Assembly: GCA_009695305.1 (NCBI GenBank)
Contig: SIBG01000008.1
Coordinates: 1-64,000 of the forward strand
Source: Opitutus sp.
Lineage (GTDB): Bacteria; Verrucomicrobiota; Verrucomicrobiia; Opitutales; Opitutaceae
Length of the DNA: 64,000 nt
Reading direction: 5' to 3'
Part shown: positions 1-64,000 of the stretch, piece by piece
Layout of the letters: the number at the start of each line of letters is the position of its first letter
Numbering within the stretch: the stretch's first letter is position 1
Position numbers and translations under genes: made by a program
Notes under the pieces: generated by a model
The model's input: the letters and a program-made list of their open reading frames with translations, nothing else
The model's database searches: none
What the model was told of the DNA's origin: nothing

Positions 1-205
1 GTCGCGGGAAAATCCTCACCAATCCCAAGCTCCGGGCCGGACCGCCAAGCCGGTCCGTCCCTCCGCTTAGGATTGCCAACCACCACCGCAGTCATCACAT
101 CAACCAACGCTGCGGACTAACATTCCACCTGGCCCAGTTTTCGGGACCCGCTCAAACTGCAGCGGCCAGCTGCGCGCCGCCGCCAGCCGGGCTCTTCGAA
201 TTTTC

Positions 206-1111
206 GTGTCGCTCCGCCGCTCCCCCGCTTCAGCCTTTCAGCCGTTCAGTCCTTCAGCGTTTCGTCTTCCCGTGTCCTCCTTTCTTCCGAAAAATTTTGA
301 TTCGCGCCGACCCGTCGCGCTGATCGCCGGCCAAGGCCTCTACCCAGGGCTGGTCGCCACGGCCGCGCGCCGCGCCGGCGTGCCGCTGAGACTCATCGCC
401 TTCGACGAGGAGACGCCCCCCGATCTCGTTGCCTCATTTCCCGAAGCCGACCGCCGCACGCTGCTCGTCGGTCAGCTCGGCCAGATGCTCAAGGCCCTCC
501 GCGATTTCGGCGCCGGCTACGCGATCATGGCCGGACAAATCACCCCGCGCCGCCTCTTCAAAGGACTGCACCCCGACCTCAAGGCCGTCCGCATCCTCGC
601 CTCGCTCAAGCGCCGCAACGCCGAAACGATCTTCGGCGCCATCGCCGCGGAGATTGAGGCGATCCACGTCACCCTCCTCGACGCGCGGGCGTTCCTTGAC
701 GACCACCTCGCCGCGCCGGGCTGCATGACCGGCCGCCGTTTCCCCATCGACCGCGAGTATCTCGACCACGGCATCCAGATCGCGCGCGAATGCGCCCGCC
801 TCGACATCGGCCAGGGCTGCGTCGTCCGTCACGGCACCGTCCTCGCCGTCGAAGCCTACGAGGGCACCGATGAAATGCTCCGCCGCGCCGGCGGTTTCAA
901 AACCGACGGCACCCTCTTCGTAAAGACGGTGAAAGCCCGCCAGGATTTCCGTTTCGACGTTCCCTGCTTCGGCCAGCGCACGCTGGAAGCGATGCGTGAG
1001 GCCCACCTCGGCGCCGCCGCCCTCGAAGCGGGCAAGGTCATCATGCTCGACCGCACCGCTGTCATCGCGCAGGCAAAAACCTGGGGCATCAGCCTGCTCG
1101 GCTTCGAGTAG
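206..1111 (+). CDS. lpxI: UDP-2,3-diacylglucosamine pyrophosphatase LpxI (DUF1009 family); true start may be GTG 272
   Basis: Translation has LpxI-like 'ALIAGQGLYPGLVA...GYAIMAGQITPRRLF...CVVRHGTVLAVEAYEGTDEMLRRAG...FDVPCFGQRTLEAM'. The N-terminal ~20 aa are repeat-derived. Confidence 0.88.
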   Translation: MSLRRSPASAFQPFSPSAFRLPVSSFLPKNFDSRRPVALIAGQGLYPGLVATAARRAGVPLRLIAFDEETPPDLVASFPEADRRTLLVGQLGQMLKALRDFGAGYAIMAGQITPRRLFKGLHPDLKAVRILASLKRRNAETIFGAIAAEIEAIHVTLLDARAFLDDHLAAPGCMTGRRFPIDREYLDHGIQIARECARLDIGQGCVVRHGTVLAVEAYEGTDEMLRRAGGFKTDGTLFVKTVKARQDFRFDVPCFGQRTLEAMREAHLGAAALEAGKVIMLDRTAVIAQAKTWGISLLGFE

Positions 1112-1192
1112 CGCCGTCCGCTAGGGCGCACGGTGCCCTCACCGCCCTTCGCCCGTCTTGCGCTTTCGCCCTGCTCCCCGCACCCTTCTCCC

Positions 1193-1672
1193 ATGCAAAA
1201 CGACGTCGCCGCCGTCATCATCAAGGGCGTGATGCCCACCGCCAACGGCTGCGCCGTGTTCCTCGGCAACGACGCCAAGACCTTCGTCATCTACGTCGAT
1301 CATTCCGTCGGCAACGCGATCCAAATGACGCTCAACGGCGTCAAGAAAGAACGCCCGCTCACCCACGACCTCATCGGCAGCGTGCTCCTCGGCCTTGGCA
1401 CCACGCTCGATCACATCGTCATCAACGACGCGCGCGAGGGCACGTTTTTCGCCCGCATTCTCCTCCGCATGGAGAACGAGCTCGGCAAGAAAATTGTCGA
1501 ACTCGACGCCCGCCCGAGCGACTCCATCGTGCTCGCCCTCCAGCAAAAGCGCCCCATCTACGTCGCCCGCGCCGTCTTCGACGGCGTGGAGGACATGTCC
1601 GAAATTCTCCAGCGCGTGCTGAAGCAGCAAGCCGAGGAAGGCGAGTCCGGCGCGGGCGCCGAGGACAAGTGA
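1193..1672 (+). CDS. Bifunctional nuclease (BFN/DUF151) family protein
   Basis: 'CAVFLGNDAKTFVIYVDHSVGNAIQMTLNGVKKERPLTHDLIGSVLLGLGTTLDHIVINDAREGTFFARILL...ARPSDSIVLALQQKRPIYVA' matches the BFN domain. Confidence 0.85.
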   Translation: MQNDVAAVIIKGVMPTANGCAVFLGNDAKTFVIYVDHSVGNAIQMTLNGVKKERPLTHDLIGSVLLGLGTTLDHIVINDAREGTFFARILLRMENELGKKIVELDARPSDSIVLALQQKRPIYVARAVFDGVEDMSEILQRVLKQQAEEGESGAGAEDK

Positions 1673-1678
1673 TGTATG

Positions 1679-1772
1679 GTCATATTGAGCGCAGCGAAGC
1701 ATCCATTGGGACTTTCCGCGCACCTGACGGAGTCGAGTCTCCGGTTGGATTCTTCGCTCCGCTCCGCATGAC
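1679..1772. repeat. Imperfect palindromic dispersed repeat, GTCATNNNGAGCG..GCGAAGNATCC type
   Basis: Left arm GTCATATTGAGCGCAGCGAAGCATCC; right arm GGATTCTTCGCTCCGCTCCGCATGAC; intergenic. Confidence 0.7.
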
Positions 1773-1784
1773 ACTTTGAAAGCC

Positions 1785-2987
1785 ATGCCCGCGACTCCGC
1801 CATTTTCCACGTCTCCCCTTCCGCCTCCGCTCCTCCCCAGCCAGCCGCTCACGGCCCTCGCGCCGATGCAGGATGTCACCGACCTCGCGTTCATGCGGGT
1901 TATCGCGCACTACGGCGCCCCGGATTATTTTTTCACCGAGTTCTTTCGCGTCCACGCGCACTCGCGCCCGGAAAAGCACATTCTCCGCTCCATCGACGAA
2001 AACACCACCGGTCGCCCCGTCTTTGCCCAACTCATTGGAGAAGACCTCGGCCACCTCACGCGCACCGTCGCCGAACTGCTGCGCCACCGCATCGCCGGGA
2101 TCGATCTCAACCTCGGCTGCCCCGCGCCAAAGGTTTACAAGAAAAACGTCGGCGGTGGTCTCCTGCGCGATCCCACTCGCGTCGGTGAAATCCTCGCCGC
2201 TCTGCGCGCCGCCGTGCCCGGCCTCTTCACCGTGAAGATGCGCCTGGGCTTCGATGACACCGCGCACTTCGACCGCCTCCTCGATCTCATCAACGAGCAC
2301 CGCGTCGATCTCCTGAGCGTGCACGGCCGCACCGTGAAGGAAATGTATCGCAGCGAGGTTCACTACGATTTCATCGCCCGCGCCGCCGCGCGCGTCCGCT
2401 GCCCCGTGTTCGCCAACGGCAACATCACGTCCGCCGCCCGCGCCGTCAGCGTCCTCGCCGAGACCCGCGCCGCCGGCGTGATGCTCGGCCGCCACGCCAT
2501 CCGCAATCCCTGGATTTTCCGCCAGTGCCGCGAGCAATTCGCCATCACTCATGGTGCGTCAGCGCCGGTAGGGCGGGTTATCCCTAACCCGCCGCCTCCG
2601 ATTTCCGCCGCCGACCGGCGCGTTAAGGATCACACGCCCTACCCGCCGGCCATCTTCCGCCCCGCGCTCGCTGACGTGCGGGAGTATGTGGAGCGCCTCT
2701 ATCGTGCGACGCAGGCGCCCGGCCTGCCCGAGCGCGACCACGTGAATAAGATGAAGAAGTATCTGAACTTCGTCGGCCAGAGCGTGGACGCCACCGGCGC
2801 CTTCCTCCACGACATGCGCCGCGCCGAATCCGAACTCAATCTCTTCGCGATCTGCGACCGCCATTTGCTCTCCGAGCCGACGCGCGCGTTTTCCTCCGAG
2901 CCTTACCCCGGCGTGATCGCCCGGCCAAATTGCGAAACGCCCATCGTCGTCGCCGATGGGTGCTCGCTCGAGACGATCACCGCTTAG
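1785..2987 (+). CDS. dus: tRNA-dihydrouridine synthase, with an in-frame repeat insertion
   Basis: 'LTALAPMQDVTDLAFMR', 'GIDLNLGCPAPKVYKKNVGGGLLRDP', 'FTVKMRLGFDD', 'VHGRT', 'VFANGNI', 'GVMLGRHAIRNPWIF' are Dus family motifs. Confidence 0.92.
   Translation: MPATPPFSTSPLPPPLLPSQPLTALAPMQDVTDLAFMRVIAHYGAPDYFFTEFFRVHAHSRPEKHILRSIDENTTGRPVFAQLIGEDLGHLTRTVAELLRHRIAGIDLNLGCPAPKVYKKNVGGGLLRDPTRVGEILAALRAAVPGLFTVKMRLGFDDTAHFDRLLDLINEHRVDLLSVHGRTVKEMYRSEVHYDFIARAAARVRCPVFANGNITSAARAVSVLAETRAAGVMLGRHAIRNPWIFRQCREQFAITHGASAPVGRVIPNPPPPISAADRRVKDHTPYPPAIFRPALADVREYVERLYRATQAPGLPERDHVNKMKKYLNFVGQSVDATGAFLHDMRRAESELNLFAICDRHLLSEPTRAFSSEPYPGVIARPNCETPIVVADGCSLETITA
2567..2643. repeat. Palindromic element A, copy 1 (in frame within dus)
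   Basis: GGTAGGGCGGGTTATCCCTAACCCGCCG is shared with 18521; degenerate right arm CGGCGCGTTAAGGATCACACGCCCTACC. Confidence 0.85.
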
Positions 2988-3018
2988 CGGCCCGGCCATT
3001 TTCCCCACCCCCTAGCCA

Positions 3019-5502
3019 ATGACCCCATTGCCCTGTCCTCGTCTCACGCTGATTCTCCTCACGCTGGCGGTTTCCGCCGCGCCGCGCGCGCGCGCCGCCG
3101 AGGGGGTCGCAACCGCGCTCACGCTCGAACAGATCATGAGCGACCCCGATTGGATCGGTCAGGCCCCCGAGCAACCGTTCATCAGTGCGGACAGCCGCCA
3201 CGCGTATTATCAACGCAAGGAAAAGGGTTCCGAACTTCGCGCGCTCTGGCGGGTCCCGCTGGTCGGCGGCGCGCCCGAAAAGCTCGCGCCCACCGACCGG
3301 GCCGCCGCGGAATCAGCCGAGCGTATCTTTACGCCCGACGGCACTCGCGCCGCCTGGCTCCAGCGCGGCAACGTTTTCTACACCGACCGCTTGCAGCCAC
3401 GCCAGCTCACGCGCACCGGGGACGCGACGGCGCTGCTCACCTTCATCGGGACCGACCGCGTGGCGTTTCGCGCCGGCAAACGCCTCCTCGCCGTCGAGCT
3501 GGCCAGCGGCCTGGTCAGCCTCGTCGCCACCCTTGAGAGCATCGCCGATCCCGATGAGCCCGAGAAAAAGGAGCTGCTCGGCCAACAAGAAGAACGCCTC
3601 TTTGACGTCGTCCGCCTCCGCGAAGAGCGCCGCCGCGCGCGGGTCGAAAACGATCGCGAACTCTCCCGCCAACCCGCCGGCTCACCCCGTCCGCTCTATT
3701 TTGGCAAGAACAAGGAAGTGCGCACGGTGAGCCTCTCGCCGGACGGTCGCACCTTGCTCGTCGGGCTGATCGCCGCGGATCTTCGCGGTCGGCGCGAACA
3801 CGTCGCCTCATTCGTCAACGCCGATGGCTACACCAAATCGGAGGACGCTCGCACCGATGTCGGCACGGACAAGCCACGCGAAGAGTCGTTGTTCCTCATC
3901 GATCTCGCGACGGGCAAACGACGCCCGGTCGTTCTCACCCAGCTCGCCGGCCTCAATGACGATCCCCTCAGCGACCTGCGCCGTGCGGCCACCGCGCGAA
4001 AGAAGGCCGAGGCGGCGCAGGGAAAATCCCCGAAGGACGCTGAAGTCACAAAGTCATCCGCCGCGGACGAAAAGCCCGCGGTGGTCAGCGCCGAAAAAGA
4101 CCAGAAGCCCAAGGCCCGCGCTGTCGCGGTCCTGGGCACCGGCGACAGTGGCGTGCGCTGGTCGACTACCGGTCGCCTCGCGATCATGCTGCTCGCCTAC
4201 GACAACAAGGACCGCTGGCTCGCCGAGGTGAAACTCGCCGACGCTCAGGTGCACGCCTGGCACCGGCTCACCGACACCGCGTGGATCAACCGGACCAGAT
4301 TCAATGAATTTGACTGGACCTCCGACGGCGCCGCCTTGTGGTTTACGTCTGAGGAAAACGGTTACAGCCAGCTCTACCTCGCGCGCGCCGATGGCATCCA
4401 CCCGCTGACTTCGGGCCAGTTCGAGGTGAGCAGCGTCCAGCCCACGCACGACGGACGCTGGCTCTATTATCGCGCCAACGCGACCCGCCCGGGCAACCAC
4501 GAGGTGTTTCGCGTGAAGCTCGACGGCACCGGCGGTGAAGCCGTCACTTCCCTCGGCGGCGACAACACGTTCGACCTTTCCGCAGACGGCGCGCAGGTGC
4601 TGGTCGTTCATTCCACGACGACGCATCCCGCCGAGCTCTACGTCCAGCCGTCCAGCCCCAGTGCTCCCGCGCGCGTCTTGACTGATTGCGTCACGCCCGA
4701 GTTCGTGAACCTCCCCCAGATCGCCCCCGAAATGATCGCGATCCCGTCGCGCGCGGGCCCACCGATCTATTCGCGGCTCTACCGTGGTCCGAGCGCGGCA
4801 GCCGGCTCGCATCCTGCCGTCATGTTCGTGCACGGTGCGGGCTACCTGCAAAACTCCCACGAGGGCTGGTCCTCAAGTTATTTTCACGAACACCTCTTCC
4901 ACCAGCTTCTCATCCGCCGCGGCTATATCGTGCTCGACCTGGATTACCGCGGCTCCGCCGGCTACGGCCGCGCGTGGCGCACCGCGATCTACCGCCAAAT
5001 GGGCACGCCAGAACTCGAGGACTACCTCGATGGCATCGAATGGCTCGCCAAAAATGCGTGGGTCGATCGCGCGCGCATCGGCATCTACGGCGGTTCCTAC
5101 GGCGGCTTCCTCACGCTGATGGCGCTCTTCAAAACTCCTGACACGTTCGCCGCCGGTGCCGCCCTCCGGCCGGTCACCGACTGGACGCACTACAATCACA
5201 GCTACACGGCCGATATCCTCAACACCCCCGACCTCGATCCCGAGGCCTACGCGCGCAGCTCGCCGATCGAATTCGCCACGGGGCTCAAGCATCCGCTGCT
5301 CATCTGTCACGGCATGCTCGACGACAACGTCTTTTTCCAAGACAGCGTCCGCCTCGTGCAGCGGCTCATCGAATTGAAGAAGGACACGTTTGAAACCGCG
5401 ATCTTCCCGGTCGAGCGGCACGCCTTCACCGAGCCGAACAGCTGGCTCGACGAATATCGCCGGATCTTCCGGCTGTTCGAGCGCGAGGTCGCCCGCCGCT
5501 GA
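3019..5502 (+). CDS. S9 family (prolyl oligopeptidase-like) exported peptidase
   Basis: N-terminal signal peptide, beta-propeller-like repeats, C-terminal 'GIYGGSYGGFLTLMA' nucleophile elbow, 'DDNVFFQDS' and 'ERHAF'. Confidence 0.9.
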   Translation: MTPLPCPRLTLILLTLAVSAAPRARAAEGVATALTLEQIMSDPDWIGQAPEQPFISADSRHAYYQRKEKGSELRALWRVPLVGGAPEKLAPTDRAAAESAERIFTPDGTRAAWLQRGNVFYTDRLQPRQLTRTGDATALLTFIGTDRVAFRAGKRLLAVELASGLVSLVATLESIADPDEPEKKELLGQQEERLFDVVRLREERRRARVENDRELSRQPAGSPRPLYFGKNKEVRTVSLSPDGRTLLVGLIAADLRGRREHVASFVNADGYTKSEDARTDVGTDKPREESLFLIDLATGKRRPVVLTQLAGLNDDPLSDLRRAATARKKAEAAQGKSPKDAEVTKSSAADEKPAVVSAEKDQKPKARAVAVLGTGDSGVRWSTTGRLAIMLLAYDNKDRWLAEVKLADAQVHAWHRLTDTAWINRTRFNEFDWTSDGAALWFTSEENGYSQLYLARADGIHPLTSGQFEVSSVQPTHDGRWLYYRANATRPGNHEVFRVKLDGTGGEAVTSLGGDNTFDLSADGAQVLVVHSTTTHPAELYVQPSSPSAPARVLTDCVTPEFVNLPQIAPEMIAIPSRAGPPIYSRLYRGPSAAAGSHPAVMFVHGAGYLQNSHEGWSSSYFHEHLFHQLLIRRGYIVLDLDYRGSAGYGRAWRTAIYRQMGTPELEDYLDGIEWLAKNAWVDRARIGIYGGSYGGFLTLMALFKTPDTFAAGAALRPVTDWTHYNHSYTADILNTPDLDPEAYARSSPIEFATGLKHPLLICHGMLDDNVFFQDSVRLVQRLIELKKDTFETAIFPVERHAFTEPNSWLDEYRRIFRLFEREVARR

Positions 5503-5511
5503 GGCGGCGCG

Positions 5512-6042
5512 CTACTCGAGCCCCAACACCTTCCGCCCCGTTGGCGAAATCATCTGCGGCGTCCACTGCGGGTCCCAGACAATGTGGACCTTCGCGGACT
5601 CCACCGTCGGCAGCGCGGCGATTTTTTGCCGGGCATCCTCCGCAATCGTCGGCCCCATGCCACAACCGGGGGCCGTGAGCGTCATCTTCACTTCGAGCAC
5701 ATGTGCGCCCGCCAAAGTTTTTTCGATCGCGAGATCGTAAACGAGACCAAGGTCGACGATGTTCACGGGGATTTCCGGATCGAAGCACGTCTTCAGCGCA
5801 TCCCAAACCGCTTGTTCGCTGAAGTCGCCCTCCGCCTTGAGGCCTGACTCCGCGGCCAGCGAAAATCCGCCGATCGCGCCCGCGTGCTCGCGCGCGATGC
5901 GAAACAGTCCGCGGTCGGTGCGAACCGTCACATTGCCACCCAGCGTCTGCGCGATGAATACGTCCGTGCCGGCCGGCAGCGTCGTCGCGTTGCCGGCGGG
6001 AATCAGCGTGGCCGGGCAGTCGTGAGTGAGCGTGTGGGTCAT
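5512..6042 (-). CDS. sufT: SufT-like Fe-S cluster assembly protein (DUF59/MIP18)
   Basis: 'VWDALKTCFDPEIPVNIVDLGLVYDL...VKMTLTAPGCGMGPTIAEDARQKI...VHIVWDPQWTPQMIS'. Confidence 0.85.
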   Translation of the reverse strand: MTHTLTHDCPATLIPAGNATTLPAGTDVFIAQTLGGNVTVRTDRGLFRIAREHAGAIGGFSLAAESGLKAEGDFSEQAVWDALKTCFDPEIPVNIVDLGLVYDLAIEKTLAGAHVLEVKMTLTAPGCGMGPTIAEDARQKIAALPTVESAKVHIVWDPQWTPQMISPTGRKVLGLE

Positions 6043-6053
6043 GGCGCGGGCGT

Positions 6054-7886
6054 TCAGCGAATGGCCAGCTCGAGCGGCAGCCGCGCGTAGATCCCCTGCG
6101 GATCGTTGAACGATTTCAGCACCTTTAGCTCCCGCTCGATCCGCTGCGCGATTTTCGCGCCGATACCGCTCGCCCGCGCGTTGTTCGGCGTGACTTTTTC
6201 AATGAGGTCCTGAATCGCCTCGAACAATTCTTTTGGCCGCGGGTATTCCACGAGCCGGTAATTCGAGCCGAGGTGCGCCTGCCCGGCGGCATACGCGATG
6301 GCGGCATCGAGCCCGCCGAGCTCATCGACGAGCCCGAGCTTCTTCGCCTCCGCCCCGGACCACACCCGGCCCTGCGCAATCTCCTCGACGACCTCGCGCT
6401 TCAGCTTTCTCGACTCGGCGACCTTGCTGACGAACTCACCGTAAATCCAGTCCACCATCCGCTGAAAGACCGCCATCTCCTGTTCCGACTTCGGCCGCGT
6501 GATCGTGATCGCATCGGCAAACTTGCCCGTCTTCACGCTGTCGAAGGTCAGGCCGAAATCGTTGGCGAGTTTCTTCACGTCGAATTGGATCCCAAACACC
6601 CCGATCGATCCCGTGATCGTCGTCGGTTCGGCAAAAATGCGATCACCAAAGGCGGCGATCCAATAACCCCCCGACGCCGCGTAGCTGCCCATCGAGACAA
6701 TCACGGGTTTCACCTTTCGGGTCAGCCGGACTTCCCGCCCGATGGTCTCGGAGGCGGCCGCGCTGCCACCGGGGCTGTTCACGCGCAGCACGACGGCTTT
6801 CACGTCGTCATCCTGCCGGAGCTTGCGCAGCTCGCGGGAAAATTTACTGCCGCCGACATCACCGCTGTCGCCCTCGCCGTCCACGATGTCGCCCTCGGCA
6901 TAGACCACTGCAATCCGCCCGCGACCGGCAGACTTCCCGGGCTCCCCGGTCTTCCCCTTGGGCAGATCGACCACGTCCTTCGCGAGCTTCGCGTAAGCCG
7001 GCAGCGTGATCTGCTTGAACCCCTCCTTTGAGCCCTTGCGGCCGGTCTTCGCCTTGAGTTCGTCAAAGATTTCGTCGCGGTAGGCCACGCGGTCCACCAA
7101 GCGGCCCTGCTTCGCCGCCGCGGGGCGGATGATGCCTTCGGCATCAACGATGGCCTGGATTTTTTCCACGGTGAGGCCCCGGCTCGGCGCCATCTCACTG
7201 AGCAGGCCGCCCCAGATGTCGTTGAGAAGTTTTTGAATCTGCTCGCGGTTCTCGGCACTCATGTCCTTCCGCGTATACGGCTCGACGAAGGATTTGTATT
7301 TGCCGACGCGGGTGACCTGCACGCCGATGCCATATTTCTCAAACGCCCCGGCATAAAACATGGGCTCGCTCGCGAGGCCGGGCATCAGGATCAAGCCGTA
7401 GGGATCGATCACGAGATCGCTCGCGGCCGAGGCGAGGTAGTAGTCCTTCGTGGTCGCGTTGGTGAGATAGGCCAGCACCGGCTTACCCGAGGTCTTGAAG
7501 TCGGCGAGCGCCGTGCGCACTTCCTTCAGCGCGGCATAACCTGAGCCGAGCGCCGCCGGCGTGAGGTCACCCGTGATAAACACTCCCGCGATCTTGTCGT
7601 CCTTCGCGGCCGCGCGCAGCGCGCGCGTCACCGTGCGGACCTGCAGCGTGTCGTTGTGCTCACCCCCGAGCGCGCCGAAATCGATCGGTGGCGGTGCATC
7701 GGTGATGTTGGTCGACAAATCGAAGACGAGATACGAGCCGCGGGCCAGGCTCGGCGCCGAACTCTCACCCCCGCCCCCCAAGGCCATGATGGCGCCGATC
7801 AAGCCGATGAAGACCAACAGGCAGCCGCCGGAAAAAACGATCAGCGCCACCAGTGCGCCCAGCATTGAGGTGAAGAAATTTTTCAT
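6054..7886 (-). CDS. sppA: Signal peptide peptidase SppA (67K type)
   Basis: 'KAVVLRVNSPGGSAAASETIGREV', 'KPVIVSMGSYAASGGYWIA', N-terminal TM segment, two S49 domains. Confidence 0.92.
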   Translation of the reverse strand: MKNFFTSMLGALVALIVFSGGCLLVFIGLIGAIMALGGGGESSAPSLARGSYLVFDLSTNITDAPPPIDFGALGGEHNDTLQVRTVTRALRAAAKDDKIAGVFITGDLTPAALGSGYAALKEVRTALADFKTSGKPVLAYLTNATTKDYYLASAASDLVIDPYGLILMPGLASEPMFYAGAFEKYGIGVQVTRVGKYKSFVEPYTRKDMSAENREQIQKLLNDIWGGLLSEMAPSRGLTVEKIQAIVDAEGIIRPAAAKQGRLVDRVAYRDEIFDELKAKTGRKGSKEGFKQITLPAYAKLAKDVVDLPKGKTGEPGKSAGRGRIAVVYAEGDIVDGEGDSGDVGGSKFSRELRKLRQDDDVKAVVLRVNSPGGSAAASETIGREVRLTRKVKPVIVSMGSYAASGGYWIAAFGDRIFAEPTTITGSIGVFGIQFDVKKLANDFGLTFDSVKTGKFADAITITRPKSEQEMAVFQRMVDWIYGEFVSKVAESRKLKREVVEEIAQGRVWSGAEAKKLGLVDELGGLDAAIAYAAGQAHLGSNYRLVEYPRPKELFEAIQDLIEKVTPNNARASGIGAKIAQRIERELKVLKSFNDPQGIYARLPLELAIR

Positions 7887-8050
7887 AAAGTCGGGCGCAC
7901 CCTACCCGCTTTCGGACGTTCCTCCAGTCGAAACGACACCATTCGCGCTTAACCGCCGATCACCGGTGCCGATCATACTCCGGACGGTCACCTCCCGGCG
8001 CGCACGATCATGTTGCGCCGCGCCACGGTCTGCCCATCTTCCCACCACTC

Positions 8051-9544
8051 ATGAGCGAGAAAAAGGACCTCCTCACCACCAACCGCAAGGCCCTCACGAT
8101 TAATCTCAACGAGGCCCAATACGGCACGTTCGCCGAGATCGGCGCCGGGCAGGAGGTCGCCCGTGTCTTTTTTCAGGCGGGCGGCGCCTCCGGCACCGTG
8201 GCGAAAACGATCTCCGCCTACGACATGACGTTTAGCGATGCCATCTATGGCAAGGCTCCGCGCTACGTCTCGCGCGAGCGCCTCGGCCTGATGCTCGACC
8301 ACGAATACTCGCTCCTCCGTGAACGCCTCGCGGCCCAGCGCGGCGACCGCACGACCTTCTTCGCGTTCGCCGACACCGTTGCCACCAGGAGTTTCAAGGG
8401 CACCGGCGAAGCCCATGGCTGGATGGGCATGCGCTTCCAGACTGAGCCCGGCGGCCCACCGAGCGAGATCGTCCTCCACGTGCGCATGTGGGACAAGGAA
8501 AACGTCCTCCAACAACAGGCGCTCGGCATCGTCGGCACCAACCTCATCTACGGCGCCTTCCACTACCGCGAAAATCCCCGCGAGCTCATCGAGTCCCTCC
8601 TCGACAACCTTAGCGCCGACCGCATCGAGGTCGACATGCTCAAGTTCAGCGGCCCCGCGTTCCACCACGTGGACAACCGCCTCATGTCGCTCTGCCTCGT
8701 GCAATCCGGCCTGACCAACGCCGTCATGTTCGGCCCCACCGGCGACGTCCTGCAGCCGTCCGAGGTGCTCTACAAGAAGGCCATCCTCGTCGAACGCGGC
8801 AGCTTCCGCCCCGTCACCCACGTCAACGTCGACATGCTCAACTGCGCCACCGCCCAGTTCGTCCAGGAACCGGCGGTCAAGGGCAAGGAGGTCATCGTCC
8901 TCATGGAAATCACCATGAATAACCTCCTCGCCGCCGGCGAACTCGACGCCCCTGATTTCCTCGCGCGCGTCGATTTGCTCGGCGATATCGGGTTCACCGT
9001 CCTCATCTCGAACTACTCCGAATATTTCCGGCTCACCTCCTATTTCCGCCGCTACACGAAGGAGATGATCGGCGTTGCGATGGGCATCAATAACCTCATC
9101 GAGATCTTCAATGAGAAATACTACGAGAACCTCGAGGGCGGCATTCTCGAGTCGTTCGGCCGACTCTTCCGCCACGCCGTCAAACTCTATGTCTATCCGA
9201 TGCGGCAGGAGGCTTACGACAAATACCTCATGACCGGCCAGGCCGTGACCGCGCCCGGCGCCACCGGCAATCACTCCTTCGCCTCGAGCGTGTTGATCAA
9301 CGCCAAGAATGTCCAAGTCGTCGACCACTTGCGTAATCTCTACAATCACCTCCTCGAGAATCACTACATCGACAGTATCGTCGGCTTCGATCCCGACATC
9401 CTCAACGTGTTCTCCCGCGACGTCCTCCGCCGCATCAAGGACCACGACGCCTCGTGGGAAAAAATGGTCCCGGGGTCCGTCGCCACCGCGATCAAACGCC
9501 GCGGCCTCTTCGGCTACATCGCGCCCGCCATCGCCACCCTGTAG
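8051..9544 (+). CDS. Conserved uncharacterised ~497-aa cytoplasmic protein
   Basis: Long ORF with typical codon use and no signal peptide. The family looks conserved but I cannot assign a function. Confidence 0.8.
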   Translation: MSEKKDLLTTNRKALTINLNEAQYGTFAEIGAGQEVARVFFQAGGASGTVAKTISAYDMTFSDAIYGKAPRYVSRERLGLMLDHEYSLLRERLAAQRGDRTTFFAFADTVATRSFKGTGEAHGWMGMRFQTEPGGPPSEIVLHVRMWDKENVLQQQALGIVGTNLIYGAFHYRENPRELIESLLDNLSADRIEVDMLKFSGPAFHHVDNRLMSLCLVQSGLTNAVMFGPTGDVLQPSEVLYKKAILVERGSFRPVTHVNVDMLNCATAQFVQEPAVKGKEVIVLMEITMNNLLAAGELDAPDFLARVDLLGDIGFTVLISNYSEYFRLTSYFRRYTKEMIGVAMGINNLIEIFNEKYYENLEGGILESFGRLFRHAVKLYVYPMRQEAYDKYLMTGQAVTAPGATGNHSFASSVLINAKNVQVVDHLRNLYNHLLENHYIDSIVGFDPDILNVFSRDVLRRIKDHDASWEKMVPGSVATAIKRRGLFGYIAPAIATL

Positions 9545-9586
9545 GCCGCGAGCTTGCTCGCGCTCGAACGGCCGCCCATTCTCCGC

Positions 9587-9613
9587 GGTGGAGCGCGTTG
9601 ACCTCAACGCGCT
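9587..9613. repeat. Dispersed palindrome GGTGGAGCGcGTTGACCTCAACgCGCT, copy 1
   Basis: Perfect palindrome AGCGCGTTGA-CC-TCAACGCGCT; near-identical copy at 55019. Confidence 0.75.
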
Positions 9614-9643
9614 TTCACCGAATCATCGCGTCTGTCTGCCCCC

Positions 9644-10318
9644 ATGCTCACCCCACTCGCTCCCGACCTCTGGGAACTCGACGCCCCACTGACCGTCCTC
9701 GGCATGGCACTCGGCCACCGCATGACCGTCGCACGCCTTTCCGATCACTCGCTCTGGATTCACTCCCCCGTCGCTTATACGCCCGAACTCGGCGCCAAAC
9801 TCGCCGCGCTCGGGCCCGTCGCGCACGTCCTCGCGCCGAACTGCGTGCATGACACCTTTCTCGAAGGCTGGTTCGCCGCTTACCCGACCGCGCGCTTTCA
9901 TGGCGCGAAGGGTTTTTCGCGCTACCGCCCCGACTTGAAATTCACCGACCCACTCGGCGACACTCCGCCACCCGCGTGGGCCAGCGTCTTCCACCAGCAC
10001 CTCATGCGCGGTGCGCCGCGGCTCAACGAAGTCGTCTTTCTTCACCGCGCCAGCCGCACGCTCATCCTCACGGACCTCGCCTTCAACCTCGGCCCGGACC
10101 TGCCGTTCCTCTCCCGCGTGCTCCTGCGGATCAACGGCTGCTACGACCGATTTGCCTGCTCCCGCCTGCTGCGCTCGACCATCAAGGACCGCGCCGCCTT
10201 CCGCGCCTCGCTCGATCACGTGCTCGCCTGGGACTTCGACCGCATCGTCCTCAGTCACGGTCGCAACCTCGACTCCGCCGCCAAGGACACGCTGCGACTC
10301 GCCTTCGCCTTTCTCTAA
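9644..10318 (+). CDS. DUF4336 domain-containing protein (metallo-beta-lactamase-like fold)
   Basis: 'LAPDLWELDAPL...HVLAPNCVHDTFLEGWFAAYPTARFHGAKGF...DLAFNLG'. Confidence 0.75.
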   Translation: MLTPLAPDLWELDAPLTVLGMALGHRMTVARLSDHSLWIHSPVAYTPELGAKLAALGPVAHVLAPNCVHDTFLEGWFAAYPTARFHGAKGFSRYRPDLKFTDPLGDTPPPAWASVFHQHLMRGAPRLNEVVFLHRASRTLILTDLAFNLGPDLPFLSRVLLRINGCYDRFACSRLLRSTIKDRAAFRASLDHVLAWDFDRIVLSHGRNLDSAAKDTLRLAFAFL

Positions 10319-10321
10319 AGC

Positions 10322-10402
10322 AAAGTAGCGGGTAGCGGGCATCTGTGCTCCTCGCACTTGGCTTTCTACTCGCCACCCGCTACCCACTGTTCACTACTTT
10401 TT
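10322..10402. repeat. Heptad-type GTAGCGGGTAGCGGG / CCCGCTACCCACT inverted dispersed repeat
   Basis: AGTAGCGGGTAGCGGG ... CTACTCGCCACCCGCTACCCACTGTTCACTACT between DUF4336 and dapF. Confidence 0.65.
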
Positions 10403-10408
10403 GGGCCC

Positions 10409-11263
10409 ATGCGCTTCCACAAATACCACGCCCTCGGTAACGACTACATCGTCCTCGACCCGCGCGATTTTCCCTCGTGGTCTCCCGCCCCCACGGTCGA
10501 ACAGATCCGCGTCGTCTGTCATCGCAACTTCGGCGTCGGCTCCGACGGCATCCTCTGGGGCCCGCTGCCGTCGCAGCAGAGCGAGTTCGGCCTCCGCATC
10601 TTCAACCCCGACGGTTCCGAGGCCGAAAAATCCGGCAACGGCCTCCGCATCTTCTCTCGTTATCTCTGGGACCAAAAGCTGGTGAAGAACCCGAACTTCA
10701 CCGTCGAAACGCCCGGCGGCCACGTGCAAGTCGCGATCAAAAACGGCGGCCAGCTCCTCACCATCGCGATGGGCAACGTGAGTTTCTCCTCCGAAAAAAT
10801 CCCCGTCGTCGGCCCGCCCCGCGAAGTGCTCAGCGAAAAAATCAAAATCCTCGACCGCGAGTTCACCTATAACGCCGCGACGATCGGCAATCCGCACTGC
10901 GTGATTCCACTGCCAGAGATCTCGCCCGCGCTCGCGCACAAATACGGCCCCCACCTCGAGACGCACCCGAATTTCCCGCGCAAGACCAACGTCCAATTCC
11001 TCCGCGTGCTCGACCGCGCGAACATCCAGATCGAAATCTGGGAGCGCGGCGCCGGCTACACGCTCGCGTCGGGCAGCAGCAGCAGCGCGTCCGCCGCCGT
11101 CGCCCACCGCCTCGGCCTCGTCGACCGCTCCGTCACGGTGCACATGCCCGGCGGTCAGATCGGCATCGAGATCGGCGATAACTTTTCGATTAGCATGACC
11201 GGCACCGTCAACAAAGTCGCCGAAGGCACGATGCACCCGGAACTGTTCGCGGTGAAAGTGTGA
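10409..11263 (+). CDS. dapF: Diaminopimelate epimerase family protein (catalytic Cys positions are Ser)
   Basis: 'MRFHKYHALGNDYIVLD', 'FGVGSDGIL', 'FNPDGSEAEKSGNGLR', 'IGNPHCVI', 'IWERGAGYTLASGSSSSASA'. Confidence 0.85.
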   Translation: MRFHKYHALGNDYIVLDPRDFPSWSPAPTVEQIRVVCHRNFGVGSDGILWGPLPSQQSEFGLRIFNPDGSEAEKSGNGLRIFSRYLWDQKLVKNPNFTVETPGGHVQVAIKNGGQLLTIAMGNVSFSSEKIPVVGPPREVLSEKIKILDREFTYNAATIGNPHCVIPLPEISPALAHKYGPHLETHPNFPRKTNVQFLRVLDRANIQIEIWERGAGYTLASGSSSSASAAVAHRLGLVDRSVTVHMPGGQIGIEIGDNFSISMTGTVNKVAEGTMHPELFAVKV

Positions 11264-11275
11264 GCGATCCGCCCG

Positions 11276-12079
11276 TCATTTGCGGTCATCATACCAGTAA
11301 CTCTGGATAAAACTCCTGAGTCCCGCGCGACCGCGCAACAGGCGCAGCGGCATCAGCGCGGTCTGCCACAGAAAGTGCCAGTCGCCGTGACGGTCGAATT
11401 TGCGCGCCGAGGTTATCGTCCTCGCCGCGTCCGTCCGCACGAATTTCTGTCCACGGCGGCGCCCCAGCCGTTTCAACCGCAGCAACAAATCCACGTCCTC
11501 CCCCGCGAGCAGTTCTTCGCGATAACCTCCAATCGCCTCGAAATCTTCGCGCCGACAGAATACGACTCCCGTGTCGACCGCGAGCAGGCGCGTCATCGGC
11601 ACCAGCAGGGCCCACATCACCGCAATACCAATCGACATGCGTTCCATGCGCACGCCCGTGGCGCCCACCACGCACCGTCCCGCCTCCATCACCCGCTCAA
11701 TTTCATCGAACGTCGCCTCGTGCACGATCGAGTCGGCGTCCACGAAGCACAGCACTTCCCCGCGCGCCGCCCGGGCCGCGCCGTTGCGGGCAGCAGCGAT
11801 GGCCCGCGTCATCACCTCCACCACCACACACCCGCGCGCCCGGGCAATTTCTCCCGTCGCATCGGTCGACCCATTGTTGCCGACGACGATCTCCACCGCA
11901 TCGGCTCCACCGCGATAGCGCGCCCGGGCCACGTCGAGGCTGTCCAGCAAACGCGGCAACAATGCCACCTCATTGTAGGCCGGAATGACGACCGAGAACA
12001 CCGGCGCTTCAATCGCAGCTCTCGTTGAGTGGTCCACGCGGTCGGAGTCTGTCTTCTCGTGCCGCGCGGTCACGAACAA
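11276..12079 (-). CDS. Glycosyltransferase family 2
   Basis: 'FSVVIPAYNEVALLPRLLDSL...IVVGNNGSTDATGEIARARG...CFVDADSIV'. Confidence 0.88.
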   Translation of the reverse strand: MFVTARHEKTDSDRVDHSTRAAIEAPVFSVVIPAYNEVALLPRLLDSLDVARARYRGGADAVEIVVGNNGSTDATGEIARARGCVVVEVMTRAIAAARNGAARAARGEVLCFVDADSIVHEATFDEIERVMEAGRCVVGATGVRMERMSIGIAVMWALLVPMTRLLAVDTGVVFCRREDFEAIGGYREELLAGEDVDLLLRLKRLGRRRGQKFVRTDAARTITSARKFDRHGDWHFLWQTALMPLRLLRGRAGLRSFIQSYWYDDRK

Positions 12080-12211
12080 AGCCGGAGTTTACCCCGGTTT
12101 TCACGAAAATCGATCTCTGTTCGCCGGCCGGGTTTTTCTAAATTCGCCCGATCCGCACCGCCGCCGGAAAACAGTTTGCCGGAAGCCACGCGCGGCCATT
12201 ACCTTCCGCCC

Positions 12212-13708
12212 GTGCTTGGCCGGCTCGCCGATTTTTTTCGCCTCGTCTGGGGCCTCCCTTACTGGAACACGCGCAAAGCCTGGTTCCAGCTTCGCCATGG
12301 GCGCTCGCGCTGCCCCTGCCAAAACCCGAGCGATTCCGGCCGCGCCTTCGAGACGCACTGCGATGCCTGCCTCCATTGGGATAGACCGGTGCGCTTCGTT
12401 CGAGTCTGCCCTCTGCTCATCCAGACAAAAAACGGCCTGCGCTGCGCCGCGAACACCGCCGACGTGCGTCCGTTTTGGGGCCAGCTGGTGCGTTACTACG
12501 GCGGCACGCTGGCGGCCCTTTACCTCGCGGGCGCGCTCGGGGTTTTTGTCTTCCTGCGGATCGTCGGCTATCCGGTCAGCATCGTGCATGTGACGTGGCC
12601 GGGCCTGTGGTATCGCGTGCCGCAGGCGCGCAGTTGGTTCTACGCCGAAAAATCCCAGCGGGCGTTCGCCGCGGGCCAGACCAGCGAGGGGCTGCTCTAC
12701 CTCGCCACCGCCTACGAGTTCGATCCCGCGAACTACGGGCTCGGCCTGACGCTCGCCAAGAACTACCAGGCCGGCCAGCCGCGCGCCTCGGATCAAATTT
12801 TCCAGCGCCTGCGGCGCGACCATCGGGCGCAGCGCGACCTCACGGCCCAGGAGTTGTTTCGCGCCCTCCTCGCCCGCGGCGACTTCGACAAAATCGCCGA
12901 GCTCACCCACGACGAAGCCCTCGCCGACCCCACGCACGCCAACGTCTGGATGCGCGCCCTGCTCTTCGCCACGCGTCAGACCCGCGACGACGCCCCGCTG
13001 CACGCGCTCCTCGCCGACCAGTCGCCCGCAGCCAGCCCCTGGCACCAGCTGATCGAAATTGAGCTACTCGTCCGGGCCGACCGCCGACGCGAGGCCCGCG
13101 CCGCGCTCGACCGCCTGTGGCCGGCGTCCGCTCCGGCCTTCACGCTCTTCTACCGGATCACGCTGCTCACCGCGCTGGGCGACACCCTGGCGGCCCAGGA
13201 TCTCCTCGTGCGCGATTCTGGCCGACTCGATCTGGAAGCCCGCCGCACGCTCCGGCTTGAGGCACTGGCCGCGGCCGGCGCCACGCAGCTCCTCCAGCGC
13301 GAAATCGATGCCCTCCTCGGACCGCGGCTGACTCTCGCGCTCATCAAAGATCTCTGCGCGCATCTGATTCGCCGGCCGAACCAGGAAATTTTCGCGCAAC
13401 TCTGTGCCAAGGTCGAGCGCGACCAACTCGCGCTCAACACCGAAAGCGCCGGAATCTGGTTCACGCTGCTCTGCACGGCGGGCGCGATTGGCGACCACAC
13501 CCGGCTGCATGCCTTCGTCGTCTCGCTCAAGCAGGCCTCGAACACTCCTTTCCTGGCGCTCAACGCCATCGAGTCGTTCTTCCGGAGCGATCGGACGACG
13601 CGTCGCGCGACGGGTTTTCTGCCCATCCTGCCGCTGGAGATCAACTACGCCTTGATTGAGCGCTTTTCCGGTCCGGCGCGCACTCCCGCTCCGGCGAAAA
13701 AACCATGA
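12212..13708 (+). CDS. Membrane-anchored TPR-like protein with N-terminal Cys-rich motif, upstream of exosortase
   Basis: GTG start inferred. Cys cluster 'RCPCQNPSDSGRAFETHCDACLHW...CPLLIQTKNGLRC', one TM segment, helical repeat C-terminus. Stop overlaps the exosortase start (ATGA). Confidence 0.7.
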   Translation: MLGRLADFFRLVWGLPYWNTRKAWFQLRHGRSRCPCQNPSDSGRAFETHCDACLHWDRPVRFVRVCPLLIQTKNGLRCAANTADVRPFWGQLVRYYGGTLAALYLAGALGVFVFLRIVGYPVSIVHVTWPGLWYRVPQARSWFYAEKSQRAFAAGQTSEGLLYLATAYEFDPANYGLGLTLAKNYQAGQPRASDQIFQRLRRDHRAQRDLTAQELFRALLARGDFDKIAELTHDEALADPTHANVWMRALLFATRQTRDDAPLHALLADQSPAASPWHQLIEIELLVRADRRREARAALDRLWPASAPAFTLFYRITLLTALGDTLAAQDLLVRDSGRLDLEARRTLRLEALAAAGATQLLQREIDALLGPRLTLALIKDLCAHLIRRPNQEIFAQLCAKVERDQLALNTESAGIWFTLLCTAGAIGDHTRLHAFVVSLKQASNTPFLALNAIESFFRSDRTTRRATGFLPILPLEINYALIERFSGPARTPAPAKKP

Positions 13709-15348
13709 GCGCCGCTCGCGTTTCAGACCCATCGAGCGGCCCGCCGCCCACCGCGTTCACGCGCCTGCCGCGGCTCGCGCAGCTCAGCGTCGCCGCGCTC
13801 GCCGTCTGCGTCGCCGCCCTGAGCGTGCAGCTCTGGCCCGAGTGGCGGCACAACCCCGACCTCTCGCACGGGCTGTTTATGCCGGTCATCTTCCTGCTCC
13901 TGCTGCACGAAAGCCGGAGCGCCGGAGCGCCCCGCTGGCTGTCCGCCGGGCGCGGGTTCAACACCACGTTCGGCGGCGCGTTGCTCGGCGGACTGCTCGC
14001 TCTCGTCGCTGCTGGACTCTACGCCGCCGCGCTCGCCTGGTCGCACGCCCTGGTGAGTTTCTCGCTCACGTTTTCCCTCGTGCTGCTGCTCACCGCGGGC
14101 CTCCTCGCCTTTGCCAGCGCGTCGGTGCGGTTTGTGCCGTTCAACTGGAGCTCCGTGGTCGCGCTCGTTCTCTGGCTCCCGTGCGCGCCCATTCCGCCCG
14201 GCACCTACATGCGGCTCACGCTGGGCTTGCAGCTGTGGGTCAGTGAAAACGTCCTTCGTGCGCTCCACCTGCTCGGGATCGCCGCCGCCCGCCACGGCAA
14301 CGTCATCGAGCTCGCGCACGGTTCCGTCGGCATCGAGGAAGCGTGCAGCGGGGTGCGCAGCCTGATCTCGTGCGTGTTCGCGGGATTCTTTTTTTCCGCC
14401 ACTTTGGTGCGCCGGCCGTCATCCCGCGCCCTCCTCGTCGCGCTCTCCGCGCCCCTCGCGCTCGGCATGAATTTTCTGCGCTCGCTCGCGCTCTCGTTGC
14501 TCGCCAACCGCGGCACCAACATCGCCGGCGCGTGGCACGACGTCACGGGCTTTGCCGTGCTCGCCGTGACCGCCGGCCTGCTCGGCGGTCTCGCCCTCCT
14601 CCTCGAGCACCGCGAAAAATCCCCCGCCCCGGTGGCGGCCGCGCCCGCGGTTCCCACCGAGGCTCAGCCCTCGACGCTCAGCGCTCAACTTCGCTTTCTC
14701 GCCGCCGGCCTCGCGCTCGCCGTCGCCCTTTTGATCGGGTTCACGCTCAACACCCGTCCGTCCGATCGCCGCGATGCACCGGTGCCCGATCTCCTCGCGG
14801 TGTTGCCAGCCTCCGCTGAGGGCTGGCGCGTCGAGACCAGCACGGACCTTTATCAATTCCGCGACACGCTCCAGACCGAAAACCTCGCGCAGCGCACCTA
14901 TGTAAAAACGACCCCGGCAGGCGAGGAGGTGCGCATTGTGCTCTACCTCGCCTATTGGCGCCCCGGCCAGTCGTCCGTCAGTCAAGTCGCCTCGCATACG
15001 CCCGACGCCTGTTGGCCTGGCTCCGGCTGGGATGCCCTCCCTGTGGCCCAGCCGCGCGCGCAGCCGGTCGTCGCCGGTCGCGCGCTCGCCACGGCCGAAT
15101 ATCGCTCCTTCCGCCGCGAAGATTTTCCCCAGCACGTCTGGTTCTGGCACCTCTACGACGGCCGCCCGATCTCCTATCGCGATCCTTACTCCGCGAGCGA
15201 ACTCCTCCGCATCGCCTGGCGCTACGGTTTCCGACACAACGGCGACCAGCTCTTCGTGCGCGCCTCCAGCAACCTCCCGCTGGCCGAAATCGTCAACGAG
15301 CCGCTGCTCGCGCAATTCTTTGCCCGCACGCAGCCCCTCGGATCGTGA
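13705..15348 (+). CDS. Exosortase with fused C-terminal EpsI-like domain
   Basis: Multi-TM; 'HGNVIELAHGSVGIEEACSGVRSLISCVFAGFFFS', 'NFLRSLALSLLANRGTNIAGAWHDVTGF'; C-terminal 'IVLYLAYWRPGQSSVSQVASHTPDACWPGSGW' (EpsI-like). Confidence 0.88.
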   Translation: MSAARVSDPSSGPPPTAFTRLPRLAQLSVAALAVCVAALSVQLWPEWRHNPDLSHGLFMPVIFLLLLHESRSAGAPRWLSAGRGFNTTFGGALLGGLLALVAAGLYAAALAWSHALVSFSLTFSLVLLLTAGLLAFASASVRFVPFNWSSVVALVLWLPCAPIPPGTYMRLTLGLQLWVSENVLRALHLLGIAAARHGNVIELAHGSVGIEEACSGVRSLISCVFAGFFFSATLVRRPSSRALLVALSAPLALGMNFLRSLALSLLANRGTNIAGAWHDVTGFAVLAVTAGLLGGLALLLEHREKSPAPVAAAPAVPTEAQPSTLSAQLRFLAAGLALAVALLIGFTLNTRPSDRRDAPVPDLLAVLPASAEGWRVETSTDLYQFRDTLQTENLAQRTYVKTTPAGEEVRIVLYLAYWRPGQSSVSQVASHTPDACWPGSGWDALPVAQPRAQPVVAGRALATAEYRSFRREDFPQHVWFWHLYDGRPISYRDPYSASELLRIAWRYGFRHNGDQLFVRASSNLPLAEIVNEPLLAQFFARTQPLGS

Positions 15349-15390
15349 TCGGTTCGCTCAACCCTCATCGCCACCGCTCAACTTCCGCCC

Positions 15391-15483
15391 ATGCCCCTGC
15401 CCGTCACCAAGCTCGAGATGAAGATTCTCGGCGTCCTCGCTCTCCTCATCGTCCTCGGCTTGATCGGTTTCGCCGTCTTGTAG
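15391..15483 (+). CDS. 30-aa single-TM micropeptide downstream of exosortase (not in ORF track)
   Basis: Direct translation MPLPVTKLEMKILGVLALLIVLGLIGFAVL*, 42 nt after the exosortase stop. Confidence 0.5.
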   Translation: MPLPVTKLEMKILGVLALLIVLGLIGFAVL

Positions 15484-15577
15484 GGCCGGCCCTGGCCGCC
15501 GCGCTCGCTCCCGCAAAACGCTCGCCATCCGCACGTCTCGTGCATCTTTTCTCTCCGCCCGAGCGTATGAATTGGAA

Positions 15578-16270
15578 ATGTCCATCCTGTTGTCCTATCT
15601 GCCCGACGTGCTGGCCCTGGCCGTCGCGGAGTCGGACGCACCCGCGCGCCAACCGGCGCGCCGCCACCGGGTGAGTTCGCCCGCGGCCACCCCCCCGACC
15701 CCCGACGAGCGCCAGCTCGCCGACGCCCGCCTCTTGGGCCGCGTCGCCCAAGGTGATCGGACCGCCTTCGGCGAACTCTATGACCGCTTCTCCCGTCCAC
15801 TTTACGCCACGGCGCTCCGCGTGGTGAGCGACGCCACCGAAGCGCAGGACATTGTCCACGACGTCTTCGTCACGCTGTGGGAAAAAGCCTCCAGCTTCGA
15901 CCGCGACCGCGGCACGGCCTTCGCTTGGGCCGTCACTCTCGTCCGCCATCGCGCGATTGACCGTGTCCGCACGCGCCGCCGCCGCGCCGAGCTCCTCGCC
16001 GCCAGCGCCCCCGCCGACCTCGGTTATGAGGAACACGCCCCCGGCTCTTCTGCCGACGACCGCGCCCTACTGACCGATCAGGCCGGCGCCGTTCGCGCCG
16101 CCGTCGCGGAACTCCCGGTCGAGCAAAAGCGCGCGCTCGAACTCGCTTTCTTCAGCGGGCTCACGCAGCAGGAAATCGCCGCCCGACTTTCCGAACCGCT
16201 CGGCACCGTGAAGGCCCGCATCCGCCGTGGCCTCCTCAAACTCCGCGACACGCTCGCGCGCCGGCTATGA
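15578..16270 (+). CDS. RNA polymerase ECF-type sigma factor
   Basis: 'FGELYDRFSRPLYATALRVVSDATEAQDIVHDVFVTLWEKASSFD', 'LPVEQKRALELAFFSGLTQQEIAARLSEPLGTVKARIRRGLLKLR'. Confidence 0.93.
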   Translation: MSILLSYLPDVLALAVAESDAPARQPARRHRVSSPAATPPTPDERQLADARLLGRVAQGDRTAFGELYDRFSRPLYATALRVVSDATEAQDIVHDVFVTLWEKASSFDRDRGTAFAWAVTLVRHRAIDRVRTRRRRAELLAASAPADLGYEEHAPGSSADDRALLTDQAGAVRAAVAELPVEQKRALELAFFSGLTQQEIAARLSEPLGTVKARIRRGLLKLRDTLARRL

Positions 16271-17172
16271 TCGACGAACGCCACGAGGAACTCGCCGCGC
16301 TCCACGCCTTCGACCTGCTCGAAGGCGTGGAACTCGCGTCGTTCGAATCCGCGCTCGCCCGCGATCCTGCGCTGCGCGCCCTCGTCGCCGAACTCCGCGA
16401 CACCAGCGCCGCACTCGCCCACACCGCCCCGGACGCCGCGCCGCCCGCCGCGCTCAAGGACCGCGTGCTCGCGTCCGTCAGCGAATCCAAAATCAAAAAT
16501 CGAAAATCGAAAATAATTTCGTTCCCCGCGCTCGCCCCCTGGCTCGCCGCCGCGGGCTTCGCCGTCACTACCGCGTGGTTCGGTCAGCTCTATTTCACCA
16601 GCCGCTCGGACGCCGCCCTCCTCCGCGATGAGCAGGCGCTCGCCGCCGTCGCGCTCAAGGGTGCGCGCAACCAACTGGAGGCCGAGCGCATTTTCGCTCT
16701 CCGCCAGTTCACCGATCTCACGCAACAGGCCGGCGACACTGCGCGCCAGCTCGCCGTCGCGCAGCAGCAGCTCGCCGCCAAGGACCAGCTCGTCGCCGAT
16801 CTCGGCACGCAACTGAAGTCCCAGGCCGATCTCGCTAATTTCAAGATCACCACGCTCGCCTTGTTGTTGAACAACACGCCGCAGGCCCTCGCCGTCGCCG
16901 TGTGGAATCCCGCGAGGCAGGAAGGCGTGCTCCAGGTGGAAAAGCTCCCGGCCCTCACCGCCAGTCAAAGCTATCAACTCTGGGTCGTTGATCCCCAGTA
17001 TCCGAATCCCGTCGATGGCGGCATCTTCACGGTCGATCCGCAAACCGGCGATGCGCGCGTGCCGTTCAAAGCCCGGCAGGCGGTCGCCACCGTCGCGGCC
17101 TTCGCCGTCACGCTTGAGCGCAAGGGTGGCGTCCCCAAGGCCGAGGGCCCGTTCGTCCTCCTCGGCAAGTAG
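16267..17172 (+). CDS. Anti-sigma factor (RskA-like C-terminal domain)
   Basis: ATGA overlap with sigma gene; 'ELAALHAFDLLEGVELASFESAL', TM segment, 'YQLWVVDPQYPNPVDGGIFTVDPQTG...VPKAEGPFVLLG'. Confidence 0.88.
   Translation: MIDERHEELAALHAFDLLEGVELASFESALARDPALRALVAELRDTSAALAHTAPDAAPPAALKDRVLASVSESKIKNRKSKIISFPALAPWLAAAGFAVTTAWFGQLYFTSRSDAALLRDEQALAAVALKGARNQLEAERIFALRQFTDLTQQAGDTARQLAVAQQQLAAKDQLVADLGTQLKSQADLANFKITTLALLLNNTPQALAVAVWNPARQEGVLQVEKLPALTASQSYQLWVVDPQYPNPVDGGIFTVDPQTGDARVPFKARQAVATVAAFAVTLERKGGVPKAEGPFVLLGK
16484..16520. repeat. AAATCNAAAATCGAAAATCG-type word repeat, in frame in anti-sigma gene
   Basis: AATCCAAAATCAAAAATCGAAAATCGAAAATAATTTCG, an AT-rich tract in a GC-rich gene encoding SKIKNRKSKI. 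Confidence 0.65.
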
Positions 17173-17303
17173 GGGTCTTGGGGTCGGAGCCTGCTCGAGT
17201 CGCGCCGCCGCTCGGCCAAGGCGGAGGCCGGCGATTTCATGTCCCGCCCGGCGCGTGATCTAAACTTGCCCTCCGCCCGCGCGCCACGAAGCTCCGTGCC
17301 TAC

Positions 17304-18491
17304 ATGATATTAAAACCCAAGGTCCGCGGATTCGTTTGTGTCACCGCCCACCCCGAAGGCTGCGCCGCCCATGTGCAGCAATGGATCGATCACGTGAAGG
17401 CCAAGGGGCCGATCGCCGGCGGGCCCAAGCGCGTCCTGATCATCGGTGCGTCCACCGGCTACGGTCTCGCCACGCGCGTCACCGCTGCGTTCGGCTCCGG
17501 CGCTGCCACGCTCGGCATCTTTTTTGAACGACCCTCCGAGGAGGGCCGCCCGGCGACTCCCGGCTGGTATAACAGCATCGCCCTCACCCACGCCGCCCGC
17601 GCCGCCGGGCTCTATGCCAAGAATCTCAACGGCGACGCCTTCTCCGACGACATCAAGCAACAGGCGCTCGCGCTCATCCGCGCCGATCTCGGCCAGGTTG
17701 ACCTCGTCATCTATTCGCTCGCCTCACCTCGTCGCACCCATCCGACCACCGGCACGGTCCACAAATCCTGCCTCAAGCCCGTCGGTGCCTCTTACACGAA
17801 CAAGACCGTCGATACCGACAAGGGCATCGTCAGCACCGTCACGATCGAACCTGCCAGCGACGTCGAGGTCGCCGACACCGTCGCCGTGATGGGCGGCGAA
17901 GACTGGGAGATGTGGATGAACGCCCTCTCCGAGGCGCAGCTCCTCGCCCCCGGCACCCAATCCGTCGCCTACTCCTACATCGGCCCCGAAGTCACGTGGG
18001 CGATCTACAAGAACGGCACCATTGGTCTGGCGAAAAACGATCTCGAACGTGCCGCCAGAAACATCGACTCGCTCCTCAAACTAAACGGCGGCGGTCGTGC
18101 TTTCATCTCCGTCAACAAAGCCCTCGTCACGCAGGCGAGTTCCGCGATCCCCGTGGTCCCGCTCTACATTTCGATCCTCTACAAGCTCATGAAGGCGCGT
18201 GGCACGCATGAGGGCTGCATCGAGCAAATCCAGCGTCTCTTTGCCACGCAGATGTATAACGGCCACAAGCCGAAGTTCGACGAGTCCGGCCGCGTGCGCG
18301 TCGACGACTGGGAAATGGTGCCGGAGATCCAGGCCGCCGTCCGCGCCATCTGGCCCGGTGTCACGACCGAAAACCTCGCGGAGCAAACCGACATCGCCGG
18401 CTACCGCACCGAGTTCCTGAAACTTTTCGGCTTCGGCCTTCCCGGCATCAATTACGACGCCGATACCGAGCCCCACCGGCCGATGCTGTAG
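17304..18491 (+). CDS. fabV: Enoyl-ACP reductase FabV / trans-2-enoyl-CoA reductase
   Basis: 'MILKPKVRGFVCVTAHPEGCAAHV', 'VLIIGASTGYGLATRV', 'YSYIGPEVTWAIYKNGTIGLAK'. Confidence 0.95.
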   Translation: MILKPKVRGFVCVTAHPEGCAAHVQQWIDHVKAKGPIAGGPKRVLIIGASTGYGLATRVTAAFGSGAATLGIFFERPSEEGRPATPGWYNSIALTHAARAAGLYAKNLNGDAFSDDIKQQALALIRADLGQVDLVIYSLASPRRTHPTTGTVHKSCLKPVGASYTNKTVDTDKGIVSTVTIEPASDVEVADTVAVMGGEDWEMWMNALSEAQLLAPGTQSVAYSYIGPEVTWAIYKNGTIGLAKNDLERAARNIDSLLKLNGGGRAFISVNKALVTQASSAIPVVPLYISILYKLMKARGTHEGCIEQIQRLFATQMYNGHKPKFDESGRVRVDDWEMVPEIQAAVRAIWPGVTTENLAEQTDIAGYRTEFLKLFGFGLPGINYDADTEPHRPML

Positions 18492-18520
18492 GTTGCGCGC
18501 TCGTCGAGCAACGCCATCGA

Positions 18521-18600
18521 GGTAGGGCGGGTTATCCCTAACCCGCCGTCTCAGGATTCTCGCATGCGGCAAAGCGGCGGGTTAGCGATAACCCGCCCTG

Positions 18601-18601
<1 letters not shown>
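18521..18601. repeat. Palindromic element A, copy 2 (most intact)
   Basis: GGTAGGGCGGGTTATCCCTAACCCGCCG-TCTCAGGATTCTCGCATGCGGCAAAG-CGGCGGGTTAGCGATAACCCGCCCTGC: two hairpins that are also mutual inverted repeats. Confidence 0.9.
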
Positions 18602-19188
<587 letters not shown>

Positions 19189-19261
19189 CCGCCGGCGGGC
19201 CACCTCGGCTCACCCGCGAAGCGCGCTCGACTCGCCTCCGCGCGTCTGTTTTTCGTCGCTC

Positions 19262-21463
19262 ATGCCAAAACTGCCCCACCTGCTCCTCGTCCTTGCAGTC
19301 TGCACCCCGTTCGCCTGCGCCGCCGAGGAAAGCGCCAACCTGAAATATTTCCGCGACATCGCCGAGACGCGCAGCTATTCGCTCGGCCGGCCCGTCGCGC
19401 CGAAGCTCACCCCCGACGGCCAGACCGTGATCTACCTCCGCGGTGGCCCCCGTGATCCCGTCCTCCGCCTCTACGAATTCCCATTGCCCGCCGGCCCCGA
19501 GCGCGAGCTGCTCACGCCGGCGCAGTTGCTCGGCAACGCCGAGGAAAAACTCACCGCCGAGGAAAAAGCCCGCCGCGAACGCGCCCGCGTCACCCTCCGC
19601 GGCTTCACCCGCTTCGATCTTTCCAAGGATGGCACCCGTCTCCTCGTCACCCTTTCCGGCCAGCTCTACGTCGTGAATCGCGCCAACCTCAAGGTCACCG
19701 CTCTCCCCGGAAAAAACTGGATCGACCCGCGCTTCTCGCCGGACGGCACCGCCGTCGCCGCCGTCTCGGCCGGCGAACTCCATGTCATCGAGCTGGGTGT
19801 CACTCCCTCCAGCCACGCCGTCACCACCGGTGCCACCGCCACTCTCTCTCACGCCACCGCCGAGTTTGTCGCCCAGGAGGAGATGGCTCGCCGCGAGGGC
19901 TACTGGTGGGCGCCCGATTCTCAGTCGCTCGTCTATCAGGAAACCGATGAGTCCGCCGTCGAGGTCCGCCACATCGCCGATCCGCTCCACCCCGACGCGG
20001 CGCCCGTGGATTTTTTCTACCCGCGCTCCGGCTCCCCCAACGCCACCGTCCGCCTTGGCCTCGTTGCCCGCTCCGGCGGCGCCACGCGCTGGATGAAATG
20101 GGATGCCGCCAAATTTCCCTATCTCACTCGCGTCGTCTGGCGCGAGACCGGCGACCCGCTCTGCCTTTCCGTCATGGATCGGGCGCAACAAACTTCGCTC
20201 CTCCTGCGCGCCGATCCCGCCACCGGTGCCACGACCGAGCTGCTTCGCGAAACCGACCCCGCCTGGCTCAACCTCGACGCTAGCGCTGTGCTGCCCCGCT
20301 GGCTGCCCGGCAGCAGGGAATTCCTCTGGACCACCGAGTCGCGCGGTGCCTGGCAGGTCGAACTTCGCGCGGCCGATGGCAAACTGCTCCGGCCGCTCAC
20401 GCCGCTCGACTTCATCTACAAGGGCCTCAGCAAGCTCGATGCCGCCCACGGCTCAATCTACGTGAGCGGCGGCTCTGATCCCCGCGAGGCCCACGTCTGG
20501 CGCTTTCCGCTCGCTGGTGGCACCGGCACCGCGCTCACCACCGCGCCCGGCCAGCACTCCGCAAGTTTTTCCGAAAACGCCTCCACCTTTATCTACACCT
20601 ACAACCTGCTCGACGGCACCGCCGGCGCCGAGGTTCGCAGCGCCGACGGCCAACGTCTCGCCACGCTTCCGTCGGTGGCGGAAAAATTTCCCGCCCGACC
20701 CAACGTCGAACTCACGCAGACCACCGGCACGCCCTCCTTCTATGCGGCGCTGATCCGCCCGCGCGCGTTTCAGTCCGGAAAAAAATATCCCGTCATCCTC
20801 GCCGTCTACGCCGGCCCGACCACCACCACCGTCAGCGCCTCGACCCGCGGCTACCTTTCCAACCAGTGGATGGCCGATCAGGGCTACATCGTCGTGCGCC
20901 TCGATGGGCGCGGCACACCGCATCGCGGGCGCGATTGGGAACGCATTGTCCGCGGCAACTTGATCGACGTCGCCCTCGAAGATCAGATCGCCGGCTTACG
21001 CGCCCTCGGTGTAAAATATCCTGAGCTTGATCTCACGCGCGTCGGCGTGACCGGCTGGTCGTTCGGCGGCTACTTCAGCGCGATGGCCACCATCCGCCGA
21101 CCCGATGTGTTTCGCTGCGGCGTGGCCGGCGCGCCCGTCATCACGTGGGAAAACTACGACACGTTCTACACCGAGCGCTACCTCGGCCTCCCGCAGACGG
21201 ACGCCGCCGCCTACCAGGTCAGCAGCGTGCTGACCTACGCGAACCAGCTCACCCGCCCCCTCCTCCTGATCCACGGCCTGACCGACGACAACGTCTACGC
21301 CCAGCACACACTCCAACTCGCCGACGCGCTTTTCATGGCCGGCAAGCCCTATGAGTTCATGCCGATGCTCGGCACGCACCTCGCCGGCTCCAGCGACCCG
21401 GTCGTCCAACTCCGCCAGCAAATGCGCGTGATTGAGTTCTTCAACCGCGAGCTAAAGCCGTAG
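19262..21463 (+). CDS. S9B DPP-IV-like exported peptidase
   Basis: Signal peptide; 'DGRGTPHRGRDWERIV', 'GVTGWSFGGYFSAMATI', 'LLLIHGLTDDNVYAQHT', 'GTHLAG'. Confidence 0.9.
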   Translation: MPKLPHLLLVLAVCTPFACAAEESANLKYFRDIAETRSYSLGRPVAPKLTPDGQTVIYLRGGPRDPVLRLYEFPLPAGPERELLTPAQLLGNAEEKLTAEEKARRERARVTLRGFTRFDLSKDGTRLLVTLSGQLYVVNRANLKVTALPGKNWIDPRFSPDGTAVAAVSAGELHVIELGVTPSSHAVTTGATATLSHATAEFVAQEEMARREGYWWAPDSQSLVYQETDESAVEVRHIADPLHPDAAPVDFFYPRSGSPNATVRLGLVARSGGATRWMKWDAAKFPYLTRVVWRETGDPLCLSVMDRAQQTSLLLRADPATGATTELLRETDPAWLNLDASAVLPRWLPGSREFLWTTESRGAWQVELRAADGKLLRPLTPLDFIYKGLSKLDAAHGSIYVSGGSDPREAHVWRFPLAGGTGTALTTAPGQHSASFSENASTFIYTYNLLDGTAGAEVRSADGQRLATLPSVAEKFPARPNVELTQTTGTPSFYAALIRPRAFQSGKKYPVILAVYAGPTTTTVSASTRGYLSNQWMADQGYIVVRLDGRGTPHRGRDWERIVRGNLIDVALEDQIAGLRALGVKYPELDLTRVGVTGWSFGGYFSAMATIRRPDVFRCGVAGAPVITWENYDTFYTERYLGLPQTDAAAYQVSSVLTYANQLTRPLLLIHGLTDDNVYAQHTLQLADALFMAGKPYEFMPMLGTHLAGSSDPVVQLRQQMRVIEFFNRELKP

Positions 21464-21478
21464 GATTTTCTCCGCTCC

Positions 21479-22309
<831 letters not shown>

Positions 22310-22400
22310 CCTGACGTTGGGCTGGGCCGCCGTTGGACTGCCGCCGACCAGTCATCCCGGACTGCTAGCCGGCTTTGTGCTCTCGGAAACTATTTCGCGT

Positions 22401-23087
22401 TCAGTCCGCATCCTCGCCCACGCTCACCGACTGGCCGTTGTGCTTTGGGCCGAGTTTCAGAATGAATGGCGCCGCCGTCTTCGCCCACGCTTCGGCTTTC
22501 GGATAACTCGACGCGCCGTCGGCCCAGCAGGAACGCAGCATATCGGTGTCGATCACGCCGGGGTTCAGCGGCACCGCCGCCATGCCCGCGGGCAATTCCT
22601 CGGCGAGCGCCTTGGTCAGTCCCTCGATCGCCCACTTCGACATGCAGTAGGGCGCGACGTCCGGCGACACGCTGCGGCCCCAGCCAGAGCTAAGGTTCAC
22701 GATGACGCCACTTTTCTTCGCGACCATCGCCGGCACAAAATGGCGGATCACATTCTGCACACCGCGGATGTTCACATCGACGAGCTTCGTGAACTCGCGG
22801 TCGTCCTGCTCCCAGAGCGGCGCGGGCCGGTTCATCAGCGCGGCGTTGTTGATCAGCAAATCCGGCGGGCTGTCGTTCTCCAGCACCTTGGCCGACCAAA
22901 GCGCGACCTTGCTGTCGAGCGCCACGTCCACAACCGAGAAATCGTGCGGCGCCTGGTGCGTCATCCGCAGATCGAAAATCGCCTCCCCACCCCGCCCGCA
23001 ACCGATGACGGTGTGGCCGGCCTTGATAAATTCCCCGACCAGCGCGCGCCCCAGCCCGCGCGTGACGCCCGTGATGACGATCTTCAT
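22401..23087 (-). CDS. SDR family oxidoreductase
   Basis: 'MKIVITGVTRGLGRALVGEFI', 'LINNAAL', 'VIVNLSSGWGR...APYCMSKWAIEGLTKALAEEL'. Confidence 0.88.
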   Translation of the reverse strand: MKIVITGVTRGLGRALVGEFIKAGHTVIGCGRGGEAIFDLRMTHQAPHDFSVVDVALDSKVALWSAKVLENDSPPDLLINNAALMNRPAPLWEQDDREFTKLVDVNIRGVQNVIRHFVPAMVAKKSGVIVNLSSGWGRSVSPDVAPYCMSKWAIEGLTKALAEELPAGMAAVPLNPGVIDTDMLRSCWADGASSYPKAEAWAKTAAPFILKLGPKHNGQSVSVGEDAD

Positions 23088-23095
23088 GGGCCCAT

Positions 23096-23146
23096 GGTAG
23101 GAGCTTGCTGGCCGTCGATGCAATCGCGGGCGATTGCCCTCCTACC
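23096..23146. repeat. GGTAGGAG...CTCCTACC inverted repeat overlapping the exbD stop codon
   Basis: GGTAGGAGCTTGCTGGCC...GGGCGATTGCCCTCCTACC; complement of 23142-23144 is the exbD TAG stop. Confidence 0.7.
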
Positions 23147-23540
23147 GCGATTGCAGGCTAAATTTCCGCAGGCCCACCTTTTGGCACGAGTCCATCACGA
23201 AGGCCAATTTCTTGAGCTGGCTGGTTTCGTCCGCTTTGATCAGCACCGGGATGTCGCGGTCCACGTCGTGCACTTTCTGCAGCAGCGCCAACAGTTCCTC
23301 GTCCGTCGTCGGTTTGCCGTTGAAGGAGATCTCGCCCTTGTTGTCGATGCCGATGGTGACGCTGCCCTTGAACTCGTTTTTACCCGCGGTATCGACCTTC
23401 GGCAGGGTGATGTTGAGCGTCGCCATCGACTTGAACTGCATCGTGACGAACGCGAAAAAAATCAGCATCACGAGCACGTCGATCAGCGGCACGAGATTCA
23501 GCTCGGGCCGCTTGCGCCGCTTCTGGTAGAGGCTGCTCAT
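23142..23540 (-). CDS. exbD: Biopolymer transporter ExbD/TolR
   Basis: 'ELNLVPLIDVLVMLIFFAFVTMQF', C-terminal 'VLIKADETSQLKKLAFVMDSCQKVGLRKFSLQSR'. Confidence 0.9.
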   Translation of the reverse strand: MSSLYQKRRKRPELNLVPLIDVLVMLIFFAFVTMQFKSMATLNITLPKVDTAGKNEFKGSVTIGIDNKGEISFNGKPTTDEELLALLQKVHDVDRDIPVLIKADETSQLKKLAFVMDSCQKVGLRKFSLQSR

Positions 23541-24109
23541 TGCCGCGTGCGCTGCAGGATGCGTTCGAGCAGCACGTCGAGCTGCGCGGCGTAGCTCTCG
23601 ATTTTGCGCTGGAGATAGCCGCTGCCGACGAGCGACGGGATCGCGATGGTCAGGCCGAGCACCGTCGCCGAAAGCGCCAGCGCCACGCCACTGGTGAACT
23701 TCACCGGGTCCGGCAGGCCAGTGTCGGGGGAAATCTGCGAGAAGACCTCGAGCAGTCCGGAGACCGTGCCGGTGAGGCCGATGAGCGGCGCGGCGGCGTA
23801 GATGACGTCGAGGTAGCCGACGCCCCGCTCCATGCGGTTGATCTCGAGTCGCGCGAACGCCTTCACGGCGCCTTCGTCGTTTTTGTGCTGCTCGGCAAAG
23901 TCGACGATGCGCGCGAGCACGGTGTGCTTGCCGCCAACCAACGGCCGGCCCGTCACCACGGCGTCCACCAAATCCTGCGGCATGATCGCGGCCTTGCGCA
24001 ACGCGAACGCCCGCTCGCAAATGATGAACACGGCTCCTGCCGAACAGAGGGCGAGCGGGTAGATGAGGATGCCGGCACCCTTAACAACATCAAGCATGGC
24101 GAGAAACAT
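23537..24109 (-). CDS. exbB: MotA/TolQ/ExbB proton channel family protein
   Basis: 'YLDVIYAAAPLIGLTGTVSGLLEVFSQI...ALSATVLGLTIAIPSLVGSGYL'; 4-nt overlap with exbD. Confidence 0.9.
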   Translation of the reverse strand: MFLAMLDVVKGAGILIYPLALCSAGAVFIICERAFALRKAAIMPQDLVDAVVTGRPLVGGKHTVLARIVDFAEQHKNDEGAVKAFARLEINRMERGVGYLDVIYAAAPLIGLTGTVSGLLEVFSQISPDTGLPDPVKFTSGVALALSATVLGLTIAIPSLVGSGYLQRKIESYAAQLDVLLERILQRTRQ

Positions 24110-24186
24110 AGGGGGAAAAGTGTCGAGTTGTGACGCGCCGTCAGTGAAAAAGTTCAGAAAAGATCATTTCGAGATATCCAGGTCAG

Positions 24187-24262
24187 AAACTGTGGGAGGG
24201 GCTTGAGGCCCCGACTGGCCGACACCTCCAACCTCGGGGCCTCAAGCCTCTCCCACAGTTTC
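24187..24262. repeat. Large hairpin repeat: 28-nt inverted arms (27/28 matching), 19-nt loop
   Basis: AAACTGTGGGAGGGGCTTGAGGCCCCGA / TCGGGGCCTCAAGCCTCTCCCACAGTTT. Confidence 0.85.
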
Positions 24263-24306
24263 CAGCAGCTCCATGACCCCGCGCATGACTGGATCACCGC
24301 CCACGC

Positions 24307-24909
24307 TCAGGCCGCGAGATACGGGAGCTTCGCCGCCGTGGTTTGCACGGCCGGCAAGCCGTCAATCAACTCCCCGATGGCATCCCACCGGCCATGGATC
24401 AGCCCGTCGCGCGCGGTCTCGCGAATTGGCGCGGCCACGGTCTGCCCGGCGAACCGGATCTCCTGCCGCGCGACGTCGAGCACGATTTCCATTGCTGGAT
24501 TTTTTTCGATCGCCGCGGCGACCTTCGCGATATCCTCGCGGCTGGCCGTCGCGCACGGCAGGCCCAGCGTCGTGCAGTTGCCGAAAAAAATCTCCGCGTA
24601 GTTTTCGGCGAGGATCGCGCGGAACCCCGCTTTTTGAATCGCCTGCGGCGCGTGCTCGCGCGAGGAACCGCAGCCAAAGTTGGCGCCGGAGAGGAGAATC
24701 GTCGCGCCCTGAAAGCGCGCCTCGTTCAACGGATGCGGCTTGGCGGAGCCGTCAGCGTGCTTGCGCACGTCTTGGAAGAGAAACTCGCCGAGGCCATCAA
24801 ACGTGACGCACTTCAAGTAGCGCGCCGGAATGATGCGGTCGGTATCGATGTCGTTGCCCGGAACGCAGACGCCGCGGCCGGTGATGGAAGTGATTTTTGC
24901 GAGGGACAT
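24307..24909 (-). CDS. leuD: 3-isopropylmalate dehydratase small subunit
   Basis: 'DTDRIIPARYLKCVTFDGLGEFLF', 'ILLSGANFGCGSSREHAPQAI'. Confidence 0.95.
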   Translation of the reverse strand: MSLAKITSITGRGVCVPGNDIDTDRIIPARYLKCVTFDGLGEFLFQDVRKHADGSAKPHPLNEARFQGATILLSGANFGCGSSREHAPQAIQKAGFRAILAENYAEIFFGNCTTLGLPCATASREDIAKVAAAIEKNPAMEIVLDVARQEIRFAGQTVAAPIRETARDGLIHGRWDAIGELIDGLPAVQTTAAKLPYLAA

Positions 24910-24934
24910 GGTGGAGGGGGGTGATCGCGGTTAG

Positions 24935-26356
<1,422 letters not shown>

Positions 26357-26366
26357 GGCTTTACAT

Positions 26367-26451
26367 GTCATTGCGAGGAGCCGAAGGCGACGAAGCAATC
26401 CAGCTGTTGCGCTGGATCGCCGCGGCCCGCTGACGCAGGCCTCGCGATGAC
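26367..26451. repeat. GTCATTGCGAGG...CCTCGCGATGAC inverted dispersed repeat (family B)
   Basis: Terminal 12-nt inverted repeats with 'AGCGAAG/GACGAAGCAATCCAGC..GCTGGATCGC' core; second version inside the MITE at 56756. Confidence 0.85.
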
Positions 26452-26507
26452 CAACCCAGGCTACCAGAAACTTGCCATACCCGGAAATACTTGTTTTCGT
26501 TCCTGTG

Positions 26508-27422
26508 ATGCCGCGTGAGTATCAGTTCCCATTCGAACTCCGACACCTCGTTTACTTTCGCGAGGTCGCCCGGCAGCTGCATTTTCGCCGGGCCGCCGAG
26601 ACGCTCGCCATCGCCCAACCCGCGCTGAGCCGCGCCGTCGCGCAGCTGGAGACCGCGCTCGACGCCGACTTGCTCAATCGCACGCGCCGCGGGGTGGAAG
26701 TCACCCCGGCCGGGCGGCTGCTGCTCGAGCGGATCGAGCCGCTGCTGCGCGGCCTGGCCGCCCTCCCTGCCGAACTGCAGGCCCTCGCCGGCGGCCAGAT
26801 TGGCCACGTGCGCGTGGCGTTCACCGGGCTGGCGATGGCGACGGTATTGCCCCGCATCCTCCGGGAGTTTCACCGCGGGCATCCCGGGATTCGCGTTGAG
26901 CTCTCGGAGTCGCCGACCTCGGTGCAAGTGCCCGCCCTGCAATCCGGCGACCTCGCGTGCGGTTTTTTCCATCCGGATGCGCCGACGCCCGGCATTCGCA
27001 CGCGCCTGCTGTTGCGCGAGCGCAACGGCGTGCTCCTCCCCACCGCCCACGCGCTCGCCCAACGGGCGGCGTTGCGCCTGAGCGACCTCGCGGCGACGCC
27101 GTTTGTGCTCTTCCCCCGCACGCACAACCCTGGCTTCTACGACCGCATCCTATCCGCCTTCGCCAGCGCCGGAGTCACGCCGCGCATCGCGGAGGAAGTC
27201 TGGCCGCGGGCCAACGGCATCGGCCTCGTCCGCGCCGGACTGGGCGCGACGTTCATGACGCCCTCCGAGGCGCAGCACCTGCCGCCCGAAGTTGGGTTTC
27301 GGCCCTTGCGGGGACCAGCGCCGGAAAGTCGGCTGGTCATCGGCTGGAGCGGCGCCGCTGAGCCGGGGCCGGCGTTGGCGGCATTCTTGGCCGTGGCCAC
27401 CGCCAGCGCGTCGCGCCGCTAA
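26508..27422 (+). CDS. LysR family transcriptional regulator, divergent from leuC
   Basis: '[59 protein letters not shown]'. Confidence 0.93.
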
Positions 27423-27430
27423 GTGCGACG

Positions 27431-29227
27431 TCACTTCGTCGCCTTCACTTCCTTCGCCAGCCGGTCGAACTCCTGATCAAGCTGGCTGTGTTGCTCGACC
27501 TTGAGCGTATGCCGCGCACGATCGAGGGCCCGCCTGGCCTCGACCGGTTGCTGGAGGCGCAGCAAATGCTCCGCGAACACCGTGACAATCTGATCGAAAA
27601 ATCCGATGCCGGCGCCGCGGCCATAAGTGTCGACGATGGAGTTATAGGAGCGGATCTGCTCCGGCAGCGGCTGCGTCGCGATCGCGCGGAGCAACTGTTC
27701 GCGCGCCTGCTGCACGCTGAGATCCGCGCGCGGGCCCTTATTTTTGATCGCGATGTGCCGCCCCTCCGCCTCGGCTTCGCTCAGCTGGCCGCGCGCCCGC
27801 AGGCTGGCGGCGATGCGATTGACGTAGGCCGCCTCAATATCCGGGTAGCGGTGAAACGCCAGCGCCGCCTCCCGCAGAAGGTTTTCGATCGTCTTCGCGT
27901 CGCGACCGGATTTTTCGCCGGCCATGACGAGAATTTCCCAGCCGGGCTGGTTGCGCGGCTCCAGCTTCACCGCGGTGCGCGCCGCCAGCGACGCCGCGCC
28001 AGTCTCGCCGGCCGCCAGAAAATCCGCGGCAAACCCGAGATGGATCGACGACTGGTGGAACGACGGCAGCTGCCGGAATCGCTCTGACAAGAACTGCAGT
28101 TCGTGATCCGAGAAGACCCGCCACGTCTGGGGATCGCGCGCGAAGCCCGTGACGAACCGCTGCTCGGCGTAGCGGCCCGCGTCGAGCTGCCACTGGCCAT
28201 TGCTGTCGAGGAAACCAAACCACGCGTGCCGACCGTCATTGCCCGCACCGGAAATTAAGAGCGTGGGCACGCCGCGCGCCTTGCCGACCTGCGTGGCAAA
28301 ATAGGCCTGATCGACGCAGATGCCGCCCGCGCCGAGGATCTCCGGGAGTTTGTAGGTGCGACCCGGCCAGGCGGGCTGGCTGTTCGCCGCCCGGTCGGGC
28401 CGGTAACCCACCATCTTATAGGCGCGCGCGAGCTGGTTGAGCGGATAGTCGGCAATTTTCTCGGCCCATTCGAGCTCGGCCAACGGCGCGGCGGCATCGA
28501 CGACGAACTTCAACTCGTCGGCGCCCAGCCGGGCAAGTTTGTGGTAGGTGTGGCCGAGCTGATCCTCCCGCGTCCACCAGGCAAACGCCGCGGTCGCCGC
28601 GGGCAATTTTCGCGGCAACGCCTCCAGCGAAACCTGACCATGCGGCCAGTCCGGCGGCGGCGGCACATCGTAGACGACGGCGAGGGCCAGCGCGAGATTC
28701 GCATAGGCGCGGAAGCGCCCCGGGTCGCGCTCGTGGAGCTCATGGAGAATTCGAAACACGTCCGGCAGAAAATCCACCGGTGACAACAGTGAAAAAAACT
28801 CCGCGGAAAAAGCCGCGTTGCCCATCAGCCAGGCCTGCAGCGCCGGCGTCAGGCGGAGGCCGAGCGGTTGCTCAGTCATCGCGTAGCGCGTCGTCATGTT
28901 GGGATGCGCCACCTTGGCCGCTTGGAGCGCGGGAATCCACCGCGCCACAAAATGCCCTTCGGTCTCCCCAAACAGCGCCGCCCATCGATAGACGTGAAAC
29001 CACGCCCCGGCCGCGGCGAGCCGGCGGCCCTGATACCCGCGAATCGCGGCGGCCCGCAGCGGGGCAATCTGCGGGGCCCAGCCATCGCGTTGCGCCGCGG
29101 TGTGAATCGAAGAGAGGCGGGCCGCGGTCGGCAGCTGGAGCGATTCGGCCTCGGAGATCGCAGGCTGCGCGGCCAGTTTGGCCTCCAGCGCCAGCGCGAA
29201 CAAAAGAAGCCGGCTTACCGCTTTCAT
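27431..29227 (-). CDS. Exported protein with transglutaminase-like core
   Basis: Signal peptide 'MKAVSRLLLFALALEAKLAAQ'; candidate Cys-His-Asp core 'GGICVDQAYFATQVGKARGVPTLLISGAGNDGRHAWFGFLDSNGQWQLDAGRY'. Confidence 0.65.
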   Translation of the reverse strand: MKAVSRLLLFALALEAKLAAQPAISEAESLQLPTAARLSSIHTAAQRDGWAPQIAPLRAAAIRGYQGRRLAAAGAWFHVYRWAALFGETEGHFVARWIPALQAAKVAHPNMTTRYAMTEQPLGLRLTPALQAWLMGNAAFSAEFFSLLSPVDFLPDVFRILHELHERDPGRFRAYANLALALAVVYDVPPPPDWPHGQVSLEALPRKLPAATAAFAWWTREDQLGHTYHKLARLGADELKFVVDAAAPLAELEWAEKIADYPLNQLARAYKMVGYRPDRAANSQPAWPGRTYKLPEILGAGGICVDQAYFATQVGKARGVPTLLISGAGNDGRHAWFGFLDSNGQWQLDAGRYAEQRFVTGFARDPQTWRVFSDHELQFLSERFRQLPSFHQSSIHLGFAADFLAAGETGAASLAARTAVKLEPRNQPGWEILVMAGEKSGRDAKTIENLLREAALAFHRYPDIEAAYVNRIAASLRARGQLSEAEAEGRHIAIKNKGPRADLSVQQAREQLLRAIATQPLPEQIRSYNSIVDTYGRGAGIGFFDQIVTVFAEHLLRLQQPVEARRALDRARHTLKVEQHSQLDQEFDRLAKEVKATK

Positions 29228-29308
29228 GCGTGGGGAAGGTGAGAGCGCCGGCGGCTCACTCGCAACCGGCAAATGCCGCCGCAGTGCCCTCGCCGCCACT
29301 TCAGAGAA

Positions 29309-29345
29309 AACCCCGCTCCCTTTGATCTCGGGGGGCGAGGTTTCT
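29309..29345 (-). terminator. Probable rho-independent terminator after clpC
   Basis: Minus strand AACCTCGCCCCCC-GAGATCAAA-GGGAGCGGGGTT-TTC stem-loop with short U tract. Confidence 0.5.
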
Positions 29346-29371
29346 TTAGGCGACGGTTGGTCGCTGTTTTT

Positions 29372-31897
29372 TTAGGGCGACACGCCGCTGGTCGCGGTGG
29401 GTGGCGTCTTTTGTTTGAAGATGAGCTTGTCGCCGTCGCGATCGACGAGGCAGGGCTCGCCGTCCTTCACCTCGCCGCGGAGCAGGGCCTCGGCGAGGGG
29501 ATCCTCGAGGAAATGCTCCACCGCGCGACGCAACGGCCGGGCGCCGTATTTTTCGTCGTAACCTTTTTCGATGAGCAGCGCCTTCGCCTCGGTGGTGAAC
29601 TCGAGCGCGATTTTCCGTTCGGCGAGCCGCTTCGCAAAATTCGCCGTCTCCAGCTCGACGATCTTGATCAGGTCGTTTTTGTCGAGCGGCCGGAAGAACA
29701 CGATGTCGGAAATGCGATTCAGGAACTCGGGCTTGAAGACGCGCTTGGCCTCCTCAAGCACCTTCTCCCGCATTTTCTCGGCGTCATTGAAACTCGAGGC
29801 CGCCGCCGCGAAACCCATCGAAGTCTGGCGCTGCAGCAGGGCGGCGCCGACATTCGAGGTCATGATGATGATGGTGTTCCGGAAATCCACCGTGCGGCCC
29901 AGCGAATCGGTGAGCCGGCCGTCCTCGAGAATTTGCAGGAGGAGTTGAATGACATCCGGATGCGCCTTCTCCACTTCGTCGAAGAGCACGACCGCGTAAG
30001 ACTTGCGGCGCACGGCCTCGGTGAGCTGGCCGCCCTCCTCGTAGCCGACGTAGCCCGGCGGCGAGCCGACGAGGCGGGAGACGGAAAATTTCTCCATGTA
30101 TTCCGACATGTCGACCTGGATGATCGCGTCCTGGTTGCCGAACATCTGCGCGGCGAGTTGCTTGGCGAGCATCGTCTTGCCGACGCCGGTCGGGCCGACG
30201 AACATGAAGGAACCGATCGGGCGGCGCGGATCCTTGAGGTCGGCGCGCGAGCGGCGCAGGGCGCGAGCGATCGACACGGCGGCCACATCCTGACCGATGA
30301 CGGCCTTTTGCAGTTCGGATTCGAGGGCGAGGAGTTTCTCGCTCTCCTTTTTCTCCATCCGGTTGAGCGGAATGCCGGTCCAGTCCGCGACGACCTGCAT
30401 CATGAGATCCTCGTCGATGGCGACGCGTTTTTCCTCCCGGACTTTTTTCCACTGCTCCGTGATCTGCTCCTGCTTCGCGCGGAGTTGCTTTTCTTGATCG
30501 CGGAATTTGGCGGCTTCCTCGAAGTGCTGTTCGCTGATGGCCTTTTCCTTCAGCGCACAGATCGCAGCGATCTCCTTGGTGAGACTCTCGATGTCCGGCG
30601 GGCGGACGAGCGCGCCGATGCGGGCCCGGGAACCGGCCTCGTCCATCACATCGATGGCCTTGTCGGGCAGGAAACGGCCGGTGATATAACGGTCCGACAG
30701 CTTCGTGGCGGCCTCAAGCGACTTGTCGGTGAAGGTGGCCTTGTGGTGATCCTCGTATTTGCTGCGAATGCCCTTGAGGATCAGGATGGTGTCGTCGACC
30801 GACGGCGCCTCGACCTTCACGGACTGGAAGCGGCGATCGAGGGCGGAGTCCTTCTCGATGTATTTGCGGTATTCGGTGAGCGTGGTGGCGCCGACGCACT
30901 GCAGCTCGCCGCGGCTGAGCGCGGGCTTGAAGATGTTCGACGCATCCATCGCGCCCTCGGCGGCGCCAGCCCCGACGATGGTGTGCAGCTCGTCGATGAA
31001 GAGGATGATGTTTTTCGCGCGCTTGATTTCGTCCATCACGGCCTTGATCCGTTCCTCAAACTGGCCGCGGTATTTCGTGCCGGCGACCATGAGCGCGAGA
31101 TCGAGGGTGATGACTTTTTTATCCGCGAGAATCTCGGGCACGCTGCCCGCCGCGATTTCCTGCGCGAGGCCCTCCACGATGGCGGTCTTGCCGACGCCGG
31201 CCTCGCCGATGAGCACCGGGTTGCTCTTGGTGCGGCGGCAGAGAATCTGGATGACGCGGCGAATTTCATTCTGGCGGCCGATGACGGGGTCCATCTCGCC
31301 TTTGCGCGCGAGTTCGGTGAGGTCGCGGCCGAACGCCTTCAGCGCCGGCGTCTTGATTTCCTTCTTGTCCTCGGACTGCGCCGCGGAGCGCTGCGGGTTG
31401 CCGGCGGTGGCTTCTTCGCCGCTCTCGCCGGGCTGGCTGCCGGAAAATTGCGGATCGAGCTCGCGGAGAATTTCGTTGCGGGTGCGCTCGATGTCGATGT
31501 CGAGCGACTTGAGCACCCGGGCGGCCACGCCCTCGCCCTCGCGGAGCAGGCCGAGGAGGATGTGCTCGGTGCCGACGTAGGAATGGTTGAGGGCCTTCGC
31601 CTCCTTGCCGGCGAGCGCGAGCACTTTTTTCACGCGCGGCGTGTAGGGGATGCTGTTCTGCGCCTTCGTCTCCTGCCCGATGCCGACCTGTTTCTCGACG
31701 GCGGCCCGGACGGTCTCGAGATCGAGGCCCATCTTTTGGAGGACACTCACGGCGACGCCCTGCCCCAGTTTGATCAGCCCGAGCAGGATGTGCTCCGTGC
31801 CGACGTAGTTATGGTGGAAGCGGTCGGCTTCCTTGCGGGCGAGCGCGAGCACCTGTTGGGCGCGCGGCGTGAAGTTGTTCATCGGTTCCTGGGACAT
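29372..31897 (-). CDS. clpC: ATP-dependent Clp protease ATPase subunit ClpC
   Basis: Clp_N '[33 protein letters not shown]'; two AAA modules '[16 protein letters not shown]' and '[15 protein letters not shown]'; UVR-like segment between. Confidence 0.97.
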
Positions 31898-31919
31898 GGT
31901 CGGTAGGTCTGAGGGCGGG

Positions 31920-33011
31920 CTAGTTTTTTCCGTTGGTGGTGAAAGTGAAATCCGGCCGGATGAAATTGGCAAACTCGGAACGCAGTCGCACGGCGCGGAG
32001 CAAATCGCGCAGCCCCGGTTCGAATTCACCCTTCTGCGCGTGCTGAAGATGGCCGGGTTGCGCCTCGATGAAGAGCCGGTCGATGACCGAGCGGTTCGCG
32101 TCGGGGAACACCCCGAGGTCCACCCCGAGCCGGATGAGCGAAAGGAGGTTCATCGCCTCGCTGGAGGTCAGCAGGTGGCTGTTTTGGAGGATGCCGTAGG
32201 CGCGGCCGATCTTGTCAAACAGTTTGCCGGCATCGGCTTCGAGCAGTTTTTCACGGGCGTTGAGCTCGTGCTCGATGATCGAGTTGAGCACGCTGCCGAG
32301 ACGCTTGATGATTTCCTCCTCGGACTCGCCGAGCGTGGTCTGGTTGGAAATCTGAAAGATGCTGCCGCTCGCGTCGGAGCCTTCGCCAAAGAGGCCGCGG
32401 ACGACCATGCCGAGCTGGTTCACGGCGCGGACCACTTTTTCCATCTGGTTCGAGATGACGAGGGCCGGCAGGTGCATCATCGCGGAGGCGCGCATCGCCG
32501 TGCCGAGGTTCGTCGGGCACGCGGTGAGATAGCCGAGCGCCGGCGTAAAGGCAAAGTCGAGGTGCTCCTCGAGGGCGCTGTCGAGTTCGTTGATCGCGTT
32601 CCACGCTTTCTTGAGCTGGAACCCGGACCGCAGCACCTGGATGCGCAGGTGATCCTCCTCGTTCAGCATGACGGAGATCGTCTGGTCCTTGCTGACAATG
32701 ACGCCCGCGCCGCTTTTCGCGCCGATGAGCTCGCGGCTGATGAGGTGGCGCTCGACGAGGATTTGTTTTTCGAGCTCGGTGAGCTCGCCGATGGTGATGT
32801 TGAGGCTGCGCTTCATCGGCGCGGTCGCGGTGACGGCGAGCCGGCAGGTGTCGAGAATCTCATCGCGCTGCGCGGGTTTCGCCCAGCCGGGAAAGGGATT
32901 GCCGGCGAGGTTCCGCGCGAGGCGGATGCGCGTCATCAGGACAATCGCCGTCTTGCTGCTCGCGGAGTCGGTCAGCTCGGACGGGGAGCCAATGAGTGAG
33001 GCGATGGTCAT
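31920..33011 (-). CDS. mcsB: Protein-arginine kinase McsB (ATP:guanido phosphotransferase)
   Basis: 'TAIVLMTRIRLARNLAGNPFPGWA', 'MLNEEDHLRIQVLRSGFQL', 'FAFTPALGYLTACPTNLGTAMRASAMMHLPAL'. Confidence 0.95.
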   Translation of the reverse strand: MTIASLIGSPSELTDSASSKTAIVLMTRIRLARNLAGNPFPGWAKPAQRDEILDTCRLAVTATAPMKRSLNITIGELTELEKQILVERHLISRELIGAKSGAGVIVSKDQTISVMLNEEDHLRIQVLRSGFQLKKAWNAINELDSALEEHLDFAFTPALGYLTACPTNLGTAMRASAMMHLPALVISNQMEKVVRAVNQLGMVVRGLFGEGSDASGSIFQISNQTTLGESEEEIIKRLGSVLNSIIEHELNAREKLLEADAGKLFDKIGRAYGILQNSHLLTSSEAMNLLSLIRLGVDLGVFPDANRSVIDRLFIEAQPGHLQHAQKGEFEPGLRDLLRAVRLRSEFANFIRPDFTFTTNGKN

Positions 33012-33015
33012 GGGC

Positions 33016-33531
33016 TCAGCGTGAAAGTTGCTTCGGACTCGGCGCCACGGTCTGTTTGACTTGGCTGATTTCATCGCGGGCGCGGGCGGCATCTTCGTAG
33101 CGCTCGGCCTTGATGGCCTCGGTCAGGTCGAGCTCGAGCTTGGTCAGCCGGTCGTAGAGGGATTTGCGCTCGAGGGCGCGGGACGGGATCTTGCCGGTGT
33201 GGGTCGTGCCCTTGTGCATATTGTCGAGCATCGGCTCGACGAGTCCTTTGAAGGCCTGATAGCACGCGGGGCAACCGAAGCGGCCGTGCTTCTTAAAATC
33301 GTTCTGCGAAAACCCGCACTGCTCGCACCGCACGCCGGCGACGGACGGGTCGGGATTGAGCGAGGCTTTGAGCAACAGATCCGCCAGTGAAAACCCGCTC
33401 GGATCCGTCACGCCCTTGGCCTGCGCGCACGCCTCGCACAGGTCCACCTTGTGAACTTTATTGTTCACAATCTGAGTGAGATGCACCGTCGCGGGCTTGG
33501 AGCAAAGGTCGCATTTGAGCGGATTGGCCAT
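33016..33531 (-). CDS. mcsA: McsA-like zinc-binding UVR-domain protein
   Basis: 'CDLCSKPATVHLTQIV...KVDLCEACAQAKG', 'CEQCGFSQNDFKKHGRFGCPACYQAF', UVR motif 'LTEAIKAERYEDAARARDEI'. Confidence 0.92.
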   Translation of the reverse strand: MANPLKCDLCSKPATVHLTQIVNNKVHKVDLCEACAQAKGVTDPSGFSLADLLLKASLNPDPSVAGVRCEQCGFSQNDFKKHGRFGCPACYQAFKGLVEPMLDNMHKGTTHTGKIPSRALERKSLYDRLTKLELDLTEAIKAERYEDAARARDEISQVKQTVAPSPKQLSR

Positions 33532-33691
33532 GAAAGTGATTGGGTTCTTCTGCACGCACCATGCCAGAGAAGCGTGCGCTGGCAAGTGTGCGCGCGCAGT
33601 CAATCGCCGTGCGCCGTGGCGTCACGCCATCGGGCGTCAACGGTGTAATCGTGACACGCGGCGAAAACTTAAGCGCGGCCGCGTGGCGCGC

Positions 33692-34558
33692 TCAAATCTT
33701 CGTGCCCTCGACCAGCACTCGCCGCCGGAACGACGCCAGCACTTGCTGCGTAATCGGGCCGGGCTTGCCACTGCCAATCACCCGACCATCGAGCTTGACG
33801 ACCGGGATCACCTCCGCGCCCGAGCCGGTGAGAAAACACTCGTCGGCACACCAGATGTCATAACGTGTCATATCCGTCTCGCGGAGCGGCAATTTGAGCT
33901 CCTTGGCGATGTCGATGACGGTGCCGCGCGTGATGCCCCGGAGGGCGCCTTGCGAGGCGGAAGGCGTGATGATCTCGCCTTTGTGGACAATGAAGACGTT
34001 GTCCGCCGTGCATTCGGCGACGTAGCCCTGATCGTTGAGCATGATCGCCTCCAGCGCGCCAAACTGCTTCGCCTCGATCTTGCCGAGGATGTTGTTCAGG
34101 TAGTTCAGCGACTTGATCGTCGGCGGCAGGGCGGCGGGACCGATCCGGCGCGTCGGCACCGTGACGATCGCGAGGCCGTTGTCGTAGTGCTCCTGCGGGT
34201 AGAGCGTGATCTTGCTCGCGATGATGAACATCGACGGCTTCGGGCACAGCCACGGCGAGAGCCCGAGATCGCCCACGCCGCGGGTGACCACGAGCCGGAG
34301 GTAGGCATCGGTCAGGCCGTTTTGGCGGCACGTCTCACACGTCGCCCAGCTGAGTTGTTCGCGCGTCAGCGGGAGGGTCAGCAGGATCGCCTTCGCCGAG
34401 TATTCGAGCCGCTCGAGATGCTCCTCCAGCCGGAAAATATTTCCGCCGTAAAGCCGGATGCCCTCAAACACGCCATCGCCATACAGCAGGCCGTGGTCAA
34501 ACACGGACACTTTGGCGTCGGCCTCGTCGACGAACTTGCCATCGAGATAAATCTTCAT
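33692..34558 (-). CDS. ilvE: Branched-chain amino acid aminotransferase
   Basis: 'VSVFDHGLLYGDGVFEGIRLYGG', 'TIKSLNYLNNILGKIEA', 'IMLNDQGYVAECTADNVFIV', 'GITRGTVI'. Confidence 0.93.
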   Translation of the reverse strand: MKIYLDGKFVDEADAKVSVFDHGLLYGDGVFEGIRLYGGNIFRLEEHLERLEYSAKAILLTLPLTREQLSWATCETCRQNGLTDAYLRLVVTRGVGDLGLSPWLCPKPSMFIIASKITLYPQEHYDNGLAIVTVPTRRIGPAALPPTIKSLNYLNNILGKIEAKQFGALEAIMLNDQGYVAECTADNVFIVHKGEIITPSASQGALRGITRGTVIDIAKELKLPLRETDMTRYDIWCADECFLTGSGAEVIPVVKLDGRVIGSGKPGPITQQVLASFRRRVLVEGTKI

Positions 34559-34685
34559 CGTGCCAGACTAGCGGCGCGGAAAAAGTTTTGTCCAGCCCCG
34601 CGCGGGGAAATTCTGCTTGTGCTCGCGTTTTTTCAACGAAACTGTCGGCCCGCTTAAGCGTCTTTCTGCCATACCTCCCTTTTCC

Positions 34686-35459
34686 ATGCATCCAACACCC
34701 CGCCAGTCCACCGCCGGTTTCACCCTCATCGAGCTGCTGACCGTTATCGCCATTATCGGCATTCTGGCGGCGATCTTCATCCCGACGATCGGCTCCGCCC
34801 TCGACAAGGCCAAGCGCGCCGTCGACGGCGCCAACCTCCGCGAAATCGTCAAGGCCGCCATGATTTACGCCCAGGACAACTCGGACAAACTGCCCGACCC
34901 GCAGAATATCACCGCCCAAACCCTGAACGCCAACTCCCGCGCGCTCCTCTGGCCCGGCATCATCGCGCGCAACGGCATCCTGACCGACCCCAAGGTCTAT
35001 TATTCCAAGCTCGATCCGTTCTTCAGCGGCACCTACCCGATTTCGATCATCTTATCCACCTTGGCGGCCAACGCCGCCAAGAACCAGCTCGACCAGACGT
35101 TTCTCCGAGAATCCCCCAGCTACGAGTTTGTCGGCGGCCTCAAAACGAGCGATCCCTCCACCACTCCCGTCGCCTACACCCGCGGCCTCCAGGCGAACAC
35201 CGGCAACTGGAGCATCAACAGCGGTGTCTACAAGGACATCGGCGGGTTCGTCGGTTTTCTCGGTGGCAACGTGGAATTCTACAGCAGCGCCGCCACCCCC
35301 GCCGCCATCTTTACGTCGAACAATTCGGGCCGGAAGATCCAGAACATCCAGCAGGCGATCCCGACCACCGCCCGACTATACGGCGTGCCGCCGAACGGCC
35401 CGGGTGCCGGCACGATTCTCGGCAGCGCCAACGGCACCCTCGCCCAGCGCGGCCCCTGA
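34686..35459 (+). CDS. Type II secretion/prepilin-like pseudopilin
   Basis: 'GFTLIELLTVIAIIGILAAIFIPTI' prepilin N-methylation motif. Confidence 0.9.
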   Translation: MHPTPRQSTAGFTLIELLTVIAIIGILAAIFIPTIGSALDKAKRAVDGANLREIVKAAMIYAQDNSDKLPDPQNITAQTLNANSRALLWPGIIARNGILTDPKVYYSKLDPFFSGTYPISIILSTLAANAAKNQLDQTFLRESPSYEFVGGLKTSDPSTTPVAYTRGLQANTGNWSINSGVYKDIGGFVGFLGGNVEFYSSAATPAAIFTSNNSGRKIQNIQQAIPTTARLYGVPPNGPGAGTILGSANGTLAQRGP

Positions 35460-35497
35460 GCCCTCGCTTCGCCGCGCTCGCTATCTCCCCACTTCCG

Positions 35498-35527
35498 CCC
35501 GGCCGCTCGCGCGGTCGGGTTTTTTAT
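35498..35527 (+). terminator. Rho-independent terminator after pseudopilin
   Basis: CCCGGCCG-CTCGCG-CGGTCGGG-TTTTTTATTT. Confidence 0.75.
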
Positions 35528-35577
35528 TTCCCGCTTCCCCCGCCGCGCCGCGCCCGCCACTCTGGCCGTTCCGTTCC

Positions 35578-37308
35578 ATGAACACCGCGCCCGCCGCCTC
35601 CCTCACCTACATTGTCGGCCACCGCAACCCCGACGCCGACGCGATCTGCTCCGCCATCGCCTACGCCGCCTACAAGGAGGCCCGGGGCGAATCCGGCTAC
35701 CTCGCCGCCCGCTGCGGCAACTCCAACGCCCGCATCGACACCATCCTCGCCCGCTTTCGCCAGCCCCTGCCGCATTACCTGAGCGACGTCTCCCCCCGCG
35801 TCCGCGACCTGATGGCGACCGACGTGATCTCCGTTTCGGAAAACGCCACCTGCGCCGAAGCCCTCGAACTCATCGACCGCCACCACGTCCGCGTGCTGCC
35901 CGTCACCTCCGCGCGGCGCGGCCTCGTCGGCGTCGTTTCGCTGTCGGCGCTCGGCGGGGTGTTCATCCCGCGCGTGAGTGAACCACGGGCGATGCGGCAG
36001 GTGAACACCTCCCTCGCGCACATCACGCGCGCGCTCCACGCCCGCGCGCTCCACCTCGTCGGCGAGAAAAAAATCGAAGAGCTGTTCGTCCGCCTCGGCA
36101 CGATGGACATCCGCTCCTTCTGGAGCATCTCCGTCCGCGAGAAAATTTCGGCGGAGCAATCGCTCATCATCGTTGGCGACCGGCGCGATATCCAGCACCG
36201 CGCCATCGAGCTCGGCATCCGCGCCCTCGTCATCACCAGCAACCTCGCCGTGGACGATGAAACTGTCGCCCTCGCCAAAGCCAAGGGCGTCTCCCTCATC
36301 ATCAGCCCCTACGACTCCGCCACGACCGCGTGGGTCGTCCGCACGGCCTCCACCATCGAGCGCGTCATCGAGCGGGGCGTCGCCACCGTCAGCGCCGATG
36401 CCCGCATCGCCGACGTGCGGAAAAAATTCTCGGCCGGCAACACGCATGCGTTCCCCGTCATCGCTGACGACGGCGCGCTCATCGGTTTTCTCACCAAGAC
36501 CGACGTCCTCAAGCCGCCGCCCACGCGCCTCGTGCTGGTCGATCACAACGAGCTCTCCCAGGCCGTCCCCGGCGCCGATGAAGTCGCCATCACCGAAATC
36601 ATCGACCACCACCGCCTCGGCGCGCTCAACACCGCCCAGCCCATCCTCTTCATCAACGAACCCGTCGGCTCCACCTGCACGATCGTCGCCGACCTCTTCC
36701 GCCGGGAAAATCTCCAGCCCTCACCCGACCTCGCCGGCATCATGATGTCCGGGCTCATCTCCGACACCCTCCACCTGCACGGCCCAACGACCACGAGCAA
36801 GGACGCGATCATCCTCGCCTGGCTCTCCGCCATCGCCGGCGTCGATTCCAAGCAGCTCGCCGATGAAATTTTCAACTCCGGTTCCGTCATCCTCGCCAAT
36901 CCGCCGGAAAAAATTGTCCGCTCCGACCACAAAATCTACGAGGAGGAAGGCATCCGCTTCGCCGTCTCGCAGGTGGAGGAACTCGGTTTCGGCAATTTCT
37001 GGCAGCACGCCAAGCCCATCGCCGCCGCGCTCGCCGAGTTGCGCGACGAGGAGCGCCTCGCGTTTGCCGCGCTGCTCGTCACTGACATCAACACGCAAAA
37101 CTCCCTCCTCCTCGTGAAAGGCGACGCCGACTTCATCCGCCGCATCTCCTACCCGCACGTCGAGCAGGACGAGATTTTTGACCTCCCCGGCATCGTGAGC
37201 CGCAAGAAGCAACTCATCCCCTACCTCGCGAGCCTGCTGAAAGAAATGTCCGCCGAGGGCGCGCTGCCCACCCCCCGTTCCACCGCGCCATTCAAAAAGA
37301 AAAAGTAG
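35578..37308 (+). CDS. CBS-domain manganese-dependent inorganic pyrophosphatase (DHH/DHHA2)
   Basis: 'YIVGHRNPDADAICSAIAYAAYK', CBS segments, 'LVDHNELSQAV', 'EIIDHHRLG', 'GSTCTIVADLF'. Confidence 0.92.
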   Translation: MNTAPAASLTYIVGHRNPDADAICSAIAYAAYKEARGESGYLAARCGNSNARIDTILARFRQPLPHYLSDVSPRVRDLMATDVISVSENATCAEALELIDRHHVRVLPVTSARRGLVGVVSLSALGGVFIPRVSEPRAMRQVNTSLAHITRALHARALHLVGEKKIEELFVRLGTMDIRSFWSISVREKISAEQSLIIVGDRRDIQHRAIELGIRALVITSNLAVDDETVALAKAKGVSLIISPYDSATTAWVVRTASTIERVIERGVATVSADARIADVRKKFSAGNTHAFPVIADDGALIGFLTKTDVLKPPPTRLVLVDHNELSQAVPGADEVAITEIIDHHRLGALNTAQPILFINEPVGSTCTIVADLFRRENLQPSPDLAGIMMSGLISDTLHLHGPTTTSKDAIILAWLSAIAGVDSKQLADEIFNSGSVILANPPEKIVRSDHKIYEEEGIRFAVSQVEELGFGNFWQHAKPIAAALAELRDEERLAFAALLVTDINTQNSLLLVKGDADFIRRISYPHVEQDEIFDLPGIVSRKKQLIPYLASLLKEMSAEGALPTPRSTAPFKKKK

Positions 37309-37367
37309 GGCGCGCGATCCCTGACGCACCGCTTACTTTGTCCGTCATTCGGCGCGGTGCACTCGAC

Positions 37368-38765
37368 TCAGACGTGGATCGCCTCGCCCGTTGTCGCCGC
37401 CGCCGCCTCCATCACGGCTTCGCTCAGGGTCGGATGGGCGTGAATCGTGTGGTGGATGTCCGCCACCGTCAGCTCCGCTTCGATCGCGAGTCCATACTCG
37501 GCGATCAGCTCGGTCGCTTCCGCTCCGATGATGTGCGCGCCCAGAAGCTCGCCCGTCTTCGCGTCGCTGAGCACCTTCACAAAACCCTCGCTCTCGGCCG
37601 ACGCCACCGCCTTGCCCGAGGCCGTGAACGGAAATTTCCCAATTTTGTAATTTAGCTTTTTCTCCTTCGCCGCCTTTTCCGTGAGCCCGGTGCTCGCGAC
37701 CTGCGGCTGGCAGTAAGTGCAGCCCGGGAAATTTTTCACGCGCTTGGCCTTGCCGTGCCCGAACATCCCCTGCACCGCGTTGATCGCCTCATAGGTCGCC
37801 ACATGCGCGAGCCACGGAGGTCCGATGATGTCGCCCGCACCATAGATACCCTTCACGCTGCTCTGGTAATCGTCGCCAACCTTCAGGTAGTTGCGGTCGA
37901 GTTCCAACTTCACACCCGGGGCGAGCAGGCCTTCAAGATTGGCCACCACGCCGATGGCCGACAAGAGCACCTCGGACTCAACCTCGGTCTTCTGGTCGCC
38001 CGCCACGAGATCGACCTTCACCGAATTCTGGCCGAGGCGGAAATTCTCGCACTTCGTCCCCACGTGCATCGCGATGCCTTGCTTCTCGAACGATCGGCTC
38101 AGCGTCCTCGCCACCTCCTCATCCTCCACCGGCAGGATTTGCGGTAGCACCTCAACCAACGTCACCTTCGAACCGAGCGCGTTGTAGAAATAGGCAAACT
38201 CCACGCCGATCGCGCCCGCGCCGACGATCACGATCGACTTCGGCAGCGTCTTCGCCGCGAGCGCCTCGCGCGAGGTCATCACGCGCACGCCATCGCATTC
38301 GAGATCCGGGATCCGCCGCATCTTGCAGCCGGTCGCGATCAGGATGTTTTTCGTTTTGAAAAACTTCCCCTTATGCTCGCCCGCCGTAACCGAGACCATG
38401 CCCGGCGCGCTCACCTGCCCGCGGCCGACAAAGTAATCGACCTTGTTTTTCTTGAACAAAAACTCGATGCCCTTCGCCATCTGCCCCGCCACCGTGCGCG
38501 AGCGCTCCATTACCTTTGCGAAGTCGAAACTCACCTCCTTTGCGCTCAGTCCGTAAATCTCCGCCTTCTTCATTTTTTGGTAGAGCTCCGCGCTCTTCAG
38601 CAACGCCTTTGTCGGGATGCAGCCCCAGTTCAGGCACGTGCCGCCCGCTCGTTCTAGCTCGATGCACGCCACTTTTTTCCCGAGTTGCCCCGCGCGGATC
38701 GCTCCCGCATAGCCCGCCGGTCCGCCGCCAATGACGATGAGATCGTATTCCGTAGTTTCAGCCAT
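37368..38765 (-). CDS. lpdA: Dihydrolipoyl dehydrogenase
   Basis: 'YDLIVIGGGPAGYAGAIRAGQLGKKVACIE...GGTCLNWGCIPTKALL', 'GIYGAGDI', 'HAHPTLSEA'. Confidence 0.95.
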   Translation of the reverse strand: MAETTEYDLIVIGGGPAGYAGAIRAGQLGKKVACIELERAGGTCLNWGCIPTKALLKSAELYQKMKKAEIYGLSAKEVSFDFAKVMERSRTVAGQMAKGIEFLFKKNKVDYFVGRGQVSAPGMVSVTAGEHKGKFFKTKNILIATGCKMRRIPDLECDGVRVMTSREALAAKTLPKSIVIVGAGAIGVEFAYFYNALGSKVTLVEVLPQILPVEDEEVARTLSRSFEKQGIAMHVGTKCENFRLGQNSVKVDLVAGDQKTEVESEVLLSAIGVVANLEGLLAPGVKLELDRNYLKVGDDYQSSVKGIYGAGDIIGPPWLAHVATYEAINAVQGMFGHGKAKRVKNFPGCTYCQPQVASTGLTEKAAKEKKLNYKIGKFPFTASGKAVASAESEGFVKVLSDAKTGELLGAHIIGAEATELIAEYGLAIEAELTVADIHHTIHAHPTLSEAVMEAAAATTGEAIHV

Positions 38766-38807
38766 GCTCCCACCGTCGTCACGCTGCGAAAACCCGTCAA
38801 ACGGAAA

Positions 38808-39236
38808 CTAAATGTCGATCACGTCCTCCATCTTTTTCTTCACCGGCTTGACCTGCGGGTTGGGCGGACGCGGTCCCCGCATCAAGCCGCTCATCACCAG
38901 GTTGGTCACACTCACCACCAGTGCCCCCCAGAGCGCGGGCCAGAAACCCGCCACATGAAACCCGTCCACCAATCGCCCGACAAAGAGAAATAACAAGGCA
39001 TTGATCACCAGCACCCCGAGCCCCAGTGTCAGCACAATGAATGGCAGCGTAAACAGCACCAGCAGCGGCTTCAGGATCGCATTGCAAAAACTCAGCAGCA
39101 ACACGACCGCGAGCAACGCCGCGCCGCTGTCACAGGCGATGCCCTGCACGAGCTGCGTCGCGAGCGTCACGCCCACCGCCAGCACCAGCCAGCGGACGAG
39201 CAACTGAACAAACGGTGAATTCATTTCCGCCGACAC
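38808..39236 (-). CDS. Phage-holin-family (4-TM) small membrane protein
   Basis: Four TM segments, 'FCNAILKPLLVLFTLPFIVLTLGLGVLVINALLFLFVGRLVDGFHV'. Confidence 0.8.
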   Translation of the reverse strand: MSAEMNSPFVQLLVRWLVLAVGVTLATQLVQGIACDSGAALLAVVLLLSFCNAILKPLLVLFTLPFIVLTLGLGVLVINALLFLFVGRLVDGFHVAGFWPALWGALVVSVTNLVMSGLMRGPRPPNPQVKPVKKKMEDVIDI

Positions 39237-39261
39237 TCACGCCCCGCCCTTGCGCCGAGCA

Positions 39262-40356
39262 ATGAAAATCCTCGTCGTCCAGGACTACCTCCGCAGCGGC
39301 GGCACCGAGCGCCAGTCCGTGCTGCTCGCCAACGCGTTGGCCGCCGCCGGTCACACCGCCACCCTCCTCACCTTCCGGCCCGGCGGCGCGCTCACCGAGA
39401 CCGTGGCCAATAACGTCACCTTCCGCGCCCTCCAGTTCCTCGACCTCGGTCTCGATTGGTTCGCCCCCGGCTTGATGCGCGCCGTCCGCACCGCCGCCCC
39501 CGACCTCGTGCTTTGCCTGGGCCGCATGGCCAACTGCTATGCCGGTGGCATCCAGCACGCCTTTCCCACTCTACCCGTCGTCGCGACCATGCGCACCGGC
39601 CAGCCGCTTCCGTGGCTCTTCCGCCGCTCGCTCCGCTCCGCTCGCCACATCGTCGCCAACAGCCATGAGGCTCGGGACAACCTCGTCGCCCAATACGATG
39701 TCGCGGGTGAAAAAATCTCCGTCATCCATAACTCCCTCGTCTTCCCTCCGGCCTCCGCGCTCTGGCGCAACGCCCCTCTCCGCACCCAGCATGGCGCCAC
39801 GACGACCACCACCGTGCTCCTCAACGTCGCGATGTTTCGGCCCGAAAAAAATCAGCGCGAACTGATCGAGATCGTCGCCGGCCTGCCGGCGCCGCTCGAC
39901 TGGCAGCTCTGGCTCGCCGGCGAAGGCTCCGCCCGCGCGGCGTGCGAGCAACTCGTCGCCGAAAAAAATCTTGGCGCGCGGGTGAAGTTCCTCGGCTTTC
40001 GTCGCGACCCGACCCCCCTCTACTGCGCGGCCGACCTCGCCGTCCATGCTTCGTGGAGCGAGGCGCTCTCGAATTTCCTGATCGAGGCGCAGGCGCACGG
40101 ACTCCTCGCGGTCGCCTACGAGGCGCAGGGCATCCGCGAGTGTTTTAAGCCGGGCCGCACCGGCTGGGTCATCCCGCGCCACGACCGCGCTGCCTTTCGC
40201 ACGACCCTCTCGCGCCGCATCAGCGAGCCCGAGATCGCGCACGCCGAGCGCTCGGCTGACGCCCGCCACTACGCCCGCACCACTTTCGATCCCGCCCAGC
40301 AGGTCGCCGCCTACCTCGCGTTGTTTCAAAAACTGACCGGTTCTCCCGCCTCATGA
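39262..40356 (+). CDS. Glycosyltransferase family 4 (GT1-like)
   Basis: 'MKILVVQDYLRSGGTERQSVLLANALAAAGH', 'VALRFLGFRRD..LYCAADLAVHASWSEALSNFLIEAQAHG'-like C-terminal domain. Confidence 0.88.
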   Translation: MKILVVQDYLRSGGTERQSVLLANALAAAGHTATLLTFRPGGALTETVANNVTFRALQFLDLGLDWFAPGLMRAVRTAAPDLVLCLGRMANCYAGGIQHAFPTLPVVATMRTGQPLPWLFRRSLRSARHIVANSHEARDNLVAQYDVAGEKISVIHNSLVFPPASALWRNAPLRTQHGATTTTTVLLNVAMFRPEKNQRELIEIVAGLPAPLDWQLWLAGEGSARAACEQLVAEKNLGARVKFLGFRRDPTPLYCAADLAVHASWSEALSNFLIEAQAHGLLAVAYEAQGIRECFKPGRTGWVIPRHDRAAFRTTLSRRISEPEIAHAERSADARHYARTTFDPAQQVAAYLALFQKLTGSPAS

Positions 40357-41138
40357 CCAACCAGCAGCGCACCGACCTCATCGAGCGGCACCTCCGCGAG
40401 CACAAATACGCCGACTTGCAATCACTCGCCGCGCGCTTCAGCGGCTCCCTCTCCACCGTTCGCCGCGCCCTCGATCAGCTCGAGGTCCGCGGCATCGTCC
40501 GCCGCCATCACGGCGGCGCCTCGCTCATCGAAACCGACGCCTTCGCGCAGGAATACGATTTCATCGCCCGCAATCAGCGCCAGGCCGACGAAAAATTCGC
40601 CATCGCCAGCCTCGTCGCCAGCCAGGTGCGCCCCGGCATGACCGTCATCCTCGACGGCGGCAGCACGACCTACGCCGTCGCCCGGCTGCTCGCCGAGAAG
40701 CGCCTGCAGGTCATCACCAACTCGCTCCCCATCGCCAGCTTCTTCAGCGATATTGGCAACGTCGAAACCATCGTCACCGGCGGCAGCATTTACAGCCGGC
40801 TCGGTTTCCTCGTCGGTCCGCAGTGCGAACAGTCCTTCGATCAGACCCACGCCGACCTCGCGATTCTCGGCGGCACTGGCATCACCGAGAGCGGCGTCTG
40901 GAACCAAAATGTCGTTGTCGGCGCCGTTCAGCGCAAAATGATCGCCGCCGCCGAGCGCACGATCTTCGTCCTCGACCAGTCGAAGTTCGGCCGCAAGGCC
41001 CTCAGCCTCACCGCCCCCTTCGATCCGCGCTTCACGATCGTCACCGACACGCGCCCCGCGCCCGCCGTCGCCCGCGCCATCACCACTGCCGGTGCCAAGC
41101 TCACCCTCGCTGAAAAAAAATCCGCGGCGCGCCCATAA
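40353..41138 (+). CDS. DeoR/GlpR family transcriptional regulator
   Basis: 'RTDLIERHLREHKYADLQSLAARFSGSLSTVRRALDQLEVRGIVRRHHGGA', 'VILDGGSTTYAVARLL'; ATGA overlap with the GT4 gene. Confidence 0.93.
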   Translation: MTNQQRTDLIERHLREHKYADLQSLAARFSGSLSTVRRALDQLEVRGIVRRHHGGASLIETDAFAQEYDFIARNQRQADEKFAIASLVASQVRPGMTVILDGGSTTYAVARLLAEKRLQVITNSLPIASFFSDIGNVETIVTGGSIYSRLGFLVGPQCEQSFDQTHADLAILGGTGITESGVWNQNVVVGAVQRKMIAAAERTIFVLDQSKFGRKALSLTAPFDPRFTIVTDTRPAPAVARAITTAGAKLTLAEKKSAARP

Positions 41139-41146
41139 GCTGAACG

Positions 41147-44100
41147 ATGCGGCCGGGGCGCCCTCGCCGCGTTTTCCCGCTCCAGCCACCGTCATGGCCG
41201 GAGTCATCGCCCGCGCCCCGCATCAGCATTTGCGTTATCTTCATCCGTGTCCATCCGTGCCCATCCGTGGTTAAAAAAACTCCTGCTCCCGAGTGCATCC
41301 GCCTGCGCGGCGTGCGTCAGAATAATCTCAAGGGCTTCGACCTCGATGTGCCGCTTGGCCGCTATCTCGTCGTCACCGGCCTGAGCGGAGCCGGCAAGTC
41401 CTCCCTCGTCTTCGACACGCTCCACGCCGAGGGCCAGCGCCGTTACGTCGAGACCTTCAGCGCCTACACGCGCCAGTTCCTCGACCTCCTCGACAAACCC
41501 AAGGTCGACTCGATCGAGAACATCCGCCCCTCGATCGCCATCGAACAGACCAACACCGTCAAGACGTCCCGCTCCACCGTCGGCACGATGACGGAGCTCA
41601 CCGATTTTTTCAAAGTCTGGTTCAGTCACGTCGCCGAATGCTTCGATCCCGTCACGGGCGAAAAAGTGGAGGACGACACTCCGCAATCCATCTGGACCAA
41701 AACCTCCTCGGCCCACGCCGGCCGCACTCTGCTGGTGGGTTTCAAGATCACCAAACCCGCCAATCTCACGTGGCCCGAAATTCTCCCGAACCTCAAAAAC
41801 CAGGGCTACGTCCGCTTGCTCGCCGAAAACGCGCTCTTCAAACTCGACGACGTCCTCGCGGCGCCGGCTCAGATTGCCAACCTGAAAACCCACATCTTTG
41901 TCATTCAGGATCGCCTCGCCATCACGGCCGCGAACCAGTCACGCTTCCTCGAAGCGACCGAGACTGCCCTGCACTTCGGCCAGGGCCAGGTTCACTGCTT
42001 CACGGCCGACACGCTTGGGCCCGCCGGTCACTTTTCCCGCGGACTCCACTCGCCGAAATCCGGCCGCACCTTCCGCGCCGCGTCGCCGGCGCTCTTCTCG
42101 TTCAACTCCCCGCTCGGCGCCTGCCCCAAATGCCGCGGTTTCGGTCGCGTCATCGACATCGACTACCGCCTCGCCCTGCCCGACCAATCACGCTCGATCA
42201 ACGACGGCGCGATCAAATGCTGGGAAAGCGAAATCTATGGCGAGTCCAAGAAAGATCTCCTCGTCTTCACCCGGAAAAGAAAAATCCCGACGCACGTTCC
42301 CTTCGCGTCGCTCACCCCGGAACAGCAAGCTTACATCATCGACGGCGAGCCCGGCTACGGGGAGGAGAATGGCAAGCCGTGGCCGAAATATTGGTATGGC
42401 CTGAAGGGGTTTTTCCGCTGGCTCGAAAAAAACACCTACAAGATGCACGTGCGCGTCTTTCTCGCGCGCTACCGCGCCTACAACCCCTGCCCCGCCTGCG
42501 GCGGCCAGCGCCTGCAGCCCGAGGCCCTTTGCTGGAAGTGGCAAAACCGCACCCTCCCCGACCTCTACCAACTCCCCGTCTCCGACCTCCTCACCCTCCT
42601 CGGAAAGTGTCACCCAGGGGGTGACGCTTCCTTCGCGGCACCGGCCACGCACTCCGCTTCACTCGCCTACGACTCGATTCTCACGCGCCTCCGCTATCTC
42701 GAACAAGTCGGCCTCGCCTACCTCACCCTCGATCGTCAGTCGAAGACCCTCTCCGGCGGCGAAGTCCAGCGCGTCAACCTCACCAGTTGTCTCGGCACCT
42801 CGCTGGTCGACACGCTCTTCGTCCTCGACGAACCCAGCGTCGGCCTCCACTCGCGCGACATCGATCGCCTCATTGCGATCATCCGCTCGCTCACCGACAC
42901 CGGCAACACCGTCGTCGTCGTCGAGCACGACGAGGCGATGATCCGCGCCGCCGACCACGTCATCGAAGTCGGCCCCGAGCCCGGCAGTCGCGGCGGTCAC
43001 ATCGTTTTTCAAGGGACCGTCCCCGCCCTGCGCGCTTCGCCCGCGAGCATCACCGGCGCATATTTCTCCGGCCGCCAGTCGATCGAATCGCCCTCGCGCC
43101 GCCGTCCGGTTGGTCATTGGTCATTGGACCTTGGTCATTCCCAGCGGACTCCTTGGCTCCACTTTCACCACGTCACCAAACACAATCTCCGCCACCTCGA
43201 CGTCTCCCTGCCACTGGGCCGCCTCGTCTGCCTCAGTGGCGTCTCCGGTTCCGGCAAGTCCACCCTCCTCGACCACGTCATCTACCAGGGCCTCCTCGCG
43301 AAACGCCTCCAACTCACCGAAGACCCCGCCGTCATCGAATCCATCCAGTGTGATATCGAGTTTTCCGACCTCGTCCTCGTCGATCAGTCTCCTCTCTCGC
43401 GCACGCCGCGCTCGAATCCCGCGCTCTACACTGAAGCGTGGGAACTCATCCGCGAACTCTATGCCGCCACCCCCGCCGCCCAGGCCGCCGGCTTCAGCCC
43501 CTCCAGCTTTTCTTTCAACAGCGGCGATGGTCGCTGTGAGCACTGCCTCGGCCTCGGCTACGAACGCGTCGAGATGCAATTTCTCTCCGACGTTTTTGTC
43601 CCCTGTCCCGTTTGCGAAAGCCGCCGGTTCAAACCCGAGGTGCTCGCGATTCAGTGGAGTGGCCGCTCCATCGCTGATCTCCTCGCCACCTCGGTCACGG
43701 ATGCGCTCGCGCTCTTCACGGCGCAGGCCGAGATTCACCGCCGCCTCGCCTCGCTCGACTCCGTCGGCCTCGGTTACCTCACGCTCGGCCAGCCACTCAA
43801 CACGCTTAGCGGCGGCGAATCCCAACGCCTGAAACTCGTCCGCTACCTCGGCCCGTTCACGGGCGATTCTGCCGTCCCGCCTCCCGCCTCCCACTCTCCT
43901 CCTCCCGCTGGAGCCTTGCTCCTGCTGGACGAACCGACCACCGGCCTCCACCGCCACGACGTCAAACGCCTCCTCGCCGTCCTGCATGCCCTCGTCGATC
44001 GCGGCCACAGCGTCGTCGTCATCGAGCACAACCTCGACGTCCTTAAGTCCGCCGACTGGCTCCTGGAAATCGGCCCCGACGCCGGCGCCAAGGGTGGCCG

Positions 44101-46984
44101 CATTGTCGCCGCCGGCCCCCCCGAATTCGTCGCCACCGCCGCCACCGCGACCTCGCCCTTCCTCTGCGCCGCCCTCTCGACTTGTAACCTAATAGGTTAC
44201 AACCCTTCGGAGCTCGCGGCCGCTGAAGACCCCGCGCCCTACCAGGCTCCCCTCAGCCTGTCTGCCGGCGACCTCACGATCTACGGCGCGCGCGAGAACA
44301 ATCTCAAAAATCTCTCGCTCTCCCTCCCTCACCGGCAACTCAACGTCGTCACTGGCGTCTCCGGCTCCGGCAAATCCACGCTCGCGTTCGACATCGTGTT
44401 TGCCGAGGGCCAGCGCCGCTTCATGGAGTCGATGTCGCCCTACGCGCGGCAATTCGTCGAACAACTCCCGCGCCCCGCCGTCGACCGTCTCACCGGCATC
44501 CCGCCGACCGTCGCCATCGAACAGCGCGTCACCCGCGGCTCGCGCAAATCCACCGTCGCCACCATCACCGAGGTCGCACAATACCTCCGCCTCCTCTACG
44601 CGCGCCTCGGCGTCCAGCATCACCCCGACACCGACCAGGCCGTCAAACCGCTTTCGCCCGGCGCGCTCAGGAAACTTCTCACCCGCGTCCTCGCCACCCC
44701 GAAGGCAAAACGCGCCAGGCATCTCTACCTTTGCGCCCCGCTCATCCGCGGCCGCAAGGGACACCACCAGCCCATCGCCACCTGGATCGCGAACCAGGGC
44801 TATCCCCTCCTCCGCGCCGACGGCAAAATCACGCGCGTCGATGCCTTCCAGAAACTCGATCGCTACAAGGAGCATGATGTTGAAGTGGTCGTGGCCGATC
44901 TGACCGACGCTGCGCAGCAAGACCCCAAGTGGCTGGATCGTCAGCTCGCCGTGGCCCTCCGCCTCGGCCAAGGCGCCTGCTTTCTGCTCACGCCCGCGGG
45001 AGAAATTCTTTCCTGGTTCTCTACCACGCGCACCGACGTCGAGACGGGTGAAAGTTTCCCCGAGCTCGATCCGAAGCATTTTTCGTTCAACTCTCCGCGC
45101 GGTTGGTGCCCGTCTTGTCGGGGCCACGGCCGGATCTTCCCGTGGATGCTCGTCCCCGATGATGACGAGGAAAACTCCGACCCGCTCGCGAAGCTCCGCG
45201 CCTTCGGCGTCGATTCCGCCGAGGACATCTCCGACGCCGGCACCCCGTGCCCTGAATGCCACGGCGCCCGCCTCAACCGCACCGCCCGGGCCGTCAAACT
45301 CCACTTCCGCAAAAAGCAGGCGCCGCTCTCGCTGCCCGCGCTGCTCGCGGCCACCCCCGCCCAGCTGCTCGCTCACCTCCACGCGCTCGACCTTGACGCC
45401 CGCGGCCAGCTCATCACGCAGGATATTGTCCCGCAAATCGCCGAGCGCCTGAAATTCCTCGATCACGTCGGCCTCGGCTACCTCTCGCTCGACCGCCCCA
45501 CGCAGACGCTCTCCGGCGGCGAAGCCCAGCGCATCCGGCTCGCCGCGCAACTCGGCACCAATCTGGCCGGCGTCCTCTACGTCCTCGACGAACCGAGCAT
45601 CGGCCTCCACGCCCGCGACAATGAACGCCTGATCGAAACCCTGCTCACGCTCCGCGACAAAGGTAACACCCTTCTGGTCGTCGAACACGACGAGGAACTG
45701 ATGGCGCGCGCCGACCAGATCATCGACCTGGGTCCCGCCGCCGGCATCCACGGTGGCGAACTGCTCGCCCAAGGCACGCCCGCCGAAATCAAGCGCAACG
45801 CCCAATCCCTCACCGGCCTCTTCCTCGCCAAGGGTCTCGTGCATCCGCTCCGTGGCGAATATCGCCCCATCGACCACCAAAACGCAAAAATCAAAAAGTC
45901 CCCTTGGCTGGAACTGCGCGACGTCCAATTCCGAAATCTCAAGAACTTCGACCTGCGCCTCCCTCTCGGCCGCCTCATCATGGTCGCCGGTCCCAGTGGC
46001 GCCGGCAAATCCACGCTGTTTCGCGACGTCCTCTACCCCGCCGTTACGCACGCGATCAAAACACGAAAGCCGAAACTCACCGGCCGCGACTTCGTCCGCG
46101 CCACTGCCTTTGCCTCCGCTTCTGATCCTTCGCCATTGCCGTTTGCGGAGCTGCGCGGCACCAGCGGCTTCCGCTCCGTCATCGAGGTGGACCAGTCCCC
46201 CATCGGCAAAACTCCGCGCTCCACCCCCGCCACCTACCTCGGGATCTTCGACCTCATCCGGCAGTTCTTCGCGTCCCTGCCTGAGTCAAAAATCCGTGGC
46301 TACGCCGCCGGCCGTTTCTCGTTTAACACCGCCGGCGGTCGTTGCCCCACCTGTGAAGGTGCCGGCCGCATCCGTCTGGAAATGGCGTTCATGCCCGATA
46401 CCTACCTCCCGTGTGACGACTGCCGCGGCCTCCGCTACGGCTCGGATCTCGCCGACCTCACGTGGAAAAGCAAAACGATCGGTCAGGTCCTCCAGCTCAC
46501 GTTCGAGGAAGCCGCCGCGTTTTTCGATTTCCACTCGCAGCTCTCCCAAGTCTGCCGGCTCATGATCGACTGCGGCCTCGGCTACCTCACGCTCGGCCAG
46601 AGCTCCCCTTCACTCTCCGGCGGGGAAGCGCAACGCCTCAAGCTCGTCACCGAACTTTCGCACGGTCTCGCCACCTATCGCGAACGCAGCCGTGGCACCC
46701 TGCCCCGCAATCTCTACCTCCTCGAGGAACCGACCATTGGCCTGCACTTGAGCGACTGCGAAAAACTCATCCGCGTCCTCCACTCGCTCGTCGATCAGGG
46801 CCATACCGTCGTCGTGATCGAGCACCACCTCGACCTGCTCGCCGAGGCGGACTACATCGTCGAGCTCGGTCCGGTCGGCGGTCCGGCGGGTGGCGAATTA
46901 CTCTATCAGGGCGAACTCGCCGGCCTGCTCAAGGTGAAGGGCAGTCCCACCGCGCCCTACCTGCGCGCGCGGCTAAAAAAATAA
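41147..46984 (+). CDS. uvrA: Tandem-duplicated excinuclease UvrA (four ABC ATPase modules, 1945 aa); start could be GTG 41267
   Basis: Four Walker A segments 'GLSGAGKSS', 'GVSGSGKST', 'GVSGSGKST', 'GPSGAGKST'; four 'LSGGE(V/S/A)QR' signatures; Zn-finger CxxC pairs in every module. Confidence 0.93.
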   Translation: MRPGRPRRVFPLQPPSWPESSPAPRISICVIFIRVHPCPSVVKKTPAPECIRLRGVRQNNLKGFDLDVPLGRYLVVTGLSGAGKSSLVFDTLHAEGQRRYVETFSAYTRQFLDLLDKPKVDSIENIRPSIAIEQTNTVKTSRSTVGTMTELTDFFKVWFSHVAECFDPVTGEKVEDDTPQSIWTKTSSAHAGRTLLVGFKITKPANLTWPEILPNLKNQGYVRLLAENALFKLDDVLAAPAQIANLKTHIFVIQDRLAITAANQSRFLEATETALHFGQGQVHCFTADTLGPAGHFSRGLHSPKSGRTFRAASPALFSFNSPLGACPKCRGFGRVIDIDYRLALPDQSRSINDGAIKCWESEIYGESKKDLLVFTRKRKIPTHVPFASLTPEQQAYIIDGEPGYGEENGKPWPKYWYGLKGFFRWLEKNTYKMHVRVFLARYRAYNPCPACGGQRLQPEALCWKWQNRTLPDLYQLPVSDLLTLLGKCHPGGDASFAAPATHSASLAYDSILTRLRYLEQVGLAYLTLDRQSKTLSGGEVQRVNLTSCLGTSLVDTLFVLDEPSVGLHSRDIDRLIAIIRSLTDTGNTVVVVEHDEAMIRAADHVIEVGPEPGSRGGHIVFQGTVPALRASPASITGAYFSGRQSIESPSRRRPVGHWSLDLGHSQRTPWLHFHHVTKHNLRHLDVSLPLGRLVCLSGVSGSGKSTLLDHVIYQGLLAKRLQLTEDPAVIESIQCDIEFSDLVLVDQSPLSRTPRSNPALYTEAWELIRELYAATPAAQAAGFSPSSFSFNSGDGRCEHCLGLGYERVEMQFLSDVFVPCPVCESRRFKPEVLAIQWSGRSIADLLATSVTDALALFTAQAEIHRRLASLDSVGLGYLTLGQPLNTLSGGESQRLKLVRYLGPFTGDSAVPPPASHSPPPAGALLLLDEPTTGLHRHDVKRLLAVLHALVDRGHSVVVIEHNLDVLKSADWLLEIGPDAGAKGGRIVAAGPPEFVATAATATSPFLCAALSTCNLIGYNPSELAAAEDPAPYQAPLSLSAGDLTIYGARENNLKNLSLSLPHRQLNVVTGVSGSGKSTLAFDIVFAEGQRRFMESMSPYARQFVEQLPRPAVDRLTGIPPTVAIEQRVTRGSRKSTVATITEVAQYLRLLYARLGVQHHPDTDQAVKPLSPGALRKLLTRVLATPKAKRARHLYLCAPLIRGRKGHHQPIATWIANQGYPLLRADGKITRVDAFQKLDRYKEHDVEVVVADLTDAAQQDPKWLDRQLAVALRLGQGACFLLTPAGEILSWFSTTRTDVETGESFPELDPKHFSFNSPRGWCPSCRGHGRIFPWMLVPDDDEENSDPLAKLRAFGVDSAEDISDAGTPCPECHGARLNRTARAVKLHFRKKQAPLSLPALLAATPAQLLAHLHALDLDARGQLITQDIVPQIAERLKFLDHVGLGYLSLDRPTQTLSGGEAQRIRLAAQLGTNLAGVLYVLDEPSIGLHARDNERLIETLLTLRDKGNTLLVVEHDEELMARADQIIDLGPAAGIHGGELLAQGTPAEIKRNAQSLTGLFLAKGLVHPLRGEYRPIDHQNAKIKKSPWLELRDVQFRNLKNFDLRLPLGRLIMVAGPSGAGKSTLFRDVLYPAVTHAIKTRKPKLTGRDFVRATAFASASDPSPLPFAELRGTSGFRSVIEVDQSPIGKTPRSTPATYLGIFDLIRQFFASLPESKIRGYAAGRFSFNTAGGRCPTCEGAGRIRLEMAFMPDTYLPCDDCRGLRYGSDLADLTWKSKTIGQVLQLTFEEAAAFFDFHSQLSQVCRLMIDCGLGYLTLGQSSPSLSGGEAQRLKLVTELSHGLATYRERSRGTLPRNLYLLEEPTIGLHLSDCEKLIRVLHSLVDQGHTVVVIEHHLDLLAEADYIVELGPVGGPAGGELLYQGELAGLLKVKGSPTAPYLRARLKK
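41242..41279. repeat. 10-bp-period repeat CATCCGTGTCCATCCGTGCCCATCCGTGGTTAAAA
   Basis: Three tandem (C)CATCCGTG units at the uvrA 5' end. Confidence 0.8.
42605..42629. repeat. Palindrome AAGTGTCACCC-AGG-GGGTGACGCTT, in frame in uvrA
   Basis: 10/11 arm match. Confidence 0.7.
43108..43143. repeat. GGTCATTGGTCATTGGACCTTGGTCATT word repeat, in frame in uvrA linker
   Basis: Tandem (T)TGGTCATTGG units encoding 'PVGHWSLDLGHSQ'. Confidence 0.7.
44182..44202. repeat. 21-bp perfect palindrome TTGTAACCTAATAGGTTACAA, in frame in uvrA
   Basis: 10-bp arms around one central A; AT-rich in GC-rich context. Confidence 0.85.
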
Positions 46985-47017
46985 TTCCTCTCCGAATCTT
47001 GGGCACGCCCACTGCGC

Positions 47018-47461
47018 CTATTTCGCTTTCGCGGCGGCCACCACACTCGCGTCGTGCGCCTTCGCGGCGTCCTGCACCACCTTGACCAGCTCGGCCAGCG
47101 CGACCGGCTTGAGCAGGTAGCGGAACAGCGCCGCCTCGTTCACGCTGCGCAGCAGCATTTCCGGTTTCATGTAGCCCGTCACCAGCACCCGCTGCATGTG
47201 GGGAAACTCCTCGCACGCGCGCACCAGAAAATTCATGCCATTGCCGCCCGGCATCAGGTGGTCGGCCACGACAACCTTGAACGCCTTTTTCTGGAGGATA
47301 AAATCCGCTTCGCGCGCCGTCGTCGCCGTCGTGACTTCAAACGCCGCCGTCAGCGCCGCGGAAAACACATCAAGCAGGGGTTTCTCATCATCGACGAGCA
47401 GCACGGCAGCCTTGACGGAACGGTCGGCGCTGGCGGGGATCGGGTTGGTGGCTGACATCAA
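47018..47461 (-). CDS. Response regulator receiver (CheY-like)
   Basis: 'AAVLLVDDEKPLLDVFSAAL...KVVVADHLMPGGNGMNFL...YLLKPVALAEL'. Confidence 0.9.
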   Translation of the reverse strand: MMSATNPIPASADRSVKAAVLLVDDEKPLLDVFSAALTAAFEVTTATTAREADFILQKKAFKVVVADHLMPGGNGMNFLVRACEEFPHMQRVLVTGYMKPEMLLRSVNEAALFRYLLKPVALAELVKVVQDAAKAHDASVVAAAKAK

Positions 47462-47585
47462 GGGGCCATGGTGTTTCTTGCGGCGGGCTTGGCAAATCCA
47501 AATCTCTGCGCCCGTCTAAGGGTCATTCCCATGGCTTTTGGTTTGCCACTTTTCGGTCGCGACCGTTCCGTAGCGTCTCTTCGCG

Positions 47586-48611
47586 ATGGAAACCTACGAT
47601 TTGCACGCCGCCATCCGCTCCGGTTCGCTGGCCAAGGTTCCGCCGTCGGCCCTCTCCGCCGACTTGCTCACGGCCCGCAACGCCGCGGGCAACACCCCCC
47701 TCCACCTCGCCGCCAAGACCGGACTGCTGCGCGAACTGCCCGCCGCCCTGCTCACGGACGATACCATCGCCGTGAAGAATGACGCCGGTTACACGCCCCT
47801 GCATCACGCCGCACTCGGCGGCCATCTCGATCAAGTGCCACCCGCCCGGCTCACCCTCGAGGCCCTTTCCGCCCGCAGCAACGCCGGCTACTCCGGGTTC
47901 CACCTCGCGGCCGCCCAAGGCCATCTCGGCCAGATTCCCGCCGCCCTGCTCACCGCCGACATCGTCCTGCGCCAGACCGACGTCGGCAACACGCTGCTGC
48001 ACGAGGCGGCGGAGAACGGCACCCTCGGGGTCATTCCCGCCGTGTTCCTCACCGGCGAAAACCTCACGCTCAAAAACATCGGCGGCGAAACCGTGCTCCA
48101 CGTCGCCGCGTTCAACGGCCACCTCGATCAGATCCCACCCACGCTGCTCACGGCCGCCGCCCTCCGCGATGTCACCAGCGCTGGTGACACCGTTTTTCAC
48201 GCCGCTGCGATCTCGGGCCACCTCGAGCAAATCCCCGCCCAGTTCCTCACGCACGACAATCTCGTCCTCGCGAGCAAGACCGGCTTCACCGCCATTCACG
48301 CCGCCGCCGAGAGCGGGCAGTTCGACAAGATTCCCCGCGCGTCGCTCACGCCGGATCTGTTGCTCACCCGCAATGACAACGGTGACACTCCACTCCACGC
48401 CGCCGCCTTTGAAGGCCATCTCAACCAGCTATCTGACGACCTGCTGACGCCCGACCACGTCGCGACTCGCAATTACGACGGCCTGTCGGTCGCGCGGACT
48501 GCGGCCGATCGCGGCTATCTCAATCAGATTCCCGCCAACGCCCGGCCGAAGACGATGACTCCCTTCCGCCGCTTCCTGCACAATATCGGCCGCGCGAAAG
48601 CGCCGTTCTGA
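47586..48611 (+). CDS. Ankyrin-repeat protein
   Basis: Regular repeats 'NAAGNTPLHLAAKTGLLRELPAALLTDDTI', 'NDAGYTPLHHAALGGHLDQVPPARLT', 'NDNGDTPLHAAAFEGHLNQL'. Confidence 0.88.
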   Translation: METYDLHAAIRSGSLAKVPPSALSADLLTARNAAGNTPLHLAAKTGLLRELPAALLTDDTIAVKNDAGYTPLHHAALGGHLDQVPPARLTLEALSARSNAGYSGFHLAAAQGHLGQIPAALLTADIVLRQTDVGNTLLHEAAENGTLGVIPAVFLTGENLTLKNIGGETVLHVAAFNGHLDQIPPTLLTAAALRDVTSAGDTVFHAAAISGHLEQIPAQFLTHDNLVLASKTGFTAIHAAAESGQFDKIPRASLTPDLLLTRNDNGDTPLHAAAFEGHLNQLSDDLLTPDHVATRNYDGLSVARTAADRGYLNQIPANARPKTMTPFRRFLHNIGRAKAPF

Positions 48612-48646
48612 GCAGCGCTTGACCCGCCTGGAAACCGAAGTCTTAG

Positions 48647-50041
<1,395 letters not shown>

Positions 50042-50068
50042 GGCCGGATTTATCCCGCGATTTCATCA

Positions 50069-50099
50069 AGGCCGGGCTGCTCGCCCGGCCTTTTTTTTA
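50069..50099 (+). terminator. Rho-independent terminator after eno
   Basis: AAGGCCGGGC-TGCTC-GCCCGGCC-TTTTTTTT. Confidence 0.9.
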
Positions 50100-50156
50100 T
50101 CCACCGCCAATCCCCTCGACTCCGCCTCCCCGCGCCTTACACTTCGCCTCAGCACG

Positions 50157-50792
50157 ATGAAAGCGCTCCTTCTCCGCACCGCCTTGGTCTCCGCTTCACT
50201 GGCCGCCAGCGTGTTCGCCGCCGACGAAACGACCACCAGCGCGCGCATGAAGGAAATCCTGAAAGCCCAGCTCGCCGCGGACGCCAAAAATCAGTCCGCC
50301 AAGCCAGCGCCCACGGCGCCGGTTACCGCCGCCAAACCCGAAGTTCCCGCCGAGCCAGCGGCACCGACCTCCGCGCCGGCCACCGCTCCAACGAAAAAAG
50401 CCGCCGCCGCGGCGAGTGTTACAGCGGCTCAAAAGCAAGCGCCCACGGTTCTCCCCAAGGTTGAGGTGAGGAAAGACCGCGTCACCGTCCTCGACCATCA
50501 GTTGCAGGAGCAGGAAAAGGAAATCGCGCGCGAACAGAAGAACACCAAGCCCACCGAATTGGATAAGGCACTCAACGGCTCCAAGGTCTCCACCACCCTC
50601 TCCGCGCTGGGCGGTGATTCAGCCCAGCATCGGGCCACCATCGCCAAGGAACGGGTCAGCCTGATGGAAGATGAGAAGGATCTCATCGAAGCCATCGCCC
50701 ACGCCAGAACGAAGGAGGAGAAGCAGAAGCTCCAAAAGGAACTCGACGAGCTCAAAGCAATGCGCCGCGACTTGGAGAAGTCGCTCCGCTAG
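50157..50792 (+). CDS. Exported Ala/Pro-rich, coiled-coil protein of unknown function
   Basis: Signal peptide 'MKALLLRTALVSASLAASVFA'; low-complexity linker; C-terminal charged helix. Confidence 0.7.
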   Translation: MKALLLRTALVSASLAASVFAADETTTSARMKEILKAQLAADAKNQSAKPAPTAPVTAAKPEVPAEPAAPTSAPATAPTKKAAAAASVTAAQKQAPTVLPKVEVRKDRVTVLDHQLQEQEKEIAREQKNTKPTELDKALNGSKVSTTLSALGGDSAQHRATIAKERVSLMEDEKDLIEAIAHARTKEEKQKLQKELDELKAMRRDLEKSLR

Positions 50793-50805
50793 TCTCCGTA
50801 ACTTT

Positions 50806-51252
50806 TCACGCCGCTACGTTGGTCGCCTGGTCGTTTCTTACCAGACGATCCAGCGCCTCGGCGATCGCTGCGCGGACTTGCTCCCGCGGCACGTGCTTCA
50901 GCACGTGACCCAACGCGCCGAGTCGCGTAAAACGATTTACCGTCTCCGTGCAGTCCTGCGCCACTAGCACCGTCACAGCCGCAGCTGGATCCAGCTGCCT
51001 GATCCGCCGCAGGACGTCGTCGCCGGCCATCGCCGGCATGCTCACGTCCAGCAGCACGAAGTCGGGACGGTGCCCGTGATAGAGTTCGACGGCCCGCTCA
51101 CCATCTGAGGCCTCCCGCACCGCCGTCACGCCAAGCGTCCCGAGCAACATCCGGAGATATGACCGAACGTGCCGCTCATCAGCAACGATGAGCGCCGTGG
51201 GTGCCCCGCCTGCCCACGCAGGTGAAGTGGTCCAGGACCGAGTGGATTGCAT
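50806..51252 (-). CDS. Response regulator receiver (CheY-like)
   Basis: 'TALIVADERHVRSYLRMLLG...PDFVLLDVSMPAMAGDDVLRRI'. Confidence 0.88.
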   Translation of the reverse strand: MQSTRSWTTSPAWAGGAPTALIVADERHVRSYLRMLLGTLGVTAVREASDGERAVELYHGHRPDFVLLDVSMPAMAGDDVLRRIRQLDPAAAVTVLVAQDCTETVNRFTRLGALGHVLKHVPREQVRAAIAEALDRLVRNDQATNVAA

Positions 51253-51308
51253 GCCTGACCATCGGCACGAATCGCCACGGGCTTAATGCCCGGCTCAATT
51301 CATCGCCG

Positions 51309-52535
51309 TCACTCCGCCCGCACAATGTAGCCGCGCAGGTATTCGCTCTCGGCCATCGTCGCGAGCACCGGGTGATCGGGCGGCTGGTGGCACCATTCCA
51401 GCACGCGCAGCCGGCGCTTCGCGTCAGTCGCGGCCGCCGCCAGAACACCTCGCAGCTCCGCATCCTGCATGTGGTGCGAACACGAGTAAGTCGCCAGCAC
51501 TCCCCCCGGCGCGAGCTGCTGGAGCGCGCGCAGGTTGATGTCCTTATAGCCCCGCAGCGCGCCCTCGAGCGCACTCTTCGATTTCGCGAACGGCGGGGGA
51601 TCGAGGATGATCACGTCCCACCGCGGCTCGGTGGCGCGCGCCGGGTCGTTCAGCCAGTCGAACACATTCGCTCCGGAGAATTTCGCCGTCACGCCGTTGC
51701 GTTCCGCATTGCGTCGCGCGGCCGCGATCGCGTCCTCCGCGCTGTCGAGCCCCAGCACCTCGGTCGCGCCGGCCTTCGCCGCATGGAGCGCGAACGCCCC
51801 CTGGTTGCAGAACGCATCGAGCACGCGGCGGCCCGCGCAATATTTCGCCACCGCCGCATGCTGCGCGCGCTGGTCGAGGTAAAATCCCGTTTTCTGCCCG
51901 CCCTGCAAATCAAGCCAGTAGTCGAATCCATCAATCCGCAGCCAGCGCGGCTCCCACGTTTTTCCCGAGCGCGTGTGCACTTCGAACGGCAGGCCCTCGA
52001 GCCGGCGGATCGGCGCGTCGTTACGAAAGATGATCTCCCCCGGCTGCACTGCCTCCGCCAGCAAGTCGCTGATCAGCGCCGTCCGCTTTTCCATCGCGGC
52101 GGTTTGAATCTGCACCACCAGCGTGTCGCCAAACTGATCAACCACCACGCCGGGCAAATCGTCCGACTCGCTCCAAACCAGCCGGCGGATCTCCACCGTG
52201 TCGGGGCGCAAACTTGCGGCGCCCTCCGTGGCCACCGCCCCAGGGCGCAGCAAGCCTGCGCCCCGCCGCGCCACCGCCCGGCTGATCGCTCCCCGCAGCC
52301 ACGCCGCGTCCAGCACCACGCGATCGCGGCTCAATCGCCGCCAGATGATCTGCGATTTCGAATTGTAGATGCCGCTGCCGATGAACCGCCCCGTGCGATC
52401 CCGGCACTCGACCACCTCGCCATCGTGCTCCGGCGGCAGCAGCGTCTCGACTTCGTTCGCAAACACCCACGGGTGCCCGCTGAGCACACGCGGCTTGGCG
52501 TTGGGTTTGAGCTTGAGCGCAGGTTGTTCGGCCAC
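51309..52535 (-). CDS. Class I SAM-dependent rRNA methyltransferase (RlmI/PUA type)
   Basis: GTG start inferred; 'LSGHPWVFANEV', 'TGFYLDQRAQHAAVAKYCAGRRVLDAFCNQGAFALHAAKAGATEVLGLDSA', 'DVIILDPPPFAKSK'. Confidence 0.9.
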   Translation of the reverse strand: MAEQPALKLKPNAKPRVLSGHPWVFANEVETLLPPEHDGEVVECRDRTGRFIGSGIYNSKSQIIWRRLSRDRVVLDAAWLRGAISRAVARRGAGLLRPGAVATEGAASLRPDTVEIRRLVWSESDDLPGVVVDQFGDTLVVQIQTAAMEKRTALISDLLAEAVQPGEIIFRNDAPIRRLEGLPFEVHTRSGKTWEPRWLRIDGFDYWLDLQGGQKTGFYLDQRAQHAAVAKYCAGRRVLDAFCNQGAFALHAAKAGATEVLGLDSAEDAIAAARRNAERNGVTAKFSGANVFDWLNDPARATEPRWDVIILDPPPFAKSKSALEGALRGYKDINLRALQQLAPGGVLATYSCSHHMQDAELRGVLAAAATDAKRRLRVLEWCHQPPDHPVLATMAESEYLRGYIVRAE

Positions 52536-52588
52536 CCCGCCACGCTTGCGGGTTTGCGGCGCGTCGCGACGAAATAATTTACGACCGC

Positions 52589-52708
52589 TTACGCTTCTCC
52601 GACCCGCGCCTGCGGCCGATCGCTGGCGCACGCCCGCCGTAGCGCGACGATTATTCCGCAGAAACACGCCGTATGAACCAAAACCGCCAGCCAAAGAATT
52701 TCTTTCAT
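52589..52708 (-). CDS. Small membrane protein (39 aa)
   Basis: MKEILWLAVLVHTACFCGIIVALRRACASDRPQARVGEA*. Confidence 0.4.
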   Translation of the reverse strand: MKEILWLAVLVHTACFCGIIVALRRACASDRPQARVGEA

Positions 52709-52755
52709 GACAAAATTATCGGCCCATTGTGGCGCCAGCTTTAGCGCCGCGCGGA

Positions 52756-52875
52756 CTACTGGTCGTCGTCCGGCCCGTCTTGCTCGCAGCCCGCCCGCGG
52801 CCTTGTCATGGCCGTGACGAAGCCAAACGCCAGCAACAGCACAAGGTAGACGACCACGGAGAGGATTGCCTTCAT
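52756..52875 (-). CDS. Small membrane protein (39 aa)
   Basis: MKAILSVVVYLVLLLAFGFVTAMTRPRAGCEQDGPDDDQ*. Confidence 0.4.
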   Translation of the reverse strand: MKAILSVVVYLVLLLAFGFVTAMTRPRAGCEQDGPDDDQ

Positions 52876-52912
52876 CCCCAAGAAATCGGCTCATTCCGTA
52901 GAATCTTAACCC

Positions 52913-53326
52913 ATGCCCGCCTATTCTTCCACCCCGTTACCCCGGAAACTCGGCCTCAAAGACGGCACCCGCTACCTGCTCATCGACGCCCCGCCGGGCT
53001 TTGATCGCGAGCTCGCCCCGCTGCCGCCGACCGCCGTCGCCGTTCCGCCCCGTGCGACCGAGGCCGACCTCATCGTCTTCTTCGCCGCCAGCCTCAAGCC
53101 GCTCACCGCCCACCTGCCTACGCTGATCAGGAAACTTCCGGCCGCCGGCGCGCTCTGGATCGCGTGGCCAAAACTCGCGAGCGGCGTCATCACCGACCTC
53201 CGCGAAAACGTCGTGCGCGCCACCCTCCTCGCCACGGGCCTGGTCGACATCAAGGTCTGCTCCGTCAACGACACCTACTCTGGCCTGAAATTCGTCCGGC
53301 GGCTGAAGGATCGGCCGAAGAAATAG
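52913..53326 (+). CDS. DUF3052-like protein
   Basis: 'PLPRKLGLKDGTRYLLIDAPPGF...LIVFFAASLKPL...GALWIAWPKLASGVITDLRENVVRATLLATGLVDIKVCSVNDTYSGLKFV'. Confidence 0.75.
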   Translation: MPAYSSTPLPRKLGLKDGTRYLLIDAPPGFDRELAPLPPTAVAVPPRATEADLIVFFAASLKPLTAHLPTLIRKLPAAGALWIAWPKLASGVITDLRENVVRATLLATGLVDIKVCSVNDTYSGLKFVRRLKDRPKK

Positions 53327-53370
53327 TCTTCCCCTCGGCGCCGCGGCCCTGTTGCCTGCCCGATTCCGTC

Positions 53371-55011
53371 ATGTCGCCCGCTCAAGAAATCGCCCGCCGT
53401 CGCACCTTCGCGATCATCTCGCACCCTGATGCGGGCAAGACCACGCTGACCGAAAAGTTTCTGCTCTACGGTAACGCCATCCACCTCGCCGGCGCCGTCA
53501 CCGCGCGTAAAAATCAGCGCGCCACCGCCTCCGACTGGATGGAACTCGAGAAACAGCGCGGCATCTCCATCAGTTCGACCGTCCTCCAGTTCGACTACGC
53601 CGGTTACGCCGTCAACCTCCTCGACACCCCGGGCCACAAGGATTTTTCCGAGGACACCTACCGCGTCCTCACCGCCGTTGATGCGGTCATCATGGTCATC
53701 GACGCCGCGAAAGGCATCGAGGCGCAGACCCGCAAGCTCTTCGAAGTCTGCCGCCGCCGCGGAGTGCCGATCTTCACGTTCATGAACAAGTGCGACCGCC
53801 CGACGCGCAATCCGCTCGAGCTGCTCGACGAACTCGAGACCGTCCTCGGCCTCCAGTCCTCGCCGGTCATCTGGCCGCTCGGCAACGGCCCGCAGTTCAA
53901 GGGCGTCTTCGATCGCCGCACGCGCCAGGTCCACCTGTTCGAGCGCGTCCCCGGTGGCGCGTTTCAGGCGCCGGTCAACGTCACCTCCCTCGACGACGAT
54001 GCGGTTCGGGCGAAACTCGACGATGACACCTACGCGACCGTGAAGGAGCAGCTCGAAATGCTCGACGGCGCCGGCCATGCCTTTGATCTCACCGCGGTCC
54101 GGGCCGGCCAGCAGACGCCCGTCTATTTCGGCAGCGCCGTGAATAATTTCGGCATCCAACTCCTGCTCGACGGCTTTCTCCACGACTCCGTCCCGCCGGC
54201 ACCGCGCCAGTCCGTCACGGTGGGAGGGGCGTTACGCCCCGACGAACCCGCTCGCGAAATCCCAGTCACGCACCCGAAATTTTCCGGCTTCGTTTTCAAA
54301 ATCCAGGCCAACATGGATCCGAAGCACCGCGACCGCATCGCGTTTCTCCGCGTGTGCTCCGGCAAATTCGACCGCGATATGAGCGTCCTCCACGCGCAGA
54401 CCGGCCGCACCGTCCGCCTGTCGTCGTCGCACAAACTCTTCGGCCAGGAACGCGAAACCGTCGACGAAGCCTGGCCCGGCGACGTGATCGGTCTCGTCGG
54501 CCACGACTCCTTCCACATCGGCGACACGCTGACCGAGGACAAGGCGATCAGCTACGACGAAATCCCGCGTTTCCCACCCGAGGTTTTCACCTTCATCGCG
54601 AACCCGGTTCCCGCCGACGCGAAAAAATTCCGCGCCGGTCTCGAGCAGCTCCTGCAGGAAGGCGTCGTGCAATCGATCACGCTGCGCGCCGGCATGACGA
54701 CCTCGACGCTCCTCGCCGCGGTCGGCCCACTACAATTCGAAGTCGTGCAGTTCCGCCTTCAGAGCGAATACAACGCCGCCTCGCGCCTCGATCCCTCGCC
54801 GTGGACCATCATGAAGTGGCTCGCGCCCGCGGTCGCCGATGCGAAGCTCCCCGATGTCACGCGTTTCATCGTCGCCAGTGGGGTCGCCTTTGCGACCGAC
54901 AAGCTCGGCCATCCCGTAGGCCTGTTCCCGAACGAATGGACGATGCGTTATTTCCTCGAGAAAAACCCCGAGGTAAAACTCCACGATCTCCCGTTGGAGC
55001 AGACGAAATAG
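53371..55011 (+). CDS. prfC: Peptide chain release factor 3
   Basis: 'RRRTFAIISHPDAGKTTLTEKFLLYGNAIHLAGAV', 'GFVFKIQANMDPKHRDRIAFLRVCSG'. Confidence 0.97.
   Translation: MSPAQEIARRRTFAIISHPDAGKTTLTEKFLLYGNAIHLAGAVTARKNQRATASDWMELEKQRGISISSTVLQFDYAGYAVNLLDTPGHKDFSEDTYRVLTAVDAVIMVIDAAKGIEAQTRKLFEVCRRRGVPIFTFMNKCDRPTRNPLELLDELETVLGLQSSPVIWPLGNGPQFKGVFDRRTRQVHLFERVPGGAFQAPVNVTSLDDDAVRAKLDDDTYATVKEQLEMLDGAGHAFDLTAVRAGQQTPVYFGSAVNNFGIQLLLDGFLHDSVPPAPRQSVTVGGALRPDEPAREIPVTHPKFSGFVFKIQANMDPKHRDRIAFLRVCSGKFDRDMSVLHAQTGRTVRLSSSHKLFGQERETVDEAWPGDVIGLVGHDSFHIGDTLTEDKAISYDEIPRFPPEVFTFIANPVPADAKKFRAGLEQLLQEGVVQSITLRAGMTTSTLLAAVGPLQFEVVQFRLQSEYNAASRLDPSPWTIMKWLAPAVADAKLPDVTRFIVASGVAFATDKLGHPVGLFPNEWTMRYFLEKNPEVKLHDLPLEQTK
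54219..54246. repeat. GTGGGAGGGGCNTTANGCCCCGAC repeat, in frame in prfC (same family as 24187 arm)
   Basis: GGTGGGAGGGGCGTTACGCCCCGACGA compared with GTGGGAGGGGCTTGAGGCCCCGA. Confidence 0.65.
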
Positions 55012-55018
55012 CTCGAAT

Positions 55019-55045
55019 GGTGGAGCGAGTTGACCTCAACCCGCT
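55019..55045. repeat. Dispersed palindrome GGTGGAGCGaGTTGACCTCAACcCGCT, copy 2
   Basis: Near-identical to 9587; immediately after prfC stop. Confidence 0.75.
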
Positions 55046-55115
55046 GCGGAATTATGCTCTGGTTCGCCTCACGAAGAATCCCCGCGCATTCTCATCGCAG
55101 CTGCAAATCGAAACC

Positions 55116-55673
55116 GTGAACGTCATCCACTTTGAGTCCGCCGCCGCGTTCCGCCGTTGGCTCGAGCAAAATCAAGCCACGGCCACCGCACTCCAAGTCG
55201 GTTTCTACAAGATGGCCTCCGGGCGCGGTGGCCTCACTTACCAGGAGGCGGTCGACGAAGCCCTCTGTTTCGGCTGGATCGACGGCATCGTCCGGAAAAT
55301 CGACGCCGACCGATACACGCACCGTTTCACGCCGCGCAAACCGGGCAGCCATTGGAGCAACCTCAACGTCCGCCATGTCGCCCGCCTCACCGCCGCCGGC
55401 CGGATGCACGCCGCCGGCCTCGCCGCCTTGGCCGGCCGCGCGGCGGGAAAAACCGGGTTGGCGTCGTATGAGCAGCCCGCGAAAAACCTCCCGCCGGCCG
55501 ACGCGAAGCAATTTCGCGCCAACCGGCCGGCGTGGAAGTTTTTCACGACGCAGGCGCCGTGGTATCAACGCCTCGCGATCCACAAAATCGTCAGCCCGAA
55601 ACAGGCCGCCACCCGCCAACGCTGGCTCGCCCGCATCATCGCGGCCTCGGCCGTGCACCGGCGTTTTCCGTGA
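55116..55673 (+). CDS. YdeI/OmpD-associated family protein
   Basis: GTG start inferred; 'GLTYQEAVDEALCFGWIDGIVRKIDADRYTHRFTPRKPGSHWSNLNVRHVARLTAAGRM'. Confidence 0.85.
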   Translation: MNVIHFESAAAFRRWLEQNQATATALQVGFYKMASGRGGLTYQEAVDEALCFGWIDGIVRKIDADRYTHRFTPRKPGSHWSNLNVRHVARLTAAGRMHAAGLAALAGRAAGKTGLASYEQPAKNLPPADAKQFRANRPAWKFFTTQAPWYQRLAIHKIVSPKQAATRQRWLARIIAASAVHRRFP

Positions 55674-55725
55674 GCGGCGCGCGTTTCGACTCGCCCCGCG
55701 GAAAACAAATCTCTTGCTCGCCCCC

Positions 55726-56739
55726 ATGATTTTTTCGCGCCCACTGCCCGCCGTGATTTTGTTCGCCACCCTCGGGTCCGTGGCCCTGGCCGCCACCCCG
55801 GTCCGCGCCAAACCCACGCGCCCCACCACGCCCGCTGACTCCACCGCCTACAAGGCCGCCATCATCACCGACGCCGCCACCGGCAACACGTTGTTCGAGG
55901 ATCGCGCCGACAACGTCAGTCCGCCCGCGAGCATGACGAAGCTGATGACCTTCGCGGTGCTCCACGACAAACTCGCCAGTGGGGCCGTCACCCTCGATCA
56001 GGCCGTCCGCATCACTGACGCCGATGCGAAAATCGGCGGCTCGCAGGTCTACCTCGATCCGCGCGAGACGTTTCCCGTCGAAGAACTCGTTTATGCAATG
56101 ATGATCCATTCGGCCAACGACGCCGCCCACGCGCTCGCGCGCACCGCGGCCGGCTCGATCGACGCCTTCGTCGAGTTGATGAACACCAAGGCCCGCGAGC
56201 TTGGCATGACGCACACCACTTTCCACACGCCGCACGGCCTCCCGCCCGCCACCCGCCGCGCGGAGGAAGGCGATCTCACTACGCCACGAGATTTCGCCCT
56301 GCTCGCCCGCTATCTCGTCCAAAAAACGAACGTCTTAAAATACTCCTCCATCCGCACGCGCTCCTTCGGGGCCGGCGTGCGCGCCAAGCCCTTCGACCTG
56401 ACCAATAGCGACCATCTCATCGGCCGCGTCGCCGGCGTCGACGGCCTGAAGACCGGCTTCACCAACGGCGCTGGTTTCTGCCTGACGGCGACAGCGCTGC
56501 GCAACGGTCGCCGCGTCATCGTGGTTCTCATGGGTGCCCCGGAGTCCAAGGTCCGCGACCTCAAGGTCACCGAGCTGCTCGACCGCGGATTCGCTGCGCT
56601 GCCGGTCGGTGGCCCGGCCTTCGCCGCCGCGGAATCCTCTCCCATCGCCGCCGCGCCGCTGCCCGCTCCTACTGCGAAAGCGGCCAAACCCGACGCCGGC
56701 CCCGCGATCAAGTTCTCAATTCCGCCGGCGAAAAGGTAG
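55726..56739 (+). CDS. D-alanyl-D-alanine carboxypeptidase (penicillin-binding protein 5/6-like)
   Basis: 'SPPASMTKLMTFAVL' (SxxK), 'SANDAA' (SxN), 'KTGFTNGAGFCLTATA' (KTG). Confidence 0.93.
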   Translation: MIFSRPLPAVILFATLGSVALAATPVRAKPTRPTTPADSTAYKAAIITDAATGNTLFEDRADNVSPPASMTKLMTFAVLHDKLASGAVTLDQAVRITDADAKIGGSQVYLDPRETFPVEELVYAMMIHSANDAAHALARTAAGSIDAFVELMNTKARELGMTHTTFHTPHGLPPATRRAEEGDLTTPRDFALLARYLVQKTNVLKYSSIRTRSFGAGVRAKPFDLTNSDHLIGRVAGVDGLKTGFTNGAGFCLTATALRNGRRVIVVLMGAPESKVRDLKVTELLDRGFAALPVGGPAFAAAESSPIAAAPLPAPTAKAAKPDAGPAIKFSIPPAKR

Positions 56740-56946
56740 GGCGCGTTATCCCTAATACCAACGTCTGTTAATATTTGGATTGTCATGGCGAGGAGCGAAG
56801 CGACGAAGCCATCCAGCTGGATCGCCACGGCGCGCTTCGCGCACCTCGCGATGACAAAAGTCTAATTCACAACAGCCGGAGGTATAACGCGCCGCTCAGG
56901 ATTTTCGCGCGGGTTGAGTCGGCGGATTAAAAATAGTCCGTCTACC
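56735..56946. repeat. Palindromic element A, copy 3, interrupted by a MITE-like element
   Basis: 56735-56755 plus 56888-56946 reconstitute ~80 bp matching copy 2; ends GGTAG...CTACC. Confidence 0.8.
56756..56884. mobile_element. 129-bp MITE-like element nested in element A
   Basis: Imperfect TIRs TACCAACGTCTGTT...GTCATGGCGAGG / CCTCGCGATGAC...AACAGCCGGAGGTA; flanking TAA direct repeats at 56753-56755 and 56885-56887. Confidence 0.7.
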
Positions 56947-57661
56947 GCTCGAGCACGAGCACCAGCACGCCCAACCCGGTAAACAGCACCCCAAGCAGGC
57001 CGGCCTCGTAGCGCTCGAAGAATTTTACCTTGAAGCGTTCCAGCCCGTGCAATGCCAGGGAGGTGAACAACAACATCGCGGCCAGCGCCGCCACCGCGAG
57101 AATCGCGCTGAGGGTGAAGAATCCCATCCGGCCAAACTTAACGCCCGCGAGGTAAATGGGCAGAAAGCCTTCGCACGGAGACAAGGTGAGCATCAGGAAC
57201 AATCCGCCCACCGCGGCCCGGTCGCCGCTCGTCGCCGACACGAGGGCGGTGTCCTTCAGTTCCTCGTCCCAATGCGTATGGTCCTGCTCGTGCCCGCAGT
57301 GCTCACTCACATGATGATGCCCACCGGGGACCGGATGATGGCAGATGCCGCCGCCGCGCCATTGCCGCCAGAAATAAAGCAAGCCCATCGCGCCCAGAAA
57401 TCCCGCGGCGACCCACGGAAACGCCGCGCCCACCCGTTCATCGAGTTTGAAACCAAACCACGCAATCACCAGGCCAAGCAGGCTCGTCAACGCCACGTGC
57501 CCCGCGCCGGCCAGCGCCACGACCCCGAGCGTCTTGGCGTGCGACCATCCCCGCGCCCGCGACACGAGCACGAACGGCAGCCAGTGCGTCGGAATCGCCG
57601 CATGAAAGAACGCCACGGTAAAGCCGGTCGCGGCGATGGTCGAGAGAGCGGTGGAGTTCAT
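56942..57661 (-). CDS. Polytopic membrane protein with His-rich loop (UreH/NicO-like metal transporter, tentative)
   Basis: Six or so TM segments; 'HHPVPGGHHHVSEHCGHEQDHTHWDEE'. Confidence 0.65.
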   Translation of the reverse strand: MNSTALSTIAATGFTVAFFHAAIPTHWLPFVLVSRARGWSHAKTLGVVALAGAGHVALTSLLGLVIAWFGFKLDERVGAAFPWVAAGFLGAMGLLYFWRQWRGGGICHHPVPGGHHHVSEHCGHEQDHTHWDEELKDTALVSATSGDRAAVGGLFLMLTLSPCEGFLPIYLAGVKFGRMGFFTLSAILAVAALAAMLLFTSLALHGLERFKVKFFERYEAGLLGVLFTGLGVLVLVLER

Positions 57662-57708
57662 GCAGGGCCGTAGAGGCAGCACACCACCTGCGGCCCTGTC
57701 GAACGTGA

Positions 57709-59783
<2,075 letters not shown>

Positions 59784-59847
59784 TCGCCACCAACGACGCC
59801 AGAAACCCAAAAGGTGCTCAGCTCGGTCTGCCTCCTGCGCGTATCCT

Positions 59848-61227
59848 GTGCCTACTGTGGCTCATCCTGATCCAAAATCCATCGCCGTCCTCGGAGCCGG
59901 TGTCACCGGCCTCACCGCCGCCCACCGGCTCGTGCAACTCGGCCATCGCGTCCGCCTTTTTGAGGCGACCGGTCGCGTCGGCGGCGCCGTCCGCACTGAG
60001 CGCACCGCCGGCTGGCTCATCGAAGGCGGCCCCAACTCCCTCCTCTCCGGCGAGCCCGCGCTGGCCACCCTGGTCGCCGAACTCGGCCTCGGCGCCGAGC
60101 TCGTCCCGGCCAATCCCGCCGCCAAAAACCGCTACCTCGTCCGCCGCGGCCGCCTCGTCGCCGCTCCGGGATCACCGCCGGCGTTAGTCGCCTCATCACT
60201 GTTTTCCGCCGGCGCGAAATTTCGGCTGCTCACTGAAATTTTCTTTCGCCGGAAACTCCGCCCGAGCGATGTCAGTCTGGAAGACTTCGTCCGCGACCAC
60301 TTCGGCCAGGAACTGGTCGACTACGGGCTCAACCCGTTCGTCGCGGGGGTCTATGCTGGTAACCCCCAAAAACTTTCCGCCCGCCATTCGTTCCCCCAGC
60401 TATGGGAAATTGAGCGGACGCATGGCTCGATCATCCGCGGCCAGCTCGCCGCCGCGAAAGCGCGAAAGAGCCGCGACGAACCGCGCGGCGGCATCCTCTC
60501 GTTTCGGCGCGGCCTGCAAATCCTGCCCGACGCCCTGGCCGCCCGCCTCCCCGCCGGCACGCTCGCGCTCCACGCCCGCCTCGAGGCGCTCCTGCCCGGT
60601 GCGCAGTGGAGCGTCATCTGGCACGACGGCACCAGCGCGCACACGGAAAATTTCGATACCGTTGTCGCCGCACTCCCCGCGTCCGCTCTGGCGCAGCTCC
60701 GCTTCGGCGCCCACGGCGAGCGCCCGCTCGCCTCGCTCGACGCCATCGAGCATCCCCCGGTCTCTTCGCTCTTTCTCGGCTACCGCCGCGAGCAGGTCGC
60801 CCATCCCCTCGACGGTTTCGGCGTGCTCGTGCCCGCCGTGGAACAGCGGTCGGTCCTCGGGGTGCTGTTTTCTTCGAGCCTCTTTGCGGGCCGCGCGCCC
60901 GACGGCCACGTCGCCCTGACGGTGATGATTGGCGGCATGCGCCAGCCCGAACTCGCCCGCCTCTCCCCGGAAAAACTTCTCGCCGCCATCGAGCCGGATT
61001 TGCGCGAGTTGCTCGGCGTCAGCGGCCCGCCGGTTTTTTCCCGCCACACGTTCTGGCCGCGCGCGATTCCGCAATACCACCTCGGCCACGAGCGCCACCT
61101 CGAAACCATGGCCGCCTGCGAACGCGCTTACGCCGGTTTTTTGCTCGGCGGTCAGGCGCGCGACGGCATCGCGCTCCCCGCCTGCCTCGCCGCCGGCGAA
61201 AAGCTCGCCGCGCGCGCCTCCGCGTAA
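59848..61227 (+). CDS. hemY: Protoporphyrinogen oxidase (HemY/HemG type)
   Basis: 'SIAVLGAGVTGLTAAHRLVQLGHRVRLFEATGRVGGAVRTERTAGWLIEGGPNSLL', C-terminal 'LLGGQARDGIALPACLAAGEKLA'. Confidence 0.9.
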   Translation: MPTVAHPDPKSIAVLGAGVTGLTAAHRLVQLGHRVRLFEATGRVGGAVRTERTAGWLIEGGPNSLLSGEPALATLVAELGLGAELVPANPAAKNRYLVRRGRLVAAPGSPPALVASSLFSAGAKFRLLTEIFFRRKLRPSDVSLEDFVRDHFGQELVDYGLNPFVAGVYAGNPQKLSARHSFPQLWEIERTHGSIIRGQLAAAKARKSRDEPRGGILSFRRGLQILPDALAARLPAGTLALHARLEALLPGAQWSVIWHDGTSAHTENFDTVVAALPASALAQLRFGAHGERPLASLDAIEHPPVSSLFLGYRREQVAHPLDGFGVLVPAVEQRSVLGVLFSSSLFAGRAPDGHVALTVMIGGMRQPELARLSPEKLLAAIEPDLRELLGVSGPPVFSRHTFWPRAIPQYHLGHERHLETMAACERAYAGFLLGGQARDGIALPACLAAGEKLAARASA

Positions 61228-61376
61228 GGCGTCGGTCCGGCTGATGCTGGGTTTCCCAACCTTCGGGGAGGCGATTTGACGTCTACCAATCCGACGCCCG
61301 GCGGTCAGGATTTTCGCCCTGAAGCCGCCCTTGACTCCCCTCCCACCGGACCTAGCCTCGCCCACTTTTCTTCGGA

Positions 61377-64000
61377 ATGGCCCAAGACCTGAAAGACACT
61401 CTGCAGCTCCCAAAAACGGATTTCCCGATGCGCGCCGGACTCGCGCAACGCGAACCCGGCCGCGTGGCGCACTGGGAAAAACTCGGCCTCTACGCCGCCC
61501 TGCAGCAGAAGCGCGCCGCCGCCCAGGCCCCGGTCTTTGTGCTGCACGACGGCCCGCCCTTCACCAACGGCGACGTCCACATCGGCACCGCACTCAACAA
61601 GGTCCTCAAGGATCTGATCAACCGCTACAAGACGATGCGCGGCTTCCGCACGCCCTATGTCCCCGGCTGGGACTGCCACGGCCTGCCCATCGAGCAAAAG
61701 GTCACTCAAGAGCTGCGCGAAAAAAACGAAACCGTCTCGACCGCCGGACTGCGGGCGAAGTGCGATGCTTTTTCCGAAACCTGGATCGCGAAGCAGACGG
61801 TGCAATTCAAGCGCCTCGGCATCCTCGCCGATTGGAAAAGCGAATATAAGACGAAGGCACCCGCCTTCGAAGCCGATATCGTCCGCACCTTCGCCGCCTT
61901 CGTTGAAAATGGCCTGGTCTATCGCAGCAAAAAACCCGTTTATTGGAGCATCCCCTTCGAGACCGCCCTCGCCGAGGCCGAAATCGAATACCGGGATCAC
62001 ACCGCGATCGCCATCTGGGTGAAGTTCGCCGTGCCCACGGCCGAGGCGGAAAAATTCGGCCTCCCCGCGGATAAACCACTCTTCATCGTAATTTGGACGA
62101 CGACGCCGTGGACCATTCCCGCGAACCTCGCGATCGCACTTCATCCGGACGTCGACTACGTCATCGCCGATCTCGGTGCGGAGCGGATCATCGTCGCCGG
62201 CGCGTTGCTGGAGTCGGTCCTGAAAGCCGCGAAAATCGAAACCCGACCCGCGATCGCCCAGGCCGTCAAAGGCGCCGTGCTTGAGCACCTCGCGGCGCGG
62301 CACCCGTTCATCAACCGCGCCGCACCCATCGTTCTGGCCGATTATGTCACCACCGATAGCGGCACCGGCGCGGTCCACACCGCGCCCGGCCATGGCGCGG
62401 ATGACTATCTCACCGGCCTGAAATACAAATTGGAAATTTACTGTCCGGTCGGCGATGATGGTCGTTACCTCGACGACGGCCGAATTCCCGCCGATCTCGT
62501 TGGACTAACGACGCTGGAGACGGTCGAGGATCTCGCCGCTAAAAAACCCGCGCCCGCCAACCTCGCCGTCCTGAAATTGCTCGCCGCCACCGGTGCGCTC
62601 CTCGCCAAAGCGAAATATCCCCACAGCTACCCGCATTGCTGGCGCTCCAAGACGCCCATCATTTTTCGCGCGGTGGACCAGTGGTTTGTCTCACTCGACA
62701 AAAACGAGACGCGCGCCACCGCCCTCACTGCAGTGGGTCAGGTCCAGTGGATCCCCGCCTGGGGCGCAGCGCGTATCCGCGGCGCCGTCGAGACGCGACC
62801 CGACTGGTGCATCAGCCGCCAGCGCTCGTGGGGCGTGCCGATTCCCGCGTTCTTCGATGCGAAAAAAATCGCCTACCTCGACGCCGGCGTCGCCCGGGCC
62901 GTCGCCGCCAAGCTCGAAAAGCTTGGCACCAATTTCTGGTATGACGCCACGCCCGCCCAAATCCTCGAGGGCGTGACGCTGCCCGCCGGCTGGCCCGCGC
63001 CGACCGAGCTGACCGGTGGCCGCGACACCCTTGACGTGTGGATCGATTCCGGTTCGTCCCATGCCGCCGTGCTCCAGCGCGGCCAAGGCGGCACGCAGTG
63101 GCCCGCCGATCTTTACCTCGAGGGCAGCGACCAGCACCGCGGTTGGTTTCAATCGGCACTCTGGACGAGCGTCATCGCCTACGGCGCCGCGCCCTACCGG
63201 GCGGTCCTGACGCACGGCTTCATCGTCGATCAGGAGCGCAACAAAATTTCCAAGAGCAGCACCTACGAAAAACCGCAGACGAGCGATGCCTACGTCGCCG
63301 AATACGGCGCCGATGTCATCCGGCTGTGGATCGCCTCGCAGGATTTTCGCGACGACCTCCCCATCTCGAAGGAAATTCTCTCGCACGTCGGCGAAACCTA
63401 CCGGCTCACGCGCAACACCCTTCGCTACCAGATCTCGAACCTCTTCGACTTCGACCCACCGCGCGACACCGTGCCCGTCGAGCAGTTGGATACCCTCGAC
63501 CGCTGGGCCCTGCACCAGACCGCCACGCTCATCCGCGACTGCACCGCCGCCTATGAGGCCTATGAGTTCCACCGCGTTTACCAGCTCTGCAACCAGTTCT
63601 GCTCCGTCACGCTGTCGGCCACGTATCACGACATCTTGAAGGATCGCCTCTACACGCTCGGCACGAACTCCCCGCTCCGCCGCTCCTCGCAGACGGCGAT
63701 TCACCACATCTTCCACGCGCTCGTGCGCCTGCTCGCGCCCGTGCTCACCTTCACCACCGACGAAGCCTGGGCTTACGCCACGACGAAGACGGAATACTGC
63801 CCTGACTCCATCCACCTTCAGGATTGGCCCGTCGCGCCGGCCGCGTGGACCGACCCCGTCATCGAGTCCGACGTCGCCGAACTCCTCAAACTTCGCGGGC
63901 GGATTAACGAAGCCATCGAGCCGCTGCGCGCCGGCGGGAAACTGGGAAAATCGTTGGACGCCCACGTGGTGATCGGCCGCCCAACGCCGAATTCGCCGTC
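61377..64000 (+). CDS. ileS: Isoleucyl-tRNA synthetase (3' end beyond window)
   Basis: Manual translation MAQDLKDTLQLPKTDFPMRAGLAQREPGR...VLHDGPPFTNGDVHIGTALNKVLKDLI...GWDCHGLPIEQK...; KMSKS-like 'RNKISKSS'. Open to window end, so absent from ORF track. Confidence 0.95.
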   Translation, partial: MAQDLKDTLQLPKTDFPMRAGLAQREPGRVAHWEKLGLYAALQQKRAAAQAPVFVLHDGPPFTNGDVHIGTALNKVLKDLINRYKTMRGFRTPYVPGWDCHGLPIEQKVTQELREKNETVSTAGLRAKCDAFSETWIAKQTVQFKRLGILADWKSEYKTKAPAFEADIVRTFAAFVENGLVYRSKKPVYWSIPFETALAEAEIEYRDHTAIAIWVKFAVPTAEAEKFGLPADKPLFIVIWTTTPWTIPANLAIALHPDVDYVIADLGAERIIVAGALLESVLKAAKIETRPAIAQAVKGAVLEHLAARHPFINRAAPIVLADYVTTDSGTGAVHTAPGHGADDYLTGLKYKLEIYCPVGDDGRYLDDGRIPADLVGLTTLETVEDLAAKKPAPANLAVLKLLAATGALLAKAKYPHSYPHCWRSKTPIIFRAVDQWFVSLDKNETRATALTAVGQVQWIPAWGAARIRGAVETRPDWCISRQRSWGVPIPAFFDAKKIAYLDAGVARAVAAKLEKLGTNFWYDATPAQILEGVTLPAGWPAPTELTGGRDTLDVWIDSGSSHAAVLQRGQGGTQWPADLYLEGSDQHRGWFQSALWTSVIAYGAAPYRAVLTHGFIVDQERNKISKSSTYEKPQTSDAYVAEYGADVIRLWIASQDFRDDLPISKEILSHVGETYRLTRNTLRYQISNLFDFDPPRDTVPVEQLDTLDRWALHQTATLIRDCTAAYEAYEFHRVYQLCNQFCSVTLSATYHDILKDRLYTLGTNSPLRRSSQTAIHHIFHALVRLLAPVLTFTTDEAWAYATTKTEYCPDSIHLQDWPVAPAAWTDPVIESDVAELLKLRGRINEAIEPLRAGGKLGKSLDAHVVIGRPTPNSP

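Follow-up and report, generated by a model that had tools for sequence, protein, structure and literature searches.

The window analysed here (a stretch of 64,000 nt of Opitutus sp. DNA) includes a D,D-carboxypeptidase (Peptidase_S11) gene and a gene coding for a His-rich membrane protein that converge on a repeated element of 212 bp, located between positions 56735 and 56946 (Table 1). The element starts with GGTAGGGCGCGTTATCCCTAA and finishes with GTCTACC. Gene coordinates bear out the initial annotation, according to which the element exactly fills the gap between the two genes and carries within its ends both flanking stop codons: the reading frame of the carboxypeptidase gene closes at the TAG at 56737-56739, and that of the His-rich gene at the CTA at 56942-56944, a TAG on the minus strand. 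The His-rich protein, of 237 amino acids counted from the start used here, is conserved within the same family of bacteria; when Pfam and NCBIfam were searched with it, no match was obtained. An Rfam search of the region yielded nothing above threshold.

Table 1. Coordinates of the features at the locus, of two further copies of the repeat in the window and of the transposase gene elsewhere in the genome
Feature	Position	Strand	Remarks
REPIN, same family, complete, 77 bp	2567-2643	.	in frame within the dihydrouridine synthase (Dus) gene 1776-2987
REPIN, same family, complete, 82 bp	18521-18602	.	starts 30 bp past a stop codon
D-alanyl-D-alanine carboxypeptidase (Peptidase_S11) gene	55726-56739	+	stop from the left end of the element
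Left REP, 5' part	56735-56755	+	GG-TAG head, stem GGCGCGTTA, loop TCCC, 3' stem start TAA
Nested insert, second repeat family	56756-56884	.	TACCAACGTC...GGTA ends around the GTCATNGCGAGG palindrome; splits the left REP
TAA	56885-56887	.	repeat of 56753-56755; probable target duplication from the nested insert
Left REP, 3' stem	56888-56893	+	CGCGCC, displaced
REPIN spacer	56894-56920	.	includes the family motif TCAGGATTTTCGC
Right REP, inverted, degraded	56921-56946	-	GGTAGACGGACTATTTTTAATCCGCC on the minus strand; holds the His-rich gene stop 56942-56944
His-rich membrane protein gene	56942-57655	-	stop from the right end of the element
RAYT (REP-associated tyrosine transposase) gene	C27:40456-40917		between mreB and mreC

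A REPIN interrupted by a second repeat

The element had initially been described as palindromic. Its ends are indeed inverted REPs, but the 212 bp do not form a single palindrome: they correspond to an 80-bp REPIN, which is the length left when the 129-bp foreign insert and one TAA are removed. The REP unit consists of a GGTAG head followed by the short palindrome GGCGNGTTA-TCCC-TAACNCGCC, as in GTAG-tagged REPs, which are headed by GTAG or GTGG, and two such units in inverted orientation, separated by a spacer, make up the REPIN; the right one is degraded, with 11 mismatches. The length of 212 bp is accounted for by a second short mobile repeat that would have jumped into the left REP, probably after the REPIN itself had arrived. 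The insert belongs to an abundant repeat family unrelated to the REP, the palindrome core of which has 235 matches in the genome at ≤2 mismatches (27 for the control), and several of its copies have TACCAACGTC-type ends in common. Additional copies of this second family, with ends like TACCAACGTCCC and the GTCATNGCGAGG palindrome, were seen in L042, L043, L048 and L074.

As to the REP itself, the arm GGTAGGGCGNGTTATCCCTAA occurs five times in the window, with none expected from shuffled sequences. The genome, searched as an incomplete assembly of 4.29 Mb (87% complete, 136 contigs), contains 72 matches at ≤3 mismatches, compared with a single one for the reversed-pattern control, and hence the many dispersed copies by which a GTAG-tagged REP is recognised. 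These 72 arms belong to about 49 elements. All 23 complete REP pairs are arranged head-to-head and 17 of them measure 77-83 bp; within GGTAG, the T and the G are near-invariant and the A at the fourth position is present in 60 of the 72 arms.

Two of the complete copies lie in the window, at 2567 and 18521, and the initial annotation had considered them alike to the element at the convergent pair. They do belong to the same family, and the TCAGGATTNTCGC middle is found at 18521, but it is absent from the copy at 2567; nor is the CTACC arm common to all copies, as the right end at 18521 is degenerate (...CCCTGCG). Neither of the two donates a stop codon, one being intragenic and in frame and the other lying beyond a stop. 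Both intact copies fold as single long hairpins, as expected of REPINs (z = -3.8 for the first and -6.9 for the second versus shuffles). The intragenic copy adds about 26 residues to the dihydrouridine synthase protein. Palindromic repeats in frame inside genes are also known from the rickettsial palindromic elements (RPE), the sequences of which differ from that of the Dus gene copy; the available text of PMC3733652 counts RPE-4 and RPE-6 among the CGTC repeats and describes these as not associated with transposase genes, unlike the REP studied here, which is linked to a RAYT.

Some REPINs of 114-116 bp carry another REP-like palindrome in their spacer (L087 2567-2682, L066 2061-2174, L073 12127-12241). 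From these spacer palindromes, several REP families coexist and nest.

The transposase between mreB and mreC

Y1_Tnp matches in the genome number 12. The RAYT gene located between mreB and mreC is flanked by perfect inverted copies of the same REP, at 40410 (+) and 40917 (-) of contig C27. Its product scores 83.2 bits against the NCBIfam equivalog NF047646 (cut-off 80), has TnpArep (4er8) as its sole sequence match in the PDB and includes an HUH motif (MPDHLH) and a Tyr motif (YLRLNPVRSGL). Inverted flanking REPs, HUH, catalytic Tyr and RAYT signature are thus all found, as in a REP-RAYT system (REPtron). The relative G003 (5,957,605 bp) encodes an orthologue, 60-61% identical, at the same place before mreC and likewise flanked by inverted REPs. 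A RAYT precedes mreC in two genera, and in the source genome it also follows mreB; both there and in G003, the stop codon of the RAYT gene (TAG or TAA) is inside its own 3' REP (L006 1547-2011; L079 1671-2153).

The same REP flanks three RAYTs that are ~60% identical (L100, L254, L255), a quick scan of the flanks of two others of similar identity (L256, L271) found no matching inverted REPs, and more distant RAYTs have GTAGGG repeats with other stems. This distribution of RAYTs and REP stems among the relatives is the known co-evolution pattern of the two partners (PMC2817692). With the described RAYT/TnpA-REP proteins (PMC2817692, PMC8266576; PDB 4er8), the RAYT reported here shares the HUH and Tyr motifs, the two inverted flanking REPs, an above-cut-off match to NCBIfam REP_Tyr_transpos and flanks compatible with CT cleavage. 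It is the likely mover of the repeat and presumably active in transposition: it would recognise the single-stranded GTAG with its hairpin, cleave beside it and join it elsewhere.

The two bases that precede GGTAG are purine-rich, with A at -1 in 38 of 72 arms (background 17.6%) and GA in 21 of 72; in the relative G004, A occupies -1 in 18 of 21 cases. The REP variant of the latter genome is TTAGCCCTAA, mostly with CGA preceding GGTAG (L236-L253). An A before GGTAG means a CT step on the other strand at the boundary of the element, and a CT beside the REP is where the TnpA-REP proteins of E. coli and Stenotrophomonas cut (PMC8266576). Flank composition fits CT cleavage by the RAYT; alternatively, the purine-rich flanks may be sequence of the element itself.

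Stop codons donated by the element

Orthologous gene pairs were compared, as the initial annotation had proposed. The convergent pair has readable flanks in 17 relatives, and in all of them this REP is absent, the gap measuring 3-153 bp. Sixteen of the 17 have TGA, at the same codon, as the stop of the His-rich gene, and one has TAG (G083, which lacks the REP); the stop of the carboxypeptidase gene varies (TAA in 10, TAG in six and TGA in one). On both sides, many relatives have protein ends that coincide with those seen here, exactly or with a difference of one or two residues; the carboxypeptidase closes with R in place of K, its last codon being filled by the GG of the GGTAG of the element. 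As 16 of the 17 relatives use TGA in the His-rich gene, the TAG was brought by the element, which had not aimed at a pre-existing TAG. The comparison with relatives indicates that in the His-rich gene the former stop gave way to that of the element, and that in the carboxypeptidase gene the element either took the stop over or renewed it. The right REP being degraded, the TAG at that end could in principle be mutational, and G083 has a TAG at this stop without the REP. The closest relative found shows about 77% protein identity, and for this reason the exact insertion point is not readable at base level.

In one relative, G081 (L129), a different GTAG REPIN, GTAGGGCGGCGTCTTTGACCCGCC, occupies the same orthologous gap and donates no stops; such convergent gaps are therefore repeated landing sites.

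Ends of the repeat were then tabulated against stop codons in 262 kb of genome stretches, with a simple codon-usage gene caller that misses some flanking genes, so that some stop contacts may go uncounted. A strong enrichment at gene 3' ends was obtained: relative to a stop codon, 17 of 73 ends lie between -2 and +4, compared with 0.4% of random intergenic points, and the excess is significant even with an expectation of 1% (binomial <1e-17), the null being a rough yardstick as it consists of intergenic points alone. Nine ends in the source genome donate TAG by way of GGTAG, and the L066 element, a second one of this kind, does so at both of its ends. In G003, seven of 39 ends touch a stop and five of these donate TAG; in G004, two of 21 ends touch a stop and none of the 21 donates a TAG. 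Where an end merely abuts a stop, this is TGA in most cases, and 10 of the 49 elements are intragenic.

Six donated stops, chosen for usable relatives and hence not a random sample, were compared with their counterparts: those of the carboxypeptidase, the His-rich protein, malate synthase (L091), short-chain dehydrogenase (L084), LptF/G (L069) and a poly(A) polymerase-like protein (L066). In five of the six, the protein ends within about one residue of the end in the closest relatives, the exception being the poly(A) polymerase-like protein, mostly several residues shorter than its relatives. Several insertions thus fall precisely where the ancestral stop is inferred to have been.

Interpretation and precedent

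We conclude, with a probability of roughly 0.93, that the element is a REPIN, formed by two head-to-head GTAG-tagged REPs and a short spacer, at the convergent 3' ends of the two genes; this figure covers the whole of the explanation, i.e., REPIN identity, the RAYT as likely mover, stop replacement and the later nested insertion. With GGTAG at both outer ends, an in-frame insertion at the last codon of a gene would give a TAG stop. At the present site this happened on both sides, the TAG taking the place of an ancestral stop (in the His-rich gene, TGA) without a shift in codon position, so that both proteins kept their length. The placement of the copies would reflect target preference combined with the survival of those insertions that do no harm.

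The suggestion, made in the initial annotation, that the element is targeted to TAG stops is not supported, and for the right-hand side of this site it is rejected: TGA is the stop there in 16 of 17 relatives, abutted stops are mostly TGA, 10 of the 49 copies lie within genes, and the TAG forms part of the GTAG head of the element. A different form of targeting would be a RAYT target that recurs at gene ends (e.g., an A|G step, CT on the other strand), the stop being swapped for TAG upon insertion. The stop contacts (17 of 73 here versus 0.4%, seven of 39 in G003), protein length kept to within one residue at five of the six TAG-donating ends tested, and the frequent A at -1 in both the source genome and G004, giving a CT step at the boundary where TnpA-REP enzymes cleave (PMC8266576), speak in favour of it. 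Against it, 10 of 49 copies are within genes and many others far from stops, G004 has no donated stop among its 21 ends, the purine flank could belong to the element, the length comparison spans six ends picked for usable relatives, and targeting can be mimicked where the gaps are very short (3-153 bp) and only harmless insertions survive. We hold stop-codon targeting to be improbable, and slightly more so that the RAYT of Opitutaceae-like bacteria prefers stop codons by means of a short gene-end step, converting TGA to TAG with length kept and damage avoided.

Still less likely is that the element is kept as a bidirectional RNA boundary at the convergent 3' ends, acting as hairpin terminator, in protection of mRNA 3' ends or in ribosome stalling. 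Convergent gaps are over-represented among the sites (12/37 versus 24/178 gene pairs; Fisher p = 0.013), the whole-element RNA folds very stably (z -6.1), and in E. coli, translation has been reported to be lowered by REPs that lie no more than 15 nt from a stop (PMC12306157). Nevertheless, any REPIN folds stably by nature, neither REP is intact, the right one being in decay and the left one interrupted, and 17 relatives keep the gene pair without the element. No terminator-like site was found between 56735 and 56946, where an intrinsic bidirectional terminator would show a G+C-rich hairpin plus T run on each strand, and a search for a promoter in the same interval was equally negative. That two unrelated sequences ending in TAG should coincide by chance with the two stops is very improbable: although TAG accounts for 42 of 140 baseline stops, the L066 copy also supplies both neighbouring stops, and TAG is donated via GGTAG at nine ends here and at five in G003. 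Genome-wide counts (72 arms versus one in the control, together with the enrichment of stop contacts) lead us to reject chance.

The REPIN reading has clear precedents. The inverted REP doublet with spacer, the predicted long hairpin and the cognate RAYT are shared with the REPINs of Bertels and Rainey (2011, PMC3116915), from which the present family differs in sequence and phylum, and the present copy in being degraded and interrupted. In the available text of PMC3733652 (2013), GTAG repeats are reported in Opitutus terrae, and their ends are said to provide neighbouring ORFs frequently with a TAG stop. The GTAG-tagged REPs of O. terrae and others described there have, like the present family, a GTAG head and a short stem-loop, and form head-to-head dimers; in Verrucomicrobia their copies occur both between and within genes. 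A bias towards 3' ends and convergent gaps, and TAG donation, are likewise in common. They differ in that an ancestral-stop comparison is given for the element reported here, that text containing no such analysis. Stop donation by such repeats was hence already described in 2013, and the present case is tidy but ordinary. Taking into account this earlier report, the case serves as a worked example and offers a testable hint that gene ends are preferred as targets; new with respect to it are the cognate RAYT locus, the nested insert and the evidence, drawn from relatives, that the element brought the TAG with it. With relatives as the reference, the case illustrates how the stop codons of host genes can pass to a selfish repeat without protein change, and a defined REP-RAYT pair, between mreB and mreC, is now at hand in Verrucomicrobia.

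Follow-up and report, generated by a model that had tools for sequence, protein, structure and literature searches.

The locus considered here raises the question of whether a TACC...GGTA stretch interrupting a palindrome of Opitutus sp. is a mobile element and, if so, what kind of transposase moved it. The window (the whole stretch of DNA analysed, the first 64,000 nucleotides of contig SIBG01000008.1) carries this stretch between two convergent genes, named from their translations: a D-Ala-D-Ala-carboxypeptidase-like gene ending at 56739 on the left, and a minus-strand membrane-protein gene ending at 56942 on the right. With the insert set aside, the host palindrome spans 56735 to 56946. It starts with GGTAGGG (56735-56741) and finishes with CTACC (56942-56946), and its two ends provide the TAG stop codons of both genes here. 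No Rfam match was obtained in the window. Features are collected in table 1.

Table 1. Coordinates of the element, its target and comparator copies in the window.
Feature	Position	Strand	Basis
Left part of host palindrome (GGTAGGGCGCGTTATCCCTAA), ending in left TAA	56735..56755	.	sequence and alignment with about 20 other genome copies
Left TAA of target duplication	56753-56755		sequence
129-bp MITE, TACC...GGTA	56756..56884	+	about 19 two-ended genome copies plus one-ended ones; empty site
Left IS630-type end (TACCAACGTC plus TTnGACT block, positions 19-26)	56756..56781	+	both blocks, equally spaced, in autonomous IS630 elements
Interior hairpin (TTGTCATGGCGAGG...CCTCGCGATGACAA), separate dispersed repeat	56780..56857	.	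solo copies without TACC ends
Right IS630-type end (reverse strand TACCTCCGGCTGTTG...TTAGACTTTT)	56856..56884	-	comparison with other copies and IS ends
Right TAA of target duplication	56885..56887	.	sequence and empty-site alignment
Remainder of host palindrome, right half partly degraded, ...GTCTACC	56888..56946	.	alignment with other copies
Uninterrupted host-palindrome copy (comparator)	18521..18599	.	search and alignment
Solo GTCATTGCGAGG-type hairpin without TACC ends	26366..26452	.	sequence search

The element and one TAA were deleted in silico, giving GGTAGGGCGCGTTATCCCTAACGCGCCGCTCAGGATTTTCGC, which matched palindrome copies elsewhere in the genome. About 20 uninterrupted copies in the same genome showed the predicted empty site on alignment (for example L193, GGTAGGGCGCGTTATCCCTAACGCGCCGCTCAGGATGTTCGC), with TAA present once and an extra TA in no aligned copy. 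Since the flanks joined with one TAA match these copies through the junction, the TAA is the duplication and TACC...GGTA is the element. The rejoined palindrome measured 80 bp and matched other copies, including the one at 18521-18599, in agreement with the original prediction of about 80 bp; further copies of the GGTAGGGCG(C/G)GTTATCCCTAAC(G/C)CGCC palindrome were located in the window at 2567-2640 and 18521-18599. The excision footprint claimed in that prediction was not seen, and the evidence consists instead of an insertion signature and paralogous empty sites, the latter being copies of the host palindrome.

A search of the same genome gave 67 matches, some of them produced by the palindromic core matching itself on the reverse strand. 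The 30 best of these were read individually, with ends recognised by pattern, and among them were about 19 two-ended copies, several one-ended copies and several solo cores. Two MITE subfamilies were distinguished, with mean pairwise identities of 96.0% and 93.9%. Among 200 family genomes, 45 contained the end pattern, and a reversed control pattern had no match in any listed genome of that end-pattern search. From Opitutaceae-type genomes, 53 non-redundant pairs of ends lying 60-420 bp apart were collected, a few of the TNA-flanked pairs being overlapping combinations of adjacent elements; TNA stood on both sides in 43, and N was identical in 31 of these 43, against a mean of 10.3 and a maximum of 20 in 2000 shuffled pairings, a comparison to be read as indicative, not exact, given these overlaps and the non-independence of same-family copies within one genome. 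N differed in the other 12, for which decay or recombination could account. The search for other TACC...GGTA copies that had been proposed thus returned copies with TNA duplications, of which TAA is one case. A MITE of 92 bp sharing the end pattern was abundant in one genus (G172, G079, G103, G124 and G186; e.g. L128, L134), its interior folding no better than shuffled sequence. The stretch at 56756-56884 is confirmed as a real, nested MITE: it is 129 bp long, lacks a transposase gene, has several near-identical dispersed copies, carries terminal inverted repeats and a target-site duplication with an empty site, and shares its ends with an autonomous element of related genomes, none having been found in its own.

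The long terminal inverted repeats originally described proved to be composite. About 26-29 bp on each side is an IS630-type end, and the remainder belongs to a separate 78-bp hairpin (GTCATTGCGAGG...), a dispersed repeat also found without TACC ends. Solo cores were read at five loci of the same genome (L023, L024, L026, L028 and L030), and further family genomes also contained the core, with weak matches beyond the family. The inner stretch of the interior folded at -43.0 kcal/mol (z -5.0 against mononucleotide shuffles). A second, 149-bp MITE type in the same genome has TACCAAT ends around a different hairpin (GAGGTGGGGCCGG...), of which diverged solo copies were also found (L264-L267). Several copies of this second type or of its core lie at the ends of contigs C11, C37, C43 and C63, which suggests that these repeats break the assembly. 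Other genomes held further interiors between the same ends, and many of these, not all, out-folded mononucleotide-shuffled sequence. In all likelihood, unrelated hairpins came to lie between IS630-type ends by capture and were amplified afterwards. Three TACC-ended MITEs (L054, L097 and L110) contain hairpins of the form GGTAGGG...CCCTACC, similar to the host palindrome class, so that the cargo hairpins may be kin to the host ones.

Autonomous elements with matching ends, for which a check had been advised, were present in related genomes and were not found in the draft of the own genome. Relatives carry IS630-family elements of 1.13-1.16 kb that end alike (TACCAACGTC...TTnGACTTT) and likewise duplicate TNA. 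In Geminisphaera colitermitum TAV2 (G065; L120/L147), the element is 1135 bp long, is flanked on both sides by TGA and encloses an ORF of 349 aa. Its transposase matched the NCBIfam model transpos_IS630 (NF033545) at 163.7 bits (cut-off 100) and Pfam DDE_3 (PF13358) at 65.5 bits; a candidate DDE triad, assigned by eye from motifs, is D180, D260 and E293, with 32 residues from the second D to E. A sequence comparison of this protein with PDB chains gave no match. Matching flanks were read on further full-length relatives as TTA (L150, L153, L166, L178), TAA (L151, L163, L167, L168, L171), TCA (L162, L177) and TGA (L170), and L184 had matching TAA flanks at 44% protein identity; mismatched flanks on some autonomous copies (L169, L173, L176 and L189) could be explained by decay or recombination. 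Comparison of the terminal consensus of the insertion sequences, TACCAA.gtCCc.TagctatTAgACTTTA, with that of the MITEs, TACCAACGTCt.tTgagaTTT.GACTttt, showed TACCAACGTC at positions 1-10 and TTnGACTTT near 20-28 in both. Transposase matches were obtained in 71 of 250 family genomes. Protein and DDE_3 searches of the own genome (a draft 87% complete, in 136 contigs) found no IS630 transposase, and the same searches matched 3 of 14 control genomes. On transposase sequence the partner elements are classed as IS630, and by their 3-bp TNA duplication they are not canonical.

TNA flanks were also read beyond the phylum. Plasmid loci were picked from hits to the Opitutaceae transposase, so that they are not a random IS630 sample, and triplets were read by eye from aligned ends. 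Of 18 elements with resolvable ends, 17 had TAC- or TAT-type ends and matching TNA flanks, in hosts spanning Proteobacteria, Cyanobacteria and Thermus: ISAva6, ISAzs14, two from Thermus, two from Rhizobium, and one each from Aeromonas, Enterobacter, Photobacterium, Sinorhizobium, Paracoccus, Shinella, Acetobacter, Sphingobium, Jiella, Cyanobacterium and Methylobacterium. The remaining one, from Roseomonas (L237), had clear ends and non-matching triplets; L231, L245, L247, L248 and L250, with ends not resolvable, stand outside the 18. For three elements the flanks were joined with one triplet and plasmids were searched. The Aeromonas flanks, rejoined through a single TGA without TA, matched 400 of 400 bases in one piece in the 15 listed records, and 125 records had a single place spanning 80% or more of the query, 123 of them at an identity of at least 99%. 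For the ISAva6 junction, Nostoc plasmids matched up to 390 contiguous bases at about 75% identity, within a gene annotated as mobV, and for Paracoccus one plasmid matched 284 bases in one piece at 90.5%. These three are real empty sites that support a 3-bp duplication.

Three other accounts of the locus were weighed. The stretch might be a terminator or regulatory RNA hairpin that diverged in place beside a chance TAA repeat, as its folding (-59.5 kcal/mol) and its position between convergent genes would allow. As an origin this is refuted: near-identical copies are scattered over unrelated sites, their duplications match, and both empty sites and autonomous relatives exist. We give it next to no credence; a regulatory role may have been gained later. 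An equally negligible probability is assigned to a canonical TA duplication around an element CC...GG, the TNA triplets then being fortuitous or belonging to a longer favoured target. Both ends do have TA ahead of CC, and IS630/ISY100 literature describes such a duplication (PMC2170065), but this reading predicts an empty site of the form TNA-TA-TNA, whereas the palindrome copies show a single TAA without extra TA and the Aeromonas, Nostoc (ISAva6) and Paracoccus sites are contiguous without TA. It is thereby refuted at all four sites.

Slightly more room, although still little, is left for a MITE from some other family that duplicates 3 bp, be it IS5/IS1031-like, PIF/Harbinger-like or ISAzo13/Zator-like. 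The duplication of IS5 is TNA. Duplications of 3 bp are known for these families, and Zator and ISAzo13 share this length (PMC10045372). Against such an assignment, the transposases found between these ends were all relatives of one IS630-type protein, which was itself the query of the searches, and the Pfam and NCBIfam hits of the partner transposase included no IS5/IS1031/PIF-Harbinger or ISAzo13/Zator model.

We consider it very probable that this non-autonomous MITE, with a captured hairpin inside, was mobilised by an IS630-family (DDE) transposase acting in trans and duplicated TNA on insertion. Counting against this reading are the negative transposase search of the own draft, the pairs and autonomous copies with differing N, and the TA duplication given for IS630 in the literature. 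The transposase would bind both 26-29-bp ends through TACCAACGTC and the TTnGACTTT block at about 20-28; the element would be cut out and inserted at TNA with a stagger of 3 bp, which duplicates the TNA. Between the ends, a dispersed hairpin, probably captured, stands in place of a transposase gene, and the target of this copy was the TAA beside the loop of the older palindrome, in the gap between the convergent genes. We infer this IS630 clade as the source of transposase here, as well as the cut-and-paste chemistry and the route of hairpin capture. The relative dating of the two families offered in the original prediction holds for this copy, in which the palindrome is older than the insertion. 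The MITE subfamilies, with mean pairwise identities of 94-96% versus 73% for the palindromes, are the more uniform, which fits a later MITE spread; they look younger than the palindromes, an impression from identity that selection on palindrome structure could bias.

The IS630/Tc1/mariner duplication is given as TA (PMC2170065, PMC10045372), and ISTth6, a Thermus IS630 from which the Thermus copies read here may differ, is listed with 2 bp in an open paper. No paper joining IS630 with a TNA duplication, and nothing relevant on the hairpin sequence or on Opitutaceae MITEs, was found in the open-access literature. ISY100 and canonical IS630-Tc1-mariner elements have a related transposase, with an N-terminal HTH and a C-terminal DDE domain, and terminal inverted repeats, but ISY100 duplicates TA, as shown in vitro (PMC2170065), whereas the elements here duplicate TNA and start with TACC. 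Non-TA duplications occur in the same wide group, namely TTAA in ISHsp2 (Halomonas, IS630 family; PMC3606827), TATA in Sailor (PMC8533490) and TAA/TAAA in Fot (pogo; PMC7386202), as compared with TNA here. ISAva6 (Trichormus) and ISAzs14 (Azospirillum) have TACT/TACC ends and matching TNA as read here, although, where the sequences align, their transposases share only about 28-33% identity with that of Opitutaceae. RUP, with IS630-Spn1, is likewise a short dispersed element whose ends match a presumed IS630-family mover, and its insertion into other mobile DNA is also known (PMC2229807); it differs, by description, in its TA targets, sequence and host, whereas the element here has TNA and an interior hairpin that also exists alone.

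It appears somewhat probable that IS630 elements with TACC ends make up a large subgroup, spread over several phyla, which integrates with a 3-bp TNA stagger and has been described under the TA rule, and that their Opitutaceae ends repeatedly package unrelated dispersed hairpins, amplified as MITEs. The length of the duplication mirrors the way in which a transposase holds and cleaves target DNA, and the IS630/Tc1/mariner group, with its TA rule, serves as a model for this. If true, the TNA subgroup would aid annotation (true ends TACC, not CC) and would provide a natural comparison of 2-bp and 3-bp staggers within one transposase family. The MITE shows a route by which inert hairpin repeats can reach mobility, through the gain of transposon ends.
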